56,428 nt of DNA from Candidatus Parepulonipiscium sp. PG-Nuni2H_MBin01. GTDB taxonomy: Bacteria > Bacillota > Clostridia > Lachnospirales > Cellulosilyticaceae. The number at the start of each line of letters is the position of its first letter. Positions within the stretch are counted from its first letter, which is position 1. A program made the position numbers and the translations under genes. The notes beneath the pieces were generated by a model, which was not told the origin of the DNA, ran no database searches, and saw nothing but the letters and a program-made list of their open reading frames with translations. The stretch is taken from contig MDJM01000056.1 of the NCBI GenBank assembly GCA_001994995.1, forward strand, positions 1 to 56,428. The letters are read 5' to 3'. Below, one piece after another: positions 1 to 56,428 of the stretch.

Positions 1-77
1 TAACGTAGTAACTTAATACTTAGGCTAATCAACTAAGGCTTTTTCAAGCCCTCACCTCTTAGGTGGGGGTAGTTGAC
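1..77 (+). mobile_element. 3' (right) end of an IS200/IS605-type element, partial
   Basis: A 9-bp stem with a 3-nt loop lies at 49-69 (arms CCCTCACCT and AGGTGGGGG, one T-G pair), followed by TAGTTGAC ending near 77. A second small stem, GGCT with AGCC, sits at 37-50. A subterminal hairpin followed by a short AT-rich tip is the usual right end of IS200/IS605 elements, and in TnpB-carrying members this stretch also forms the 3' part of the omega RNA. No transposase is visible, so the body would lie to the left of the window. The junction near 77/78 breaks the reading frame of the neighbouring ATPase gene, which supports a real insertion. The exact end and target site cannot be fixed from one side. 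Confidence 0.55.
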
Positions 78-396
78 TTAAGTGTGTTATATAAGTCTTC
101 GTAGTTGCTATTTGCAGGTTATCAAAAATCTGTTTAGTATCAAATATACAACCATAATAGCTACCTATTAGATTAGTTATTTCAGATTTTCCAAAGCGCC
201 TAGGACGTGTTACACAAATATATTTTCGGGTAGTGTTTATTCGGGCGTTTAATATTTCTATTATTTTTGATTTATCTACATAGAGTTCTTCTTTTAATAA
301 GTTACTAAAATTTTTATATGGTACCATTGTATTTAAATACATACTTAACAGCTCCTTTTTATTAAATAATCTCTTTATTCTATTATATCTCAACAA
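52..396 (-). pseudogene. AAA-ATPase-like protein, truncated by the element end
   Basis: The frame gives 114 residues. They match the N-terminal part of the AAA-ATPase-like family (PF09820 type), whose members usually run to about 500 residues: the YVDKS stretch and the PRRFGKS phosphate-binding loop are present at about residues 40-72. After TYITHL the sequence switches to SQLPPPKR and stops, and those codons lie inside the element end at 52-77. The ATPase core beyond the P-loop, including Walker B, and the usual C-terminal nuclease-like domain are missing. The start ATG near 394 is preceded by little obvious Shine-Dalgarno sequence. I infer a dead gene. The family is abundant and repetitive in gut Clostridia. 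Confidence 0.7.
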
Positions 397-443
397 TAAT
401 ATTCATGTTATGAATAAATGCTAAGATATATACAAAATAAAAA

Positions 444-473
444 TTGACACATTAATATGGCGTGTGATATTAT
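444..473 (+). promoter_or_regulatory. Sigma-A-type promoter for the lipase gene
   Basis: TTGACA at 444-449 and TATTAT at 468-473 are separated by 18 bases. The predicted start lies near 480, about 65 bases before the lipase ATG. Confidence 0.6.
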
Positions 474-547
474 GGAGAATGGTTACCAAAAAATACATAT
501 ATATATAACATTAATTTGGATATATTTAAATTTAAAGGGGGCTGACA

Positions 548-2140
548 ATGAAAAAGCAACATGTAATTAAATTAGCAGTAATAGCAGTAGCGGGTTTGGT
601 TCCGATTTATTGTCCACCAGCTAATACAACGCCATTAACAATAATAACTGACACTACAACGCCTATTGTTTCGTGCTCTGCTCAGCTAGACACAGATAAT
701 CAGTTTAGTAAAACTATAATGCTACAGGCGGCTAAGCCTAGCGGTGAGGAAATTATTACTCCAATAAATATAAAATGGGATGACGGTTGGTTTGATGTAC
801 CAGCAACGAAATATAATGCGGAATTAGCAATAGCATCAGTGGCATTGTCAGGTTCAACGTATCTAGGTGACGCGCCACTTACTGAATTTGGATTTTCTGA
901 TATAAAAACGTATGACTCTTATAAATCAACTTCTATGGAAGATAATCATTCGGTTGCGTATACTTTTGGTAAGAAGGATACCGATACGGGTACAATTGTA
1001 GCTGTTGTTATTAGAGGCACTTGTACTTATGAGTGGTATAGTAATTTTGAAATAGGCCAAGAAATCAATCATAAAGGATTTGATATAGCTGCTGCTCAGC
1101 TTAAGGATAATTTGCTTGAGTATATAGAGGATTTAGATGATGTTAAAATTTTATTTACAGGACATAGCCGAGGCGGAGGGGTTGCTAACTTATTGGCGGC
1201 AGAGTTTAGTGAGAGTATGTTAGCGGAGGATATTTATGCGTATACTTTTGCTTCACCAAATGTATCTTTACAAGTTAAGCCTTATGAGAATATTTTTAAT
1301 ATAATTAACCCTCAGGATTTTGTAACTAAGGTGCCCCTAGGGGTTTGGGGTTATAGTCGTAATGGGATTGATTTATTGTTGCCAAGCCGCTCTTATTATG
1401 GAGAGTATGATGATTTGTTTGGTGTAACACGTAAGCAGTTTTTTGATTTAACTGGTGAGGATTTTAGTGTTTTAGAAGATCATGGTATTATTTCCGTGGA
1501 TAGTTTGGTGGATGATATTTATTCGTTATCACCTAGTGTTTGGCATTATTATAATTCTCGCCAGAATGCTAATTTTCCGACTATGTTTGAATGTATGGAG
1601 ATGCTTGCTAATTATTTGGTAACTGATAACGTTCGTCCTATGCTCGATGCAACTATAAAATACCATTCTTATATTGGTGGTGTATTTAACAAATTATCTA
1701 ATGCTAGAGTAATACTAACTCATAGTCCAATAACTTATTATAGCTGGATGGTAGCTTTAGAAGATGATATTTCTACTAGTGCTTCATTTGATAGAGTAGT
1801 AATTTCGTCACCGGTAGATGTTTATGTATATGATGAATATGAGAATTTGGTAGCTAGCATTGTGGATGAAACTATTGTGGAAAATACTTTAGCAGTTTAT
1901 GTAGCGGATGGGGTAAAGACTATAGATTTACCTTCTAGCAATCAATATAAGGTTAAGGTGGTGGCGTATAATAAAGGAAGTATGGAGTATACGGTTCATT
2001 CCATGACTGCTACAGCAGCGCAGTCTATAGTAGAAGATACGGTTATATTAGAAGGGATTAAGATTGAGAAGGGTGATATTGTGAATGTATCAGATACGTC
2101 ATTTATAGTTGATGATAAGCTGGCTAGTCAACCCATTTAG
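548..2140 (+). CDS. Secreted class 3 lipase-like alpha/beta hydrolase
   Basis: This 530-residue protein starts with a basic, hydrophobic signal peptide (about residues 1-28), and its ATG follows a strong AAAGGGGG. The nucleophile elbow is GHSRGGG with Ser207 as the predicted nucleophile, preceded by the hydrophobic strand KILFTG, as in lipase class 3 and Mbeg1/DUF2974-type hydrolases. Asp257 in NPQDFVTKVP is a good candidate for the acid. The catalytic histidine is less clear; His residues follow around 315 and 335. The C-terminal 150 residues look like a beta-rich domain of unknown type. It has its own promoter and stands alone. The substrate is unknown; a phospholipase or other esterase is possible. 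Confident on fold, not on substrate. Confidence 0.8.
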   Translation: MKKQHVIKLAVIAVAGLVPIYCPPANTTPLTIITDTTTPIVSCSAQLDTDNQFSKTIMLQAAKPSGEEIITPINIKWDDGWFDVPATKYNAELAIASVALSGSTYLGDAPLTEFGFSDIKTYDSYKSTSMEDNHSVAYTFGKKDTDTGTIVAVVIRGTCTYEWYSNFEIGQEINHKGFDIAAAQLKDNLLEYIEDLDDVKILFTGHSRGGGVANLLAAEFSESMLAEDIYAYTFASPNVSLQVKPYENIFNIINPQDFVTKVPLGVWGYSRNGIDLLLPSRSYYGEYDDLFGVTRKQFFDLTGEDFSVLEDHGIISVDSLVDDIYSLSPSVWHYYNSRQNANFPTMFECMEMLANYLVTDNVRPMLDATIKYHSYIGGVFNKLSNARVILTHSPITYYSWMVALEDDISTSASFDRVVISSPVDVYVYDEYENLVASIVDETIVENTLAVYVADGVKTIDLPSSNQYKVKVVAYNKGSMEYTVHSMTATAAQSIVEDTVILEGIKIEKGDIVNVSDTSFIVDDKLASQPI

Positions 2141-2239
2141 CTTAATATTTGGCAATTATGTATAATTTTTCTAGGGATAAATTGAGATTAAATACTAATA
2201 CTATTACTATTAACTTAATATTATTATGAGGTGATGAAA

Positions 2240-2722
2240 ATGGAATTAAACGCAAAAGAACGTCAAGCACTTGAGAACATTAAGTCAGAAGAAATTTTAG
2301 GAATTGACAGATATAAAAAACATGCTGAAGAAGCTCATGACCCTGTGTTAAGAGATTTATTCAACAATATCATAACACAAGAACAACATCACGTTGATTC
2401 TATTACACAAGTGTTATCTGGTGGTGATATTCCTAAAGTTGACTGTAACGACTATGATGGTAGAAACTACAACCCACAAGTGACTTATGGTCCAGGCGTA
2501 GATTCCCCAGAGAAAACTAACGATTCTTATCTTGCTACTGATTGTATCGCAGCTGAGAAATTAGTTTCTGGTGAGTATAATGATGATGTTTTTGTATTTG
2601 GAAACTCTGATATACGTCAATTACTTGCAGATATTCAAATAGAAGAGCAAAATCATGCTGAAATGCTTTATAAATATAAAGTAGCTAACGGTATGGCTGA
2701 TCCAAACGAGTCAGTTCAATAA
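2240..2722 (+). CDS. Ferritin-like di-iron protein, rubrerythrin/coat-protein type
   Basis: The product is 160 residues if it starts at the ATG at 2240, which follows GAGGTGATG at the right distance; the in-frame GTG at 2231 overlaps that ribosome binding site and is unlikely. Two helical pairs carry ligand-like motifs: Glu18/Glu19 with E48xxH51 (QEQHH) in the first half and EEQNH near residue 136 in the second, the E...ExxH pattern of ferritin-like di-iron carboxylate proteins. A loop of about 60 residues rich in N, D, G and Y separates the halves. Similar proteins include rubrerythrin-like peroxidases and CotF-like spore coat proteins; the sequence does not decide between them. Single gene with its own terminator. 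Confidence 0.7.
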   Translation: MELNAKERQALENIKSEEILGIDRYKKHAEEAHDPVLRDLFNNIITQEQHHVDSITQVLSGGDIPKVDCNDYDGRNYNPQVTYGPGVDSPEKTNDSYLATDCIAAEKLVSGEYNDDVFVFGNSDIRQLLADIQIEEQNHAEMLYKYKVANGMADPNESVQ

Positions 2723-2730
2723 TACGCTGA

Positions 2731-2759
2731 AGTCCCGATATTGTGTCGGGACTTTTTTT
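2731..2759 (+). terminator. Rho-independent terminator after the ferritin-like gene
   Basis: The arms AGTCCCGATA and TGTCGGGACT form a tight GC-rich stem followed by seven T residues. Confidence 0.9.
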
Positions 2760-2769
2760 GTTTGTCCCA

Positions 2770-2976
2770 TTATTTTTTATTAAGAGCTAATATATCGTCT
2801 TTCCAATATAATCTAACACGATTTACAGATTTTACAGGTATTAATTTCCCTTTATTAACTAACTCATCCAAATATTGCCTAGAACAACTAAGTAAAGTAG
2901 TAGCTTCTGCAGTTGTAATAATTTCCATTTGGATAAACTCCTGTAACCTATCTTTAGTTTGAAATGCGTATCGCAT
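2770..2976 (-). CDS. Small HTH (MerR/excisionase-like) DNA-binding protein
   Basis: The product is 68 residues from the ATG at 2976, which has a near-perfect AGGAGGTG eight bases upstream; a longer frame reaching 3030 lacks any such site. The central part, ITTAEATTLLSCSRQYLDELV followed by KGKLIPVKSVNRVRLYWKDDI, is a winged-helix arrangement: helix-turn-helix, then a short wing, as in helix_turn_helix_17 and excisionase-type domains. No integrase or phage gene is nearby, so it is not evidently an excisionase here. It lies between the ferritin-like gene and the two-component system and is divergent from the latter. Its target is unknown. Confidence 0.65.
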   Translation of the reverse strand: MRYAFQTKDRLQEFIQMEIITTAEATTLLSCSRQYLDELVNKGKLIPVKSVNRVRLYWKDDILALNKK

Positions 2977-3102
2977 ATGTAGACACCTCCTTTTTCTATG
3001 TATTTTACCGTAAAGTGGTAATAATTTCAATAGAAATTCAATTAATCTTCACAACGCTTGGGTATACTATTGATAAAATATATTATGGGTGGTGAATAAG
3101 TA

Positions 3103-3789
3103 ATGAATATATTAATGATTGAAGATGAGGAAAGGGTTGCGGATATAGTTACGAAATATTTACAAAAGGAAGGGTATAACGTATTTACTTGTTACAACGG
3201 AACAGATGGGCTTAATGTATTTTTAAAAGAGAGTATAGAGGTGGTGTTGTTAGATTTAATGTTACCTGATATTCAGGGAGAAGAAATATGTAAGAAGATG
3301 CGCGAAGTTTCTAATGTATATATTTTTATGCTAACGGCTAAAGGTACTTTGGATAATAAGGTAGATGGCTTTTCGATGGGTGCTGATGAGTATTTGGTAA
3401 AGCCGGTTAGCCCACGAGAATTAGTGGCTAGAGTAAATGCATTAAAAAACAGAAAAGATAGAGAAAGTAATCAGGATATATATAGTTTTGATAAGGGGAA
3501 TCTAAAGATATATCCAGATGAAAGAGTAGTAAAAGCCTATAATAAGGAAATAAATTTAACGCCTAATGAATTTGATTTGTTGCTACATTTAGCACAGTCG
3601 CCAGGAAGAGTTTTTACTAGAGAGCAGCTAATTGATGCTGTTATGGGGCTTGAATTCGATGGGTTTGACCGTACTATAGATGTGCATATTAAGAATTTAA
3701 GAAAGAAAATAGAAGCAGATACAAAAAATCCTAAGTTTATTAAAACAGTGACAGGAATTGGGTATAAGTTAGATGGGGATGTGGTATAG
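3103..3789 (+). CDS. OmpR-family response regulator
   Basis: This 228-residue protein has a CheY-like receiver domain (1-115) with the acidic pair at residues 7-9 (EDEE), the phospho-acceptor Asp51 in LLDLMLPD and Lys101 in the LVKP motif. A winged-helix output domain (130-225) follows, with the typical end DRTIDVHIKNLRKKI ... IKTVTGIGYKL. It is followed after 18 bases by a sensor kinase and the two are surely co-transcribed. The next gene, the L,D-transpeptidase, faces the same way with its own promoter, so a cell-envelope regulon is possible but not shown. Confidence 0.93.
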   Translation: MNILMIEDEERVADIVTKYLQKEGYNVFTCYNGTDGLNVFLKESIEVVLLDLMLPDIQGEEICKKMREVSNVYIFMLTAKGTLDNKVDGFSMGADEYLVKPVSPRELVARVNALKNRKDRESNQDIYSFDKGNLKIYPDERVVKAYNKEINLTPNEFDLLLHLAQSPGRVFTREQLIDAVMGLEFDGFDRTIDVHIKNLRKKIEADTKNPKFIKTVTGIGYKLDGDVV

Positions 3790-3807
3790 AGCGGGGTAGG
3801 TGTTTAT

Positions 3808-5238
3808 ATGATTTCTTTTAAGAAGCAGATGTTTAGTTTATTTTTGATACTAGGGCTATTTGTTGTAGTGTTAGTAAGTGTTTTCGTTAATACCACTATG
3901 CATAGAGAGTTTCAAAAATATGTGGCATCAAATGTAGAGTATATAGCGCGTAATGTGGCAGATAAGATTATGGTAAATTATCATGGTGATTTAGCTATAA
4001 TGAATTTGGTGGAGGCGGATATTCTTAATGAACTTAGAACTGGAAAATGTGCTATATCAATACTAGATAGAAATAAAGATAAAGTTATAGGCGTTGGTAA
4101 AGAAGAGTTAATAGAAGAATTGTACGTTGCACACAAAGATGAATATCCAGTTACACTTGAGGTACTACATAACCTTGAATATGTAGAGACTGATATTCCA
4201 ATACTTAGTATGCAAACTTCGGAAATTGTAGCATTTGTAAGAACAGGATATTTCCCTAGTTTGTTATTATCAATGGATGAGGTGGGTTTTCAAGATAAAA
4301 TTAACAGCAGCATTGTGCTTATCGCTTTAGGCACTATAAGTTGTTCAACACTATTTGCGCTGTATTTAACTACTTTATTTTCAAAACCTATTTATGGCAT
4401 TGTAGAGACAGCGTTAGAGCTATCTAAAGGGAATTATAAAGTAAGATATAATAGGCATAGCAATATTAAGGAAGTGGAAACGCTAAGGCAAAGTATGAAT
4501 AACTTAGCTCAGCAGCTTGAGGAAGAGGATAATGTAAGGAAGAAATTAATTTCTGATGTATCACATGAAATTCGTACACCTCTTCATATATTACAAAGTA
4601 ATTTAGAGGCTATGATAGATGGAATTTACCCAACTGATGAAGAACAAATGCAAGCTCTGCATAAAGAAGTAGTTAGATTTAGTAATTTGCTAAGTAACTT
4701 AGACAAGCTAAAAGGGATTGAAGAGTCTCGCGTGGAACTTAGTTTGATACCAGTAGGGTTAAATCAGGAGTTACAGGAAGTGTTTAATACGTTTAAAATT
4801 CGTGCTTTATCCAAACAATTGGATTTTACATTAAATATGAAGAAATCGGAGCAAGTTGTAGTTAATCTTGATGTTGATGCATTTAAGCAAATAATGACCA
4901 ACTTGTTATCTAATGCATTTAAGTTTACTGAAGCAGGAGCTATTTCTATTAAAACTGAAGTTAAAGGGAAATTGGTGACAATTGAAATTAAAGATACAGG
5001 AATAGGAATTAATCGAGAAGACCAGAAGTATATGTTTGATAGAATGTATAGAGGGGACAAGAGTCGTGAACAATATGAAGGTAGTGGAATTGGTCTTACT
5101 ATAGTAAAGAAGTTAATAGTGCAGCTAAATGGAGAAATTAAAGTTAGAAGTAGAGAAGGGCATGGTACAACTATGTTAATCCAATTGCCTATTTATCATA
5201 ATAGTGAAAGACTAAAACTGAAATTTCCCAATGCATAG
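3808..5238 (+). CDS. Membrane sensor histidine kinase
   Basis: This 476-residue protein has two membrane segments (about 8-28 and 168-190) flanking an extracellular sensor of about 135 residues, a HAMP linker (191-243), a dimerization domain with the phospho-accepting His253 in SDVSHEIRTPL, and an HATPase_c domain with N box (NLLSNAFKFT), G1 (DTGIGI) and G2 (GSGIGLTIVKKL). All kinase boxes are intact. The extracellular domain has no motif that I recognise, so the signal is unknown. The terminator hairpin begins inside the last codons. It pairs with the response regulator directly upstream. Confidence 0.93.
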   Translation: MISFKKQMFSLFLILGLFVVVLVSVFVNTTMHREFQKYVASNVEYIARNVADKIMVNYHGDLAIMNLVEADILNELRTGKCAISILDRNKDKVIGVGKEELIEELYVAHKDEYPVTLEVLHNLEYVETDIPILSMQTSEIVAFVRTGYFPSLLLSMDEVGFQDKINSSIVLIALGTISCSTLFALYLTTLFSKPIYGIVETALELSKGNYKVRYNRHSNIKEVETLRQSMNNLAQQLEEEDNVRKKLISDVSHEIRTPLHILQSNLEAMIDGIYPTDEEQMQALHKEVVRFSNLLSNLDKLKGIEESRVELSLIPVGLNQELQEVFNTFKIRALSKQLDFTLNMKKSEQVVVNLDVDAFKQIMTNLLSNAFKFTEAGAISIKTEVKGKLVTIEIKDTGIGINREDQKYMFDRMYRGDKSREQYEGSGIGLTIVKKLIVQLNGEIKVRSREGHGTTMLIQLPIYHNSERLKLKFPNA

Positions 5239-5253
5239 GCTTGGGATTTTTTT
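5227..5253 (+). terminator. Terminator overlapping the 3' end of the kinase gene
   Basis: CCCAATGCATAGGCTTGGG followed by a run of seven T; the left arm lies within the last coding codons. Confidence 0.65.
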
Positions 5254-5303
5254 GTAGGTAATCAAACTTACACATGGGAAATTTATGTTGTTCTTAAAAA
5301 ATG

Positions 5304-5332
5304 TTGCATAAAAACTAAATTATGGATATACT
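5304..5332 (+). promoter_or_regulatory. Promoter of the L,D-transpeptidase gene
   Basis: TTGCAT at 5304-5309 and TATACT at 5327-5332, separated by exactly 17 bases. The predicted leader is about 45 bases long. Confidence 0.6.
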
Positions 5333-5386
5333 CTAGTTAGAGGCTTCAAAAATAGTCTCAAAAATTTTATATAGAAGGGTGATTTA

Positions 5387-6979
5387 GTGAGAAAGAAATT
5401 TGGATTAATAGGGCTATTTATGTCATTTGCGTTTAGTAGTGTTGTAATGGCAACAGATGAGCAACAATGGTTAAAAGAGATTGGTTCGTTAAAAGGGGAA
5501 ATGCAAACTAGAACTCCTTTATTTGTTCAAGATACGGTAGTCTATTTATACGGCTTTGAAGGTGTAGAGTATGTATTTGTAAATGAAATACCATCTATTT
5601 ATGACATCAGTCATATGAGTAATTCTATTATATCAGCCGTTTGGCCCTCAACGTTAGAATTTGAATTTTCAAATGAACCGGTTTTTCTAGGGGGATTAGA
5701 GACTTACGCTTTTAATAGTCCAGACGGTATGTATATTCCAGTAAATTCTTTAGGACAGCTATTTACATTGACAAAAGATGATTTAGGATATACATTAAGT
5801 ACAAATGAGGTATTTATTGAAATTGAGGGGAATACAGTTACAAATTTAACAGATGAATTAGTTATTATACGTTTTGGTGATGATTTAGTCTATTCGCCAG
5901 ATGATTGGAAAGTAGAGTATTTATACCCCGGTAATGTTTACAACTTTGTAGATAATATGGAAGAAAAGCATATTTACGAAATGACATCAGCCAATGAGAT
6001 ATTGTATACCATGGACCCGTATTTTATGGATCAGGTTGTAACTCCTAATGAAGCCTACATAGCAGAGCAGCTAGAGATAAAACAAGAAGAAGCGCGAATT
6101 GCAGAAGAAGAAAGATTGGCAGAAGAGGCTAGATTAGCCGAAGAGGAGAGACTTGCTGAGGAGGCAAGACTTGCTGAGGAAGCGAGATTAATTGAAGAAG
6201 CAAGATTAGCTGAAGAGCTTAAATTAGCTGAAGAGGCAAGACTAGCAGAAGAGGAAAGATTAGCTGAAGAGGCGAAGTTAGCTGCGGCAAAAACTGCTGA
6301 AGAGGCAAGGTTAGCTGCTGAAAAGGCGGCTGCTGAAGGAGTGTCAAGTGACCTGTTCCCGGCTTCAATTATTATTGGGACTATGAATTACGCGGTGAAT
6401 GGATTTAGCTCGGGGGAAAAAGTAGAAGTATACAGCGCAGAAAGTGGCGTGCAATATTTTATTAAAAAGGATGACGGTTCACTAGTAAGCGTTCCATGGT
6501 ATAGCGTAAGCGTTCCATCTAATCCGGCTGTTGAGCGAACTAATGCGACAAATGAGCAAATAGAAGCGCATATTAATAGTCTGGGAATAACAAGTACTAC
6601 AAATAACTTGGTATGGACGGACCTTTATAGACAAAGAACGTATGTATTTGAAAAACGCAACGGAAAATGGGCATTAATCCAGAATTTCTTATGCTCAACT
6701 GGTAATAACAGTACACCAACACCACGCGGTCTATACCAATTGCAGGCTTATGTATATGCTTTTGGAATGGATAAGGGGTATATGTGTAAATATGCAGTGC
6801 AAATCTTCGGAGATTATTTATTCCACTCAACGTTGTTTGATACTACAGGAACTTATGAGTTAGAAGGTAGAGGCGTGTTAGGTAATAGAGCTTCTCTAGG
6901 TTGTATTCGATTTTCGGAAGAGGATAGTTATTGGTTCTATAGTAATCTGCCTTTGGGTACAACTGTGTGGATTAATTAA
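5387..6979 (+). CDS. Secreted L,D-transpeptidase (YkuD) on a charged helical stalk
   Basis: This 530-residue protein starts at a GTG preceded by AGAAGGGTG. It has a signal peptide (1-22), an N-terminal beta-rich part (23-225), a run of near-identical 6-residue units of the LAEEAR type (about 235-310), a small SH3-like part, and a C-terminal YkuD domain. The catalytic pattern is present: HSTLFD and, 24 residues from the end, the motif NRASLGCIRF with Cys506. Such enzymes form or edit 3-3 cross-links or attach proteins to peptidoglycan outside the membrane. The stalk has a high density of E, R and K with alternating charge, which suggests a single alpha-helix spanning part of the wall, as in TolA. 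Its own promoter and terminator make it a single-gene unit. Confidence 0.88.
   Translation: MRKKFGLIGLFMSFAFSSVVMATDEQQWLKEIGSLKGEMQTRTPLFVQDTVVYLYGFEGVEYVFVNEIPSIYDISHMSNSIISAVWPSTLEFEFSNEPVFLGGLETYAFNSPDGMYIPVNSLGQLFTLTKDDLGYTLSTNEVFIEIEGNTVTNLTDELVIIRFGDDLVYSPDDWKVEYLYPGNVYNFVDNMEEKHIYEMTSANEILYTMDPYFMDQVVTPNEAYIAEQLEIKQEEARIAEEERLAEEARLAEEERLAEEARLAEEARLIEEARLAEELKLAEEARLAEEERLAEEAKLAAAKTAEEARLAAEKAAAEGVSSDLFPASIIIGTMNYAVNGFSSGEKVEVYSAESGVQYFIKKDDGSLVSVPWYSVSVPSNPAVERTNATNEQIEAHINSLGITSTTNNLVWTDLYRQRTYVFEKRNGKWALIQNFLCSTGNNSTPTPRGLYQLQAYVYAFGMDKGYMCKYAVQIFGDYLFHSTLFDTTGTYELEGRGVLGNRASLGCIRFSEEDSYWFYSNLPLGTTVWIN
6107..6320 (+). repeat. Coding 18-bp tandem repeat (LAEEAR units)
   Basis: About ten degenerate 18-base units encode LAEEAR, LAEEER, LIEEAR, LAEELK and the like. 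Third-codon positions vary between units (GCT, GCA, GCC; TTG, TTA, CTT), so the array is old or held at protein level rather than freshly amplified. Confidence 0.8.
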
Positions 6980-6992
6980 TAGCAATATAAAA

Positions 6993-7020
6993 AGACTCCA
7001 CTTAAGGTGGAGTTTTTTTT
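6993..7020 (+). terminator. Terminator after the L,D-transpeptidase gene
   Basis: ACTCCACTTAAGGTGGAGT hairpin followed by nine T residues. Confidence 0.9.
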
Positions 7021-7042
7021 GTGTGGCCGAGATTTAGAATAT

Positions 7043-7087
7043 AAAAAACCACTACAACCTTGTTTAATAAAGCTGTAGTGGTTTTTA
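7043..7087 (-). terminator. Bidirectional terminator after the SDR gene
   Basis: AAAAACCACTACA pairs with TGTAGTGGTTTTT around a 19-base loop. T runs on both strands let it serve both convergent units. Confidence 0.75.
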
Positions 7088-7123
7088 AAATATATCTAGT
7101 CGCATCGCTGCTGTGTGTTAATC

Positions 7124-7927
7124 TTATTTAATACGTTCAATAATATCATCCATAACATTAATTAAGTTGATACGATTTTCTTTATTTAATGCGAAAGAAT
7201 GAGGCTGTGCAAATTCTTCATAGTCATTGTCATAATATTTTCCTGTTTTATCGGCAAATTCGTCTGACACAGCTGCTTTATATAAAATATTGGCACCAAA
7301 TGCAAGGTCATAGCCTTTTCGGCCATATGCAACTTGAACCATTTTGCTATCTAAAAAAGATTTAGGATTTATAGAAACTACTACAGCATTTTCACCCAAA
7401 TCTTGTGCAAGTTCCATACCCCACATAATTATAGCTAGTTTACTTTGGGCGTATGCTACATCATGTGATAACTTTGTAGCATTCTTTATAGAATTAAAAT
7501 CCACATTTGTTTGGGCTGCAGATGATACATTAATAACTCGTCCATTTTTACTTAATATAGGTAGCAATAGTTTAGTTAAAATGTAAGGAGATATAGTATT
7601 TACCGCAAATCTAATATCTAAGCCTTCTTGAGTCATAGTATCATCAGCGACAAAAACGCCTGCATTATTAATTATTACATCGATTTTTTCTTGGGAATTT
7701 AAAATTTCATGAGCTAAAGTAATGGTATTTTTTATTAAAGATAAGTCTGCTAAATATAATTTAACATCTAAGTCGTTATTTATTATTAATAATTCCTGCT
7801 TCACCTTTTTAAGCTTTTCAAGGTTTCTGCCATGAAGTAATAGTTTATATCCGTGTTTTGCAAATATCTTCGCTGTCTCAAGCCCTATCCCATCAGTTGC
7901 ACCTGTTAGTAAAATTGTTTTGTTCAT
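7124..7927 (-). CDS. Short-chain dehydrogenase/reductase
   Basis: This 267-residue protein has the classical SDR layout: the nucleotide-binding motif TGATDGIG at 8-15, HGRN after strand 2 (Arg34, suggesting NADP(H) preference), NNAG at 87-90, the catalytic Ser in NVSSAAQ near 136, and Tyr159/Lys163 in the YAQSK motif. It resembles the retinol-dehydrogenase-like members found widely in Firmicutes. It lies 8 bases downstream of the radical SAM gene on the same strand, so it is probably the last gene of the ABM monooxygenase-radical SAM-SDR unit. The substrate cannot be inferred. Confidence 0.9.
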   Translation of the reverse strand: MNKTILLTGATDGIGLETAKIFAKHGYKLLLHGRNLEKLKKVKQELLIINNDLDVKLYLADLSLIKNTITLAHEILNSQEKIDVIINNAGVFVADDTMTQEGLDIRFAVNTISPYILTKLLLPILSKNGRVINVSSAAQTNVDFNSIKNATKLSHDVAYAQSKLAIIMWGMELAQDLGENAVVVSINPKSFLDSKMVQVAYGRKGYDLAFGANILYKAAVSDEFADKTGKYYDNDYEEFAQPHSFALNKENRINLINVMDDIIERIK

Positions 7928-7935
7928 AAATCCTC

Positions 7936-8811
7936 CTATATGTTATCTCTTTGATAGCTTGAATTTAATATTTTAGGGTCAATCTTTTGTAACTCTTTAT
8001 CAATGCGTTCTAGTATTTTATCTTTTTTAGACAACGGTCCATTAATTGCTATTAAATTGTACATATGTCCACCAAAAAAATAAGCGTCATCAAACTCTAA
8101 AAGTTCTAATAACAACTTTTCTTCCTCAATTTTTTCAAGTTCTGTACATTCTATAAAGTCACCATCATCTCTCATTTTTTCCAGCGGTGTATCATCAGAT
8201 ATTGAAGTGGTCATAATCGACACTAAATAAGGCGGATAAGTATTTAACAGTTTTGCCGTTTCTCTAATATGAATTTTGCCCTTACCCTTACCTGCCACCC
8301 CAAGCATAACTATAGCATCCCAGTCAAATCCTGCCTCTTTTAGTTTAGCAATATTTTCATATGCCTCCTCTTGAGTAAAGCCCTTATTCATCTGCATAAT
8401 TGCAGGGTCATATGCCGACTCTAAGCCTATATGAAGTTCATTAAACTTTAATGCTCTTAACTTTTTTAAATCTTCTACACTTTTACTTTTTAAACTCTTT
8501 ATAGAAGCGTAGCATGTAATTGTTTTGATTTCAGGAAAATAAGAGTTAATAAGTTCGCCAATCTTAATTAATTTTTCAGTTGATAATATAAAAGGTTCAC
8601 CATTTACTAAAAAAATTTTTTCTAACGTCGTATGCGTTTGTTTAAGCTCTTGTAAGTCTTGTTCCACATACTCTAATGGAGAAAGCTTAAATGGGGTTTC
8701 TCTATACATAGTACAAAATGAGCATTTATTATGCGAGCAACCTGCTGTTACTTCTAACAATGGCGTATAGCCCTCGATTGGATGTCTATAAACTTGACCT
8801 GTATAATGCAT
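7936..8811 (-). CDS. Radical SAM protein of unknown reaction
   Basis: This 291-residue protein has three cysteines at 25, 30 and 33 (GCSHNKCSFC), giving a CX4CX2C spacing for the [4Fe-4S] cluster instead of the usual CX3CX2C. A Tyr follows at CTMY. Downstream come a partial TIM barrel with VNGEPFIL (SAM-binding region), LHIGLESAYDPAI and DAIVMLGVAGKGKG. No second Cys-rich cluster or SPASM domain is present. Families with the GCSHNKC signature are common in Clostridia and have no assigned reaction known to me. It overlaps no neighbour and is tightly spaced with the SDR gene. Confidence 0.85.
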   Translation of the reverse strand: MHYTGQVYRHPIEGYTPLLEVTAGCSHNKCSFCTMYRETPFKLSPLEYVEQDLQELKQTHTTLEKIFLVNGEPFILSTEKLIKIGELINSYFPEIKTITCYASIKSLKSKSVEDLKKLRALKFNELHIGLESAYDPAIMQMNKGFTQEEAYENIAKLKEAGFDWDAIVMLGVAGKGKGKIHIRETAKLLNTYPPYLVSIMTTSISDDTPLEKMRDDGDFIECTELEKIEEEKLLLELLEFDDAYFFGGHMYNLIAINGPLSKKDKILERIDKELQKIDPKILNSSYQRDNI

Positions 8812-8839
8812 AAGTCTGCCTCCTCTTTATAACTATATA

Positions 8840-8868
8840 AAGAAGCAATCAAATTTAATCGCTTCTTT
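8840..8868 (-). terminator. Hairpin between the ABM and radical SAM genes
   Basis: AAAGAAGC and GCTTCTTT arms with additional A/T pairing and a short T run on the minus strand. It is a weak terminator or an attenuator within the run of genes. Confidence 0.45.
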
Positions 8869-8886
8869 AAATTAATATATAAATTG

Positions 8887-9186
8887 TTAGTTAACTTCAT
8901 CTATTGGAGTTAACTCAATAATATCCCAAATCTCAACTGCACCTTTTGTAGCTTCCGTGTAATTTGCCAGATGAGGGCTTTTTATATGTGCTTGCAAGTC
9001 ATCTTTATTTGCCCACGATTCCTTTAGTATAAAGCGTGAGTTATCTTTACTATCCTCGAAAAAATTGTAATATTGACATCCTTTTTCTTTTCTTATAGTA
9101 GGAATTAATTTAAGGATTTCTTGTTTTACCAAATCTCTGTTCTCTACTTTTGCTTTTACGATAGTTACTAATTGTAATGTGTTCAT
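8887..9186 (-). CDS. ABM-domain monooxygenase-like protein
   Basis: This 99-residue protein fits a single antibiotic biosynthesis monooxygenase (ABM, PF03992) fold: LVTIVKAKVENRDLVKQEIL, EKGCQYYNFFED and FILKESWANKDDLQAHIKSPH are the expected strand-helix-strand blocks. Relatives such as YgiN and LsrG are dimeric, cofactor-free oxidases or isomerases acting on small quinones or furanones. A clear GGAGG precedes the ATG at 9186. It is first in a minus-strand unit with the radical SAM and SDR genes, separated from them by a hairpin. The substrate is unknown. Confidence 0.85.
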   Translation of the reverse strand: MNTLQLVTIVKAKVENRDLVKQEILKLIPTIRKEKGCQYYNFFEDSKDNSRFILKESWANKDDLQAHIKSPHLANYTEATKGAVEIWDIIELTPIDEVN

Positions 9187-9346
9187 AATTTAAAGCCTCC
9201 TGTAAATATCGCTAAAAAATAAGCAATATGATAGTTGGATAGTCTTCGTTCAATAATTTCCGATTTTGGTAAATCAAGCCGTCATTGTACGATAACTATT
9301 ACATAATTCATAAATCTTTTGTTATTGTTGGCAATTGTAAATACTT

Positions 9347-9646
9347 TTATCCTGATAGATAACAGACAAATTTGTCTGTTACCCGCTTATATATTTGCAC
9401 AATCCAATAGGACTTATTCAATTTTTGGAATATGTAACTGCTCTTTAATAATAGTTTACAAAATTCAGTTAAACCAAAAACAAATATAAAAGTAAAAATA
9501 TCTGCTATAGGTTGTGCAAATACAATTCCATATTGAATCTTTGCATTTTCTGGTGTAATTAAATCATATGCTATTGCAATAATATTTCCGTTTGGCAAGA
9601 CTGTAAAATCATGATGCAGAATATACACAATCAAGAAAATTTCCAA
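9347..9646 (-). pseudogene. Chimeric remnant: arylsulfotransferase piece joined to a MATE piece
   Basis: The open frame of 99 codons is not one gene. Its first third contains HHDFTVLPNGNIIAIAYD, matching the HHD..xLPNGN strand of arylsulfate sulfotransferases (compare HHDVIELPNGN in the large protein at 13735-17784). From about 9540 downward the sequence becomes YGIVFAQPIADIFTFIF, the signature of the C-terminal half of MATE transporters. The reading frame is accidental across the join, and no ribosome binding site or proper start exists. I infer a deletion that fused two formerly separate minus-strand genes. The assignment is by eye; the MATE part is the more secure of the two. Confidence 0.55.
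9361..9380. promoter_or_regulatory. Perfect 20-bp palindrome, possible operator
   Basis: AACAGACAAA and its exact reverse complement lie back to back without a spacer. Dyads of this kind are typical TetR-family operators, and TetR regulators often control MATE pumps. Here it sits at the end of the MATE remnant with no regulator nearby, so it may be a leftover site or chance. Confidence 0.4.
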
Positions 9647-9686
9647 ACCTTATTGATGGGGCTACAAGAAATTCAGTAATATAATT

Positions 9687-9713
9687 GGGGCAAAGGACTA
9701 AGTCCCTTGCCCC
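9687..9713 (-). terminator. Hairpin downstream of the nitroreductase gene
   Basis: GGGGCAAAGGACT pairs with AGTCCCTTGCCCC (one mismatch). The T run on the minus strand is poor, so termination may be partial. Confidence 0.5.
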
Positions 9714-9728
9714 TGAAAACTATGCTTA

Positions 9729-10286
9729 TTAAATATAACGAGTAATTTGTTCTACACTAAGTCTAGGAGTAGGCTTTGGTTCTTCCGCAGGATAGCCATA
9801 AGGGATAAGAGCTGCAACTGTTTCGCCATTAGGTAACGCAATAGCTTCAGCAATATTGTCAGAGTCGATAACACCCATAACACAAGTACCTACACCTTGT
9901 TCATGCGCAGCTAAACAAAATGTCTGACATGCAATGCCAGCATCAAAGATTTCCCAGTCAGAGCCTTTATCAGTTACATAACCGCCGTTACCAAGACCCA
10001 TAGCTTTCGCTTTGTCTGCTTCAAATGCTCCACTTTTACCTTGCACATAGCTTAAAACTGCTACGTTTTTTGCATTTTCTAACACTTTAACGTTGTAAAC
10101 AAATTTTTTCACACATCTTTCAGCTAACGCTTTTATAATATCTGGGTCAGTAACTAATGTATATCTTGCAACTTGTGTATTACCCCAAGAAGGAGCATAT
10201 CTTGCAGAGTCCATAACTTTATCCATAACTTCTTTAGGCACTATTTCATCTTTATATTTCCTTACACTTCTACGTTCTTTTAACAT
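9729..10286 (-). CDS. Nitroreductase-family flavoprotein
   Basis: The product is 185 residues from the ATG at 10286, which has GGAGG five bases upstream; the longer frame starting at a TTG overlaps that site. The family marks are RRSVRKYKDE at the start (FMN phosphate contact), the SARYAPSWGNTQ segment, and the C-terminal GTCVMGVIDSDNIAEAI ... VAALIPYGYPAEEP. Nitroreductases bind FMN as dimers and reduce nitro compounds, quinones or enones with NAD(P)H. The sequence does not give the physiological substrate. It is transcribed alone. Confidence 0.9.
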   Translation of the reverse strand: MLKERRSVRKYKDEIVPKEVMDKVMDSARYAPSWGNTQVARYTLVTDPDIIKALAERCVKKFVYNVKVLENAKNVAVLSYVQGKSGAFEADKAKAMGLGNGGYVTDKGSDWEIFDAGIACQTFCLAAHEQGVGTCVMGVIDSDNIAEAIALPNGETVAALIPYGYPAEEPKPTPRLSVEQITRYI

Positions 10287-10425
10287 ATTAACCTCCAATA
10301 TAATAATTTACGAATTTATTATATCATCTTTGCTTGTACTATAACAAGGGGATAAGCGTATTTTTTTCTATCCGTTAATTTTTAACAATTTATCTGCTAA
10401 ACTAATTTCATGAACATGCATAACA

Positions 10426-10455
10426 TTGATTAAAATAGTTTTTTACGGTTATAAT
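10426..10455 (+). promoter_or_regulatory. Promoter of the LRR protein gene
   Basis: TTGATT at 10426-10431 and TATAAT at 10450-10455 with an 18-base spacer; the gene starts about 40 bases after the predicted initiation site. Confidence 0.5.
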
Positions 10456-10500
10456 AGTTAGAGGCTCTTATTTTCAGCCTATGATTTTTATACGAAGGGG

Positions 10501-11337
10501 ATGAAAGGTTTTATGGTTAAGCTAATGAGTAGTATAGTCTGCTGTGCTATTATACCTATTTGTAGCGTGTTTGCACAGGAACCAAAAGATATTATTTTTA
10601 ATGATGTAGCTTTAAAAAACGGTTTATTAGAAGCGGTTGAGGATAATATAAAAATTGACGCTAATGAGGATGGCGAAATCGATACAAACGAAATTTCTAG
10701 GCTAACCAAACTAAAGCTTGATAACGTGGAGGATTTAACTATATTAGAGTATACTCCTAATTTAACTAAGGTAAATTTAAATTTATTCAATTTTGAAGAT
10801 TTTCCTATAGTTGTATCGGCTCTAGCGCAGTTGCCAAATTTAACTGATTTAACTATATGGGGCAACACAGAGGATTTAGGGCCTTTAGCAAATTTAACTA
10901 ATCTAACTAGCTTAGTAATAGCCAGTAATGAGATTAGCGATATTAGCGCGTTAAGTAATTTGGTAAACCTTACGAATTTAACTTTAATGTCTACTAAAGT
11001 AAGCGAGGTTAGTGCATTAAGTAATTTGGTAAATCTTATAGAGTTAGATTTGTATAGTAATCAGATTAGTGATATAAGTCCGTTAGAGGAGTTAATTAAT
11101 TTGGTGGAGTTAAATTTATATGATAATAAGATAAGTGATGTAAGCGCGTTAGGTAGTTTGACTAATTTAATTAGTTTAAATATAGCTAATAATCAGATTA
11201 AGGATATAAGCGAATTAATTAATTTACCAAACTTAATGACGCTAAATATGTTAGATAATCCAATTGACGTGGCCGACCCTGATAATGTGGATGCATTTAT
11301 TAGTGTGTTAGAGCGCAACACTCCGAGTAGGAATTAG
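10501..11337 (+). CDS. Secreted internalin-type LRR protein with EF-hand-like loop
   Basis: This 278-residue protein begins with a signal peptide (about 1-25, cut after VFAQ). Next comes an EF-hand or dockerin-like acidic loop, DANEDGEIDTNEI (about 59-71). From about residue 80 there are seven or so 22-residue leucine-rich repeats of the internalin type (NLTNLTSLVIASNEISDISAL and relatives), running almost to the end. There is no LPXTG, SLH or other anchor, so it is probably released or held by protein contacts. The start could be the ATG at 10513 instead, since an AAAGG lies just before it. The same EF-loop plus LRR pairing recurs at the end of the 1204-residue protein at 41285-44899. Confidence 0.85.
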   Translation: MKGFMVKLMSSIVCCAIIPICSVFAQEPKDIIFNDVALKNGLLEAVEDNIKIDANEDGEIDTNEISRLTKLKLDNVEDLTILEYTPNLTKVNLNLFNFEDFPIVVSALAQLPNLTDLTIWGNTEDLGPLANLTNLTSLVIASNEISDISALSNLVNLTNLTLMSTKVSEVSALSNLVNLIELDLYSNQISDISPLEELINLVELNLYDNKISDVSALGSLTNLISLNIANNQIKDISELINLPNLMTLNMLDNPIDVADPDNVDAFISVLERNTPSRN

Positions 11338-11344
11338 GTTTTTG

Positions 11345-11371
11345 ATACCACTACAATGGTGGTATTTCTTT
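11345..11371 (+). terminator. Terminator after the LRR gene
   Basis: ATACCAC and GTGGTAT arms followed by TTTCTTT. Confidence 0.65.
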
Positions 11372-11377
11372 GCATTT

Positions 11378-11417
11378 AAAAAAGGTATCGCCCATTATGG
11401 ACAATACCTTTTTTAAA
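11378..11417 (-). terminator. Terminator of the tRNA unit (bidirectional)
   Basis: AAAAAAGGTAT pairs with ATACCTTTTTT around an inner CCCATTATGG hairpin. It lies just downstream of tRNA-Pro on the minus strand. Confidence 0.75.
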
Positions 11418-11438
11418 ATTTCTGGTAAAATGCTTGAA

Positions 11439-11513
11439 TCGGGGTGACAGGACTCGAACCTGCGGCCTCCTGAACCCAAATCAGGCACTCTAGCCAAACT
11501 GAGCTACACCCCG
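11439..11513 (-). tRNA. tRNA-Pro (UGG)
   Basis: The acceptor stem CGGGGTG/CACCCCG, the T arm with GGTTCGAGTCC and the anticodon arm CCTGA-TTTGGGT-TCAGG (anticodon TGG) are all present. Discriminator base A; no CCA is encoded. It is the second gene of a two-tRNA unit with tRNA-Gly. Confidence 0.95.
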
Positions 11514-11518
11514 ATTAA

Positions 11519-11590
11519 AGCGTGAGACGGGAGTCGAACCCGCGACCCTCTCCTTGGCAAGGAGATGCTCTACCACTGAGCCACTCACGC
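11519..11590 (-). tRNA. tRNA-Gly (GCC)
   Basis: Acceptor stem GCGTGAG/CTCACGC, D arm GGCTCAGTGGTAGAGC, anticodon arm TCTCC-TTGCCAA-GGAGA (anticodon GCC) and T arm GGGTTCGACTCCC. It lies 5 bases upstream of tRNA-Pro on the same strand; CCA is not encoded. Confidence 0.95.
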
Positions 11591-11614
11591 ATACTTTGTT
11601 AGCACAGTTATTAT

Positions 11615-11643
11615 ATTAACATATGGATTTTATTTTGTCAACA
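11615..11643 (-). promoter_or_regulatory. Promoter of the tRNA unit
   Basis: On the minus strand a consensus TTGACA is followed after 17 bases by TAATAT (a TATAAT lies three bases further on). The tRNA-Gly 5' end follows about 25 bases later. Confidence 0.6.
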
Positions 11644-11676
11644 CATACTTACAAATTTTTTTAGTTTTTTTTAAAA

Positions 11677-11710
11677 TAAAAAAGACTGAGCTTATTTTTA
11701 AACCCAGTCT
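11677..11710 (-). terminator. Terminator of the symporter gene
   Basis: AGACTGGG and CTCAGTCT arms on the minus strand, followed by TTTTTTATT. Confidence 0.7.
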
Positions 11711-11717
11711 AGCTTAT

Positions 11718-13469
11718 TTATTTAGATGGTGCGCTGTTTTTTGCAGAGTATATTAGTCCTGCTCCTACTGAGGTTACTATAGCTCCCACTGCAATAAATA
11801 CAAGTCGGCCACTTTCGTTTGGCAGTAGTACCATCAGTATTATAAAAATACCAGCGATAGCAAGTAATTTTCCTAATGTGTCTCTTTGTCTAGTATCAGA
11901 ATCTTGACATTCGTCTTCATCAGCAATAACTTCTGTTTCAACGTTTGTAAAGAATAAGTCTATTTCTGCTTTACGCTCTGGTGATGGCTCTTTGTAGAAC
12001 AATTGACTTAACAGGAAGAATGGAAGAGTTATACAACCATGTAATACAACTCCTAATGTCATAGATTTCATATCGCTAAATTCAGCGCTTGTTAACGGAG
12101 CTTCAAGTCTAAGGAAATCTTGAATCATATCTGCTGTTACAACCGAAGAAATAAAGTAAGAAACTGCAATACCTACAAGAAGAGTTCCCCATCCTGCCCA
12201 GTCTGGTGTCTTTTTAACAAAGTAACCAAATAGCGCTGGAATTAACATTGGAAGTGCTAGTAGAGAACTAACTTGTTGCATAATTTCAAATAAGCTTAAT
12301 CCTTTTAAGTTGTTGATGTATTGTCCTACTAAAATAATTATAATACCAAATATTAATGTGGTAACTCTACCAACTTTAAGTAATGTTTCATCTGATGCTT
12401 CTTTATCAATAAATACTTTATGCACGTTTTTAACGTAAATACCCGAGTTTCTATTTAACGCTGAATCCATAGAAGACATAGTAGCGGCAAACATAGCCGA
12501 CATCATAAGTCCTACCATACCAGCTGGCAATTCATTTCTAACGAATACATAATATGTAGCATCTGTAATACTGCTAAGATTATCAAGTCCCCAAGTTGCA
12601 GTGTCAGGATAGTATGCTGCAACGAACCATGCAGGAAGGAACCATACTATAGGACCAATAAACATTAAAGTACATGCAAGTAGAGCTGCTTTTCTAGCAT
12701 TTTTAGTATCTTTTGCACATAGGTATCTGTAAGAATCAATCATATTGTTAGTGCTCATAAATTGTTTGAAGAAAGCACAGATTACCCACAGTAAAAATAA
12801 ATTCATGTAATTGTAGTTATTTCCCGCAAATGCATTTACTTCTGGAAGCCCTAGCTCGAATATGTTACCAACTCCACCAGCGTGTACTATTGCTACAATT
12901 GCTGCTACAACTGATACTGCCATTATTATAACCATTTGTAAAAAGTCTGAAGCGATAACTGCCCAAGAACCTCCTGATACTGACATAAGCACAACTATAG
13001 TTCCCGTAATCATAATGGTTGTAGTCATAGAAATACCAAATACTGCTGATACGAATACTGCTAAACCGTTAAGCCAAATACCAGCTGAGATTATACTAAT
13101 TGGCACAGACGCTAATGTAAATGCTTGCTCATTAACTTTACCAAATCTAAGTCTAATCCCCTCAATAGGCGTTGTTACACGCATTTGTCTAGCTTTTGCT
13201 GCAAAGAATAGGTAGTTACAAAAGTAACCTACAGCATTACCGAAGAAGATTGCAAGAACTGCAAATCCATCTGTAAACGCTTTACCCGCTGCCCCTGTGA
13301 ATGACCATGCGCTAAACTGCGTCATAAACGCTGTAGCACCTACCATCCACCATAACATTTTTCCCCCACCTTTAAAATAATCACTTGTAGAAGTTGAAAA
13401 TGTTCTAAATATCCAGCCTATACCTACAAGAAATACAAAGTATACACATATTACTATTACATCTATCAT
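11718..13469 (-). CDS. Sodium:solute symporter (SSF family)
   Basis: This 583-residue protein has about 13-14 membrane segments in the SSF arrangement. Family marks are DYFKGGGKMLWWMVGATAFMTQFSAWSF near the start (TM1-TM2), and, in the middle, LPAGMVGLMMSAMFAATMSSMDSALN, whose SSMDS corresponds to the Na2 sodium-site helix TM8. The C-terminal cytoplasmic stretch (about 515-545) is acidic, and two hydrophobic segments follow. SSF transporters carry sugars, myo-inositol, sialic acid, proline or carboxylates; the sequence does not settle the solute. The upstream Shine-Dalgarno is weak (AGAAGTG). The gene shares its strand with the arylsulfotransferase lipoprotein 265 bases upstream, but a terminator separates them. 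Confidence 0.9.
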   Translation of the reverse strand: MIDVIVICVYFVFLVGIGWIFRTFSTSTSDYFKGGGKMLWWMVGATAFMTQFSAWSFTGAAGKAFTDGFAVLAIFFGNAVGYFCNYLFFAAKARQMRVTTPIEGIRLRFGKVNEQAFTLASVPISIISAGIWLNGLAVFVSAVFGISMTTTIMITGTIVVLMSVSGGSWAVIASDFLQMVIIMAVSVVAAIVAIVHAGGVGNIFELGLPEVNAFAGNNYNYMNLFLLWVICAFFKQFMSTNNMIDSYRYLCAKDTKNARKAALLACTLMFIGPIVWFLPAWFVAAYYPDTATWGLDNLSSITDATYYVFVRNELPAGMVGLMMSAMFAATMSSMDSALNRNSGIYVKNVHKVFIDKEASDETLLKVGRVTTLIFGIIIILVGQYINNLKGLSLFEIMQQVSSLLALPMLIPALFGYFVKKTPDWAGWGTLLVGIAVSYFISSVVTADMIQDFLRLEAPLTSAEFSDMKSMTLGVVLHGCITLPFFLLSQLFYKEPSPERKAEIDLFFTNVETEVIADEDECQDSDTRQRDTLGKLLAIAGIFIILMVLLPNESGRLVFIAVGAIVTSVGAGLIYSAKNSAPSK

Positions 13470-13690
13470 AACTTATCACTTCTGCCAAAGTTTTAGAAGT
13501 TGCGTACTTTGACATACTCCTCTCCTCTTTGTTAGTGTTGCAACATACACTTTACAAATATAGTCTATATCCAAGTTCATATTTTGTCAACAGTTTAGGT
13601 TATTTTCGCATATTTGTATAGTTTTAGGCTATATTTTTGTTTATATTTTATATGAAATTTGAATACTTATGGCCATATAATTTGCATAAC

Positions 13691-13728
13691 AAAAAAAGCT
13701 TCCATTGGCATATCATCTGGAAGCTTTT
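13691..13728 (-). terminator. Terminator of the arylsulfotransferase gene
   Basis: AAAAGCTTCCA and TGGAAGCTTTT arms with a T-rich tail on the minus strand. Confidence 0.85.
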
Positions 13729-13734
13729 ATCGTT

Positions 13735-16700
13735 TTAATTACCTATTATAATATCTTGCCCTTGTCCTTCTTCGTATAATGTTATTCTTTCTGCTCTATG
13801 TGCATTAATATTCATCCCCACCTCGTATATTACTTTTCCATCTAATATCTCTATAATTTTAGTTACAGGTTGGCCATCTTCTAATAGTATCAATATATCT
13901 TCTGAAGCAGTGCCATCAGCTTCTTTTATAATGCCACTAAAGCTTGCTAACAAATGTCCAGGTGCTAGTTCATCTACATCTGACATATATGTTGAGAACA
14001 ATTCCTCACCGCGTCCTTTGCCATATTGGTAAACCTGCTCTACTGTCATCTCAGATTCATTGATTTTATATTCTACAATACGCGAATAGTTATCAGTAGG
14101 CTCGGTCGTACGGTTGTTTCCATTATCAAATAATATTAAATTACCTTTAGAGTTAATCGATGCCGCATGACTACCATATGAATATTCAAATTCAGAGCCA
14201 ACTGGGGTTAACATATGTGGGCTACTAGTAACAGTCGGTGATAATAGCCAATTAATTTGTTTAGTACCATAATCTAAGCTTATAACCAAGTCTTGATGAG
14301 TAGCGGATATAATTAACGCATTGTTTGTTTTATCATAAAATACAGAATTAATATGAAGCCAGTCTCTCTTAGCTTGCAGTTCATCATCCACATAAACCTC
14401 AGATGCTACATATTCTTCAAGCTGTAAAATTTCCATCAGGTCCCATGTGTGTACAACTTCACCTGTTTTTCTATCTAACTCAATTAGATAATCCCCAATT
14501 GTATCACGCGACGGATGTTCTGATATATAAAGCAAATTACCACTTGGTAATTCTATAATATCATGGTTAATACCGGGTGTATGGAACTTTTTATATACTT
14601 TACCCAAGTAATCTGTTACATAAGTTGTATGCCAATAATATGGCTCTTCCAATTTATTTCCTTCATTCATTATAAACAGCCCATTATCTAGTACACAAAA
14701 TATATTACCCCTATCTAGAGCTGAATTATAGTATCTTATATCACCATTGTGGTCAATTGCAAATAAGGCGTTGTGTAACCAACCGTCAGGTTGAATTAGC
14801 GTTAAGCCTCCAGCCATATCCTCTGGTTCCATAGTGTTAATATAAATGTATGGTTGTTTTATGGCTTCTGTCCTAAGTGTAATAACCGACGTTTCTACAT
14901 GGCCATTTTCATAAGTTGCCGTTAAATTAATACAATTTGTGGTGCCAGGATATAGCCCATAAATAGGAATTTGGTGTTCCGTTTTATAATCAGCTGCAAA
15001 TATATGAGCTATTGTACTTTCCAAGTCTCTACCTTCAATCTCTATCGAAATACTAGCAGGATTTTCTGTGTGAAACATTACTAAAGCAGTTAGAGGACTT
15101 GTTCCATATGGATTAACTATTGTGTATGGAGTTTCAATTGTATAGTGTCCTGCATTATACTCCTGCCTTATATTAGCTTCAGCTAATGCTTGCAAGTCCA
15201 TAATGCTTAACTGCTGACCACCAATATTTAGATGATATTCAGTTTGATTATAATATTGCTGGCCATTAGATTGAGCTAAAATCCCAATTTTATAGCCTCC
15301 TCCTGATAAGTTATTCTCAAGGTATTCTAAAGGAATACTACCTGCAAAATCATCTCCCAAATGAATTGTTTGCTCATCAAATACAATTTGTGGTACTTCT
15401 AAACCAGTTATATTTTCAGCGTAACTTATCATATCTGCTGAACTATCTCCCAAGCTACTTTGGAATTGGTCTAGCAACTCCATATTATCTGGTGACACTA
15501 ACGCGGAATCTGATAGCTCATCCGATATAACCGGAACTAATATATCATCATCTAGTTCATCCGATATAACTGGAACTAATTCGGCATCGTATTTAATATC
15601 CATTCTAGCTTTTCTTTTAAAATCCATTGTAGGCTTAGATAAATTCACCGTGGTAGCTCTACCTGTTAAACTATTTACTAATACTAATTTATATTTTGCA
15701 TTTACCAAATTACTAAAGCCTGATATATTTAGCTCATCTGTTAATTCAATATTTGATATAGTCAACTCATCGATTGGTGTAGCTGGCAATATATCAATGT
15801 TACTAAGGTCTAAACCTACAGTTCTTTCCTTATTATTAGCAGCTTTAACTTCTCCCTTAGTTTTACCAAGTTCAAAATCCCACTGCTGTGGATACATAGA
15901 TAGTCTTTGCGCACGATAAATCGCATTACGACTAATTATATCCATCTCATAAACAACATCTTTAGTCTCTTTATTAATTTCAAATATAGTAGCAATAGTT
16001 TCATCAGTATTAGTTCGTGAACCAAATGTTGCTAGCACGTTGCCATTATCTAAGTAATCAATATCCCCAACTTTATCAGTACTATACGAAGCCCCTAACT
16101 CCTCGCCAAAGTTCCACACATCTTCTACAGTCATATTAGCTTCATTAATACGCAGCTGAGCCACTTGACTATATTCGCTATCTAAGTTGTTATCATATAG
16201 CAAAATATCTACAACATTAGGTTCGTCATTAGGTAAAACTTTAACTACGCTTTGCCCCACTGGATATTTAAAACCTTCATCAACAGCAGTTAAAACTTTA
16301 TTGCTCTTAGGCGCATTCTCAGCAGTAGTTAAAACCCACTGAAGTTCTCCGCTAGGATAAGCTACCTTTGCCACATCATTATCTGAAGAAATAATTATAC
16401 TATCAGATTCGTAGCACATAGAATTAATTGGTTGTAAGTGCTTAATGCTATTTATAACCTCACCTGAATCACGGTCTAATTCCAAAATTCTATCATGAGC
16501 ATCTGCTGTATAAGATGTTGTTAATAAATTACCGTTAGGAAGTTCAATCACGTCATGGTGAATTGCCTGATAATCGCTAAAATTACTATAAATCTTCCCT
16601 AGCATATCCACCTCAAAAACACCACGCCTATAATCAACACCGCCATCAACATTGCCATAACGATTATCCGTAATTATAAGGTTACCGTTTTTAAGGCGCT

Positions 16701-17784
16701 CTAAAACGTGCCTATGCTCATAATCAAGCTTCCATCTTAAATCTCCATATGCATCAATAACTGATGGCTCCCCGGGTGTAGGGCTAAGCATAGTTACACC
16801 ATCTGCCATAGCTTTAACATCAGCAGTAACTATATTTACTGCCACATCACTACTCACCTCACCAATAGGAATTTCAATTGTATGAGTCATAATCTGGCCA
16901 TCTTTATATTCTATATGCAACTGAACATGATTTAAAGTATTTGCATAAAGGCCTATAATAGGAATTTCATGATACTTTTTAAACCCTTCAAACGTATGAG
17001 AAATAGATAAATGCTCGTCTTTACCACACACTGTTAGTGCAACTTGCGTTTGCTCCACAGTATCAAAAATTACAAGAGCGCTAAGCGGTGCCCATCCGTA
17101 AGGGTCCACAATTACATATGGACTTTCTGGTGTATGCTTAGCTAGTGCATAGTCAGCCAAAATCTGCTGCTCAATTTCCCATTGCTTATCAATTAAACTT
17201 TGCGGACTATCTCCTACTGGAATATTAGTATCATCGCTGCTTTGCGAAACCTCATTAACAGCAACAATAATACTTTGCTCACCTACATTTAACTTTGCAG
17301 ACTCTAAATCTAGCTCAGTTGGTAATTCAAACACTATAAAACCCGTCTGTTTGCCGAACCGAACTTCTGAATTTGTAAAAGGAGTATAATCATGATTTTT
17401 TAAAAACTCATTATTTGCTTGTTTATAGTGAATATCACCCACTTGCAAGCTAACATCTGATATATTAAAACTTGATGAGGTCTGCGTTAATTTTGTAGCT
17501 CCTACGTCAATAAGCAAATATTGACCTAAACTAGCTCGGTTAGAATGCGTTACCTGCTCAGTATCACCGGTATATAAAACTATAGTTTCAACAGTTACTA
17601 ACTCTGGCACAAGTTGTATATCATATATATCAAATTGCCATTCATCAATATCTAGATTATCAATTTGCGTATTATCTAGTGGTAATTCAGTTGCCTTTGC
17701 TACAATTGGGTCCTTATGTTGTGCACAACCTGAACTACATAACATAACTGATAATCCCAAGGTTAACCATTTTTTACTATTCAT
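13735..17784 (-). CDS. Lipoprotein with two tandem arylsulfate sulfotransferase units
   Basis: This is a 1349-residue lipoprotein (lipobox LCSSGC, Cys20). It carries two copies of the ASST layout, an Ig-like N domain followed by a six-bladed propeller: Ig-like parts near 145-235 and 880-970, propellers after each. ASSTs (PF05935) move sulfate between phenols through a sulfo-histidine. The second copy keeps His in HDIIELPSGN (about 1071), LHINSV (about 1143), SATHQD (about 1161) and GSHAAS (about 1206). The first copy keeps HHDVIELPNGN (about 410) but reads LQPINSM, SSDNDV and VGQSVV where the other histidines align, so it is probably inactive. The linker (about 735-775) holds a short repeat of VPVISDEL. 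It acts outside the membrane. Known ASSTs are about 500-620 residues per chain. Confidence 0.85.
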   Translation of the reverse strand: MNSKKWLTLGLSVMLCSSGCAQHKDPIVAKATELPLDNTQIDNLDIDEWQFDIYDIQLVPELVTVETIVLYTGDTEQVTHSNRASLGQYLLIDVGATKLTQTSSSFNISDVSLQVGDIHYKQANNEFLKNHDYTPFTNSEVRFGKQTGFIVFELPTELDLESAKLNVGEQSIIVAVNEVSQSSDDTNIPVGDSPQSLIDKQWEIEQQILADYALAKHTPESPYVIVDPYGWAPLSALVIFDTVEQTQVALTVCGKDEHLSISHTFEGFKKYHEIPIIGLYANTLNHVQLHIEYKDGQIMTHTIEIPIGEVSSDVAVNIVTADVKAMADGVTMLSPTPGEPSVIDAYGDLRWKLDYEHRHVLERLKNGNLIITDNRYGNVDGGVDYRRGVFEVDMLGKIYSNFSDYQAIHHDVIELPNGNLLTTSYTADAHDRILELDRDSGEVINSIKHLQPINSMCYESDSIIISSDNDVAKVAYPSGELQWVLTTAENAPKSNKVLTAVDEGFKYPVGQSVVKVLPNDEPNVVDILLYDNNLDSEYSQVAQLRINEANMTVEDVWNFGEELGASYSTDKVGDIDYLDNGNVLATFGSRTNTDETIATIFEINKETKDVVYEMDIISRNAIYRAQRLSMYPQQWDFELGKTKGEVKAANNKERTVGLDLSNIDILPATPIDELTISNIELTDELNISGFSNLVNAKYKLVLVNSLTGRATTVNLSKPTMDFKRKARMDIKYDAELVPVISDELDDDILVPVISDELSDSALVSPDNMELLDQFQSSLGDSSADMISYAENITGLEVPQIVFDEQTIHLGDDFAGSIPLEYLENNLSGGGYKIGILAQSNGQQYYNQTEYHLNIGGQQLSIMDLQALAEANIRQEYNAGHYTIETPYTIVNPYGTSPLTALVMFHTENPASISIEIEGRDLESTIAHIFAADYKTEHQIPIYGLYPGTTNCINLTATYENGHVETSVITLRTEAIKQPYIYINTMEPEDMAGGLTLIQPDGWLHNALFAIDHNGDIRYYNSALDRGNIFCVLDNGLFIMNEGNKLEEPYYWHTTYVTDYLGKVYKKFHTPGINHDIIELPSGNLLYISEHPSRDTIGDYLIELDRKTGEVVHTWDLMEILQLEEYVASEVYVDDELQAKRDWLHINSVFYDKTNNALIISATHQDLVISLDYGTKQINWLLSPTVTSSPHMLTPVGSEFEYSYGSHAASINSKGNLILFDNGNNRTTEPTDNYSRIVEYKINESEMTVEQVYQYGKGRGEELFSTYMSDVDELAPGHLLASFSGIIKEADGTASEDILILLEDGQPVTKIIEILDGKVIYEVGMNINAHRAERITLYEEGQGQDIIIGN

Positions 17785-17926
17785 CGAGTTAACACCCCCT
17801 ATTGCATATAGTTGGCAAACTAATTAAAATTTATTCTACCACCAGCATGCTATAATTAAATAAAATTAATAAGAATGGCCTATTAATGCATATAATAATT
17901 ATAAATATAATTAGGAGGGTGCACCT

Positions 17927-18571
17927 ATGACAGAAAATATGACAGAAAACCAAAGAGAACGTGCACGGAATAAGGAACTATTTAAGAAAATGTCCTCTAA
18001 AGAAAAATTAAATTATATATGGCACTATTACAGGTGGCATATAACAGGAACCATTTTAGTAGTTATCTTTGCAATAAGTGTAATATCAGTGATGTTAGAG
18101 GCCCAGGGCGCAGATATTTATTCTACAGACGTGGTAATGTTAGGTTTAGTATTTACAGATGAACGCTATGAAGAGCAACTTCAGCAGTTTCAAGAAACGA
18201 TGGATGTAAATATAAATATACTGCAAAACGCCACCTCAGGCGACCCTGAAATGGTAATGGCTAATGAGTTATTGTTTATGGTAAGTTTAATAGATAATAA
18301 GGCGGATATAATGTTCTTAACACAACAAAAATATGAAACACTTGTTACGGATGGCGAAGTGTTTACTCCATTAAATGATATTGTAGAGCTTAACGAAGTT
18401 TTTAATTTATATGAACTGCAAACGTATAATGAAGACGTATATGGAATTAAACTAACCACATCACCAATTGATGGAATTAAATTTGGTGAAGATTTGATAG
18501 TTTGTATAAGTGGACATCCGAAAGATTTAGAGCATACAGTAAATACTCTTAATTATTTATTAGAGAAATAG
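17927..18571 (+). CDS. Membrane-anchored protein of unknown function
   Basis: This 214-residue protein has a charged cytoplasmic start rich in E, R and K (1-35), the motif KEKLNYIWHYYRWHITG, one membrane segment (about 38-58), and an extracellular domain of about 150 residues. KEKxxYIWxYYxWHI followed by one TM and a small outer domain recurs in clostridial proteins of no known function; the outer part somewhat resembles a solute-binding fold. The ATG at 17927 follows AGGAGGG by seven bases; an in-frame ATG lies four codons later. It has its own terminator and no evident operon partner. I do not recognise a function. Confidence 0.7.
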   Translation: MTENMTENQRERARNKELFKKMSSKEKLNYIWHYYRWHITGTILVVIFAISVISVMLEAQGADIYSTDVVMLGLVFTDERYEEQLQQFQETMDVNINILQNATSGDPEMVMANELLFMVSLIDNKADIMFLTQQKYETLVTDGEVFTPLNDIVELNEVFNLYELQTYNEDVYGIKLTTSPIDGIKFGEDLIVCISGHPKDLEHTVNTLNYLLEK

Positions 18572-18600
18572 GCAGCGGATAATCCACTGCCTATTCTTAT
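18568..18600 (+). terminator. Terminator after the anchored protein gene
   Basis: AATAGGCAG and CTGCCTATT arms with a short T-rich tail. Confidence 0.65.
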
Positions 18601-18765
18601 TGTCATATGTTACCTGTCAAGTTGTGCAAATTTCCACTACTCAAAATTGTAAAAATGGTATATAATAATAGTACTTATAGAAGTATTTGTTAATTAATTA
18701 TGACTGAAATCCTAATTATATTAACAAGATATTTTATAAATTATTTTAATGATGGAGGAAACAAT

Positions 18766-20895
18766 ATGACAGAATGGTTTTATAAGCTTAATTTAGTCAA
18801 TAAATTGCGGCTACTTATATTAAGCTCAATTATTATTTCACTTGTAATACTTACCACTATTTCTATGATAATGGTAAACTCGAATAACAAAGCGCTCATC
18901 TCGGACAAACTAAGAACTACAGCAGATCTTAACACAGTTGCAGTCCAAAGTATGATAGATGGTGCAATTAATGCAACTATAGATATACAAGCCTTTGTAG
19001 TTTCAGAATTAGAACAAATAGCGACTGGTCAGTCTAAAATGTTTGGTAATACAAGTGCTGAACCAGCATTGTATCAATCAGAAGCGTATAACGGTGTGGG
19101 TATAACAAATGAATTTTCGCAAATTGAAAATTACATATTGAATACAGCGTGGTCAGCAATTGCCAATAACGATGACATTCATGGTATAGGCGTATACTTT
19201 GAACCGTATGTATTTGGAGACCTACCTTATTACGGGGTATATGTAGAACAAGCAATAGCAAATAATAAAGGGATAATAACTAGTTCGGATAATTCTTATG
19301 TAAATTTCTACGATTACAACTTAGTAAAAACTTCAGGCCAACCCACTATTACAAATCCTGTTGCATCGTATGATGGAGAACTTATTTCTTATGTAACTTA
19401 CCCTATGATAGTTAATGGTGAGTTTGTAGGAGCAGTTACTACAGAAGTGCAACTTTCTAATTTAGATAAATTTCGTTTAGAACAAGATGTATACTCTACA
19501 TTGTTTTCAGCGTTACTTACTTCTGAGCTAGAAATTATATTTGATAGTGAAGATATGAATAACATAGGATTATTTCTAGGAGATTTCTTTGATGGACAGC
19601 AGATGGATAATCTAATGTACTTAATTAATAAACAAGAAGCGTTTGAAGTAGTTACTACATTTGATGATGGGACTAGTCATACTAGATTTTTCACACCTAT
19701 CATAGTAGCAGACCAAGTTTGGTGGACTCAAGTGGAAATACAAGTAGAAGAGCAATATAGAAGTATCACTACACTAATTCTTATTAACATTGGGATATGT
19801 ATTTTTATTATTATAGGTTTATCAAGCTTTGTAGGAACTATTATTAGAAGGTCTTTAAAAGGCTTAAAACCTGTAGTAGCTGTAGCTTCTCAAATTAATC
19901 ATGGTGATTTTGATGTTAATCTTACAATAAACTCGCAAGATGAAATAGGAGAGCTATCTAGAGACTTTATTCAAATGTCAACTACAATTCGTACTATTGT
20001 AAAAGATATTGAACATGTCTTAGGTGAGATGTCTAAAGGTAATTTTATAGTAGATGGGCATATTAAAGCAAACTATGTTGGAGACTTTGCGCCAATAAAA
20101 ACTTCATTATTATCTATATCAAAAACACTAAGTTCTTCTTTACATGATATTAACACATCTGCTAGAGAAGTAAAAATAAGTTCTGTAGTAATTGCAGAAG
20201 GCTCTACAACACTTGCCAAAGGAACCAATCAACAAACTTTAATTTTAACAGATTTTCTAGACACAACGCATAGCATAGTAGATAGCGTAAATAACGTAAT
20301 AACTAAAGTAGAAGAAACTACAGCTATTTCTTACTCAGCTAAAGAAAAAGCATCTAAAGGAACAGAAACTATGCAGCATATGCTAAAAGCCATGAATGAT
20401 ATTAATCAATCTAGCCAAACGATTGCTGTAGTACTTAAAAGCATTCAATCTATAGCTGCTCAGACAAATTTACTAGCCCTAAATGCGGCAATAGAAGCGG
20501 CGCGAGCTGGAGAAGCTGGCAAAGGATTTGCTGTTGTTGCTAATGAAATTCGCGACTTGGCTAATAAAAGTAGTGAAATTGTGGCTGAAATAGAAGGGAT
20601 AATCAATATAAGTATTAACGATGTGGCAACAGGGCAAGAAATGGCTACAGAAACGGCGGAAAGTTTAAGTGAAATTGTAGAGACGGTTGAAAAGACAGTT
20701 ACTATTTCGCAAGAATTATTTGAGGCAAATCAAGCACAGAAAATAAGTTTACAAGGACTTGTGGAAGGGACAGAAGATATATCTGAATTAGTTAATGCTA
20801 CAGCAGCTAGTTCACAAGAAAGTGCCTCTATAAGCCAAGAGCTTGCTAATCAAGCTACTAACTTAGAAGATTTATTAAAAACATTTAAATTTTAA
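18766..20895 (+). CDS. Methyl-accepting chemotaxis protein with dCache sensor
   Basis: The product is 709 residues from the ATG at 18766, preceded by GGAGG; the frame is open 22 codons further but has no ribosome binding site there. TM1 spans about 17-37, then a dCache-type ligand domain of about 290 residues, TM2 near 335-358, a HAMP domain and a cytoplasmic signalling domain. The conserved hairpin tip appears as [20 protein letters not shown] followed by [15 protein letters not shown], which contacts CheA and CheW. No C-terminal CheR-binding pentapeptide is seen; it ends LLKTFKF. No other chemotaxis gene lies in the window. The ligand is unknown; dCache domains often bind amino acids or carboxylates. 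Confidence 0.93.
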
Positions 20896-20901
20896 CATAG
20901 C

Positions 20902-20940
20902 TACTGCACTTATAGAACATTCTATAGGTGCAGTATTTTT
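20902..20940 (+). terminator. Terminator after the chemoreceptor gene
   Basis: ACTGCAC...TATAGAACATTCTATA...GTGCAGT hairpin followed by ATTTTTATTTTTTT. Confidence 0.85.
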
Positions 20941-20946
20941 ATTTTT

Positions 20947-21231
20947 TTAAACTTCGCCATCTTTTAAAAATGCTTCATCAGTTAATTCACTCTCATTAGT
21001 TTCAATAACCTCACCATCTGAATTGATGATACGTCTAGTAGTGATAACGGTTGTGGTAACCCTATCAGTAGTTTTACTAACTTTAATTAGTATACCTAAC
21101 ATAATTAATATAGCCACAACGCCACAAAGGATTTGTATTAATACTGGAATATCTAGTATAAGAATTATTATGTAGCCAACAAAAATTACCCCCGAGGCTA
21201 TCATGTCCTCTAGCTTCGTACCTGTATTCAT
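20947..21231 (-). CDS. Small two-TM membrane protein
   Basis: This 94-residue protein has two hydrophobic segments (about 12-30 and 32-50) joined by a very short turn, followed by a polar tail with VTTTVITTRRIINSDGEVIETNESE. The start has a GGGGG-type ribosome binding site. The tail, with repeated TT and a GEVIET stretch, is presumably on one face of the membrane. I do not recognise the family. Adjacent genes are the chemoreceptor (convergent) and an SLH-domain protein; no link is evident. Confidence 0.6.
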   Translation of the reverse strand: MNTGTKLEDMIASGVIFVGYIIILILDIPVLIQILCGVVAILIMLGILIKVSKTTDRVTTTVITTRRIINSDGEVIETNESELTDEAFLKDGEV

Positions 21232-21351
21232 AAATGATTCCCCCCTATCTTTTTATAACAAAAAAGTAAAACATTAAAGCTCCACTTACTAACATAATAC
21301 TACTAAAACACCTAAATGTCAAGTGATTTAAGTTGACATTATTCGCTACCT

Positions 21352-21381
21352 AAAAAAAGAGAGCCACTAAATAGTAACTCT
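21352..21381 (-). terminator. Terminator of the SLH protein gene
   Basis: AGAGTTACT and AGTGGCTCT arms followed by TTTTTTT on the minus strand. Confidence 0.75.
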
Positions 21382-21393
21382 AATTAATGCCTA

Positions 21394-22230
21394 TTATTTA
21401 GCAAGGTTAAACTGAGGATGGTTTAAAAACCTATTAACCATAGTTGCCATCTCAGCACGTGTAGCTGTTCCCTTAGGGTCTAAAGTATCCTGACTTTTTC
21501 CTGTGATTATACCTTCACCAACAGCCCATTGCATGGCTAATCGTGTCCAATCAGATATATCTGTCGTGTCGGAAAAGTTCGATGTGCTACTAAGAGTCGA
21601 CGTATCAAAACCTAAATAGTTAGCAAAATTGTATATTAGTAATGCAATCTCCTCTCGCGTTATATTATCGTTTGGCGCAAATAGAACGGTGTTTGGAAAT
21701 CCGCTATATACTTGTGTAGCTATTGCCCACTGCGCAGGTGCTTCGTACCATGCCCCGGGTATTATATCTTTATAGTCATGGCTAGTCTCTAGCTCTTGCC
21801 ACCCAGATATACGGTGCAATATAGATACAAACATGGCTTTTGTGGTATATTCCATCGGCTTAAATTCATTGACTGACATACCACTCATAACCCCTTGTAT
21901 ATATATATTCATAACATCCGAATAATACCACGCTGTTGTTGGCACATCTATAAAATCATTTAATTTACTGTTAACTTCATAAGTTCCATAATCCTCGTAA
22001 GATAACTCTGTGCTGTAAATTGAATTAAGAGCATAATTTTCATCAATAGCATACGCCTCATAATTTACAAATACATCCTCATCATTATTCACATCATTAT
22101 CTACATAATCCTCATAGTTTACAAATATCACTGGCTCTTCGTCATATGTAGTAGTCGCTGATATATGACTTATAGGTATTACGCTTACTGCTGTCGCCAA
22201 AAGTACAGTTAAAAATTTTTTCACTTTCAT
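21394..22230 (-). CDS. Secreted SLH-domain protein
   Basis: The product is 278 residues from the ATG at 22230 (AGAAGGAG nine bases upstream); a GTG at 22239 overlaps that site. It has a signal peptide (1-28, ending ISATT), an acidic low-complexity stretch with repeated Y-E-D-Y and V-N-Y-E-D/A-Y motifs (about 30-90), and then three S-layer homology repeats (about 95-275) recognisable by FIDVPTTAWYYSDV, YKDIIPGAWYEAPAQWA and FSDTTDISDWTRLAMQWA, each with an ITREE/TRAEMA-like helix. SLH triplets bind pyruvylated cell-wall polymer. There is no catalytic domain, so it may be a wall-bound adaptor or structural protein. The repeated NYEDY stretch recalls the NYEA array of the protein at 41285-44899. 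Confidence 0.88.
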   Translation of the reverse strand: MKVKKFLTVLLATAVSVIPISHISATTTYDEEPVIFVNYEDYVDNDVNNDEDVFVNYEAYAIDENYALNSIYSTELSYEDYGTYEVNSKLNDFIDVPTTAWYYSDVMNIYIQGVMSGMSVNEFKPMEYTTKAMFVSILHRISGWQELETSHDYKDIIPGAWYEAPAQWAIATQVYSGFPNTVLFAPNDNITREEIALLIYNFANYLGFDTSTLSSTSNFSDTTDISDWTRLAMQWAVGEGIITGKSQDTLDPKGTATRAEMATMVNRFLNHPQFNLAK

Positions 22231-22469
22231 GACTGTCACTCCTTCTCATTTATTCCTAATAATTATGCCAAAAAGTTAGCTTGTATGATTATTAACTTCA
22301 ATAACATAATATAGTATATTTCGGACATTAGTAGACAAAAAAGTAGAAGTATTTATTTTAAATTTATAATAAAAATTAAATTGTATAAACTAATTTACAT
22401 CCAAATCCTAGACAAATTACCAAAATAAGTCTATACTAGCCTTACAAAATGACTACGGAGGTACCAAAT

Positions 22470-23504
22470 ATGTTAAAAAAATTAGGAGTACTTGCACTAG
22501 GACTAAGCATGTTTTATGTAAATGATTGTAACGCAGCCGAACAACCGTACGTTCCGTTTGCTCTAAACATTTCAGACTATAACATTCCGTTTGCCGCTGC
22601 TGATATAAAAGTACAAGGTACAGTTGATTATATAATAGGAAGTGATACATTATCAATTAATGTAAGCCAAACCGGTTATATGATAAATGACTTTGACGAA
22701 ACTATGGCAGAGATTACTACAACTTTAGATATTGTAGATTTCGGGGAACAGATAAGCTTTAAATCTTATGTAGTAGGTGATAAAACCTACATAAGTAGCA
22801 ATTTTTTAAATTATATTATACCTAACAATTTATTTGACCAAGAAAAATATGTGGCGCTGGAATTTTTAACAGACACACCGATATATTGGGATTTGCTAGT
22901 AGAGATAGGTGAACCAGATGATTGTAACAATGCTATTCACTACCTTTATAACGAATTATTTGCGCTAGCTTTTCCTAACACTATAGTGAGCCAAGGCACA
23001 GATAGTAACTTAAACGGAAGCATTTACACTGATGGGATGATTACTCAAATTAAGGGAACTCTTAAAGAGTCGGAAAATAACACCTTTTCTTTTGGGGATA
23101 ATATAGAGCTAAAAGCTTTTATGGAAATTACTGCTACTGAGGCTGATGTTGACCCAGAGTTTGTTATACCGCATGAGCTGGAAGTGGTGGACCCATTATT
23201 ATTTTTAGCTGCTGATATTCTAAATTCGCCTATTGAATTACCAAATGTAACTCACGAACAAAAACCTGCAGTTAATGATACTATAGAACTAAAAGACATT
23301 TCAATACCTATGCAAAACATAAATGGCCTTGCTTATATTCCTGTTAAGCTTGGCAGTGAAGCTCTTGGTTATACTTTAACTTATGATGAAGATAAAAAAA
23401 CTGTATATCTAGTAAAACCAGATAAAGCAGTACAATTAGAAACAACTGTGATTGTGGACGGAACTTTATATATTACATTTGATGAATGGGTGGCAATTCA
23501 GTAA
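22470..23504 (+). CDS. Secreted protein with C-terminal stalk-like domain, unknown function
   Basis: The product is 344 residues from the ATG at 22470 with GGAGGT seven bases upstream; the frame also opens at 22449 without support. A signal peptide (1-23) ends CNAAE. Residues 30-255 appear beta-rich, with alternating short hydrophobic and polar stretches, no known motif, and two cysteines at most. Residues 265-344 (LKDISIPMQNINGLAYIPVKLGSEALGY..., ending ITFDEWVAIQ) resemble the small stalk domain first seen at the N terminus of copper amine oxidases and common on clostridial secreted proteins. It is divergent from the SLH gene. Function unknown. Confidence 0.7.
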   Translation: MLKKLGVLALGLSMFYVNDCNAAEQPYVPFALNISDYNIPFAAADIKVQGTVDYIIGSDTLSINVSQTGYMINDFDETMAEITTTLDIVDFGEQISFKSYVVGDKTYISSNFLNYIIPNNLFDQEKYVALEFLTDTPIYWDLLVEIGEPDDCNNAIHYLYNELFALAFPNTIVSQGTDSNLNGSIYTDGMITQIKGTLKESENNTFSFGDNIELKAFMEITATEADVDPEFVIPHELEVVDPLLFLAADILNSPIELPNVTHEQKPAVNDTIELKDISIPMQNINGLAYIPVKLGSEALGYTLTYDEDKKTVYLVKPDKAVQLETTVIVDGTLYITFDEWVAIQ

Positions 23505-23508
23505 ATGG

Positions 23509-23540
23509 CAAAAAAGCAAGTTTAAGCTTGCTTTTTTTTT
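23509..23540 (+). terminator. Terminator after the stalk-domain protein gene
   Basis: AAAAAAGCAAG and CTTGCTTTTTT arms with a 6-base loop and nine or more T residues. Confidence 0.9.
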
Positions 23541-23732
23541 ATAAAAAAATAGTATTATATGCGCCAAAATTAAGGTAAAATATATTATGGGCTTAAATCA
23601 TTTAATTACAATGATTAAACTCAACAGATTGGAACATTTTTATATGGTGTTGTTAACTTAATATGAAAAACTAGCCACTACTCTTTCATAATTTAACTTA
23701 ACAAAACCTTAATTATCATAAGGAGGATTATA

Positions 23733-24506
23733 ATGATTAAACTAGTAGCAACAGATTTAGATGGAACATTTTTAAACGAAACAAGAGGCTTGATGACTGG
23801 AGCAGAAGAACTATTAGATGAGCTAGAACAAAAGCAAATAGCATTTGTAGCAGCAAGCGGCCGCTCATTAAGGTCAATTGAACGTGTATTTGGGGATGAA
23901 GTGGTGAACAAAATCGGCATAGTAGCAGAAAACGGAAGTGTAGTAGCATATAAAGGTACAGTGATAAACGTTTGCCAATTAGATATACATATGGCAAGTG
24001 AAATCGCAACCCTGCTGCTGGACATGAAAGTAAATCCATTAGTAAATACAGTGCATAACAGCTTCTCATCGGCAACTAGCATAGAATTTAATAAAAATAT
24101 AAGCTATTATTGCAGCAATTTAACACATGTTGATTCGTTTTCACAAGTTCCAGATGAAGTTGTAAAAATTGCAATTAACGTGCCTAGTGGTGAAACTCTG
24201 CCAGTTTACAATACACTAATGGAAAAATGGGGAGACCAAACTGCCATTGCTATATCCGGCGACTATTGGCTAGACGTAATGCCTAAAGCAACTAATAAAA
24301 GTGTGGGTCTTGAGATTTTGCTAGATAAGCTAGGAATTAACAGCGAAGAGATTGTAACATTTGGGGACTATGACAACGATATTGAGCTACTTAAGCTTGG
24401 GAAATATAGCTATGCTATGATTCACGCAAATGACAGAGTTAAAAAGCATGCGAAAGCTGTATGTGAGCAGACAGAAATATTTAATAAAATAAGAGCATTG
24501 ATTTAA
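23733..24506 (+). CDS. Cof-type HAD-superfamily phosphatase
   Basis: This 257-residue protein has the four HAD motifs: DLDGTFL (Asp8 nucleophile, Asp10 acid/base), ASGRS (motif II), Lys in MPKATNKSVGLEIL (motif III) and FGDYDNDIELL (motif IV, Mg ligands). The insertion between motifs II and III is the C2B cap of the Cof/YbiV group, which act on sugar phosphates and flavin mononucleotide-like substrates in the cytoplasm. The start has AAGGAGG at the right distance. It is transcribed alone; the substrate is not deducible. Confidence 0.92.
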   Translation: MIKLVATDLDGTFLNETRGLMTGAEELLDELEQKQIAFVAASGRSLRSIERVFGDEVVNKIGIVAENGSVVAYKGTVINVCQLDIHMASEIATLLLDMKVNPLVNTVHNSFSSATSIEFNKNISYYCSNLTHVDSFSQVPDEVVKIAINVPSGETLPVYNTLMEKWGDQTAIAISGDYWLDVMPKATNKSVGLEILLDKLGINSEEIVTFGDYDNDIELLKLGKYSYAMIHANDRVKKHAKAVCEQTEIFNKIRALI

Positions 24507-24515
24507 CTAAAAAAA

Positions 24516-24550
24516 GCAAAAAAAATATGCCCTTATACTAGTAAGGGCAT
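24516..24550 (-). terminator. Terminator of the SOD-fold gene
   Basis: ATGCCCTTA and TAAGGGCAT arms; on the minus strand the hairpin is followed by ATTTTTTTT. The other side has only TAAAA, so it mainly serves the minus strand. Confidence 0.75.
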
Positions 24551-25134
24551 TAAAACCGTTTAACAAACTCGATAATATCGAGATTATAAAATTCATCAGC
24601 TTTTTTCCAGTCAAGTACATTAAAGACATTTTCAATATAATCTGGCTCCCACCATAATCCAATAGCAATTAAGGGGATAAGATTATTAGTAATAGGTATA
24701 GAGGAGACAACTTCTAAATCGTAATTCGGATGTTTTACAAGCCAAGCCCAACTAGAGCCAGACAAAGCATATTTCTTAAATTGAGCCTTAAGTATATCAA
24801 TTGAATGGAATGTCTTTTCAATAGCTTCCTTAATAGAGCCGGCTGGTTGCTGATTATGTTCGGTAGATAATATTTCCCAAAAGAAAGAATAACTAAAAAC
24901 TCCACCGCCTTGAATAAAAACGTCTTGCTTTATGTCGTTGGGCAATATATCAAGGTTATACAAAAGCTGCCCCACGGTCTTGTTAAACAGTTCTGGATAT
25001 TTACTAATCACCGTATTTAATTTGTTCACATATGCTTGTTGATATTTATCATGATGAAGATGTATAGTTTCTTTATCAATAATTGGTTCTAGCGCATCAT
25101 ATGTGTATGGCAATGGTTGTAAAATGAAGTCCAT
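24550..25134 (-). CDS. Fe/Mn superoxide dismutase fold lacking most metal ligands
   Basis: At 194 residues it has full SOD length and all landmarks: LPYTYDALEP at 8-17, HHDKYQQAYVNKLN at 27-40, QGGGxxxxSFFWE near 75-87, GSSWAWLV at 126-133. Yet three of four metal ligands are replaced when aligned by eye with E. coli MnSOD: His26 is kept (His27), but His81 is Tyr82, Asp167 is Gly159 and His171 is Glu163. The gateway His30 is Tyr31. The DVWEHAYY block reads GLWWEPDY. The frame is intact and has a good GGAGG and a terminator, so it is maintained. I infer a non-catalytic paralogue, perhaps a binding or structural protein. Confidence 0.85.
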   Translation of the reverse strand: MDFILQPLPYTYDALEPIIDKETIHLHHDKYQQAYVNKLNTVISKYPELFNKTVGQLLYNLDILPNDIKQDVFIQGGGVFSYSFFWEILSTEHNQQPAGSIKEAIEKTFHSIDILKAQFKKYALSGSSWAWLVKHPNYDLEVVSSIPITNNLIPLIAIGLWWEPDYIENVFNVLDWKKADEFYNLDIIEFVKRF

Positions 25135-25235
25135 ATAACTTTCCTCCTCATCTTTATAATGGTAGTATGTACACTTTATGGGAATATATACATTAATTAT
25201 ATAACTTTTACCGCCTATGGGGATTCCCCTACAAC

Positions 25236-25269
25236 TAAAAAAACACTACCTAAAATCAGTAGCGTTTCT
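25236..25269 (-). terminator. Terminator of the S1-domain protein gene
   Basis: AACGCTACTGAT and TAGGTAGTGTT arms followed by TTTTT on the minus strand. Confidence 0.75.
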
Positions 25270-25279
25270 TATATAAATA

Positions 25280-25681
25280 TTAACGATTTAACCGTTTATT
25301 AATGTCTGTTTGGCGCTCAGTAGAATCTTTAAGAAATCCTTTCATTAACGCTTCAAAGTCATCAACAGGAGGCTCCTTCTCCTTTTTGGGTTTATTAGGT
25401 TTTGGACGCTGCGGTTTTAGCGCTGGTTTCGGTGGTGCTTCTGTAGCATCTTTTATAGATAAAGAAATTTTATTATTCCCCTCATCTATAGATAGAACCT
25501 TAACCTTTACTGGATCCCCTATTTTTACGGCATCAGCTATGTTTTCTAAAAACCCATGCGTAATATGCGAGATATGAACTAAACCTTGTGTGCCTTCGCC
25601 TAATGCAACAAAAGCCCCAAATGGCTTAACCCCTGTCACAGTTCCTTCAATTATTTGGCCTACTTGAAATTTTTCCGACAT
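25280..25681 (-). CDS. S1 RNA-binding protein (YugI/CvfD type)
   Basis: The product is 133 residues from the ATG at 25681; the frame reaches 25693 only through a GTG that overlaps the GGAG. Residues 1-72 form one S1 domain: VGQIIEGTVTGVKPFGAFVALGEGTQGLVHISHI, then VKVKVLSIDEGNNKISLSIKDA. The rest is a basic, proline-rich tail (PPKPALKPQRPKPNKPKKEK) ending in an acidic amphipathic stretch. Small S1 proteins of this type (YugI in Bacillus, CvfD in streptococci) bind RNA or ribosomes and affect translation under stress. It is transcribed alone; the role is inferred from the family. Confidence 0.85.
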   Translation of the reverse strand: MSEKFQVGQIIEGTVTGVKPFGAFVALGEGTQGLVHISHITHGFLENIADAVKIGDPVKVKVLSIDEGNNKISLSIKDATEAPPKPALKPQRPKPNKPKKEKEPPVDDFEALMKGFLKDSTERQTDINKRLNR

Positions 25682-26044
25682 GATAAATAACACTCCTATA
25701 AAATGTAAGTAACATTTTTATTATAACATGTAAGTACTCATTATGTATAGAGTAAAAATGAATATTTATAATTAGTATACTAGTTATTTATTCCATCAAA
25801 GTTCACTGCGTTTTAAATTAAGTTTATTTAGGTTATGAGTAATTTTTAAACTAAAATATAATACATTGGTATACAACATCAATTTTAGAATAATTTAAGA
25901 ATATAATAATAAGTTTTTATAATAAATTACTAATTTAATGCTTTATTAATTATATTTTACGTATTTTCCACCACTATCGTTATTTATCCCATATATAACA
26001 GGGCTTGTAAATACTATGTGGTAAGTCATAAAAGGAGTGTTGTA
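25682..26044. other. AT-rich intergenic region without recognisable genes
   Basis: About 360 bases of very AT-rich sequence precede the GH31 remnant. I see no open frame of note and no clear promoter. AAAGGAGTGTTG just before 26045 is the surviving ribosome binding site of the pseudogene. Confidence 0.5.
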
Positions 26045-26480
26045 ATGGAAATTTGTTCAACAGTTAAGAATATAGAAATTAAGGATACAGAAATTTTAGT
26101 TACTACTAATTGCAATAAAATAAAAATAGTTTTTGTTACACAAGATATAGTTAGAATACGCGCGTCGTTTAACTCGGAGTTCGCGGAAGAATCATAAGTT
26201 TTAACTACAACTGCTTGGGAAGATAGATTAGACCATTTGTTTGAAGGCGAACGCACTAGAATAGAGCCTGTAAAGCCAGAAGTCATACAAGATGATAATA
26301 AGATTATATTTAGTACATGTAAACTAAAATTAGCTCTACATAAGGAAGAAATTTGAACAGTCCACACAAGGATGGTATTATAGCCAAACTAAAAAAGCTG
26401 CAATAATTAAGTATAATAATATTCCAGATGGATATAAACTAACAGTGTCGTTTGAAACATTTGACATGATTGGAATGTAG
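26045..26480 (+). pseudogene. GH31 alpha-glucosidase/xylosidase remnant with internal deletion
   Basis: A good ribosome binding site and ATG at 26045 open a frame that reads DIVRIRASFNSEFAEES and then, after an in-frame TAA, VLTTTAWEDRLDHLFEGERTRIEP. This is the N-terminal domain of GH31 glycosidases of about 650-700 residues. After a further stop, another frame reads GWYYSQTKKAAIIKYNNIP and ends TVSFETFDMIGM, which looks like the family's C-terminal beta domain. The whole catalytic barrel is absent. I infer one large internal deletion plus a nonsense mutation. It lies upstream of uxuA, as expected for a glycoside-degradation operon. The C-terminal match is less certain than the N-terminal one. 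Confidence 0.7.
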
Positions 26481-26545
26481 CATATAGCCCTTGACGATTG
26501 TCAGGGGCTTGATAGTAATTTAAGTTTAGAAAGGAAATGATAATT

Positions 26546-27604
26546 ATGCAAATAGGATTTAGATGGTATGGTGAAGGCAATGATAGTATATCTTTACAAG
26601 ATATTAAGCAAATCCCGGGAGTAACAAGTATAGTTTGGGCACTGCATAATAAGCAAGCAGGCGAGGTTTGGGAAGTTGATGAGATTAGCGAGGTGGCACA
26701 GCAACTTAAGCCTTATGGATTTAATATGGATGTAGTAGAATCTGTAAATGTTCATGATGATATAAAAGTAGGATTGCCTACTAGAGATAAGTATATTGAA
26801 AATTATAAACAAACACTTAGAAATCTTAAACAATTTGGAGTAAAAGTAGTTTGTTATAACTTTATGCCAATTTTTGATTGGACTAGAACAGACTTATTTC
26901 ATCCATTACCAGACGGCTCTACTGCGCTTTATTATGAAAAAGATAAAATTATGGAAGACCCAAAAGAAATGGCAGATTATATCTTAACTAACTTAAAAGG
27001 CATGACTTTTCCTGGCTGGGAACCAGAGCGAATGGCTAAGTTAGATGAGTTATTTGAGTTATATAGGCCTGTAAGTAAACAGCAGTTATGGGAAAATCTA
27101 AAATATTTTTTAGAGGCGATTATGCCTACTTGCCAAGAGTGTGATATTAAAATGGCAATTCACCAAGACGACCCACCATGGGATATTTTTGGTCTCCCTA
27201 GATTGTTAGTTGATGCACAGGCGATTGATTATTTTTTAAAGTTAGTTGATAATCCATATAGCGGGCTTACTCTATGTTCTGGCTCTCTAGGTGCAAACCG
27301 TAATAACGTTGTGGCAGATATAGTAAAAAAACATTGTGACAGAATTTATTTTGCGCATATTAGAAACGTTAAACATTATGATAATGGCGATTTCTCAGAA
27401 GTATCTCATAGAGACTGCGATGGAGATGTTGGTATATTAGATATAGTTATAGCCTATCATCAAGCTGGATTTAAAGGCTATATTAGGCCAGACCATGGTA
27501 GGCACATTTGGTCAGAGCAATGTAGACCTGGTTATGGATTATATGATAGGGCATTAGGAATAATGTACATTTTAGGTATATGGGATAGTTTAGATAGACA
27601 ATAG
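26546..27604 (+). CDS. uxuA: Mannonate dehydratase
   Basis: This 352-residue protein has the length and sequence blocks of UxuA (xylose isomerase-like TIM barrel, Mn/Fe-dependent): FRWYGEGNDSISLQDIKQIPG at the start, then HQDDPPWDIFGLPR, and HIRNVKHYDNGDFSEVSHRDCDGDVGI, with metal-binding His, Cys and Asp residues in these stretches, and GYIRPDHGRHIW near the end. It dehydrates D-mannonate to 2-keto-3-deoxygluconate in hexuronate catabolism. The ATG at 26546 matches family starts; an ATG three codons upstream is only two bases from the AAAGG. It appears intact, although gene remnants lie on both sides. Its partner uxuB lies downstream. Confidence 0.95.
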   Translation: MQIGFRWYGEGNDSISLQDIKQIPGVTSIVWALHNKQAGEVWEVDEISEVAQQLKPYGFNMDVVESVNVHDDIKVGLPTRDKYIENYKQTLRNLKQFGVKVVCYNFMPIFDWTRTDLFHPLPDGSTALYYEKDKIMEDPKEMADYILTNLKGMTFPGWEPERMAKLDELFELYRPVSKQQLWENLKYFLEAIMPTCQECDIKMAIHQDDPPWDIFGLPRLLVDAQAIDYFLKLVDNPYSGLTLCSGSLGANRNNVVADIVKKHCDRIYFAHIRNVKHYDNGDFSEVSHRDCDGDVGILDIVIAYHQAGFKGYIRPDHGRHIWSEQCRPGYGLYDRALGIMYILGIWDSLDRQ

Positions 27605-27618
27605 GGGGAGCGTTCCCC

Positions 27619-27906
27619 CTAAGAAATAAAATAATGAGGCTTTGTTTCTATCAGTTGATGAAATACATTAAGACCAGTATAAATATGTGTTTTATATGCC
27701 TGTTGTGAACTAATAACGTCTTTATCTTTAATAAAATTGAATATGTCAGTATGTTCATCTAGTAGGAGTTTTAACTTGTCTTCAATTTGGGTAGAAACTA
27801 TTCTAAATCGCTGATAATCTGGAATAAGGTTAATTAGATAGAGCCAAAGCTCTCGTTTGTTACAGCTATCAAACAAAATTTCATGGAATGTATTATCTAG
27901 TTTAAA
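27619..27906 (-). pseudogene. GntR-family regulator remnant (FCD domain only)
   Basis: The minus-strand frame reads [20 protein letters not shown], then PDYQRFRIVS and LKLLLDEHTDIF: the middle and end of an FCD ligand domain of FadR/UxuR-type GntR regulators. The N-terminal winged-helix DNA-binding half is missing. The frame runs into the uxaC fragment at about 27901-27907 on the opposite strand, so its apparent first residues are antisense uxaC. Regulators of this group usually sense hexuronates or mannonate-pathway products and repress uxu genes. The loss predicts that the remaining genes are constitutive or under other control. Confidence 0.8.
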
Positions 27907-28255
27907 TCCAGCAGACAATGCTGTGCTTGCGTCTATGATTGGTAATTTTCAAACTGGCGGTATTGCAGGTAAAATGCAATTTGGTTCGGGCTGGTGGTTT
28001 ATGGATACAAAATATGGTATGATTAATCAAATGCGTGATTTAGCTAGCATGGGCTTATTATCAAAGTTTGTAGGCATGTTAACTGACTCTCGAAGTTATT
28101 TGTCATTTCCTCGGCATGAGTATTTTAGAAGAATTTTATGCAATGAGATAGGTAATATGGTGGTAAATGGCGAGTATCCTTATGATAAAGAAGTTTTAAA
28201 AGAAATAATAGAAGATATTTGTTTTAATAATATTAATAGGTATATCCGGAGGTAA
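27902..28255 (+). pseudogene. uxaC: Glucuronate isomerase, C-terminal fragment
   Basis: From 27902 the frame reads [60 protein letters not shown] and ends with a stop at 28253-28255. These are conserved C-terminal blocks of UxaC (about 465 residues), so only about the last 117 residues remain. The metal-binding N-terminal barrel strands are lost. The join with the gntR remnant falls in TTTAAA near 27901-27906. The 3' end is intact and uxuB starts three bases later, so the original order was uxaC-uxuB. It cannot make an active isomerase; the organism would need another copy. Confidence 0.9.
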
Positions 28256-28258
28256 TTT

Positions 28259-29824
28259 ATGAAATTAACAAACGATTTATTTAATCAAACACAAATGTGG
28301 GAAGAAAAAGGTATTAGTGTACCTACATTTGATGTATTAAAAATGCGTGAGAACACTAAGCAAAATCCAACATGGGTACACTTTGGCGCAGGGAATATTT
28401 TTAGAGGTTTTATAGCAGGTATACAAAATACTTTGTTAGAGAAAGGATTAGTGGATACAGGCATTATAGCAGTTGATACGTTTGATGAAGACATTATTGA
28501 TAACATTTATAAAAAATATGATGATTTAGTATTGCTAGTGAAATTAAAGTCAAATGGCGATATGCAAAAGCAAGTTTTGGCTGGAATTGGTGAGAGCGTT
28601 AAGGGTAGTGACACAGTTAGATTAAAGCAACTATTTGAAAACCCGACTTTACAAATAGTTAGTTTTACAGTAACAGAAAAAGGATACCAAGCAACTGCTG
28701 TAGATATTGATAATGGGCCAGATAAGCCAGTGCATGCTATGGGAGTGCTATGCAGTTTGCTATTAGCTAGATTTAAAGCTAATCAAGCTCCGATTACGTT
28801 AATATCTATGGATAATTGCTCAAATAACGGTGAAATACTAAAAACTGCTGTTAAGGATATAGCTTTAGGGTGGGTGAAAAAAGGGTATATAAATCGTGAT
28901 TTTTTAGATTATATTTTAACAGAAACTCTAGTAGCATTTCCGTGTACTATGATTGATAAAATAACTCCACGCCCAGCTAAGGAAGTTGAAGACGAATTAA
29001 CTAAGCTTGGGATTGAAGATATTTCGCCAATTGTTACTAGTAAAAATACGTTTATTGCGCCATTTGTAAATGCTGAGGTTGCTGAATATTTGGTTATAGA
29101 AGATAAGTTTACAAATTCTCAGCCTCCGTTTAAGGAAGTTGATGGGGTATATGTAACTGACGGCAATACTGTTAAACAAGTGGAGACTATGAAAGTAACG
29201 ACTTGCTTAAATCCACTGCATACAGCATTAGCAGTATATGGCGTAATTTTAGGCTATGATAGAATTTATAAAGAGATGGAAAATCCTATGTTAAAAACTT
29301 TAGTAGAAAAAGTAGGGTTAGAAGAAGGAATGAAGGTAGTTGTTGACCCGCTAATTATTAATCCTAAAGAGTTTATTGATGAAGTAATTTATGAAAGGTT
29401 TACTAATCCATTTATCCCAGATGACCCAGCGCGTATAGCTACGGATACTTCTCAAAAAGTTAAGATTAGATTTGGAGAGACTATTAAGGAGTATATTAAA
29501 AGCGATAAACTGGATGTAAATGATTTAACGTATATTCCTCTTGTAATAGCTGGCTGGCTTAGATATTTAATGGGCGTAAATGATAAAGGGGAGCATATTA
29601 CGTTAAGTCCAGACCCACTAATGACGCAGTTACAATCTAAGTTGCAAAGCGTTAAATTAGGCGGTAGTTATAATGGGGAAGCTAAAGCCATTTTAAGTGA
29701 CGCGCAATTGTTTGGAGTGGATTTAGTGGAATGTGGTTTAGCTAGCAAAATTGAAGAGTTATTTAAAGAGCTAATTGCTGGCGTAGGAGCAGTGGAAGCA
29801 ACATTAAAAAAATATTGCGCATAA
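28259..29824 (+). CDS. uxuB: Fructuronate reductase (mannitol dehydrogenase family)
   Basis: This 521-residue protein has the long-chain polyol dehydrogenase layout: a nucleotide-binding half with VHFGAGNIFRGFIAG (about 38-52), SFTVTEKGY and, in the middle, ISMDNCSNNGEILK and FPCTMIDKITPRP; a C-terminal helical half with KVTTCLNPLHTALAVYG carries the catalytic Lys/Asn/His region. Polyol dehydrogenases of this type in Firmicutes reduce fructuronate to mannonate with NADH. GGAGG precedes the ATG; the gene follows uxaC by three bases. It appears intact and, with uxuA, would complete fructuronate-to-KDG conversion, but the local isomerase is broken. Confidence 0.93.
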   Translation: MKLTNDLFNQTQMWEEKGISVPTFDVLKMRENTKQNPTWVHFGAGNIFRGFIAGIQNTLLEKGLVDTGIIAVDTFDEDIIDNIYKKYDDLVLLVKLKSNGDMQKQVLAGIGESVKGSDTVRLKQLFENPTLQIVSFTVTEKGYQATAVDIDNGPDKPVHAMGVLCSLLLARFKANQAPITLISMDNCSNNGEILKTAVKDIALGWVKKGYINRDFLDYILTETLVAFPCTMIDKITPRPAKEVEDELTKLGIEDISPIVTSKNTFIAPFVNAEVAEYLVIEDKFTNSQPPFKEVDGVYVTDGNTVKQVETMKVTTCLNPLHTALAVYGVILGYDRIYKEMENPMLKTLVEKVGLEEGMKVVVDPLIINPKEFIDEVIYERFTNPFIPDDPARIATDTSQKVKIRFGETIKEYIKSDKLDVNDLTYIPLVIAGWLRYLMGVNDKGEHITLSPDPLMTQLQSKLQSVKLGGSYNGEAKAILSDAQLFGVDLVECGLASKIEELFKELIAGVGAVEATLKKYCA

Positions 29825-29829
29825 ACATC

Positions 29830-29864
29830 AAAAAGAGTACGCCTATGTACTCTTTTCTTTTTTT
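29830..29864 (+). terminator. Bidirectional terminator between uxuB and the BspA-like gene
   Basis: AAAAGAGTAC and GTACTCTTTT arms followed by CTTTTTTT; A residues on the left side give a T run for the minus strand. Confidence 0.85.
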
Positions 29865-29876
29865 ACAAATTTTTAT

Positions 29877-30815
29877 CTACAAAACTAAGTTGGCACAGTC
29901 TTTAAAAGCAGACTCAGCAATTTCTTTAATGCTATCTGGTATTACCACTTTAGTTAAACTAGTGCATCCTTTAAAAGTAGAAGATTGAATTTTAGTTATG
30001 CTACTAGGAATTTCTATGCTACTTAAAGCACTACAATACATAAATGCGGCTGAACCAATTTCGATTACGCTACTTGGTATAACTACTTCTTGCAAACTAC
30101 TACAACCATTAAAAGCCGCTGAACCAATTTCAGTTACACTATTTGGTATGTTCACTGAAACAAGGTTATTACAACCATTAAAAGCTGCAGCAGCTATTTC
30201 AGTTACGCTATTTGGTATATCAATAGTTTGTAGGTTATGGCAATATATAAAAGTAGCTGCGCCAATTGCCGTTATAGTATTTGGGATATTAATTTTAGCT
30301 AAATTACTACAATCATAAAAAGCGCCTGCTCCAATTTCCACTACGCTAGGTGGTATAATAACTTCTACTAAACTACTGCAACCTGAAAAAGCACCCGCTC
30401 CAATCTCAGTAACACTTTCTGGTATGTTTATTTCTTTTAATTCACTACAACCCGAAAAGGCACCTGCGCCAATTTCTGTAACACTATTTGGTATATCCAC
30501 ACTAACTAACTTTGTACATCCTTTAAACGCCGTATTATAAATTGAATTAACTGAAACTCCATTAATTGTATCTGGTATGTTAGCACAAGTTATAGAATCA
30601 TGCACATCTAAAATAGTTCCTGTCTCAAAATCGAATAGTATCGCGGCATCTGTTATTCCATCTAAAGTAATCCACTCAGTAGTTTTAATCTCAAATTCAA
30701 GCTCGCCTATATCAGGCTGAATGGTTGGTTCTGCTGCGTTAGCAAAAATTACACTAGATGCACTTAAAGAAAAAGCTAATACGCTGGCTATCATTTTTTG
30801 TGTGTGTTTACTCAT
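29877..30815 (-). CDS. Secreted BspA-like leucine-rich repeat protein
   Basis: The product is 312 residues from the ATG at 30815 (GGGGGGA upstream); an ATG five codons earlier overlaps that site. It has a signal peptide (1-28, ending FANAAE), a short region containing the VNSIYNTAFKGC beginning, and then about nine 23-residue LRR_5 (BspA, Treponema pallidum type) repeats of the pattern IPNSVTEIGAGAFSGCSSL (about 100-310), which reach the C terminus. Each repeat has a conserved Cys in the GCxxL turn. The repeats are very similar at DNA level, so recombination between them is possible. BspA repeats usually serve adhesion or binding. There is no wall anchor. Confidence 0.88.
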   Translation of the reverse strand: MSKHTQKMIASVLAFSLSASSVIFANAAEPTIQPDIGELEFEIKTTEWITLDGITDAAILFDFETGTILDVHDSITCANIPDTINGVSVNSIYNTAFKGCTKLVSVDIPNSVTEIGAGAFSGCSELKEINIPESVTEIGAGAFSGCSSLVEVIIPPSVVEIGAGAFYDCSNLAKINIPNTITAIGAATFIYCHNLQTIDIPNSVTEIAAAAFNGCNNLVSVNIPNSVTEIGSAAFNGCSSLQEVVIPSSVIEIGSAAFMYCSALSSIEIPSSITKIQSSTFKGCTSLTKVVIPDSIKEIAESAFKDCANLVL

Positions 30816-31081
30816 TTTTATTCCCCCCATAAAATTAATATTTTTAGTTTTCTGAAAAGTCTATTGCTTATGTATATGCTATAAGCTGCTTACTAGTTAC
30901 ATTATACACTTTTTCTTATCATTATACAATACGATTTTGACAAATTTTTTGGTTTTATGATATTTTTTTACACTAACTTTTCTATTACTAACTAATTGCT
31001 TAGTACGTTGTATATATTTTCCAATTTATGGCTATTATATACACGTAGAATTTAAAAAATAAGATTATTGGAGGAAAAATT

Positions 31082-33061
31082 TTGTTACCAAATAAATATC
31101 AATGGAGATTACAGCAGTCTAGTGGTGATATAATAGAACATATAGTTAAGTCTCGTAACTTGGAGCTTTACCCTAGTGTAGAACATTTATATGACCCTTT
31201 TTTACTAAAAGGTATGGACAAAGCCACTTCGCGTATACTAAAAGCAAAAGATTCTGGGGAATCTATTGTAATTTATGGCGATTATGATGTGGATGGCATT
31301 ACTAGCACTGCTATTTTATATATGTTTTTAACTTCTATTGGTTGCAATGTTAGTTATTATATCCCAAATAGGATGACAGAAGGATATGGATTAAATGGCA
31401 ATGCTATAAGAAGTCTTAGCCCTGCTACTCTTATGATTACTGTGGACACTGGGATTGCTGCGGTTAATGAGGTGGATATTGCTAACGAATGTGGCATGGA
31501 CGTTATTATTACCGACCACCATGAATGTCAGGAAAATTTACCACTAGCCTATTGCATAATTAACCATAAGCAAGCTGATTGTAATTATCCAACTAAAGTG
31601 CTTGCTGGTGTGGGCATTACGTTTAAGTTAATTTGCGCTCTTGCTAGCCAATTAGGCGTTTGTGATAGCGTTTGGCAGTACCTTGATATTGTTGCTATTG
31701 GAACTGTTGCTGATATGGTGGGGCTAGTAGATGAAAATAGAATTTTAGTTTCTCTTGGTTTTAAAGCTATGGAAAACTCTAAAAATCTTGGCTTACGAGC
31801 TTTACTTTCTATAGTTAACCCTAAAAACAATAAAATTACAGCAGGTTTAATAGGCTATCAAATCGGCCCTAGAATTAATGCGGTTGGTCGTCTAGCTGAT
31901 GCAAAGTTAGGTGTTAAGCTGTTAACGGCTACTGATGAAAATGAGGCTAGGGAAATTGCTAATCAGTTAGATGAAGAAAATACTAACCGTAAAAATACTG
32001 AAGACGATATAGTAAAATGTGCTAATCTATATATTGATGCTAATATTGATTTAACACATGATAAAATTGTTATTGCAGCTGGTGAAGGTTGGCATCATGG
32101 CGTAGTTGGTATTGTGGCTTCGCGTATTTTAGCGCGCTATTATAAACCGACTGTCATTCTAGGCTTAGAAAATGGCGTGTATTCTGGCTCCTGCCGCAGT
32201 ATTGAAGGCTTTAACGTTTTTTCGGCTCTTTGTGAGCATAAAGATTTATTTGTGAAATTTGGCGGTCATGAGATGGCAGCTGGTTTAACTATAACTGAGG
32301 ATAACTTAGAAGCATTTATTAGTGGTATGAAGGCTACTGCTAATGAACTAATTAGTGATGAGATGCTAATTCCTAAGTTAGACATTGACTTAGCCGTTAA
32401 TATTTGTGACTTAAATATGGATATATATAATCAGCTTATGTTACTACAACCATTTGGGATGGGCAACGAAATGCCAATATTTCAAGTTGAAGGGATAGTT
32501 GCAGAATTTAAGCCTATTGGAAAAAATTTAGAACATCTTAAACTAGTTATAAAACAAGATAATAGAATTCTTCAAATGGTTGGATTTGGTATGGGCTATT
32601 ATGCTAATCATTTATCTAAGGGGGAAACTGTAATAGTTGCAGGTGAACTAAGTAAAAATGAGTGGAATAATAACGTTAGCTTACAATTGATTATAAAAGC
32701 AATACGCTCACCAGATATTAATAAGTTTTTCATGGATTTGTACAAGGAATATTTACCTTGTGAAAAGGAAATAATAAATCAGTACGCTGATAAAATGATA
32801 CCTTCTTATAATGATTGTAAAATTATATATACCTTTTTTAAAAATTATTCATCTAAAGAAATGGCTATTAATAGAGCTATTCATTGTATAGATAATATGT
32901 CAGAGTATAAACTACTTAAAATTTTAGATATTTTTGTAGAGCTTGGGTTTATTTCTTATAAATTAACCGATGAAATTATTTATTATGATATACTAGAAGC
33001 ACCAAAAACCAAATTAGAAAATTCTATTATATTTATGAATTTGCAGCAATTAATTGTTTAG
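31082..33061 (+). CDS. recJ: Single-strand DNA exonuclease RecJ
   Basis: This 659-residue protein starts at a TTG with a strong TTGGAGG eight bases upstream; no better ATG exists nearby. The DHH nuclease motifs are intact: IVIYGDYDVDGITS (motif I), TVDTGIAA, TDHHECQ (motif III), AIGTVADMV (motif IV), then DHHA1 with GEGWHHGVVGIVASRI, SGSCRS and FGGHEMAAGLT. An OB-fold domain follows (about 455-545), and a C-terminal extension of about 110 residues ends the protein. RecJ is a Mg/Mn-dependent 5'-3' exonuclease in recombination and mismatch repair. It is followed after 12 bases by apt and then relA, the classic Firmicutes order. Confidence 0.95.
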   Translation: MLPNKYQWRLQQSSGDIIEHIVKSRNLELYPSVEHLYDPFLLKGMDKATSRILKAKDSGESIVIYGDYDVDGITSTAILYMFLTSIGCNVSYYIPNRMTEGYGLNGNAIRSLSPATLMITVDTGIAAVNEVDIANECGMDVIITDHHECQENLPLAYCIINHKQADCNYPTKVLAGVGITFKLICALASQLGVCDSVWQYLDIVAIGTVADMVGLVDENRILVSLGFKAMENSKNLGLRALLSIVNPKNNKITAGLIGYQIGPRINAVGRLADAKLGVKLLTATDENEAREIANQLDEENTNRKNTEDDIVKCANLYIDANIDLTHDKIVIAAGEGWHHGVVGIVASRILARYYKPTVILGLENGVYSGSCRSIEGFNVFSALCEHKDLFVKFGGHEMAAGLTITEDNLEAFISGMKATANELISDEMLIPKLDIDLAVNICDLNMDIYNQLMLLQPFGMGNEMPIFQVEGIVAEFKPIGKNLEHLKLVIKQDNRILQMVGFGMGYYANHLSKGETVIVAGELSKNEWNNNVSLQLIIKAIRSPDINKFFMDLYKEYLPCEKEIINQYADKMIPSYNDCKIIYTFFKNYSSKEMAINRAIHCIDNMSEYKLLKILDIFVELGFISYKLTDEIIYYDILEAPKTKLENSIIFMNLQQLIV

Positions 33062-33073
33062 GAGGACGAGCTT

Positions 33074-33586
33074 ATGGATTTAAAGACGCTTATTCGTGAT
33101 ATTCCTGACTTTCCAACTGAAGGAATTTTATTTAGGGATATTACTACATTACTACGGGAGCCAGAAGGTTTGCATTTTGCCATAGATGAAATTTGTAGAC
33201 GAGTAGAAGGCGTGAAATTCGACTTAGTATTAGGACCCGAATCACGGGGATTTATATTTGGCGTTCCAGTTGCGTATAAATTAAATAAAGGCTTTATTCC
33301 AGTTAGAAAAGCTGGTAAGTTACCTTTTAACACTCATTCACAAAGCTATGACCTTGAGTATGGCAAAAATACTTTAGAGCTTCATATAGATGCAGTGAAG
33401 CCGGGTCAAAAAGTTGTCATTGTAGATGACCTTTTGGCTACTGGTGGTACACTTAATGCTATGGTTAAGCTTATACAAAAGGCAGGCGGGGAAGTTGCTA
33501 TGATTGTATGTCTTATAGAACTTGAGGGGCTAAGTGGTCGTGAGGTTTTGGGGCATATACCTGTAGAAACTCTGATACAGTACTAA
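33074..33586 (+). CDS. apt: Adenine phosphoribosyltransferase
   Basis: At 170 residues it has normal APT length. The PRPP-binding loop is VVIVDDLLATGGT (about 115-127), and the hood and flexible loop segments LGPESRGFIFGVPVAYK and RKAGKLPFNT are typical. It converts adenine and PRPP to AMP in purine salvage. The ATG follows AGGAGG; it lies 12 bases after recJ, and relA begins about 150 bases later, in the standard recJ-apt-relA order. Confidence 0.96.
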   Translation: MDLKTLIRDIPDFPTEGILFRDITTLLREPEGLHFAIDEICRRVEGVKFDLVLGPESRGFIFGVPVAYKLNKGFIPVRKAGKLPFNTHSQSYDLEYGKNTLELHIDAVKPGQKVVIVDDLLATGGTLNAMVKLIQKAGGEVAMIVCLIELEGLSGREVLGHIPVETLIQY

Positions 33587-33734
33587 TTCAATATAAGGTT
33601 AAGATTATTCTTAACCTTATATAAAGACTTAAATAGTACATATCAAATAAAAAATAGTATTGAAATATTCCAAAAAGTTAACTATAATAGTTAATTATAT
33701 ATCGAAAGTTATTCATTTTAAGGGGGTGCGTACA

Positions 33735-35975
33735 ATGCCAAACGAAACTTTTGAAAACCTTATAAGTAAGATTAGAGCGTATCACCCGTCTGACAATCTT
33801 ACTATGATAGAGAAAGCGTATGAATTAGCTGACAATGCTCATAAAGGACAGTTAAGAAAGTCAGGCGAGCCTTATATAATTCATCCTTTAGCCGTGGCTC
33901 AAATACTCGCTGGTTTAGAGCTTGATATTGAGTCTATAACAGCAGGAATTTTACATGATGTGGTGGAGGATACAGATTATACTATTGAGGATATTGAAAA
34001 TATGTTTAATAAGGAAGTTGCGCTATTAGTTGATGGTGTAACTAAGCTTAGCCAAATTAAGTATCATTCTAGCGATAAACAGCTTCAAAAAGAGGAGATG
34101 TTAGCAGAAAATTATAGAAAGATGTTTTTAGCTATGGCGCAAGATATAAGAGTTGTCCTTATTAAACTTGCGGATAGATTGCATAATATGCAAACTTTAA
34201 AGTTTATGGCTCCCCATAAACAAAAAGAAAAGGCAGAAGAAACTTTAAATATTTACGCTCCTATTGCCCATAGATTAGGCATATGCACGCTTAAATCTGA
34301 ACTTGAGGATTTGTCTCTTAGATATATTCATCCTGAGGTTTATTATGATTTAGCTCAACAAATTTCTTTAAAGAGAGATGAACGTATAGCGGATATAGAT
34401 GAGATTGTAGAGCGTATAAAAGAGCAGTTAGAGCACGATGGCATTGAAGCTGTTGTTGAAGGTCGTGCTAAGCATTTCTTTAGTATTTATAAGAAGGTTA
34501 TTAGCCAGAATAAAACTATAGACCAGATTTATGATTTATCTGCGGTGCGTGCTATTGTAAATGATGTTAAAGACTGTTATGGAGTTTTAGGAGTCGTTCA
34601 TGAAATGTTTACTCCTATTCCAGGTCGTTTTAAAGATTATATTGCTATGCCAAAGTCAAATATGTACCAATCACTACACACTACTCTTATGGGACCGCAA
34701 GGCATTCCGTTTGAGCTTCAAATTCGGACCAAAGAGATGCACCGCACAGCTGAGTACGGTATAGCTGCTCACTGGAAGTATAAGGATGGTAAAGTGGATG
34801 GTATTTATCAGGATAAGTCTGAAGAAAAGCTGGCGTGGCTTAGACAGATTTTAGAGTGGCAACGCGAAATGAGCGATAACTCTGAGTTTATGTCTGCCAT
34901 TAAAGTGGATTTAGACGTTTATACTGACCAAGTTTATGTTTTTTCTCCAAAAGGAGAGTTATTTACTATACCTACAGGCTCTACACCAATAGATTTTGCT
35001 TATTTTATTCATAGTGGCATTGGTAATAAGATGACTGGGGCTAAGGTTAATGATAAGATTGTTACTTTCGATTATGAAATTAAAAATGGAGATAGAGTTG
35101 AAATACTAACTTCTAACAATTCTAGGGGACCAAGTCGTGACTGGCTAAAAATCGTTAAGACTGCTCAAGCTAGAAATAAGATTAACCAGTGGTTTAGGCG
35201 ACGCTTTAAAGATGAGGACATTATTAGAGGCAAAGATATGCTAGAGGCTGCTGCAAAGCATAAAGGTTATCAGCTTTCGGCTCTTCTTGACCCAGTTTGT
35301 ATAGAGCATGTATATAGGCGTTATGGGTTAAAAAACTGGGATACTATTTATGCCGGCATTGGTTATGGGACTATTAAAGAAAAGCAAGTACTTCAGCGGT
35401 TGATTGATGAAAACTTCAAGCATAACATGCCGATAAAAACAGATCAAGATATAATAAATGAAGTTAAAGTAACTGAGACTAAAGTGGAGCCTTATAAAGA
35501 TCAAGCTGATAATAAGAGTGGAATTATTATTGCAGGAGCTGGTGATAACGTTGCTATTAGGTTTGCTAGATGCTGTAGGCCGCTTCCTGGCGATAAGATT
35601 ATTGGCTACACTACTCGCGGACGTGGAGTTTCAATCCACCGTTTAGATTGTCCTAATATACAACATATGCCCCCAGAGGAAAAACAGCGCTTAGTTGCTG
35701 CTAGTTGGCATGAGGACGAAATTAGTAAGTCTGGGTATTTAACTGAAATCCAGGTGGTAGGTACTGATAGAACTGGCATTATTGTAGATATTTCTAAAGT
35801 GCTAAATAACATGCAGTTAGATGTTAAGTCGCTAAACGCTAGAGTAACTAAAGATAATCAAGTTATATTCAATGTTCATATTTTAATAGAACATATGTAC
35901 CAGTTAGATGAAGTAATTAAAAAAATTCATAATGTTGCTGATGTAACCGAGGTTAAACGAGTCTCGTCATCATAA
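33735..35975 (+). CDS. relA: Bifunctional (p)ppGpp synthetase/hydrolase
   Basis: The product is 746 residues from the ATG at 33735 after AAGGGGGTG; the open frame extends to 33660 without a site. The HD hydrolase domain is intact (YIIHPLAVAQIL; HDVVEDTD; KLADRLHNM), the synthetase domain has GRFKDYIAMPKSNMYQSLHTTLMGP, and TGS (DVYTDQVYVFSPKGELFTIP), zinc-finger-like (ARCCRPLPGDKIIGY) and C-terminal ACT domains follow. The HD residues mark it as a bifunctional Rel, the main stringent-response enzyme of Firmicutes. In many relatives dtd follows; here a terminator and a MATE gene do. The long recJ-apt-relA unit is likely one transcript. Confidence 0.96.
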   Translation: MPNETFENLISKIRAYHPSDNLTMIEKAYELADNAHKGQLRKSGEPYIIHPLAVAQILAGLELDIESITAGILHDVVEDTDYTIEDIENMFNKEVALLVDGVTKLSQIKYHSSDKQLQKEEMLAENYRKMFLAMAQDIRVVLIKLADRLHNMQTLKFMAPHKQKEKAEETLNIYAPIAHRLGICTLKSELEDLSLRYIHPEVYYDLAQQISLKRDERIADIDEIVERIKEQLEHDGIEAVVEGRAKHFFSIYKKVISQNKTIDQIYDLSAVRAIVNDVKDCYGVLGVVHEMFTPIPGRFKDYIAMPKSNMYQSLHTTLMGPQGIPFELQIRTKEMHRTAEYGIAAHWKYKDGKVDGIYQDKSEEKLAWLRQILEWQREMSDNSEFMSAIKVDLDVYTDQVYVFSPKGELFTIPTGSTPIDFAYFIHSGIGNKMTGAKVNDKIVTFDYEIKNGDRVEILTSNNSRGPSRDWLKIVKTAQARNKINQWFRRRFKDEDIIRGKDMLEAAAKHKGYQLSALLDPVCIEHVYRRYGLKNWDTIYAGIGYGTIKEKQVLQRLIDENFKHNMPIKTDQDIINEVKVTETKVEPYKDQADNKSGIIIAGAGDNVAIRFARCCRPLPGDKIIGYTTRGRGVSIHRLDCPNIQHMPPEEKQRLVAASWHEDEISKSGYLTEIQVVGTDRTGIIVDISKVLNNMQLDVKSLNARVTKDNQVIFNVHILIEHMYQLDEVIKKIHNVADVTEVKRVSSS

Positions 35976-35984
35976 GTTGTTAAA

Positions 35985-36017
35985 TTCAGTAAGCCACTTC
36001 TCTTACTGGATTTTTTT
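35985..36017 (+). terminator. Terminator after relA
   Basis: TTCAGTAAG and CTTACTGGA arms followed by TTTTTTT. Confidence 0.75.
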
Positions 36018-36106
36018 ATTGCGCATTTTTTTATTATGCATAAGGATAAGAGTACGGCGCATACATTTATGTAAAACTATTTTATGTATAAGGGAGAGGA
36101 ATCACA

Positions 36107-37438
36107 GTGACCAGTAAAACTAAACTTTCGCTATTTGCTTTAACATGGCCTATACTATTAGAGCTATTACTACAAATACTAATAGGTAACATAGACCAAT
36201 TTATGATTAGCCAACATTCGCAAACTGCTGTTGGAGCTATAGGAAACGTTAATCAGATTATGACATTACTATTTATCACATTTACCGTAATAAGTATGGC
36301 TACTACTATTTTGGTATCTCAGTATTTAGGGGCGCAAAACTTTCATAAAGTCGCCGAGGTATATACTGTTTCTATTTTTGTAAATTTATTATTTAGCTTA
36401 GTGTTATGTAGTTTTATATTAATTTTTTCTCAGCAAGTGTTTTGGCTTATAAATATGCCTGCTGAACTTTATGCCGAAGCTACGGTTTATATTAGTGTAG
36501 TTGGTGGATTCTTATTTTTGCAAGCACTGCATTTAACGCTATCAGCAATATTTAGAAGTAATGGACTTATGAAAGAAACTATGATAGTAGCTTTAGTTAT
36601 TAACATTATCAATGTGATTGGTAATTTCATTTCACTAAACGTATTTCATATGGGGATATTAGGTGTAGCAATATCTAGTGTTATCAGTAGAATTATCGGG
36701 GTAACAGTTATGATAATTTTATTTAAGTTACGTATAACACCGAAGCCAGCGTTAAAATATTTAAAACCATTTCCAAAGGATGTATTAAAAAAATTATTAA
36801 AAGTTGGCATTCCTTCTGGCGGCGAAGCTTTAGCTTACTGTTCATCACAAATGATTATTTTAACCGTAATTAACACTATGGGCGCGTACGTAGTAACTAC
36901 AAAAGTTTATGTAAGCATGGTAGTAACATTTTCATTTATATACTCATCAGCTATATCTGCTGCAGCACAAATTATGGTAGGACATTACATAGGAGCTGGA
37001 AAAGAGGACGAGGCCAAAAAATTAGTTTTAAGCATTTTACCGCGAACATGCTTAATATCAGTAGGAATTTCGGTTGTGTTATATTTACTGAGCACACCGA
37101 TTATGTCTCTATTTACAAGTGACCCACAAATTATAGCGCTTGCCAAGTCGGTAATGCTAGTGGATATATTGCTAGAATTAGGGCGCACAAGCAACCTAAT
37201 TTGTCTACGTGCACTGCAAGCTAGCGGTGACATTAAATTCCCGGTTACTCTTGCTATGTTTACAATGTTTAGCATCGCAGCATTTTGCTCATTCTTATTT
37301 GGCTTAGTGTTCGGCTGGGGATTAGTTGGAGTGTGGCTTGCTATGGCTATTGATGAATGTATTAGAGGTGCAACTTTACTTTTCAGGTGGCACAAGGACT
37401 ATTGGCGCGGTCGTTCAATGGTTCATGATATTGCATAA
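36107..37438 (+). CDS. MATE-family efflux transporter
   Basis: This 443-residue protein has 12 membrane segments in two similar halves, typical of MATE/NorM. N-terminal marks are FALTWPILLELLLQILIGNIDQFMI and VSQYLGAQN; the second half has IPSGGEALAYCSSQMI and VGHYIGAGKEDEA. It starts at a GTG with GGGAGAGG upstream. Members export cationic drugs or metabolites using Na+ or H+. It is a single gene after relA with a hairpin on its 3' side. The substrate cannot be inferred. Confidence 0.92.
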   Translation: MTSKTKLSLFALTWPILLELLLQILIGNIDQFMISQHSQTAVGAIGNVNQIMTLLFITFTVISMATTILVSQYLGAQNFHKVAEVYTVSIFVNLLFSLVLCSFILIFSQQVFWLINMPAELYAEATVYISVVGGFLFLQALHLTLSAIFRSNGLMKETMIVALVINIINVIGNFISLNVFHMGILGVAISSVISRIIGVTVMIILFKLRITPKPALKYLKPFPKDVLKKLLKVGIPSGGEALAYCSSQMIILTVINTMGAYVVTTKVYVSMVVTFSFIYSSAISAAAQIMVGHYIGAGKEDEAKKLVLSILPRTCLISVGISVVLYLLSTPIMSLFTSDPQIIALAKSVMLVDILLELGRTSNLICLRALQASGDIKFPVTLAMFTMFSIAAFCSFLFGLVFGWGLVGVWLAMAIDECIRGATLLFRWHKDYWRGRSMVHDIA

Positions 37439-37476
37439 ATAATACCCTATTCTTATATACAAATAAATAGCATAAC

Positions 37477-37501
37477 AAGCCTTATCTCTAAGGCTTGTAT
37501 T
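37477..37501 (+). terminator. Hairpin after the MATE gene
   Basis: ACAAGCCTTA and TAAGGCTTGT arms around TCTC, followed by a poor T tail (ATTGTGTG). Possibly a weak terminator. Confidence 0.45.
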
Positions 37502-37546
37502 GTGTGCAGATTTATTATACAATATAAGTATAAGGGGGATTAATAT

Positions 37547-38203
37547 ATGGTTAAAAAAATTCTAGCATTAATAATATTAGTTAGTCTATGCTGTGTTTCT
37601 GTTATTTTAGGCGTAGGATACTCGTATTATAAGGATGTACTAGAGACAAAACCTTTAGAACAAACATTTGACGAAATACGTTCGCATGAAGATTATGTAA
37701 AAATTGAAGAAATTAGTCCTCACTTTCTAAATGCGATTGTAGCAGTTGAAGATAGGCGGTTCCTCGACCATTGGGGATTTGATGTTATAAGCCTAAGTAG
37801 AGCGTTTTTTACGAATTTATCAGCAGGTGAGATAGTTCAGGGTGGCAGCACTATAACTCAACAGTTAGCCAAAAACTTATTTTTTAGCAGTAACCAAACT
37901 TACTTACGAAAAAGCGCCGAATTGTTTATGGCACTTACAATCGAGTATCTGTATACTAAGCCAGAAATCTTAGAAATATACAGTAACATTATATACTTAG
38001 GAAAAGGCTATTATGGTGTTGAAGAAGCAGCACAAGGGTATTTTAATAAGTCCGCAAAAGCTTTAACAGTTGAAGAAGCAGCTTACATTGCAGGACTTGC
38101 ACAAGCGCCGTCTATATATTCAAATAATGTGGAATTGGGTTTAAGAAGACAAAATATTGTTCTTGAAGCATTAGATGAAGTAGGATATGTATTAGTTCCT
38201 TAG
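37547..38203 (+). CDS. Monofunctional GT51 peptidoglycan glycosyltransferase
   Basis: This 218-residue protein has one N-terminal membrane anchor (about 4-26) and a GT51 domain with the motif order VEDRRFLDHWG (catalytic Glu), GGSTITQQLAKNLF, RKSAELFMALTIEYLYTKPEILEIYSN and AAQGYFNKSAKALTVEEAAYIAGL. No transpeptidase domain follows. It polymerises lipid II into glycan strands at the outer face of the membrane. AGGGGGA precedes the ATG. Monofunctional GT51 enzymes are less common in Firmicutes than class A PBPs, so this may be an auxiliary enzyme. It is transcribed alone. Confidence 0.93.
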   Translation: MVKKILALIILVSLCCVSVILGVGYSYYKDVLETKPLEQTFDEIRSHEDYVKIEEISPHFLNAIVAVEDRRFLDHWGFDVISLSRAFFTNLSAGEIVQGGSTITQQLAKNLFFSSNQTYLRKSAELFMALTIEYLYTKPEILEIYSNIIYLGKGYYGVEEAAQGYFNKSAKALTVEEAAYIAGLAQAPSIYSNNVELGLRRQNIVLEALDEVGYVLVP

Positions 38204-38294
38204 TTTTTGGTAATAATTGGAATAGCAAAAATTAGGAATAATATAAGGAAATTGTGGTAAAAATACTGTTATAATATTGTAGTCTCAAATTTCT

Positions 38295-38332
38295 TAAAAA
38301 AAAGTAGCAATTTAACCGTTGCTACTTTTTTT
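38295..38332. terminator. Bidirectional terminator between convergent genes
   Basis: AAAAAAAGTAGCAA and TTGCTACTTTTTTT around TTTAACCG; it serves the GT51 gene and the minus-strand gene after it. Confidence 0.9.
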
Positions 38333-38368
38333 GTGTTCATTTTCGTATTCGTAAAACTATTTTCCTTG

Positions 38369-39769
38369 CTATTTTCCTTGTTTTGTTGGTGGCTTCATAG
38401 GTGCATCAAAAGTATTGACATTATTCATAAAAGCTTCTTTTGCGCGTTTTAAGTCCATTTTCTCTTCATCATCTTTAAGTATTAGCGCTGGCCTAGTTTT
38501 AGGCTTTTGCATTAACTCTTGTTGTTTTTTTGATAGCTGTGGCATTTGTTGAGTTTGCGGTGGTGGTGCATATTGATTTTGCGGCTGCTGCTGTTGTGGT
38601 ACATATTGATTTGGTTGCAATTGCTGATGTTGTGGTTGCACATATTGATTGGGCGGGCTATATTGAGTCTGCTGTTTTAGTTTACCAATATGCTTTTGTG
38701 CTTGCGATAATTGTTCTGATAGATGCGAAATAGTATCATCATACTTAACTTCAAAGCCAGCTAAAAATAACTCGAGTTCTATGTTAGGCGCTACATCTGG
38801 ATGCAGTCCATATATATCCATAGAAGCAATAACCGGAATTCGTATAGTTTGATTGGTGGTAGTAACAAACAATGCATTTGTATATAATTCTATATCTACT
38901 GATTTGCTAAATGTCATATGATTGAATGTACCTTGGATAGAATTTTTAATCGGCTTACTAAATAACGCGCCTTCATCAACGGATAGCATAGTGTATAACA
39001 AGCCATTATCAATATAGTTAATCCAAATTGAATCCATATACTTTAATATAGAAGCATTACTAAACTTAGCGGGTGTAGCCAATATAATTGGTTCTTTTTG
39101 AGCTATAGTATTTAAATCGCCAAATTTATATAACAACTGATTTTGTCCATACATATTATTAATATAAGCAATATGCAACTGTCCCTCTATAATACTTGCC
39201 TCAAACTGCTGAATAGGTAACTGAGACTTAATTATAGGATAATAGGCAGAGCTTCTAACTGATAAGCAATTAAGTTCAGTAGGATTATTATGCTCAAGTA
39301 GCAAAATATAAACATCATCATTAGAAGAAATAATACTAAAGCTTTTAGGATTAAAATCTAGAATAAGCGTTTCAACAGTCTGACCAATTACTTGATGCAT
39401 AAGAGCAGACTTACCATTAAATGATGCCGTATAAAAAAAGTGTAGGTTATTACCTAGGTTATTACCTAGGCGATTGCCTAAGCCATTGCTTAAGTTAGCA
39501 AGATAAAAGTTATCAAAAACAAATTCAGTTTCTTCAAATAGAAGAGTTCTAGTTACATTAGAGTTATCAATCACAATGTAAAGAACTTGACCTTTAACAG
39601 TTTTGGCCACCACATGAATGACATGGTTGCTATCAACCACAGCGCTAAAACCTTCCTTACAATTAGGTAATAACTGCAAAGGTCGCGTCTTAAAATTATG
39701 CAACACCAAAGTTTGTTTCACTCGTTCTATTTTAGCTAAATTGTACAAAGTATAACATAAGAAAGTCAT
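38369..39769 (-). CDS. Unknown protein with propeller-like N part and P/Q-rich tail
   Basis: This 466-residue protein lacks a convincing signal peptide; it begins MTFLCYTLYNLAKIERVKQ. Residues 15-330 look like repeated four-stranded blades (VLYIVID, LHFFYTASFNGKSALMH, VYILLLEHNN, LHIAYINNMYGQNQLLYKF, IWINYIDNGLLYTMLS), suggesting a beta-propeller. A helical piece near 345-367 (SHLSEQLSQAQKHIGKLKQQ) may coil; a P/Q/Y-rich stretch with NQYVPQQ/NQYAPPP units spans about 368-420, then a charged tail. GGAGGG precedes the ATG. Similar layouts occur in clostridial proteins near spore or surface genes, but I do not recognise the family. Convergent with the GT51 gene and divergent from the Cys-rich protein. 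Confidence 0.7.
   Translation of the reverse strand: MTFLCYTLYNLAKIERVKQTLVLHNFKTRPLQLLPNCKEGFSAVVDSNHVIHVVAKTVKGQVLYIVIDNSNVTRTLLFEETEFVFDNFYLANLSNGLGNRLGNNLGNNLHFFYTASFNGKSALMHQVIGQTVETLILDFNPKSFSIISSNDDVYILLLEHNNPTELNCLSVRSSAYYPIIKSQLPIQQFEASIIEGQLHIAYINNMYGQNQLLYKFGDLNTIAQKEPIILATPAKFSNASILKYMDSIWINYIDNGLLYTMLSVDEGALFSKPIKNSIQGTFNHMTFSKSVDIELYTNALFVTTTNQTIRIPVIASMDIYGLHPDVAPNIELELFLAGFEVKYDDTISHLSEQLSQAQKHIGKLKQQTQYSPPNQYVQPQHQQLQPNQYVPQQQQPQNQYAPPPQTQQMPQLSKKQQELMQKPKTRPALILKDDEEKMDLKRAKEAFMNNVNTFDAPMKPPTKQGK
39444..39491 (-). repeat. 12-bp tandem repeat coding for LGN(N/R) units
   Basis: Four 12-base units lie end to end: two identical AGGTTATTACCT copies at 39444-39467, then AGGCGATTGCCT and AAGCCATTGCTT. 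They encode LSNG-LGNR-LGNN-LGNN in the propeller protein. The two identical copies mean recent slippage; each change keeps the frame. Confidence 0.8.
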
Positions 39770-39975
39770 AGAAACCCTCCAACCTGTTGGCCCTGTTAAT
39801 TTAAATTAAGTGTCTGACAGACTCATTAAGCTAACAGCTCCGTTTTATTATATCATATTGTAAAAAAAATAAATTATACATAATTGTAATAAGTGTAACC
39901 AAAGAATATCAGCCTCCATATTATATTATCAGGAATGACATTTTATGATGTACCCAACTTATTAGGAGGTCAACT

Positions 39976-41034
39976 ATGAGTAAATGTGATTGTAATAAAC
40001 CACACAAACCATTTTTTAATAAAGAAGATTTTTACGGAAATAGACCATACCAAAATGCTGGTATCTGTGACATTTGTCACGAAGACACAGAGCTTAGCCC
40101 AATTGAAGAAGCGGCTTTTTGCCCACCAATTGGCGAACCAAGACTTTTAACTCTAATGGCTCCAGTAGTTTTTGACGAAAGTGGTCTTAATTTATGTAGA
40201 GTAGTAGAATTTGACGAACTTTTAGACGCTTGTAAAGGCCCAACTTCTCGCACAACTGATTTAATGTTTGATGGCCTTACAGCTAATGATTTAATTAATG
40301 CGTCACACTTACAACTGCAAGTTGTTGATATAGATTTTAATTTTGTTTGCCCAAAAAGCGGAAGATATTCTGAAATTCGTCCAGCTAAGTATAATCCTAA
40401 CTTATCAAGAATTACACTTAAAGATATTGATGTTACTCTTGCTGTTAAGGTTATTAACGCTGACTGTAAAGTATGTAAAGAGGGTATGTTAACTCTTAGA
40501 TATTTGCCAAGCGAACATTGCCCAGGACATGATGAAACTACTAATCCAGGAAGTGTAACTTTTGATTTATATACTCCTTACGGATTAACATTTGCTGCTG
40601 AAAACCCAGCTGGTTGCAACAAGCTAGTGCCAACAATTAACTACATCGGCTATGTAGCAGGCGACATTTGCCAAGGGCACTGTGAATGTGCAGAGCCAGG
40701 TCCAAATCATCAGTTTAAAGTATTTGAACCTAACAATAGCTTAGCACAAGGTGTTTCAGCTCAGGCTTTAGCTAAAGTTATTGGTGCTGATGATGAGTAT
40801 ATGGCAGTAGGTTTAACTTTGTATTTTAAAGTTGTTTACTTTGTTCAGTATAAATTTGACCATAAAGGACTTTGTGTACCACCTAAGTTTACAGCGCTTG
40901 ATGCATCTGATGCATCTGATTGTTTAGCATTTGTTGAAGGTGATTTGTTAGAGCAAAGTATTTTACCATTAAATGTGTGTGTACCACCTAAATCTTTTGG
41001 ACCACCACCACCAAAACCATGTAAACCATGTTAA
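39976..41034 (+). CDS. Cysteine-rich protein, possible surface or coat structural protein
   Basis: This 352-residue protein has no signal peptide and about 20 cysteines: CDC at the start, CDIC, CKVC, CQGHCEC in the middle and CKPC at the very end after a proline run (PPPPKPCKPC). The rest is beta-rich, with two or three similar blocks, each of the form VVDIDFNFVCPKSGRYSE or VTLAVKVINADCKVC. AGGAGG precedes the ATG at good distance. Cys-rich, proline-tailed, leaderless proteins include spore coat and exosporium proteins, but nothing here proves that role. Metal binding through the CxxC pairs is an alternative. It has its own terminator. Family not recognised. Confidence 0.7.
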   Translation: MSKCDCNKPHKPFFNKEDFYGNRPYQNAGICDICHEDTELSPIEEAAFCPPIGEPRLLTLMAPVVFDESGLNLCRVVEFDELLDACKGPTSRTTDLMFDGLTANDLINASHLQLQVVDIDFNFVCPKSGRYSEIRPAKYNPNLSRITLKDIDVTLAVKVINADCKVCKEGMLTLRYLPSEHCPGHDETTNPGSVTFDLYTPYGLTFAAENPAGCNKLVPTINYIGYVAGDICQGHCECAEPGPNHQFKVFEPNNSLAQGVSAQALAKVIGADDEYMAVGLTLYFKVVYFVQYKFDHKGLCVPPKFTALDASDASDCLAFVEGDLLEQSILPLNVCVPPKSFGPPPPKPCKPC

Positions 41035-41045
41035 TTTTTCAAAAA

Positions 41046-41080
41046 AGAAGTTGCAGCTATTTAAGTTGCAACTTTTTTTT
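41046..41080 (+). terminator. Terminator after the Cys-rich gene
   Basis: AAGTTGCA and TGCAACTT arms followed by TTTTTT. Confidence 0.8.
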
Positions 41081-41195
41081 GTGTACGTTTTATATTTTAT
41101 TTCCATTTATTAACTATCCAACTATTGCCTTTATAATTAATTTTGGTTTAAGTATTCGTTTTTTTGTAATAATAAGTCATATTAATAAACAAGGA

Positions 41196-41235
41196 GCTGT
41201 TAATTTAATATGAAATGAGTCTACGGGCAACGCCC
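41196..41235 (+). repeat. Intergenic repeat module, copy 1
   Basis: GCTGTTAATTTAATATGA at 41196-41213 is followed by a GGGC-AAC-GCCC hairpin at 41225-41235. The same order (core, then a GC hairpin) occurs at 49362-49422, and the core alone at 23650-23666. Confidence 0.5.
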
Positions 41236-41284
41236 TCGGACAATATCGACCACGTATACCATAAACAAATATTGGAGGAAAAAA

Positions 41285-44200
41285 ATGAGTAAAAAAATGA
41301 TAGCAAGTATACTCTCAGCATTTTTGGTGATAAATATTGCCCCTTTACCAATCCAAGCTAATGAAGAAGAAAATTTAGCTCCTACGGCTAAATTACCTAA
41401 TAATAATCAAGCTGAATTTAATGCACTACCCGTTGTTCATAATTATAATACACATGACTCGGAGTATAATGTGCAGCCTAGTGTGGATTATAATCCTGAA
41501 TATAACCCTGAATATAATCCTGTTATTAGTTACGAAGCTACTAATTATGAGGATACTAATTACGAGTCTAATAATTACGAAGCCAATAATTACGAAGATA
41601 CTAACTACGAAGTCAATAATTACGAAGCTACTAACTATGAGATGAATAACTACGAAGCTAATAATTATGAAGCTCCTAACTACGAAATCAATAACTACGA
41701 AGCTAATAACTACGAAGCTAATAACTACGAGACCACTAATTACGAAGCTAATAACTACGAGTCTACTAATTATGAAGCTATTAATTACGAGACTACTAAT
41801 TACGAAGCTACTAATTACGAAGCTAATAATTACGAGGTTACTAACTACGAAGCTATTAACTACGAATATTACGAAACCGAAGATGCAGTTCCATTGTTAA
41901 AGCCGATAGAACAAGCAGACCATGGACTAATTGGGCCTGTACCACAAAATATTAAGCCAACAACAGAACCGACACCACCAGCGATTGAAGTGCCAGAGGT
42001 AAATCCAGAAATAAATCCAGATGTGCCAGCATCATCAGACCATGTAGATGAAGCACCTAAGCCAAAGCAAGCAAATCAGCAGGTACCTCCTCAACAAGCG
42101 CCTGCTGAAAATCCTGCTAACACAGAAAATAGTAACACCGCACAACAAGAAAATGGTAATGGTGAACAACAAGCAAATAATACACAAGCTCATAAGGAAG
42201 CGGAAAATATAGATGATGTAGAGCATCCAGCTAATGAGGCACCAGCTAAGCCAGCCGAAAATGCAAAAACGCCTAGCACATCCCATAAAACGCAAAATGA
42301 TAAAACTTCGGGTAATGCGCGCAGACAAATTAATCAAGCAAGAGGTAAGTTACCTAAAAAAGAGGATGTGGGCAATGATTTTCCGGATGTAAATCCAAAG
42401 CCTAAGTCACAAGCGCCAGATGTGGAGTCAACGGGACTGAATAATAGCAATACAGATTATCAGATTAGCAACAATTTTGTAGGACCTATGCCAGTTAGCG
42501 ATGATATATTGGCAGTACCAACATTAGCAGTGATAGAGGATAATACGAGAGTGGATTATGGTTATGAGCCACAATCACAAGTGCCAGAACAATTAGAACC
42601 AGAACAATTAGATGAAGCGGAGCAAATTGAAGAAAGCACACCACCATTTGAAGGAGCAGGTGGGGCTATGACTCCAGCGGAAGGAGATGCGCCATTGGTG
42701 GAGAATAGTGACCCACCAGAAGATTTGGGCCATTTACAAGTGCCGAATTATCCTCAGCAATATCAGCAAGATTTACAAGTACCACATCAATATAATCAAG
42801 ATGTACAAATACCACAGCAATATCAGCCAGACTTGCAAGTACAATATCAGCCGGATATGCCACAGCAACAAGAAATACCTCAGCAGTATCAGCAATATCA
42901 ACGACATGAAACAGAGGACACGGTTAGACAAAGATATGAGAATGTGCCACAAACTTATGCTGAAGATATGAATGGTAATGCACCGCGTAGATATAGTCCT
43001 GATACAACTAATAATGTTCCAGACTATAATAACGGTACTAATTCATATAGTGCACGAGCGCACCATGGAAATACGAAAAATAGTAATGCTGGCACAAATG
43101 CTAATAACTCTAACAACATAAATAGCATAAATACTAATAATGTTAATAACTCTAATAACGTAAATACTAATAGCATAAATACTAATAATTCTAATAACGT
43201 AAATGCTAATAACTCTAATAACGTAAATACTAATAGCATAAATACTAATAACGCTAATAACGTAAATGCTAATAATGCTAATAACGTAAATACTAATAGC
43301 ATAAATACTAATAACGCTAATAACGTAAATACTAATGGAACTGGTAGCAATAATATTGGAGTTAATACAAGAGGCACTATTAATTCTAATGCAAATGGCA
43401 TGACTAATACTAATAATGGTACAAATCACGTTGGCGTTAATAATAATAATAAGGCGAATAATGCAACAGGAACGTATAACAATGGAACGAGCACGTATAA
43501 TCCAAATACAGGAATACCGAATTCAGGAACGTACCGAAAAGGGACTTATGATAACGGAGGAATTCCAGGTAACCTAGGAACTACCGGCATGCCTAATACA
43601 GGAACTAATGTACCAGGAACTACCGGCGTGCCTAACACAGGAACTAATGTGCCTAACTCAGCAATTAACGGCATGCCTAACACAGCAGTACCTGACCAAA
43701 ATGAATTAGACGAAACTAGAGATAATGCTACTATTGCAATAGAGAATGCTACAGATATATATAAACCGGATAGCAATGACGAAAATGCAATCGCTGTAGA
43801 AAAGTCAAAGATGAATGTGATACAAGAAAGTAACACCGAAAATGAGCTAGATATTCCACCAGAAAGCATCCCATGGGCATATAACAATGCACCTGCAGTA
43901 GAGTTTGCCGATAAAACTTTAGAAAAAATGGTAGTGGCAGCAGTTGATAAAAATAAGGATGGTATTGTAAACCGCTCAGAAATATTAGCATTAAAATCTC
44001 TTAGAGTATATGAAGACGTGACAGATTTAACTGGGCTAGAATATGCACATAACTTAGTTAAACTAGATTTACATGATAACAACTTAACGGATTTAACAAC
44101 GCTATCTAGGTTAACTAGCTTAAAAAACTTAACGTTATCAGACAATGAGATTACGGATTTAACACCGCTAAGAGGTTTATCAAACTTAACACGACTATCG

Positions 44201-44899
44201 CTTGAAAACAATAAAATAAGCAACTTAACAGGTGTAGAAACGCTACTCAACTTAAATGAGCTAGTATTAAATAACAACGAAATAACCGATTTAACACCAA
44301 TAGCGGATTTATACCAACTAAAATCATTAATGTTAGCACAAAACCAAATATCAGATTTATGGCCTATTTCAGATTTAAATAATCTTAATGCGCTACATTT
44401 AGATAATAACCAAATAGGAGATATTTCCGCATTAAAAGGATTAACAAACTTAACAACGCTAGAATTAGCAGGCAATCAAATTAACAATATAGAGCCGTTA
44501 TACTCAATGCAAGATTTATGGTGGCTAAACTTAAACAATAACAAAGTAACCGATATATCGCCATTACAGCCAATGCAGCACCTAACTTACTTACACTTAG
44601 ATAATAATAATGTAACCGATATAGGAGTGCTTAAGCATTTTCCGCATTTAACATGGCTAACGTTAGATAACAACAATGTAACGAACATAGCATCGTTAGA
44701 AAATTTAGTGAATTTATCTAAGCTACATTTAAGCGGAAATAAAGTTAAAGATATATCCGTTTTAGAAGAGCAAGAAAGTTTATGGGATTTATCATTAGAC
44801 CGAAATAGATTAGACTTAACGGACAAATATACAAAATCGGTAATAGACCAACTTATAGATGAGAAAGTAAGCGTAGTATACGATGGACAACAAGTTTAA
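41285..44899 (+). CDS. Large secreted repeat protein with C-terminal EF-hand-like loop and LRRs
   Basis: This 1204-residue protein has a signal peptide (1-25, ending IQANE). In order it contains a 22-unit array of 5-residue (T/N)NYE(x) repeats (about 86-195), a P/E/K/A-rich spacer, a Q/Y/P-rich stretch (about 485-540), an N-rich array NTNN/NVNAN (about 605-685), a G/T/P/N-rich linker, an EF-hand-like loop DKNKDGIVNRSEI near 895, and about eleven internalin-type 22-residue LRRs to about 1190. There is no LPXTG or SLH anchor. Low-complexity stalks with terminal LRRs suggest a surface adhesin or extracellular matrix protein. GGAGG precedes the ATG. Both arrays are candidates for length change by slippage. 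Confidence 0.85.
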   Translation: MSKKMIASILSAFLVINIAPLPIQANEEENLAPTAKLPNNNQAEFNALPVVHNYNTHDSEYNVQPSVDYNPEYNPEYNPVISYEATNYEDTNYESNNYEANNYEDTNYEVNNYEATNYEMNNYEANNYEAPNYEINNYEANNYEANNYETTNYEANNYESTNYEAINYETTNYEATNYEANNYEVTNYEAINYEYYETEDAVPLLKPIEQADHGLIGPVPQNIKPTTEPTPPAIEVPEVNPEINPDVPASSDHVDEAPKPKQANQQVPPQQAPAENPANTENSNTAQQENGNGEQQANNTQAHKEAENIDDVEHPANEAPAKPAENAKTPSTSHKTQNDKTSGNARRQINQARGKLPKKEDVGNDFPDVNPKPKSQAPDVESTGLNNSNTDYQISNNFVGPMPVSDDILAVPTLAVIEDNTRVDYGYEPQSQVPEQLEPEQLDEAEQIEESTPPFEGAGGAMTPAEGDAPLVENSDPPEDLGHLQVPNYPQQYQQDLQVPHQYNQDVQIPQQYQPDLQVQYQPDMPQQQEIPQQYQQYQRHETEDTVRQRYENVPQTYAEDMNGNAPRRYSPDTTNNVPDYNNGTNSYSARAHHGNTKNSNAGTNANNSNNINSINTNNVNNSNNVNTNSINTNNSNNVNANNSNNVNTNSINTNNANNVNANNANNVNTNSINTNNANNVNTNGTGSNNIGVNTRGTINSNANGMTNTNNGTNHVGVNNNNKANNATGTYNNGTSTYNPNTGIPNSGTYRKGTYDNGGIPGNLGTTGMPNTGTNVPGTTGVPNTGTNVPNSAINGMPNTAVPDQNELDETRDNATIAIENATDIYKPDSNDENAIAVEKSKMNVIQESNTENELDIPPESIPWAYNNAPAVEFADKTLEKMVVAAVDKNKDGIVNRSEILALKSLRVYEDVTDLTGLEYAHNLVKLDLHDNNLTDLTTLSRLTSLKNLTLSDNEITDLTPLRGLSNLTRLSLENNKISNLTGVETLLNLNELVLNNNEITDLTPIADLYQLKSLMLAQNQISDLWPISDLNNLNALHLDNNQIGDISALKGLTNLTTLELAGNQINNIEPLYSMQDLWWLNLNNNKVTDISPLQPMQHLTYLHLDNNNVTDIGVLKHFPHLTWLTLDNNNVTNIASLENLVNLSKLHLSGNKVKDISVLEEQESLWDLSLDRNRLDLTDKYTKSVIDQLIDEKVSVVYDGQQV
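41540..41869 (+). repeat. 22-unit, 15-bp coding tandem repeat
   Basis: Exactly 330 bases code for 22 five-residue units of (T/N/I/P)NYE(A/D/S/V/M/T/I/Y). The core is AAYTAYGAR; the first and fifth residues vary. The codons AAT/AAC and TAT/TAC drift between units. Confidence 0.95.
43097..43335 (+). repeat. N-rich coding repeat with higher-order unit
   Basis: Short AAT/AAC-based units (NNVNTN, NSINTNN, NNANNVNAN) recur; the block NNVNTNSINTNN appears three times almost unchanged, so whole blocks as well as short units have been duplicated. Confidence 0.85.
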
Positions 44900-44912
44900 A
44901 AATTTCTCCAAA

Positions 44913-44945
44913 CAAAAAGGACATTCGCATTTGAATGTCCTTTTA
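44913..44945. terminator. Bidirectional terminator between LRR and ABC-F genes
   Basis: AAAAAGGACATTC and GAATGTCCTTTT around GCATTT; it serves both convergent genes. Confidence 0.9.
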
Positions 44946-44955
44946 CTATTTAGTA

Positions 44956-46548
44956 CTAGTTAAATTTATGATTAGAAACATCTAAAACATTAGTAGCCAC
45001 TTGCTCACAAAACATCTGGTCATGTTCTACAAAAACCATAGTAGGCTCGTAAGCTACAAGTAAATCCTCAATCTGCTGTCTAGATAAAATATCGATAAAA
45101 TTAAGCGGTTCATCCCAAATGTACAAATGGGCCTGTTCTGACAAGCTCTTTGCAATAAGCACCTTCTTCTTCTGCCCACCGCTTAATTCTTCCAACTGCT
45201 TATCAAAAGCATCACGCGAAAAATCAAGTTTGCGCAAAATTGCCTTAAACAAGCTTTCATCTATTCCATTATATAAAATAAAAGTTTTCATATCGCCCTT
45301 TAAAAAACTAGTATCTTGTGGAACGTACGAAATCTTTAATTTACTCCCCTTAATTATATGCCCTTCAACTTGCTCAACTTCATTCATAATCAATTTAATC
45401 AGACTCGACTTACCACATCCGTTTTTTCCTTTTAACAGCAGTCGCTGACCTTTTAAAACTCTTAAATTAAGCTGATTAACAACTTCCCTCTCACCATAGT
45501 GAATTTGGATATTTCTCATTTCAATTAATATAGGCTTAATATACGGCTCATAATGAATTTTTAGAGCTTCTACAGTCTCAACATCCTTTAACAGCTTGGA
45601 ACTTTCTTCAACTAATCTATTTTTCCTACCTTCAATCACCTTAGCACGTTTCATCATCTTAGCAGATTTATGACCTGCATAACCTTTATCAACTATATCA
45701 GTACCTAATTTCTTACTCTCTATATTATCGCTACAACCAATTGCTTTACTACTAGAAGCTTGTAACCTAGAAATTTCTTTTTTAAGCTTACTATTTTCAT
45801 TACGCTCATATTGGTCTTGCCTTTGTTTATTAGTATACCAACTAGTATAGTTTCCTTTTACCACTTCTATAGTCTGCCTATTAATAGATACCACATGGTC
45901 GATTACTCTATCTAAAAATAGTCTATCATGAGAAACTAGGATAAAGCCATTTTTACTATATAAATACTGGGCTAAAATTTCACGGCCTGCTTGGTCTAAA
46001 TGATTAGTTGGCTCATCTATAAGTAAAAAATTATTTTTCTTTAGAAACAAAGCCGCCAACATTAACTTAGTACGCTCACCATTGCTTAAAGTTTTAAAAG
46101 GCCTTTTTAACACATCTGCGTCAACATGAAGTAAATTAATTTCCTTTACGATTAAATCTTCAATACTATAACCATCATGCTGCATATAATTCTCCAATAT
46201 ATCGCCATACATCTGCAACGCATCATCAGTTGCTAGCGCAATACACTGTTCCATCTGGGCTTCCCACTGCGCATAAGGTGCAATAACATTGCGAATAACT
46301 TCTAACGTTATCCCATCTGAGTCTACTTCAAATGGGAAATAATCAAAACTACTAACCGAACTAACAATACTACCTTTATATTCATACTTATTTTGCAACA
46401 AATTTAAAAACGTAGTTTTGCCTCTACCGTTGCGTCCTATTAAACCTAATTTCCAATCGGTATCTAAAGTAAATGACGTATCGGTAAATATATTTTCATG
46501 ATGTGTATCATAGCTAAAAGTCAATTTATTAACATTAATAATAGACAT
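44956..46548 (-). CDS. ABC-F ribosomal protection protein, Lsa/CplR-like
   Basis: This 530-residue protein has two ABC domains and no membrane part. First site: Walker A GRNGRGKT (38-45), signature LSNGERTK, Walker B LLIDEPTNHLD; second: GKNGCGKSS, LSGGQKKK and LYIWDEPLNFID. Between them lies the long alpha-helical interdomain linker (about 235-310) that enters the exit site in antibiotic-resistance ABC-Fs. The IEVVKGNYTSWYTNKQRQDQ block resembles Lsa and related proteins giving resistance to lincosamides, streptogramin A and pleuromutilins. The start has AGGAGC. It lies 30 bases after an MFS gene, as msr follows mef. Actual resistance is inferred from family only. Confidence 0.88.
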   Translation of the reverse strand: MSIINVNKLTFSYDTHHENIFTDTSFTLDTDWKLGLIGRNGRGKTTFLNLLQNKYEYKGSIVSSVSSFDYFPFEVDSDGITLEVIRNVIAPYAQWEAQMEQCIALATDDALQMYGDILENYMQHDGYSIEDLIVKEINLLHVDADVLKRPFKTLSNGERTKLMLAALFLKKNNFLLIDEPTNHLDQAGREILAQYLYSKNGFILVSHDRLFLDRVIDHVVSINRQTIEVVKGNYTSWYTNKQRQDQYERNENSKLKKEISRLQASSSKAIGCSDNIESKKLGTDIVDKGYAGHKSAKMMKRAKVIEGRKNRLVEESSKLLKDVETVEALKIHYEPYIKPILIEMRNIQIHYGEREVVNQLNLRVLKGQRLLLKGKNGCGKSSLIKLIMNEVEQVEGHIIKGSKLKISYVPQDTSFLKGDMKTFILYNGIDESLFKAILRKLDFSRDAFDKQLEELSGGQKKKVLIAKSLSEQAHLYIWDEPLNFIDILSRQQIEDLLVAYEPTMVFVEHDQMFCEQVATNVLDVSNHKFN

Positions 46549-46578
46549 TTTCTCATCAGCTCCTTTTTTCTAGTACGT

Positions 46579-47784
46579 TTAGTTTTTAACCAGTTTTCTT
46601 GTGTTAATCATAACAACCAACAATATAATAACGAACACACATCTAATTATATCATCCATTGGTGCTATATCCCCTAAAATTCCGCCTACCAGCTGGCCTA
46701 ATAATGAACTTACCAAAATTAAAGGCGTATTTATTGCACTAATTCTGGCTCTAATTTCGGCTGGAATTCCTATAACTAAAGCAACGCCAAAAATATTGTG
46801 CAATATGCTATTAAAAAATCCATATAAAAACATAATTCCAACAACTATTACTGCATACTTAGTTCCTATAAATAGCATCGGTATACTCATTCCTATTATA
46901 GCGAACAAAAGCACTTGGTATTTATGCTTATCTATATCTATTACGCTTAATAAAATAGGCGCTATTATTCCTCCTAAGGATATAAAGCCCATTGCAATTC
47001 CGTAAAGTTCAATGTTAAAATTACTTTCAAAAAATGGTAGTCTTAGTATGGTATACACTGATAGTAGAAATACTATTGTACAATAGGTGATTAGTAATCC
47101 TAGATAGGTTTTGTTTTCATGAAAAAAGATTTTAGTTGTAGCAAAAGAGTCTTTGATTTCTTGGAAGTTATAATTTAATGGTTTAGCCTCCTCATCAAGC
47201 TTCTCTTCTTCTACCTTTATAAATAATTCACTAATAGCAGAAATGATAAAAGTAATACCGTTAAATATAATAATTACCGGTATATTAAATATAAGCAGTA
47301 ACATTCCCCCAATAAAGTTAGCCAAAATAGTGACAGTGTTAGAAACCACTTCTGTAATAGAACTAGCTCTAATTAATAATTTCTCTTTTATGATTAGTGG
47401 CACTAGCGTAATAATAGATGGTCTAAAGAACGCTTCAGCAATTCCAAGCAATACACTTACAACACAAATTAAAGCAAAGTTAAATTGAAATATAAAACAT
47501 ATCCCGAGCAAAATCATTAATAGCCCCCGAATTAAGTCACTGTAGATTAATACGGATTTTTTTTGCCATCTTTCCACCCACACACCTGCTATGGGCATAA
47601 GGATAATAGTTGGCAATATATTTAAAATTGCTATTATTGATACCATTAACGTAGATTCTGTCATGTCATAGATGCATTTTGCTATAGCCATATTGTAGAT
47701 TATATCTCCAAATAGCGATACCCCAACACCTTGCCACAGTAAAAGTGAGTTTTTATTTACTAATTCCCGATTTAATTTCTCCAT
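46579..47784 (-). CDS. MFS transporter (MFS_3/Mef-like)
   Basis: This 401-residue protein has about 12 membrane segments. It opens LLLWQGVGVSLFGDIIYNMAIAKCIYD, and the A-motif region is IAGVWVERWQKKSVLIYSDLIRGLL, as in MFS_3 permeases such as Mef and EntS. SSITEVVSNTVTILANFIGGML and GFISLGGIIAPILL support this. It exports small molecules with proton antiport. GAAAGGG precedes the ATG, and a 3-codon leader frame sits 20 bases further upstream. The ABC-F gene follows 30 bases later, so the two are probably one transcript, the mef(A)-msr(D) arrangement. Confidence 0.88.
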   Translation of the reverse strand: MEKLNRELVNKNSLLLWQGVGVSLFGDIIYNMAIAKCIYDMTESTLMVSIIAILNILPTIILMPIAGVWVERWQKKSVLIYSDLIRGLLMILLGICFIFQFNFALICVVSVLLGIAEAFFRPSIITLVPLIIKEKLLIRASSITEVVSNTVTILANFIGGMLLLIFNIPVIIIFNGITFIISAISELFIKVEEEKLDEEAKPLNYNFQEIKDSFATTKIFFHENKTYLGLLITYCTIVFLLSVYTILRLPFFESNFNIELYGIAMGFISLGGIIAPILLSVIDIDKHKYQVLLFAIIGMSIPMLFIGTKYAVIVVGIMFLYGFFNSILHNIFGVALVIGIPAEIRARISAINTPLILVSSLLGQLVGGILGDIAPMDDIIRCVFVIILLVVMINTRKLVKN

Positions 47785-47802
47785 TATAGTTATTCCCTTT
47801 CT

Positions 47803-47814
47803 TTAATTTAACAT
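47803..47814 (-). CDS. Possible 3-codon leader peptide (M-L-N) before the MFS gene
   Basis: On the minus strand, GAGGG is followed after seven bases by ATG TTA AAT TAA. The stop lies just before the AAAGGG of the MFS gene. Short leader frames with their own ribosome binding site precede many antibiotic-resistance genes and act by ribosome stalling. With only three codons it may be chance; no attenuator hairpin is obvious. Confidence 0.3.
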   Translation of the reverse strand: MLN

Positions 47815-47973
47815 TTTATCGCCCTCTAATTAAAATTTCCCCGCGTATATTGCGATAATATGTACAAAATATATATTACTATAATTCTTAATAGTTGGCA
47901 ATACCATGGGACTTTTCTACAATTAAAATTTTTAAAATATTAAAAGTAAATTTTGTAAAATTAAAAATAACAC

Positions 47974-48002
47974 TTGACATTATCTTTTTACAGGTGTATA
48001 CT
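47974..48002 (+). promoter_or_regulatory. Consensus promoter of the T-box transcript
   Basis: TTGACA at 47974-47979 and TATACT at 47997-48002 with the ideal 17-base spacer. Transcription should start near 48009, just before the T-box stem I. Confidence 0.85.
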
Positions 48003-48019
48003 CAGTATAAATTAAATAT

Positions 48020-48319
48020 TATTACCAAACGCAGTGAAGAGAAGAGTACGCAAACCACAAAGTTTACAGAGAACCTACGTATGCTGAGAGTAGGAACGGA
48101 GTGCTTGCCGAAGATGGCCTTGGAGCGGTGTACCGAGGTGTGAGAACACTTAGGCTACAACGGGATTCGCCCGTAACAGCGATAGAGTATGTTTGTACTC
48201 GATAAGGTTTATGTCGTGAGGCATAAGCGAAAAAAGGTGGTAACACGAAGCGGACTAATTCGCTCTCGTCCTTTTATGATATATCTACAGATATGTCCAT
48301 ATTGGATGGGAGCTTTTTT
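48020..48319 (+). promoter_or_regulatory. T-box riboswitch, probably tRNA-Met-responsive
   Basis: Stem I with GAAGAGTA (E-loop-like) and a distal CCTAC...GTAGG hairpin lies at 48031-48095. The specifier region GAAGATGGCCTTGGAG spans 48110-48125, followed by the usual ...TTAGGCTACAACGGGATTCGCCCG stems. The T-box motif AAGGTGGTAACACG lies at 48234-48247. The terminator is CTCTCGTCC (48263-48271) paired with GGATGGGAG (48304-48312), then CTTTTTT. The specifier is best read as AUG at 48114-48116, although GAU one base earlier is possible. The acceptor-pairing UGGU matches a tRNA with discriminator A73, as in tRNA-Met, not tRNA-Cys (U73). When uncharged tRNA binds, the antiterminator lets transcription run into cysK and perhaps on into metN. 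Confidence 0.85.
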
Positions 48320-48364
48320 ATTTGCTTATTTTTAGGGACTTGTTTATATTATGGAGGTACAGAG

Positions 48365-49273
48365 ATGATTTACAATAACTTGTTTGAACTTATAGGTAAT
48401 ACACCAATTGTTAAAATTAATGACCCAGAAGTTAGTGGGCAGTTATATGCCAAATTAGAGTTTTTTAATCCAGGCGGTTCTGTAAAAGATAGGGCAGCAT
48501 TGTATATGATATCGGGGCTTAAGCAAAAAGGTATTATAACGGATAGCACTACTATAGTGGAGCCTACAAGCGGAAATACTGGAATTGGGGTGGCAATGGT
48601 AGCAGCAGCTTTAAAAGTAAAGTGTAAGCTTGTTATGCCAGAGAGTATGAGTTTAGAAAGAAGAGCTATTCTTAAGGGATATGGTGCAGAGCTAGTTCTT
48701 ACTAGTGCAAAAGATGGCATGGGTGGTGCAATCGCAAAGGCTAAGGAATTAGCAGAGCTAGATAATCATGTTATATTATCTCAGTTTACAAATGGGGATA
48801 ACGTGTTAGCTCACAAATCTACGACAGCTAAAGAAATTATTAGAGACTTCGATAAACTAGACTATTTTGTGGCAGCGATTGGCACAGGTGGTACTATTAC
48901 TGGAGTAGGTGAAATATTAAAGGAGCATTATAAAGATATTACGCTTATATCAATAGAACCTGAAACTTCACCGATACTTACCCAAGGCGTTAAAGGTCCG
49001 CATAAAATCCAAGGTATTGGAGCTGGATTTAAACCTGATATATTGAATTTAGATATTATAGATAAAATTTTAACTATATCTGATGAAGATGCTATGCAGT
49101 ATGCTAGAAAATTAGGTGCAGAACATGGGATATTAGCAGGCTTCTCAGGTGGTGCAAATTATAAAATTGCTTATGATATTGCAAAGGAAGCTTCTGCAGA
49201 TACAAAGGTACTATTTATTGTTCCAGATAATGGAGAGCGATATTTATCCACAGCGCTATATCAAGAAGAGTAA
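48365..49273 (+). CDS. cysK: Cysteine synthase (O-acetylserine sulfhydrylase)
   Basis: The product is 302 residues from the ATG at 48365, with TGGAGG eight bases upstream; the longer frame to 48293 lies in the T-box terminator region. It is a fold-type II PLP enzyme: Lys41 in FNPGGSVKDR binds PLP, PTSGNTGIG contacts substrate, GTGGTITG (about 175-182) cups the phosphate, and GILAGFSGGAN lies near the C terminus. It makes cysteine from O-acetylserine and sulfide in the cytoplasm. No cysE is next to it. The T-box with a Met-like specifier is unusual for cysK, but metNIQ follows downstream. CysM-type or homoserine-type activity cannot be excluded. Confidence 0.92.
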   Translation: MIYNNLFELIGNTPIVKINDPEVSGQLYAKLEFFNPGGSVKDRAALYMISGLKQKGIITDSTTIVEPTSGNTGIGVAMVAAALKVKCKLVMPESMSLERRAILKGYGAELVLTSAKDGMGGAIAKAKELAELDNHVILSQFTNGDNVLAHKSTTAKEIIRDFDKLDYFVAAIGTGGTITGVGEILKEHYKDITLISIEPETSPILTQGVKGPHKIQGIGAGFKPDILNLDIIDKILTISDEDAMQYARKLGAEHGILAGFSGGANYKIAYDIAKEASADTKVLFIVPDNGERYLSTALYQEE

Positions 49274-49282
49274 TACTTACTT

Positions 49283-49316
49283 TAACTATTGGTAACGTGG
49301 GTGTTGCCAATAGTTA
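49283..49316 (+). other. Long hairpin after cysK without a T run
   Basis: TAACTATTGGTAAC pairs over 13-14 bp with GTTGCCAATAGTTA, but it is followed by CATATTAAT, not by T residues. It may stabilise the cysK mRNA 3' end or mark partial termination before metN. Confidence 0.5.
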
Positions 49317-49329
49317 CATATTAATAGTA

Positions 49330-49503
49330 GAAAAAATTATTGAATTAAAAAAGCTATTGAAGCTGTTAACTTAATATGAGAACTCTCTAAAAGGAAGCTT
49401 TGGGGTCCAGGGGCAAAGCCCCACACCACCGGAGCAGCGATTGTTACTAAAAAATTTTGGAGGCTTTTCATACTTATAATAAAAAAATTATTGCATTAAA
49501 AAA
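49330..49503 (+). repeat. Intergenic repeat module, copy 2, inside near-identical direct repeats
   Basis: AAAAAATTATTGAATTAAAAAA near 49331-49352 recurs with one change near 49481-49502. Between them lie the core GCTGTTAACTTAATATGA (49362-49379) and a GGGG-CAAAG-CCCC hairpin (49410-49422), echoing the module at 41196-41235. The layout resembles a small mobile or MITE-like insert, yet no terminal inverted repeats are seen. Confidence 0.45.
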
Positions 49504-49533
49504 TCTACACAGCAACAATTATGGGGGGATAAA

Positions 49534-50280
49534 ATGATAAAGATTAATAATGTAGTAAAGAAATTTACTACAGGTACAAAGGAATTTACCGTGCTAGACA
49601 ATATTAGTTTGGAAATCGCAAAAGGCGAAATTGTTGGCATAATTGGTATAAGTGGAGCTGGGAAAAGTACGCTACTTAGATGTATCGGCGGACTTGAAGT
49701 TCCATCCTCAGGTACTATAGAAGTTGATAATAAGAACATAGCGGATTTAGATGCTAAACAAAAGATTGAGTACTACAAAAGCCTAGGAACAATATTCCAA
49801 GGATACAATTTAATGATGCAACAAACAGTTGCTAAAAATATAGCATTACCGCTTGAAATTAACAGAGTAAACAAGGCTGAAATTGAGGTAAAAGTAAATA
49901 CGTTATTAACATTAGTCGGACTTGAGGATAAAGCAAAGGAATATCCTGCTAGACTTAGCGGAGGTCAAAAACAGCGTGTAGCTATAGCTCGAGCGCTTGC
50001 TAATAATCCTAAATTACTATTATGTGATGAACCTACATCAGCGCTAGACTGCCTTACGACTAGAGCAATACTAGATTTACTAAAAAAGATAAATGCAGAG
50101 CTTGGGATTACAATCGTAATTATAACTCATGATATTGAAGTTGTGGAAAGCATTTGTGATAAGGTAATAGTGTTAGATAAAAGTAATCTAGTAGAACAAG
50201 GATTAGTAACAGAAGTATTAAGTTTACCTCAAGCCGATATAACTAAACAATTTTTAGGAAAAGAGGCACATCAATGGTAG
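49534..50280 (+). CDS. metN: Methionine ABC transporter ATP-binding protein, short form
   Basis: This 248-residue protein has Walker A GISGAGKST (38-46), the Q loop FQGYNLM, signature LSGGQKQR, Walker B LLLCDEPTSALD and the His switch ITHD. It matches MetN-like ATPases, but common MetN proteins are about 340 residues and carry a C-terminal NIL/ACT-like domain that binds methionine and shuts transport. That domain is absent: the chain ends after FLGKEAHQW at the overlap with metI. The D-loop reads SALDCLTT rather than SALDPxTT. It is first of metN-metI-metQ-metQ with GGGGGAT before the ATG. Confidence 0.85.
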   Translation: MIKINNVVKKFTTGTKEFTVLDNISLEIAKGEIVGIIGISGAGKSTLLRCIGGLEVPSSGTIEVDNKNIADLDAKQKIEYYKSLGTIFQGYNLMMQQTVAKNIALPLEINRVNKAEIEVKVNTLLTLVGLEDKAKEYPARLSGGQKQRVAIARALANNPKLLLCDEPTSALDCLTTRAILDLLKKINAELGITIVIITHDIEVVESICDKVIVLDKSNLVEQGLVTEVLSLPQADITKQFLGKEAHQW

Positions 50281-50921
50281 AAATATTACTAGAAGGAACG
50301 TTAGAAACTTTGTATATGACATTTGCATCAACACTGCTGGCATATTTAATAGGAATGCCACTTGGCATATTAGTTACTATTACAGATGAAAAAGGAATTA
50401 TGCCAAATAAAATCATTAACGGAGTAATTGGTTGTGGGATTAATATAATTAGGTCAATTCCATTTATTATATTACTAATTGCTTTAATTCCACTTACTAA
50501 ACTAATTGTAGGCAAAAGCATTGGTTCAACTGCTGCAATCGTACCGCTAGTTATTGGTGCTGCTCCATTTGTAGCTAGAATGATAGAATCGTCATTACAC
50601 GAAGTTGACAATACGCTTATTGAATCAGCAATAGCTATGGGGTGTAACAAAAGGGAAGTGATTTTTAAAGTTATGATACCAGAAGTAATACCAAGTATTG
50701 TTAGAGGACTTTCAATTACGCTAATTACGCTAATAGGCTACTCAGCAATGGCAGGAGCAGTTGGTGGCGGTGGTCTTGGGGATATTGCAATCCGCTACGG
50801 TTATTATAGATACCAATACGATACAATGATGCTGACTATTTTTATTTTAATCATTATGGTTCAATTGATACAATTTACATGTAACTATATTGCTAAAAAG
50901 ATAGATAAGAAAGTCAGATAA
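50274..50921 (+). CDS. metI: Methionine ABC transporter permease
   Basis: This 215-residue protein has five membrane segments and the MetI blocks ETLYMTFASTLLAYLIGMPLGILV, RSIPFIILLIALIPLTKLIVG, and the coupling (EAA) loop ESAIAMGCNKREVIFKVMIPEVIPSIVRG. GYSAMAGAVGGGGLGDIAIRYGY is the usual end block. It overlaps metN by 7 bases, so translation is coupled. It forms a dimer in the membrane with MetN below and receives substrate from MetQ. Confidence 0.92.
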   Translation: MVEILLEGTLETLYMTFASTLLAYLIGMPLGILVTITDEKGIMPNKIINGVIGCGINIIRSIPFIILLIALIPLTKLIVGKSIGSTAAIVPLVIGAAPFVARMIESSLHEVDNTLIESAIAMGCNKREVIFKVMIPEVIPSIVRGLSITLITLIGYSAMAGAVGGGGLGDIAIRYGYYRYQYDTMMLTIFILIIMVQLIQFTCNYIAKKIDKKVR

Positions 50922-51057
50922 TTTTATATTATATTAAAATCAACAAAAGGGGATAACTCCCCAAATTAATTATATACAAAATAGTACCATATTACAAGTA
51001 GAAAAGTTAAAATTAATAGTAAAAATTTATAACAAACTTAAAGAAAGAGGAATTGAG

Positions 51058-51873
51058 ATGAAAAAATTAGCAATAGCATTTAGTTTATTAATTGCATTAA
51101 CAGGATGCGCAAGTGCAGATGTACAATCAGAAGCAACAGGACTTACAACAATTACAGTAGGAGCGTCACCAGCTCCGCATGCAGAAATATTAGAGTTTGT
51201 AAAACCTACATTAGCAGAACAAGGGATATATCTTGAAATTGAAGAGTTTACAGACTATGTGTTACCGAATATAGCAGTAGATGAGGGCGATTTAGATGCG
51301 AATTTCTTTCAACATGTGCCGTATTTAACTAATTTCAATGAAAATAACGGTACAGATATTGTATCAATAGGCGCAGTGCATTTTGAGCCACTTGGAATTT
51401 ATGCTGGCAAAAGCACCTCATTGGATGACTTAACAAAAGGAGGCGCTGAAGTTGCCATACCTAACGACACCGTTAACGAAGCTCGCGCACTAGCTTTATT
51501 AAATCAATTGGGAGTAATAGAGCTTGATGAAACAGCAGGTCTTAGCGCAACGCCAAATGATATAATTAACAATCCTTACAATATAAGCTTTGTAGAAATC
51601 GAGGCTGCACAAGTTCCAAGAATAATTCAAGAGGTGGATTTTGGAATTGTAAACGGAAACTACGCTTTAGATGGTGGAATTGTTGATTTGGTTGTGGCAA
51701 CAGAAGATAATAACTCGGAGTTTGCGATTTTATATGCAAATATAGTTGCAACTCATGGGTCAAACGTTAATAATGAAGCACTTAAAATACTTGTAGAGGC
51801 GCTACAAAGCCAAGAGACTATAGATTTTATTACTTCTAATTATAACGGAATTGTACTTCCAGCAGGAAATTAG
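51058..51873 (+). CDS. metQ: Methionine-binding lipoprotein
   Basis: This 271-residue lipoprotein (lipobox LTGC, Cys17) shows the NlpA/MetQ family blocks: TITVGASPAPHAEILEFVKP, IAVDEGDLDANFFQHVPYL, VAIPNDTVNEARALALLNQLG and VEIEAAQVPRIIQEVDFGIVNGNYAL. It delivers methionine, perhaps also methionine sulfoxide, to MetNI. GAAAGAGG precedes the ATG. It is followed by three palindromic repeats and a second metQ. Confidence 0.93.
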   Translation: MKKLAIAFSLLIALTGCASADVQSEATGLTTITVGASPAPHAEILEFVKPTLAEQGIYLEIEEFTDYVLPNIAVDEGDLDANFFQHVPYLTNFNENNGTDIVSIGAVHFEPLGIYAGKSTSLDDLTKGGAEVAIPNDTVNEARALALLNQLGVIELDETAGLSATPNDIINNPYNISFVEIEAAQVPRIIQEVDFGIVNGNYALDGGIVDLVVATEDNNSEFAILYANIVATHGSNVNNEALKILVEALQSQETIDFITSNYNGIVLPAGN

Positions 51874-52006
51874 TAGCTTTTGGGGAATTGCTACTTATTA
51901 CGGAAGCTTTAGACGTTAGTAGCTTTTGGGGAATTGTTGCTAACAACGATGGTTATGATTTATAAGCTTTAAACTTTAGTAGCTTTTGGGGAATTGCTAC
52001 TAACAA
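51871..52006 (+). repeat. Triplicated palindromic element between the two metQ genes
   Basis: Three copies of (TT)AGTAGCTTTTGGGGAATTG(C/T)(T)... occur at 51871-51897, 51916-51946 and 51976-52006. Each has AGTAGC and GCTACT (or TTGCTA) arms around TTTTGGGGAATT. The first copy overlaps the metQ stop codon. AAGCTTTA joins copies 2 and 3 to the preceding one. No T run follows, so ordinary termination is unlikely. Confidence 0.8.
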
Positions 52007-52096
52007 TTAATTTAATTGGGATTTTTATTTAAGAGAACCAAGCATATCAATGTGGGAATAAGCTTGGAATTATGATTTAAGAAAGAGGGATGAGAT

Positions 52097-52915
52097 ATGA
52101 AAAAGTTAGCATTGTTTTTAAGTATAGCAGCATTGACAGGTTGTTCTAGTTCAGAAGTGTTGCAAACTGAAGCTACAACAGGTGTTACAACTATTACTAT
52201 AGGCGCAACGCCAACACCAGCAGGGGAAATATTAGAATATGTAAAGCCTTTATTGCTAGAGCAAGGGATATATCTAGAAATTAAAGAATTTACAGACTAT
52301 ATATTACCAAACATAGCAGTAGAAGAGGGAGACTTAGATGCGAACTTCTTTCAGCATATTCCTTATCTAACTGACTTTAACGAAAATAATGGTACGGATA
52401 TAGTTCCAGTAGGGAAAGTACTTTTTGCGCCACTTGGGATTTATCCTGGAAAAAGCACAGAGCTTGAGGAGTTAAAAAAAGGTGGAGTTGAAATTGCAAT
52501 ACCTAATGACACAACAAACGAAGCTCGCGCATTGGCATTACTGGAACAGCTAGGGATAATTGAAATTGATAGCTCAGCAGGACTTTCGGCAACTCCAAAA
52601 GATATAATTAGCAATCCATATGATGTAAGCTTTATAGAAATTGAAGCGGCACAAGTTCCAAGAATAATCCAAGATGTGGATTTTGGTGTTATAACTGGTA
52701 ATTATGCTCTAGACGGTGGATTTACTGACTTAGTTTTAGCAACAGAAGATAGCCAGTCCGAATTTGCTATCTTATATGGTAACGTAGTTGCAACCCATAG
52801 TTCAAACGCTGATAATGAAGCTATTAAAACACTTGTAGATATTTTGCAAAGCCAAGTGACGATAGATTTTATAAATGATACGTATAACGGCGCAGTGCTG
52901 TCAGTAATTGATTAA
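52097..52915 (+). CDS. metQ: Second methionine-binding lipoprotein, paralogue of the upstream gene
   Basis: This 272-residue lipoprotein (LTGC, Cys16) is closely similar to the first over its whole length, for instance ILEYVKPLLLEQGIYLEIKEFTDY and VSFIEIEAAQVPRIIQ. It is a recent tandem duplicate. Differences cluster in the signal peptide and at the C terminus. One transporter with two binding proteins may have wider substrate range. It has its own GAAAGAGG and ATG and lies about 220 bases from the first. Confidence 0.92.
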   Translation: MKKLALFLSIAALTGCSSSEVLQTEATTGVTTITIGATPTPAGEILEYVKPLLLEQGIYLEIKEFTDYILPNIAVEEGDLDANFFQHIPYLTDFNENNGTDIVPVGKVLFAPLGIYPGKSTELEELKKGGVEIAIPNDTTNEARALALLEQLGIIEIDSSAGLSATPKDIISNPYDVSFIEIEAAQVPRIIQDVDFGVITGNYALDGGFTDLVLATEDSQSEFAILYGNVVATHSSNADNEAIKTLVDILQSQVTIDFINDTYNGAVLSVID

Positions 52916-52978
52916 GCAGATTTTAATATGTTATAGTCTAACATTTTATGGGGATAATTTGTAAAGGAGATCTGTGTT

Positions 52979-53458
52979 ATGGAAAATCAACTAATTAATG
53001 TAAGTGAAATCAATCTAGATGAAATTAGAATAACTGCTGAAGAGTATTATAAACGTGGGGACTTTTATTGCTCAGAAGCTATTATGAAAACTATTAAAGA
53101 TGCATTTGAGATGCCAATATCTGATGACATAATAAGAGTAACATCAGGTTTGGGCGGCGGAATGGGAATGTCTGGTTGTGTATGCGGAGCATTATCTGGA
53201 GGGAATGTTGTACTAGGCTTAGTTTTTGGGAGAACAACGCCTAAAGACCCTCAAGTTGATATTACTATGCGTTTAACTAATGAGTTGCATGATATATTTA
53301 GAGCACATCATAAAACTGCATGTTGTCGTATTCATCTTAAAAAAGTTGAGTTTGGCAGCGACGACCATATTGCTCAGTGTTCTTATTTTACTGGCGATAT
53401 GGCATATGAAGTGGCTAAAATTATTTGCAGAGAATTAAATATTAAAACAATATCATAA
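52979..53458 (+). CDS. C_GCAxxG_C_C family protein, copy 1
   Basis: This 159-residue protein matches the C_GCAxxG_C_C family (PF09719): FYCSEAIMKTI, then GMSGCVCGALSGGNVVLGL, CCRIHLKKVEF, and HIAQCSYFTGDMAYEVAKIICRELN. The cysteines are conserved in spacing and probably bind a metal or redox group; the family's reaction is not established. AAGGAG precedes the ATG. It is followed after 15 bases by a second copy and then by a TauE/SafE exporter, pointing to redox or sulfur chemistry. Confidence 0.88.
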   Translation: MENQLINVSEINLDEIRITAEEYYKRGDFYCSEAIMKTIKDAFEMPISDDIIRVTSGLGGGMGMSGCVCGALSGGNVVLGLVFGRTTPKDPQVDITMRLTNELHDIFRAHHKTACCRIHLKKVEFGSDDHIAQCSYFTGDMAYEVAKIICRELNIKTIS

Positions 53459-53473
53459 AAGGGAGAGATATCT

Positions 53474-53950
53474 ATGGAAAATCAATTAATCAATGCTACG
53501 GAAATAGATTTAGAAAAAGTTCGTGTAACTGCAGAAGGATATTATCAACGTAGAGACTTCAGCTGTTCGGAAGCTATTATGAAAACTGTTAAAGACGAAT
53601 TTCAAATGGCAATATCGGATGACTTAATTAAAGCAACATCAGGTTTGGGAGCTGGTATAGGAATGTCTGGTTGTGTATGCGGAGCGCTATCTGGGGGATG
53701 CGTTGTATTAGGATTAGTATTTGGTAGGTCAGTTCCTAAAGACCCACAAGTTGCTACTGCTAGGCGTTTAACTAATGAGTTGCATGATATTTTCCGCGAC
53801 CACCATAAAACTACTTGTTGCCGTATTCATTTAAAAAAAGTTGAGTATGGAGGGCCTGAGCATATTGCACAATGCGCTTATTTTACAGGCGATATGGCAT
53901 ATGAAGTTGCTAAAATTATTTGCAGAGAATTAGAAATAAAAACAATATAG
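53474..53950 (+). CDS. C_GCAxxG_C_C family protein, copy 2
   Basis: This 158-residue tandem paralogue matches copy 1 over its full length, including FSCSEAIMKTV, GMSGCVCGALSGGCVVLGL with an additional Cys, TCCRIHLKKVEY and QCAYFTGDMAYEVAKIICRELE. The additional Cys is the main difference in the motif. GGGAGAG precedes the ATG. The pair may form a heterodimer; this is inference. Confidence 0.88.
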   Translation: MENQLINATEIDLEKVRVTAEGYYQRRDFSCSEAIMKTVKDEFQMAISDDLIKATSGLGAGIGMSGCVCGALSGGCVVLGLVFGRSVPKDPQVATARRLTNELHDIFRDHHKTTCCRIHLKKVEYGGPEHIAQCAYFTGDMAYEVAKIICRELEIKTI

Positions 53951-53967
53951 ATATTGGGGGATTTATA

Positions 53968-54756
53968 ATGGAACTTTTATATTTAGCGATTGGATTAATC
54001 ACTACAACTGTTGGGGCTATTTCTGGCATTGGGGGCGGAGTTATTCTTAAGCCTGTACTAGATATGTTTGGTCACTTTGATATATCAACTATCGGTATTT
54101 TATCATCATGCACAGTGCTTGCAATGTCTACTGTTGCACTTACAAAAAAGTTTATTGCTAAAGCCAAATTTGAATATAACCGACTGCTGCCGTTATCTTT
54201 AGGAGCTGTATTGGGGGGATTTGCTGGGAAGTATATATTTGCACTTTGTTTGCAGCATGCTTCTAATGAAGGTATGGTAAAAATTGCGCAGTCAGTTGTA
54301 TTAGCTCTGCTGATGGTGTTTGTTTTACTGTTTAGCGTATATAAAAAGAAAATTAAAACTTTCGACGTTACAAGTGGTATTGTTTGTCTTGCCGCTGGTC
54401 TTGGTATGGGAACTATTTCATCGTTTCTAGGTATTGGTGGCGGACCTATCAATGTGCCGATTATTATTATTTTATTTTCATGCAATGCTAAAGAGGCAGC
54501 TATTTATTCTATCTTTACTATTTTCTTATCACAAGCTTCAACACTTGGAAATACCTTATTTACAGTAGGTTTTGGAGCATATGACTTAAGCGTAGTTGGC
54601 TATATGATAGTGGGCGGTATTTCTGGTGGCTTCCTTGGCGATGCTATTAATAAGAAGCTGGACACTCATCAAGTTGAGAAGATGTTTAACTTAGTTATGG
54701 TTGTAGTTATTTTACTTAATGTGTATAACGTTATTTCAGTTATATCTAAATATTAA
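53968..54756 (+). CDS. TauE/SafE-family sulfite/anion exporter
   Basis: The product is 262 residues from the ATG at 53968 after TTGGGGGA; the frame to 53920 overlaps the preceding gene. It has about eight membrane segments in two similar halves, each with the family glycine motif: GAISGIGGGVILKPVLD near the start and SSFLGIGGGPINVPIII in the middle. TauE/SafE proteins move sulfite, sulfoacetate or related anions. It ends the sulfur block downstream of cysK and metNIQ, and export of sulfite or a thiol-derived anion is plausible but not shown. Confidence 0.9.
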   Translation: MELLYLAIGLITTTVGAISGIGGGVILKPVLDMFGHFDISTIGILSSCTVLAMSTVALTKKFIAKAKFEYNRLLPLSLGAVLGGFAGKYIFALCLQHASNEGMVKIAQSVVLALLMVFVLLFSVYKKKIKTFDVTSGIVCLAAGLGMGTISSFLGIGGGPINVPIIIILFSCNAKEAAIYSIFTIFLSQASTLGNTLFTVGFGAYDLSVVGYMIVGGISGGFLGDAINKKLDTHQVEKMFNLVMVVVILLNVYNVISVISKY

Positions 54757-54760
54757 TGTG

Positions 54761-54796
54761 AAAAGGGTTGTAGGCCATTGTCTACAGCCCTTTTTG
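54761..54796 (+). terminator. Terminator ending the sulfur block
   Basis: AAAAGGGTTGTAG and CTACAGCCCTTTTT around GCCATTGT. Confidence 0.9.
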
Positions 54797-54860
54797 TCAT
54801 AAGTATAAAATTTATATCATACATATTTTATTAATTCACCTTCTAAAAAGGAGTAATTCT

Positions 54861-55592
54861 ATGAAAAAATTATTTAATAAATTTAGTATACTTGGCATTA
54901 TAGTCATCTTAGTTATCCTCAATCCATGGGTAGGTAATCCTATTTCAAAATGCTTAGTATATGTAAATTCTAATAAATATATCGCTGAAAATTATGATGA
55001 GTTAAATCTTGAGAAGAAAATAGGCTTTGATTTCAAAACAACTCAATATTATGTAAGACTTACTAGTCCTACAATACCGGATTTGTATTTTTATTTAACT
55101 TATAATATGAACGGTACACTCCAACGGGATTCATATGAAAGCTATATATTACAAGGTCGTAATGTACTATATAGGCTGGAACAAGTATATAGGCAAGAAA
55201 TGGATATAATAGTTGAAAACTTAACAGAAAATCCATTGTTTAAAGATAGCGAGGTATATATTTTTGCAATGTTAATATCTGAATCCCAAGGCGGAATTGA
55301 TGGAACTACGTTAGAGCTTAATCAACAATATGATATAAACGAAATAGGCAAAGCAGGGGGACTAATTGATGTAATGGTTACTTTTTCTGATTATAATACT
55401 AGTTATGAACAAGGAGCCATGGCCATACAAGAAATCAAAACAATATTGGATGAAGCTAACTTAGGGTTTCGTTTTATAAATTTTTATATGGTAAATGAAG
55501 ATGGAAATTTTGCTTATCAAGTAGATTTTTTGCCATATGAAGAAATAGATAGCCCTGATTTAGCACAACAAATACACAACTTAGGACTATAG
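54861..55592 (+). CDS. Membrane-anchored protein of unknown function (YfjL-like)
   Basis: This 243-residue protein has a membrane anchor or uncleaved signal at about 10-28 (FSILGIIVILVILNPW) and an extracellular part of about 210 residues. The first outer half, KYIAENYDELNLEKKIGFDFKTTQYYVRL and DLYFYLTYNMNGTLQRDSY, resembles YfjL/DUF3139-like small domains; the second half, IQEIKTILDEANLGFRFINFYMVNEDG, may be a repeat of it. AAAAGGAG precedes the ATG. It is transcribed alone. The terminator starts before its stop codon. Function unknown. Confidence 0.7.
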   Translation: MKKLFNKFSILGIIVILVILNPWVGNPISKCLVYVNSNKYIAENYDELNLEKKIGFDFKTTQYYVRLTSPTIPDLYFYLTYNMNGTLQRDSYESYILQGRNVLYRLEQVYRQEMDIIVENLTENPLFKDSEVYIFAMLISESQGGIDGTTLELNQQYDINEIGKAGGLIDVMVTFSDYNTSYEQGAMAIQEIKTILDEANLGFRFINFYMVNEDGNFAYQVDFLPYEEIDSPDLAQQIHNLGL

Positions 55593-55611
55593 ATTATTAT
55601 AGTCCTTTTTA
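55583..55611 (+). terminator. Terminator overlapping the stop of the YfjL-like gene
   Basis: AGGACTATA and TATAGTCCT arms followed by TTTT; the left arm lies in the last codons. Confidence 0.75.
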
Positions 55612-55630
55612 CAGTTCTTATTAGTACATT

Positions 55631-56344
55631 TTGTTTGTGGACACTTTATCCATCGACTTAATTGCACGTGAATCATACAAAGACTTAAGTTCATTAGAAC
55701 AGTATTTAGTATTGCAAGGTAAAAATCATCCTGATATACAATCTGTATATTTTGCAAACAGCAACAAGGAATTAGTCCAATCAGATAATTTGGTTAGACC
55801 AACTAATTATGACCCGACTACACAAGATTGGTATGTTAATGCTCTTACTGCAGATGACTATTATTTTAGCTCGCCATATATAGATGCATTTTCTGATGAA
55901 CGAATTATTACTGTGTCAAAAAAAATGGTGGACAACGATAATCAAATAGTTGGAGTTTTAGCTATAGATGTAGTTTTAGAAGAGCTAAATGATTTGGTAA
56001 GCTGGCTATCACAAGAAGATGGGCAACGTGTAATGGTCATAGATAATAATGGTACAATCTTATTACATGCAAATGACGAACTTCGCGCTTCAAAATCTGG
56101 AACCACAAATTTAATTGAAATAAATCCCGAGTATGGCAATTTGTTAAGTGTTGCAGAAGGTGAAGTTATGCCCGTTGGGGATACATATGGATTGTACAGA
56201 GTCATTGATAACACTCCACTTAGAATTATTTCAGAATATGAAATTAGTTTTATGCTATCTAGTCTATTAAACGAATGCATTGTAGCGCTAGGATTTATTA
56301 TAGGTGGAATGCTTATTATTCATATTGTCCTGAACCTCCCATGA
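55631..56344 (+). pseudogene. dCache sensor protein truncated at both ends
   Basis: The frame gives 237 residues of an extracellular dCache_1 domain: LDSIDLIARES-like opening (TLSIDLIARESYKDLSSLEQ), NYDPTTQDWYVNAL, SPYIDAFSDERIITVSKKM and GVLAIDVVLEELNDLV, then a TM segment (about 212-233). The N-terminal TM1 and first part of dCache are missing: the frame opens at a TTG without a site just after a terminator. At the 3' end the TM segment runs into the element end near 56331, and the HAMP and output domain (chemoreceptor or GGDEF type) are lost. Both losses make it a pseudogene. It would have been another chemoreceptor-like sensor. Confidence 0.8.
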
Positions 56345-56428
56345 CTAAAGTCACAGGGTTCTTGGTCGATAGTCGCAACCGACTAAGCATAACCAAGCTA
56401 TCCCCGTAGTCCCTACGGTTGTTGTATA
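56331..56428 (-). mobile_element. 3' end of a TnpB-type element with omega-RNA-like fold, partial
   Basis: Read on the minus strand, the sequence folds well: CCGTAG-GGA-CTACGG (56404-56418), then a two-tier stem CTTGGT...ACCAAG (56361-56397) enclosing TAGTCG...CGACTA (56370-56385), then GAACCC and a GTGACT...AGTCA hairpin ending GGGAGGTTCAGG near 56331. This order, structured scaffold then terminal hairpin, is the pattern of omega RNAs of IS200/IS605 or IS607-type TnpB elements. The bases after the end (the interrupted sensor gene) would form the guide. tnpB itself would lie to the right of the window. Family placement is by pattern only. Confidence 0.6.

Follow-up and report, generated by a model that had tools for sequence, protein, structure and literature searches.

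What does a T-box riboswitch sense when it stands before a cysteine synthase gene that is followed by genes for methionine uptake? The question is raised by a leader in Candidatus Parepulonipiscium sp. PG-Nuni2H_MBin01, where a first-pass annotation had placed cysK, then metN, metI and two copies of metQ behind a T-box whose features seemed to fit tRNA-Met rather than tRNA-Cys. The window (the whole stretch of DNA analysed, 56,428 nucleotides) is an entire contig (G000:C56) of a fragmented assembly of 2.7 Mb in 88 contigs, with a completeness of 95.6%; it was compared with its relatives in a set of 24 genomes of the same family (G000-G023, the window's own genome being G000). The reading argued for below, to which we would give a probability of about 0.9 on the evidence of the sequence, is a canonical T-box riboswitch that acts on transcription, has tRNA-Met specificity and reads into cysK-metN-metI-metQ-metQ.

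The annotation had described the T-box as complete, and folding on the covariance model bears this out: promoter, stem I, antiterminator and competing terminator are all present (Table 1), and the RF00230 match, on the forward strand, is full-length, covering model positions 1-219. At 84.6 bits it falls below the gathering score of 93, so that a default Rfam scan misses the leader; the nearest homologue, L084, scores 97.2 and passes that cut-off. Stem I has its AGUA/GAA loop-E motif, specifier loop, AG bulge and distal loop, all of which RNAalifold recovers independently, with covariation. (A technical note: when stem I is folded alone on energy only, the native form is missed (z +0.76); comparative folding recovers it.) The T-box sequence AAGGUGGUAACACG folds as the usual antiterminator, with UGGU located in its bulge. 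The 3' strand of the antiterminator, CUCGUCC, is common to the terminator, whose stem pairs 48262-48271 with 48304-48313; the two folds are mutually exclusive (-12.8 vs -25.5 kcal/mol). When 17 leaders, the window's own among them, are aligned on the RNAalifold structure, 96.5% of cells are paired and 21 of 55 pairs have changes on both sides, a level that none of 500 shuffles reaches; slid controls are 35-47% paired, a comparison biased towards the structure by its having been derived from the same 17 sequences.

Table 1. Features of the T-box leader and of the genes behind it (window coordinates)
Feature	Position	Strand	Basis
Sigma-70-type promoter, TTGACA-17-TATACT	47974..48002	+	11/12 consensus matches, best in region scanned
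T-box leader, stem I to antiterminator	48025..48276	+	RF00230, 84.6 bits, E 4.6e-19
Specifier loop 3' strand, GAAGAUGG	48110..48117	+	GAA-N-AUG-G unpaired between two helices in RNAalifold
Specifier codon AUG (Met)	48114..48116	+	5-nt register before GGAG; invariant in 17 leaders
Antiterminator with 7-nt T-box bulge	48232..48275	+	fold -12.8 kcal/mol; helices 9 and 10 covary
UGGU, would pair with ACCA (A73) of tRNA-Met	48238..48241	+	sequence; A73 of the genome's tRNA-Met
Intrinsic terminator, 10-bp outer stem then T6	48262..48319	+	fold -25.5 kcal/mol
cysK, cysteine synthase A	48365..49273	+	TIGR01139, 390.8 bits (cut-off 350.95)
metN, short form without C-terminal domain	49534..50280	+	TIGR02314 best match, profile 1-241 of 343
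metI, permease	50274..50921	+	PRK10782, 222.8 bits, above cut-off
metQ, copy 1	51058..51873	+	MetQ/NlpA family, E 9e-46
metQ, copy 2	52097..52915	+	MetQ/NlpA family, E 4e-43

Which codon does the specifier loop present? Its 3' strand reads GAA-GAUG-G, in which GAU (Asp) and AUG (Met) overlap, one base apart. Counting from the loop-E GAA makes GAU the codon, so that AUG is not self-evident and comparative tests are needed. Could the T-box then sense tRNA-Asp, with AUG a chance overlap? A codon directly after GAA is, after all, the register of many T-boxes, including those for Ala, Leu, Gly and Trp in this family. The other side of the loop says otherwise. The comparison was made with 24 T-boxes of the same family that were found by covariance model and have an identified downstream gene (alaS, asnS, asnA, valS, leuS, leuA, pheS, glyS, ileS, trpB, metG, argS or serine acetyltransferase; representatives were named by NCBIfam, the rest through protein similarity and one leuA by eye). 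In all 24 the position exactly 5 nt before the stem-I GGAG holds the cognate codon, while every other register relative to GGAG holds it in 0-1 of the 24, and its distance from GAA varies between 0 and 2. In the window this 5-nt register gives AUG; GAU, 6 nt before it and thus out of register by one base, has the position that fits in 1/24. The idea that Met specifiers alone have a special offset from GAA was also considered and set aside, offsets of 0 to 2 being common in the family.

Homologous leaders, which the annotation had proposed to compare, are informative in a different way. A DNA search of the 24 genomes finds related leaders in 14 others of the family, the nearest, in G015, being 77% identical over its full length. 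In those found by DNA similarity before metG or metN the loop sequence is GAA-N-AUG-G, N being G, C or T, and N is A in one covariance-model match before another metG; both kinds were collected without requiring AUG. Across the aligned set (12 leaders before metG, 3 before metN, one that runs off its contig, and the window's own) AUG is invariant, 17/17, with the qualification that part of the set came from a pattern scan requiring ATG and is to that extent not independent evidence for the codon; the preceding base may be G, C, T or A. GAU and UGY, which the annotation had named as contrary outcomes, were looked for in the specifier position and not found there. The specifier is accordingly placed by two comparisons, and both decide for Met: AUG is the codon because 24/24 T-boxes keep the 5-nt spacing of cognate codon and GGAG, and because AUG stays fixed in the homologues as the base before it changes. 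An Asp sensor has against it, besides register and variable base, that most homologous leaders precede methionyl-tRNA synthetase genes, that the genome's tRNA-Asp has G73, and that the family's own Asp T-box (L104) combines GAC with UGGC, where the window has UGGU; we regard it as very improbable. T-boxes with two codons and dual specificity have been proposed, and the overlapping GAUG might be thought to let tRNA-Met and tRNA-Asp both be read; AUG alone is conserved, however, the overlapping codon being GAU, CAU, UAU or AAU according to the leader, and the downstream genes have no link to aspartate. Such a double reading is very improbable.

The annotation had offered UGGU as a second, independent clue to methionine. 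It does fit A73 of tRNA-Met (both tRNA-Met types of this genome have it) and not U73 of tRNA-Cys; the discriminator of tRNA-Asp is G73. It is not exclusive: asnS T-boxes of the family with an AAC specifier also carry UGGU, and for that reason the clue is consistent but weak, supportive rather than deciding. (tRNA-Asn normally has G73.) A Cys T-box was rejected on both counts, with no UGC or UGU in the specifier position and UGGU in place of UGGA; the family's Cys T-box (L100) has UGC and UGGA. As an aside on Asn codons, a T-box with AAC (L047, G010:C217) precedes an aspartate--tRNA ligase gene, which might be explained by tRNA-dependent formation of Asn or by the contig being a contaminant.

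How far does the control extend? Profile matches confirm the gene order that the annotation had given. The window's metN is 73% identical to that of G015; both its product (248 aa) and the G015 ortholog (245 aa) are without the C-terminal domain present in the 343-aa MetN family. In relatives G021 and G007 MetN is of the long form. Beyond the metQ pair lie two tandem genes of the C-GCAxxG-C-C family (TIGR01909; 52979-54756), then a TauE/SafE-like permease (by eye). Between cysK and metN is a spacer of 260 nt in which a scan detected no terminator. It holds a 14-bp inverted repeat at 49283-49316 (-18.1 kcal/mol, no U run) and, at 49331-49507, 26-nt direct repeats (92%), 151 nt apart, that flank a GC-rich palindrome and may mark a small insertion. 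Given the strong hairpin and the repeat-flanked palindrome, metN may be partly uncoupled from cysK. At the extreme, the T-box would control cysK alone and metNIQ would have a promoter of its own in or after the spacer: the length of the spacer, its hairpin and its insert would suit this, and a weak promoter-like site lies at 49506-49535, of a kind equally frequent in shuffled sequence. That extreme is unlikely, given a spacer with nothing terminator-like in it and relatives in which a Met T-box directly adjoins metN (G015, the closest, and G021 and G007; three other genera in all). Transcription from the T-box on into the transporter genes is the reading that we keep.

The relatives also bear on how cysK came to stand where it does. 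Only in the window's genome is it found between a Met T-box and metN. Control of metN by the T-box is probably the older arrangement, because G015 and the two others have no gene between them. The genome's two cysK genes are 65% identical, and a tree makes them sisters (support 99/95) inside a clade that holds the Epulopiscium cysK; on this ground horizontal gain from far away is not supported. In G010 and G012, members of that clade whose neighborhoods were read, an apparent serine acetyltransferase gene (by eye) follows cysK. The simplest reading is that cysK was duplicated and that one copy was inserted between T-box and metN, the direction being what the comparison suggests; that cysK was instead lost in three other genera is less likely.

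The T-box at 48025-48276 is the sole one that the covariance-model scan finds in its genome, a census that degenerate T-boxes with E above 1e-3 would escape, and a SAM-I riboswitch is likewise not found there. By the same scan many relatives, in several genera, have 13-24 T-boxes vs 0-1 in genera g1, g3 and g4 (0 in all genomes of g4 and in the majority of those of g3); SAM-I riboswitches are likewise absent from these three. The annotation had called S-boxes the more usual device in Clostridia, and within this family SAM-I does lead directly into metNI in 11 relatives (G001, G003, G005, G006, G016-G020, G022 and G023). A SAM-I riboswitch also stands directly before a cysK (L222, G016:C12:24206-24304): in G016 methionine-type control has thus reached that gene along a different path. 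In G015 a gene for a substrate-binding lipoprotein has two T-boxes in tandem before it (L052/L081, G015:C47:3017-3246 and 3386-3621). A history that we somewhat favor is that the lineage beside Epulopiscium lost its SAM-I riboswitches and nearly all of its T-boxes, and that one surviving Met T-box captured a duplicated cysK, placed before metN.

The proposed mechanism is the usual one. Uncharged tRNA-Met would pair its CAU anticodon with the AUG and its ACCA end with UGGU; this would stabilize the antiterminator, and transcription would read into cysK and on to metN-metI-metQ-metQ. With charged tRNA the terminator would form. A cell short of methionine would thus induce cysteine synthase along with methionine uptake. 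That the RNA responds to methionine, and that cysK and metN share one transcript, we infer from the leader and the locus; from the order of the genes it follows that uncharged tRNA-Met would drive cysK and metNIQ alike. Why cysteine synthase? The genome encodes MetF (assigned by eye), MetH and an O-acetylhomoserine sulfhydrylase-like protein (by eye within PF01053, and cut by a contig end), so that methionine synthesis from sulfide seems feasible, with no obvious need for cysteine as its precursor. The co-induced cysK may, conjecturally, serve general sulfide assimilation.

T-box antitermination before a methionine ABC transporter has precedents: in Lactobacillus paracasei a Met T-box with specifier ATG precedes metQ3-metN-metP, and cysE-cysK is without a T-box (PMC6004538); in Lactococcus lactis a T-box with UGGU and predicted tRNA-Met specificity precedes a met operon (PMC7058034). 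Those are Lactobacillales, whereas this is a clostridial relative of Epulopiscium whose first gene is cysK. Staphylococcus aureus likewise has a Met-specific T-box in place of S-boxes, there on biosynthesis genes (metICFE-mdh) and specific for initiator tRNA (PMC3771891); here both tRNA-Met types have A73, and an initiator preference is indistinguishable. The clostridial precedent for a T-box before cysK, in Clostridium perfringens (cysK-cysE), is a Cys T-box with UGC and UGGA (PMC2940859) rather than AUG and UGGU. The SAM-I riboswitches of the relatives exert methionine-related control on the same operon and sense SAM, not tRNA. A Met T-box on metNIQ is thus already known from Lactobacillales; what is new is the lineage and the presence of cysK in the operon. 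The literature searched, mostly without subscription papers, yielded no account of cysK behind a Met T-box.

As a practical rule, T-box specifiers are to be read from the stem-I GGAG side, not from the loop-E GAA. For the family, the uncommon feature is a cysteine-synthesis gene between a Met T-box and the methionine-uptake genes that such T-boxes control in relatives. If the insertion ran in the direction proposed, it illustrates cleanly how a duplicated gene that lands behind a riboswitch comes under new regulation. More broadly, a single clostridial family shows the exchange of SAM-I riboswitch and Met T-box in the control of one and the same transporter operon, in parallel with the Lactobacillales, where SAM riboswitches were lost and Met T-boxes expanded (PMC3766115).
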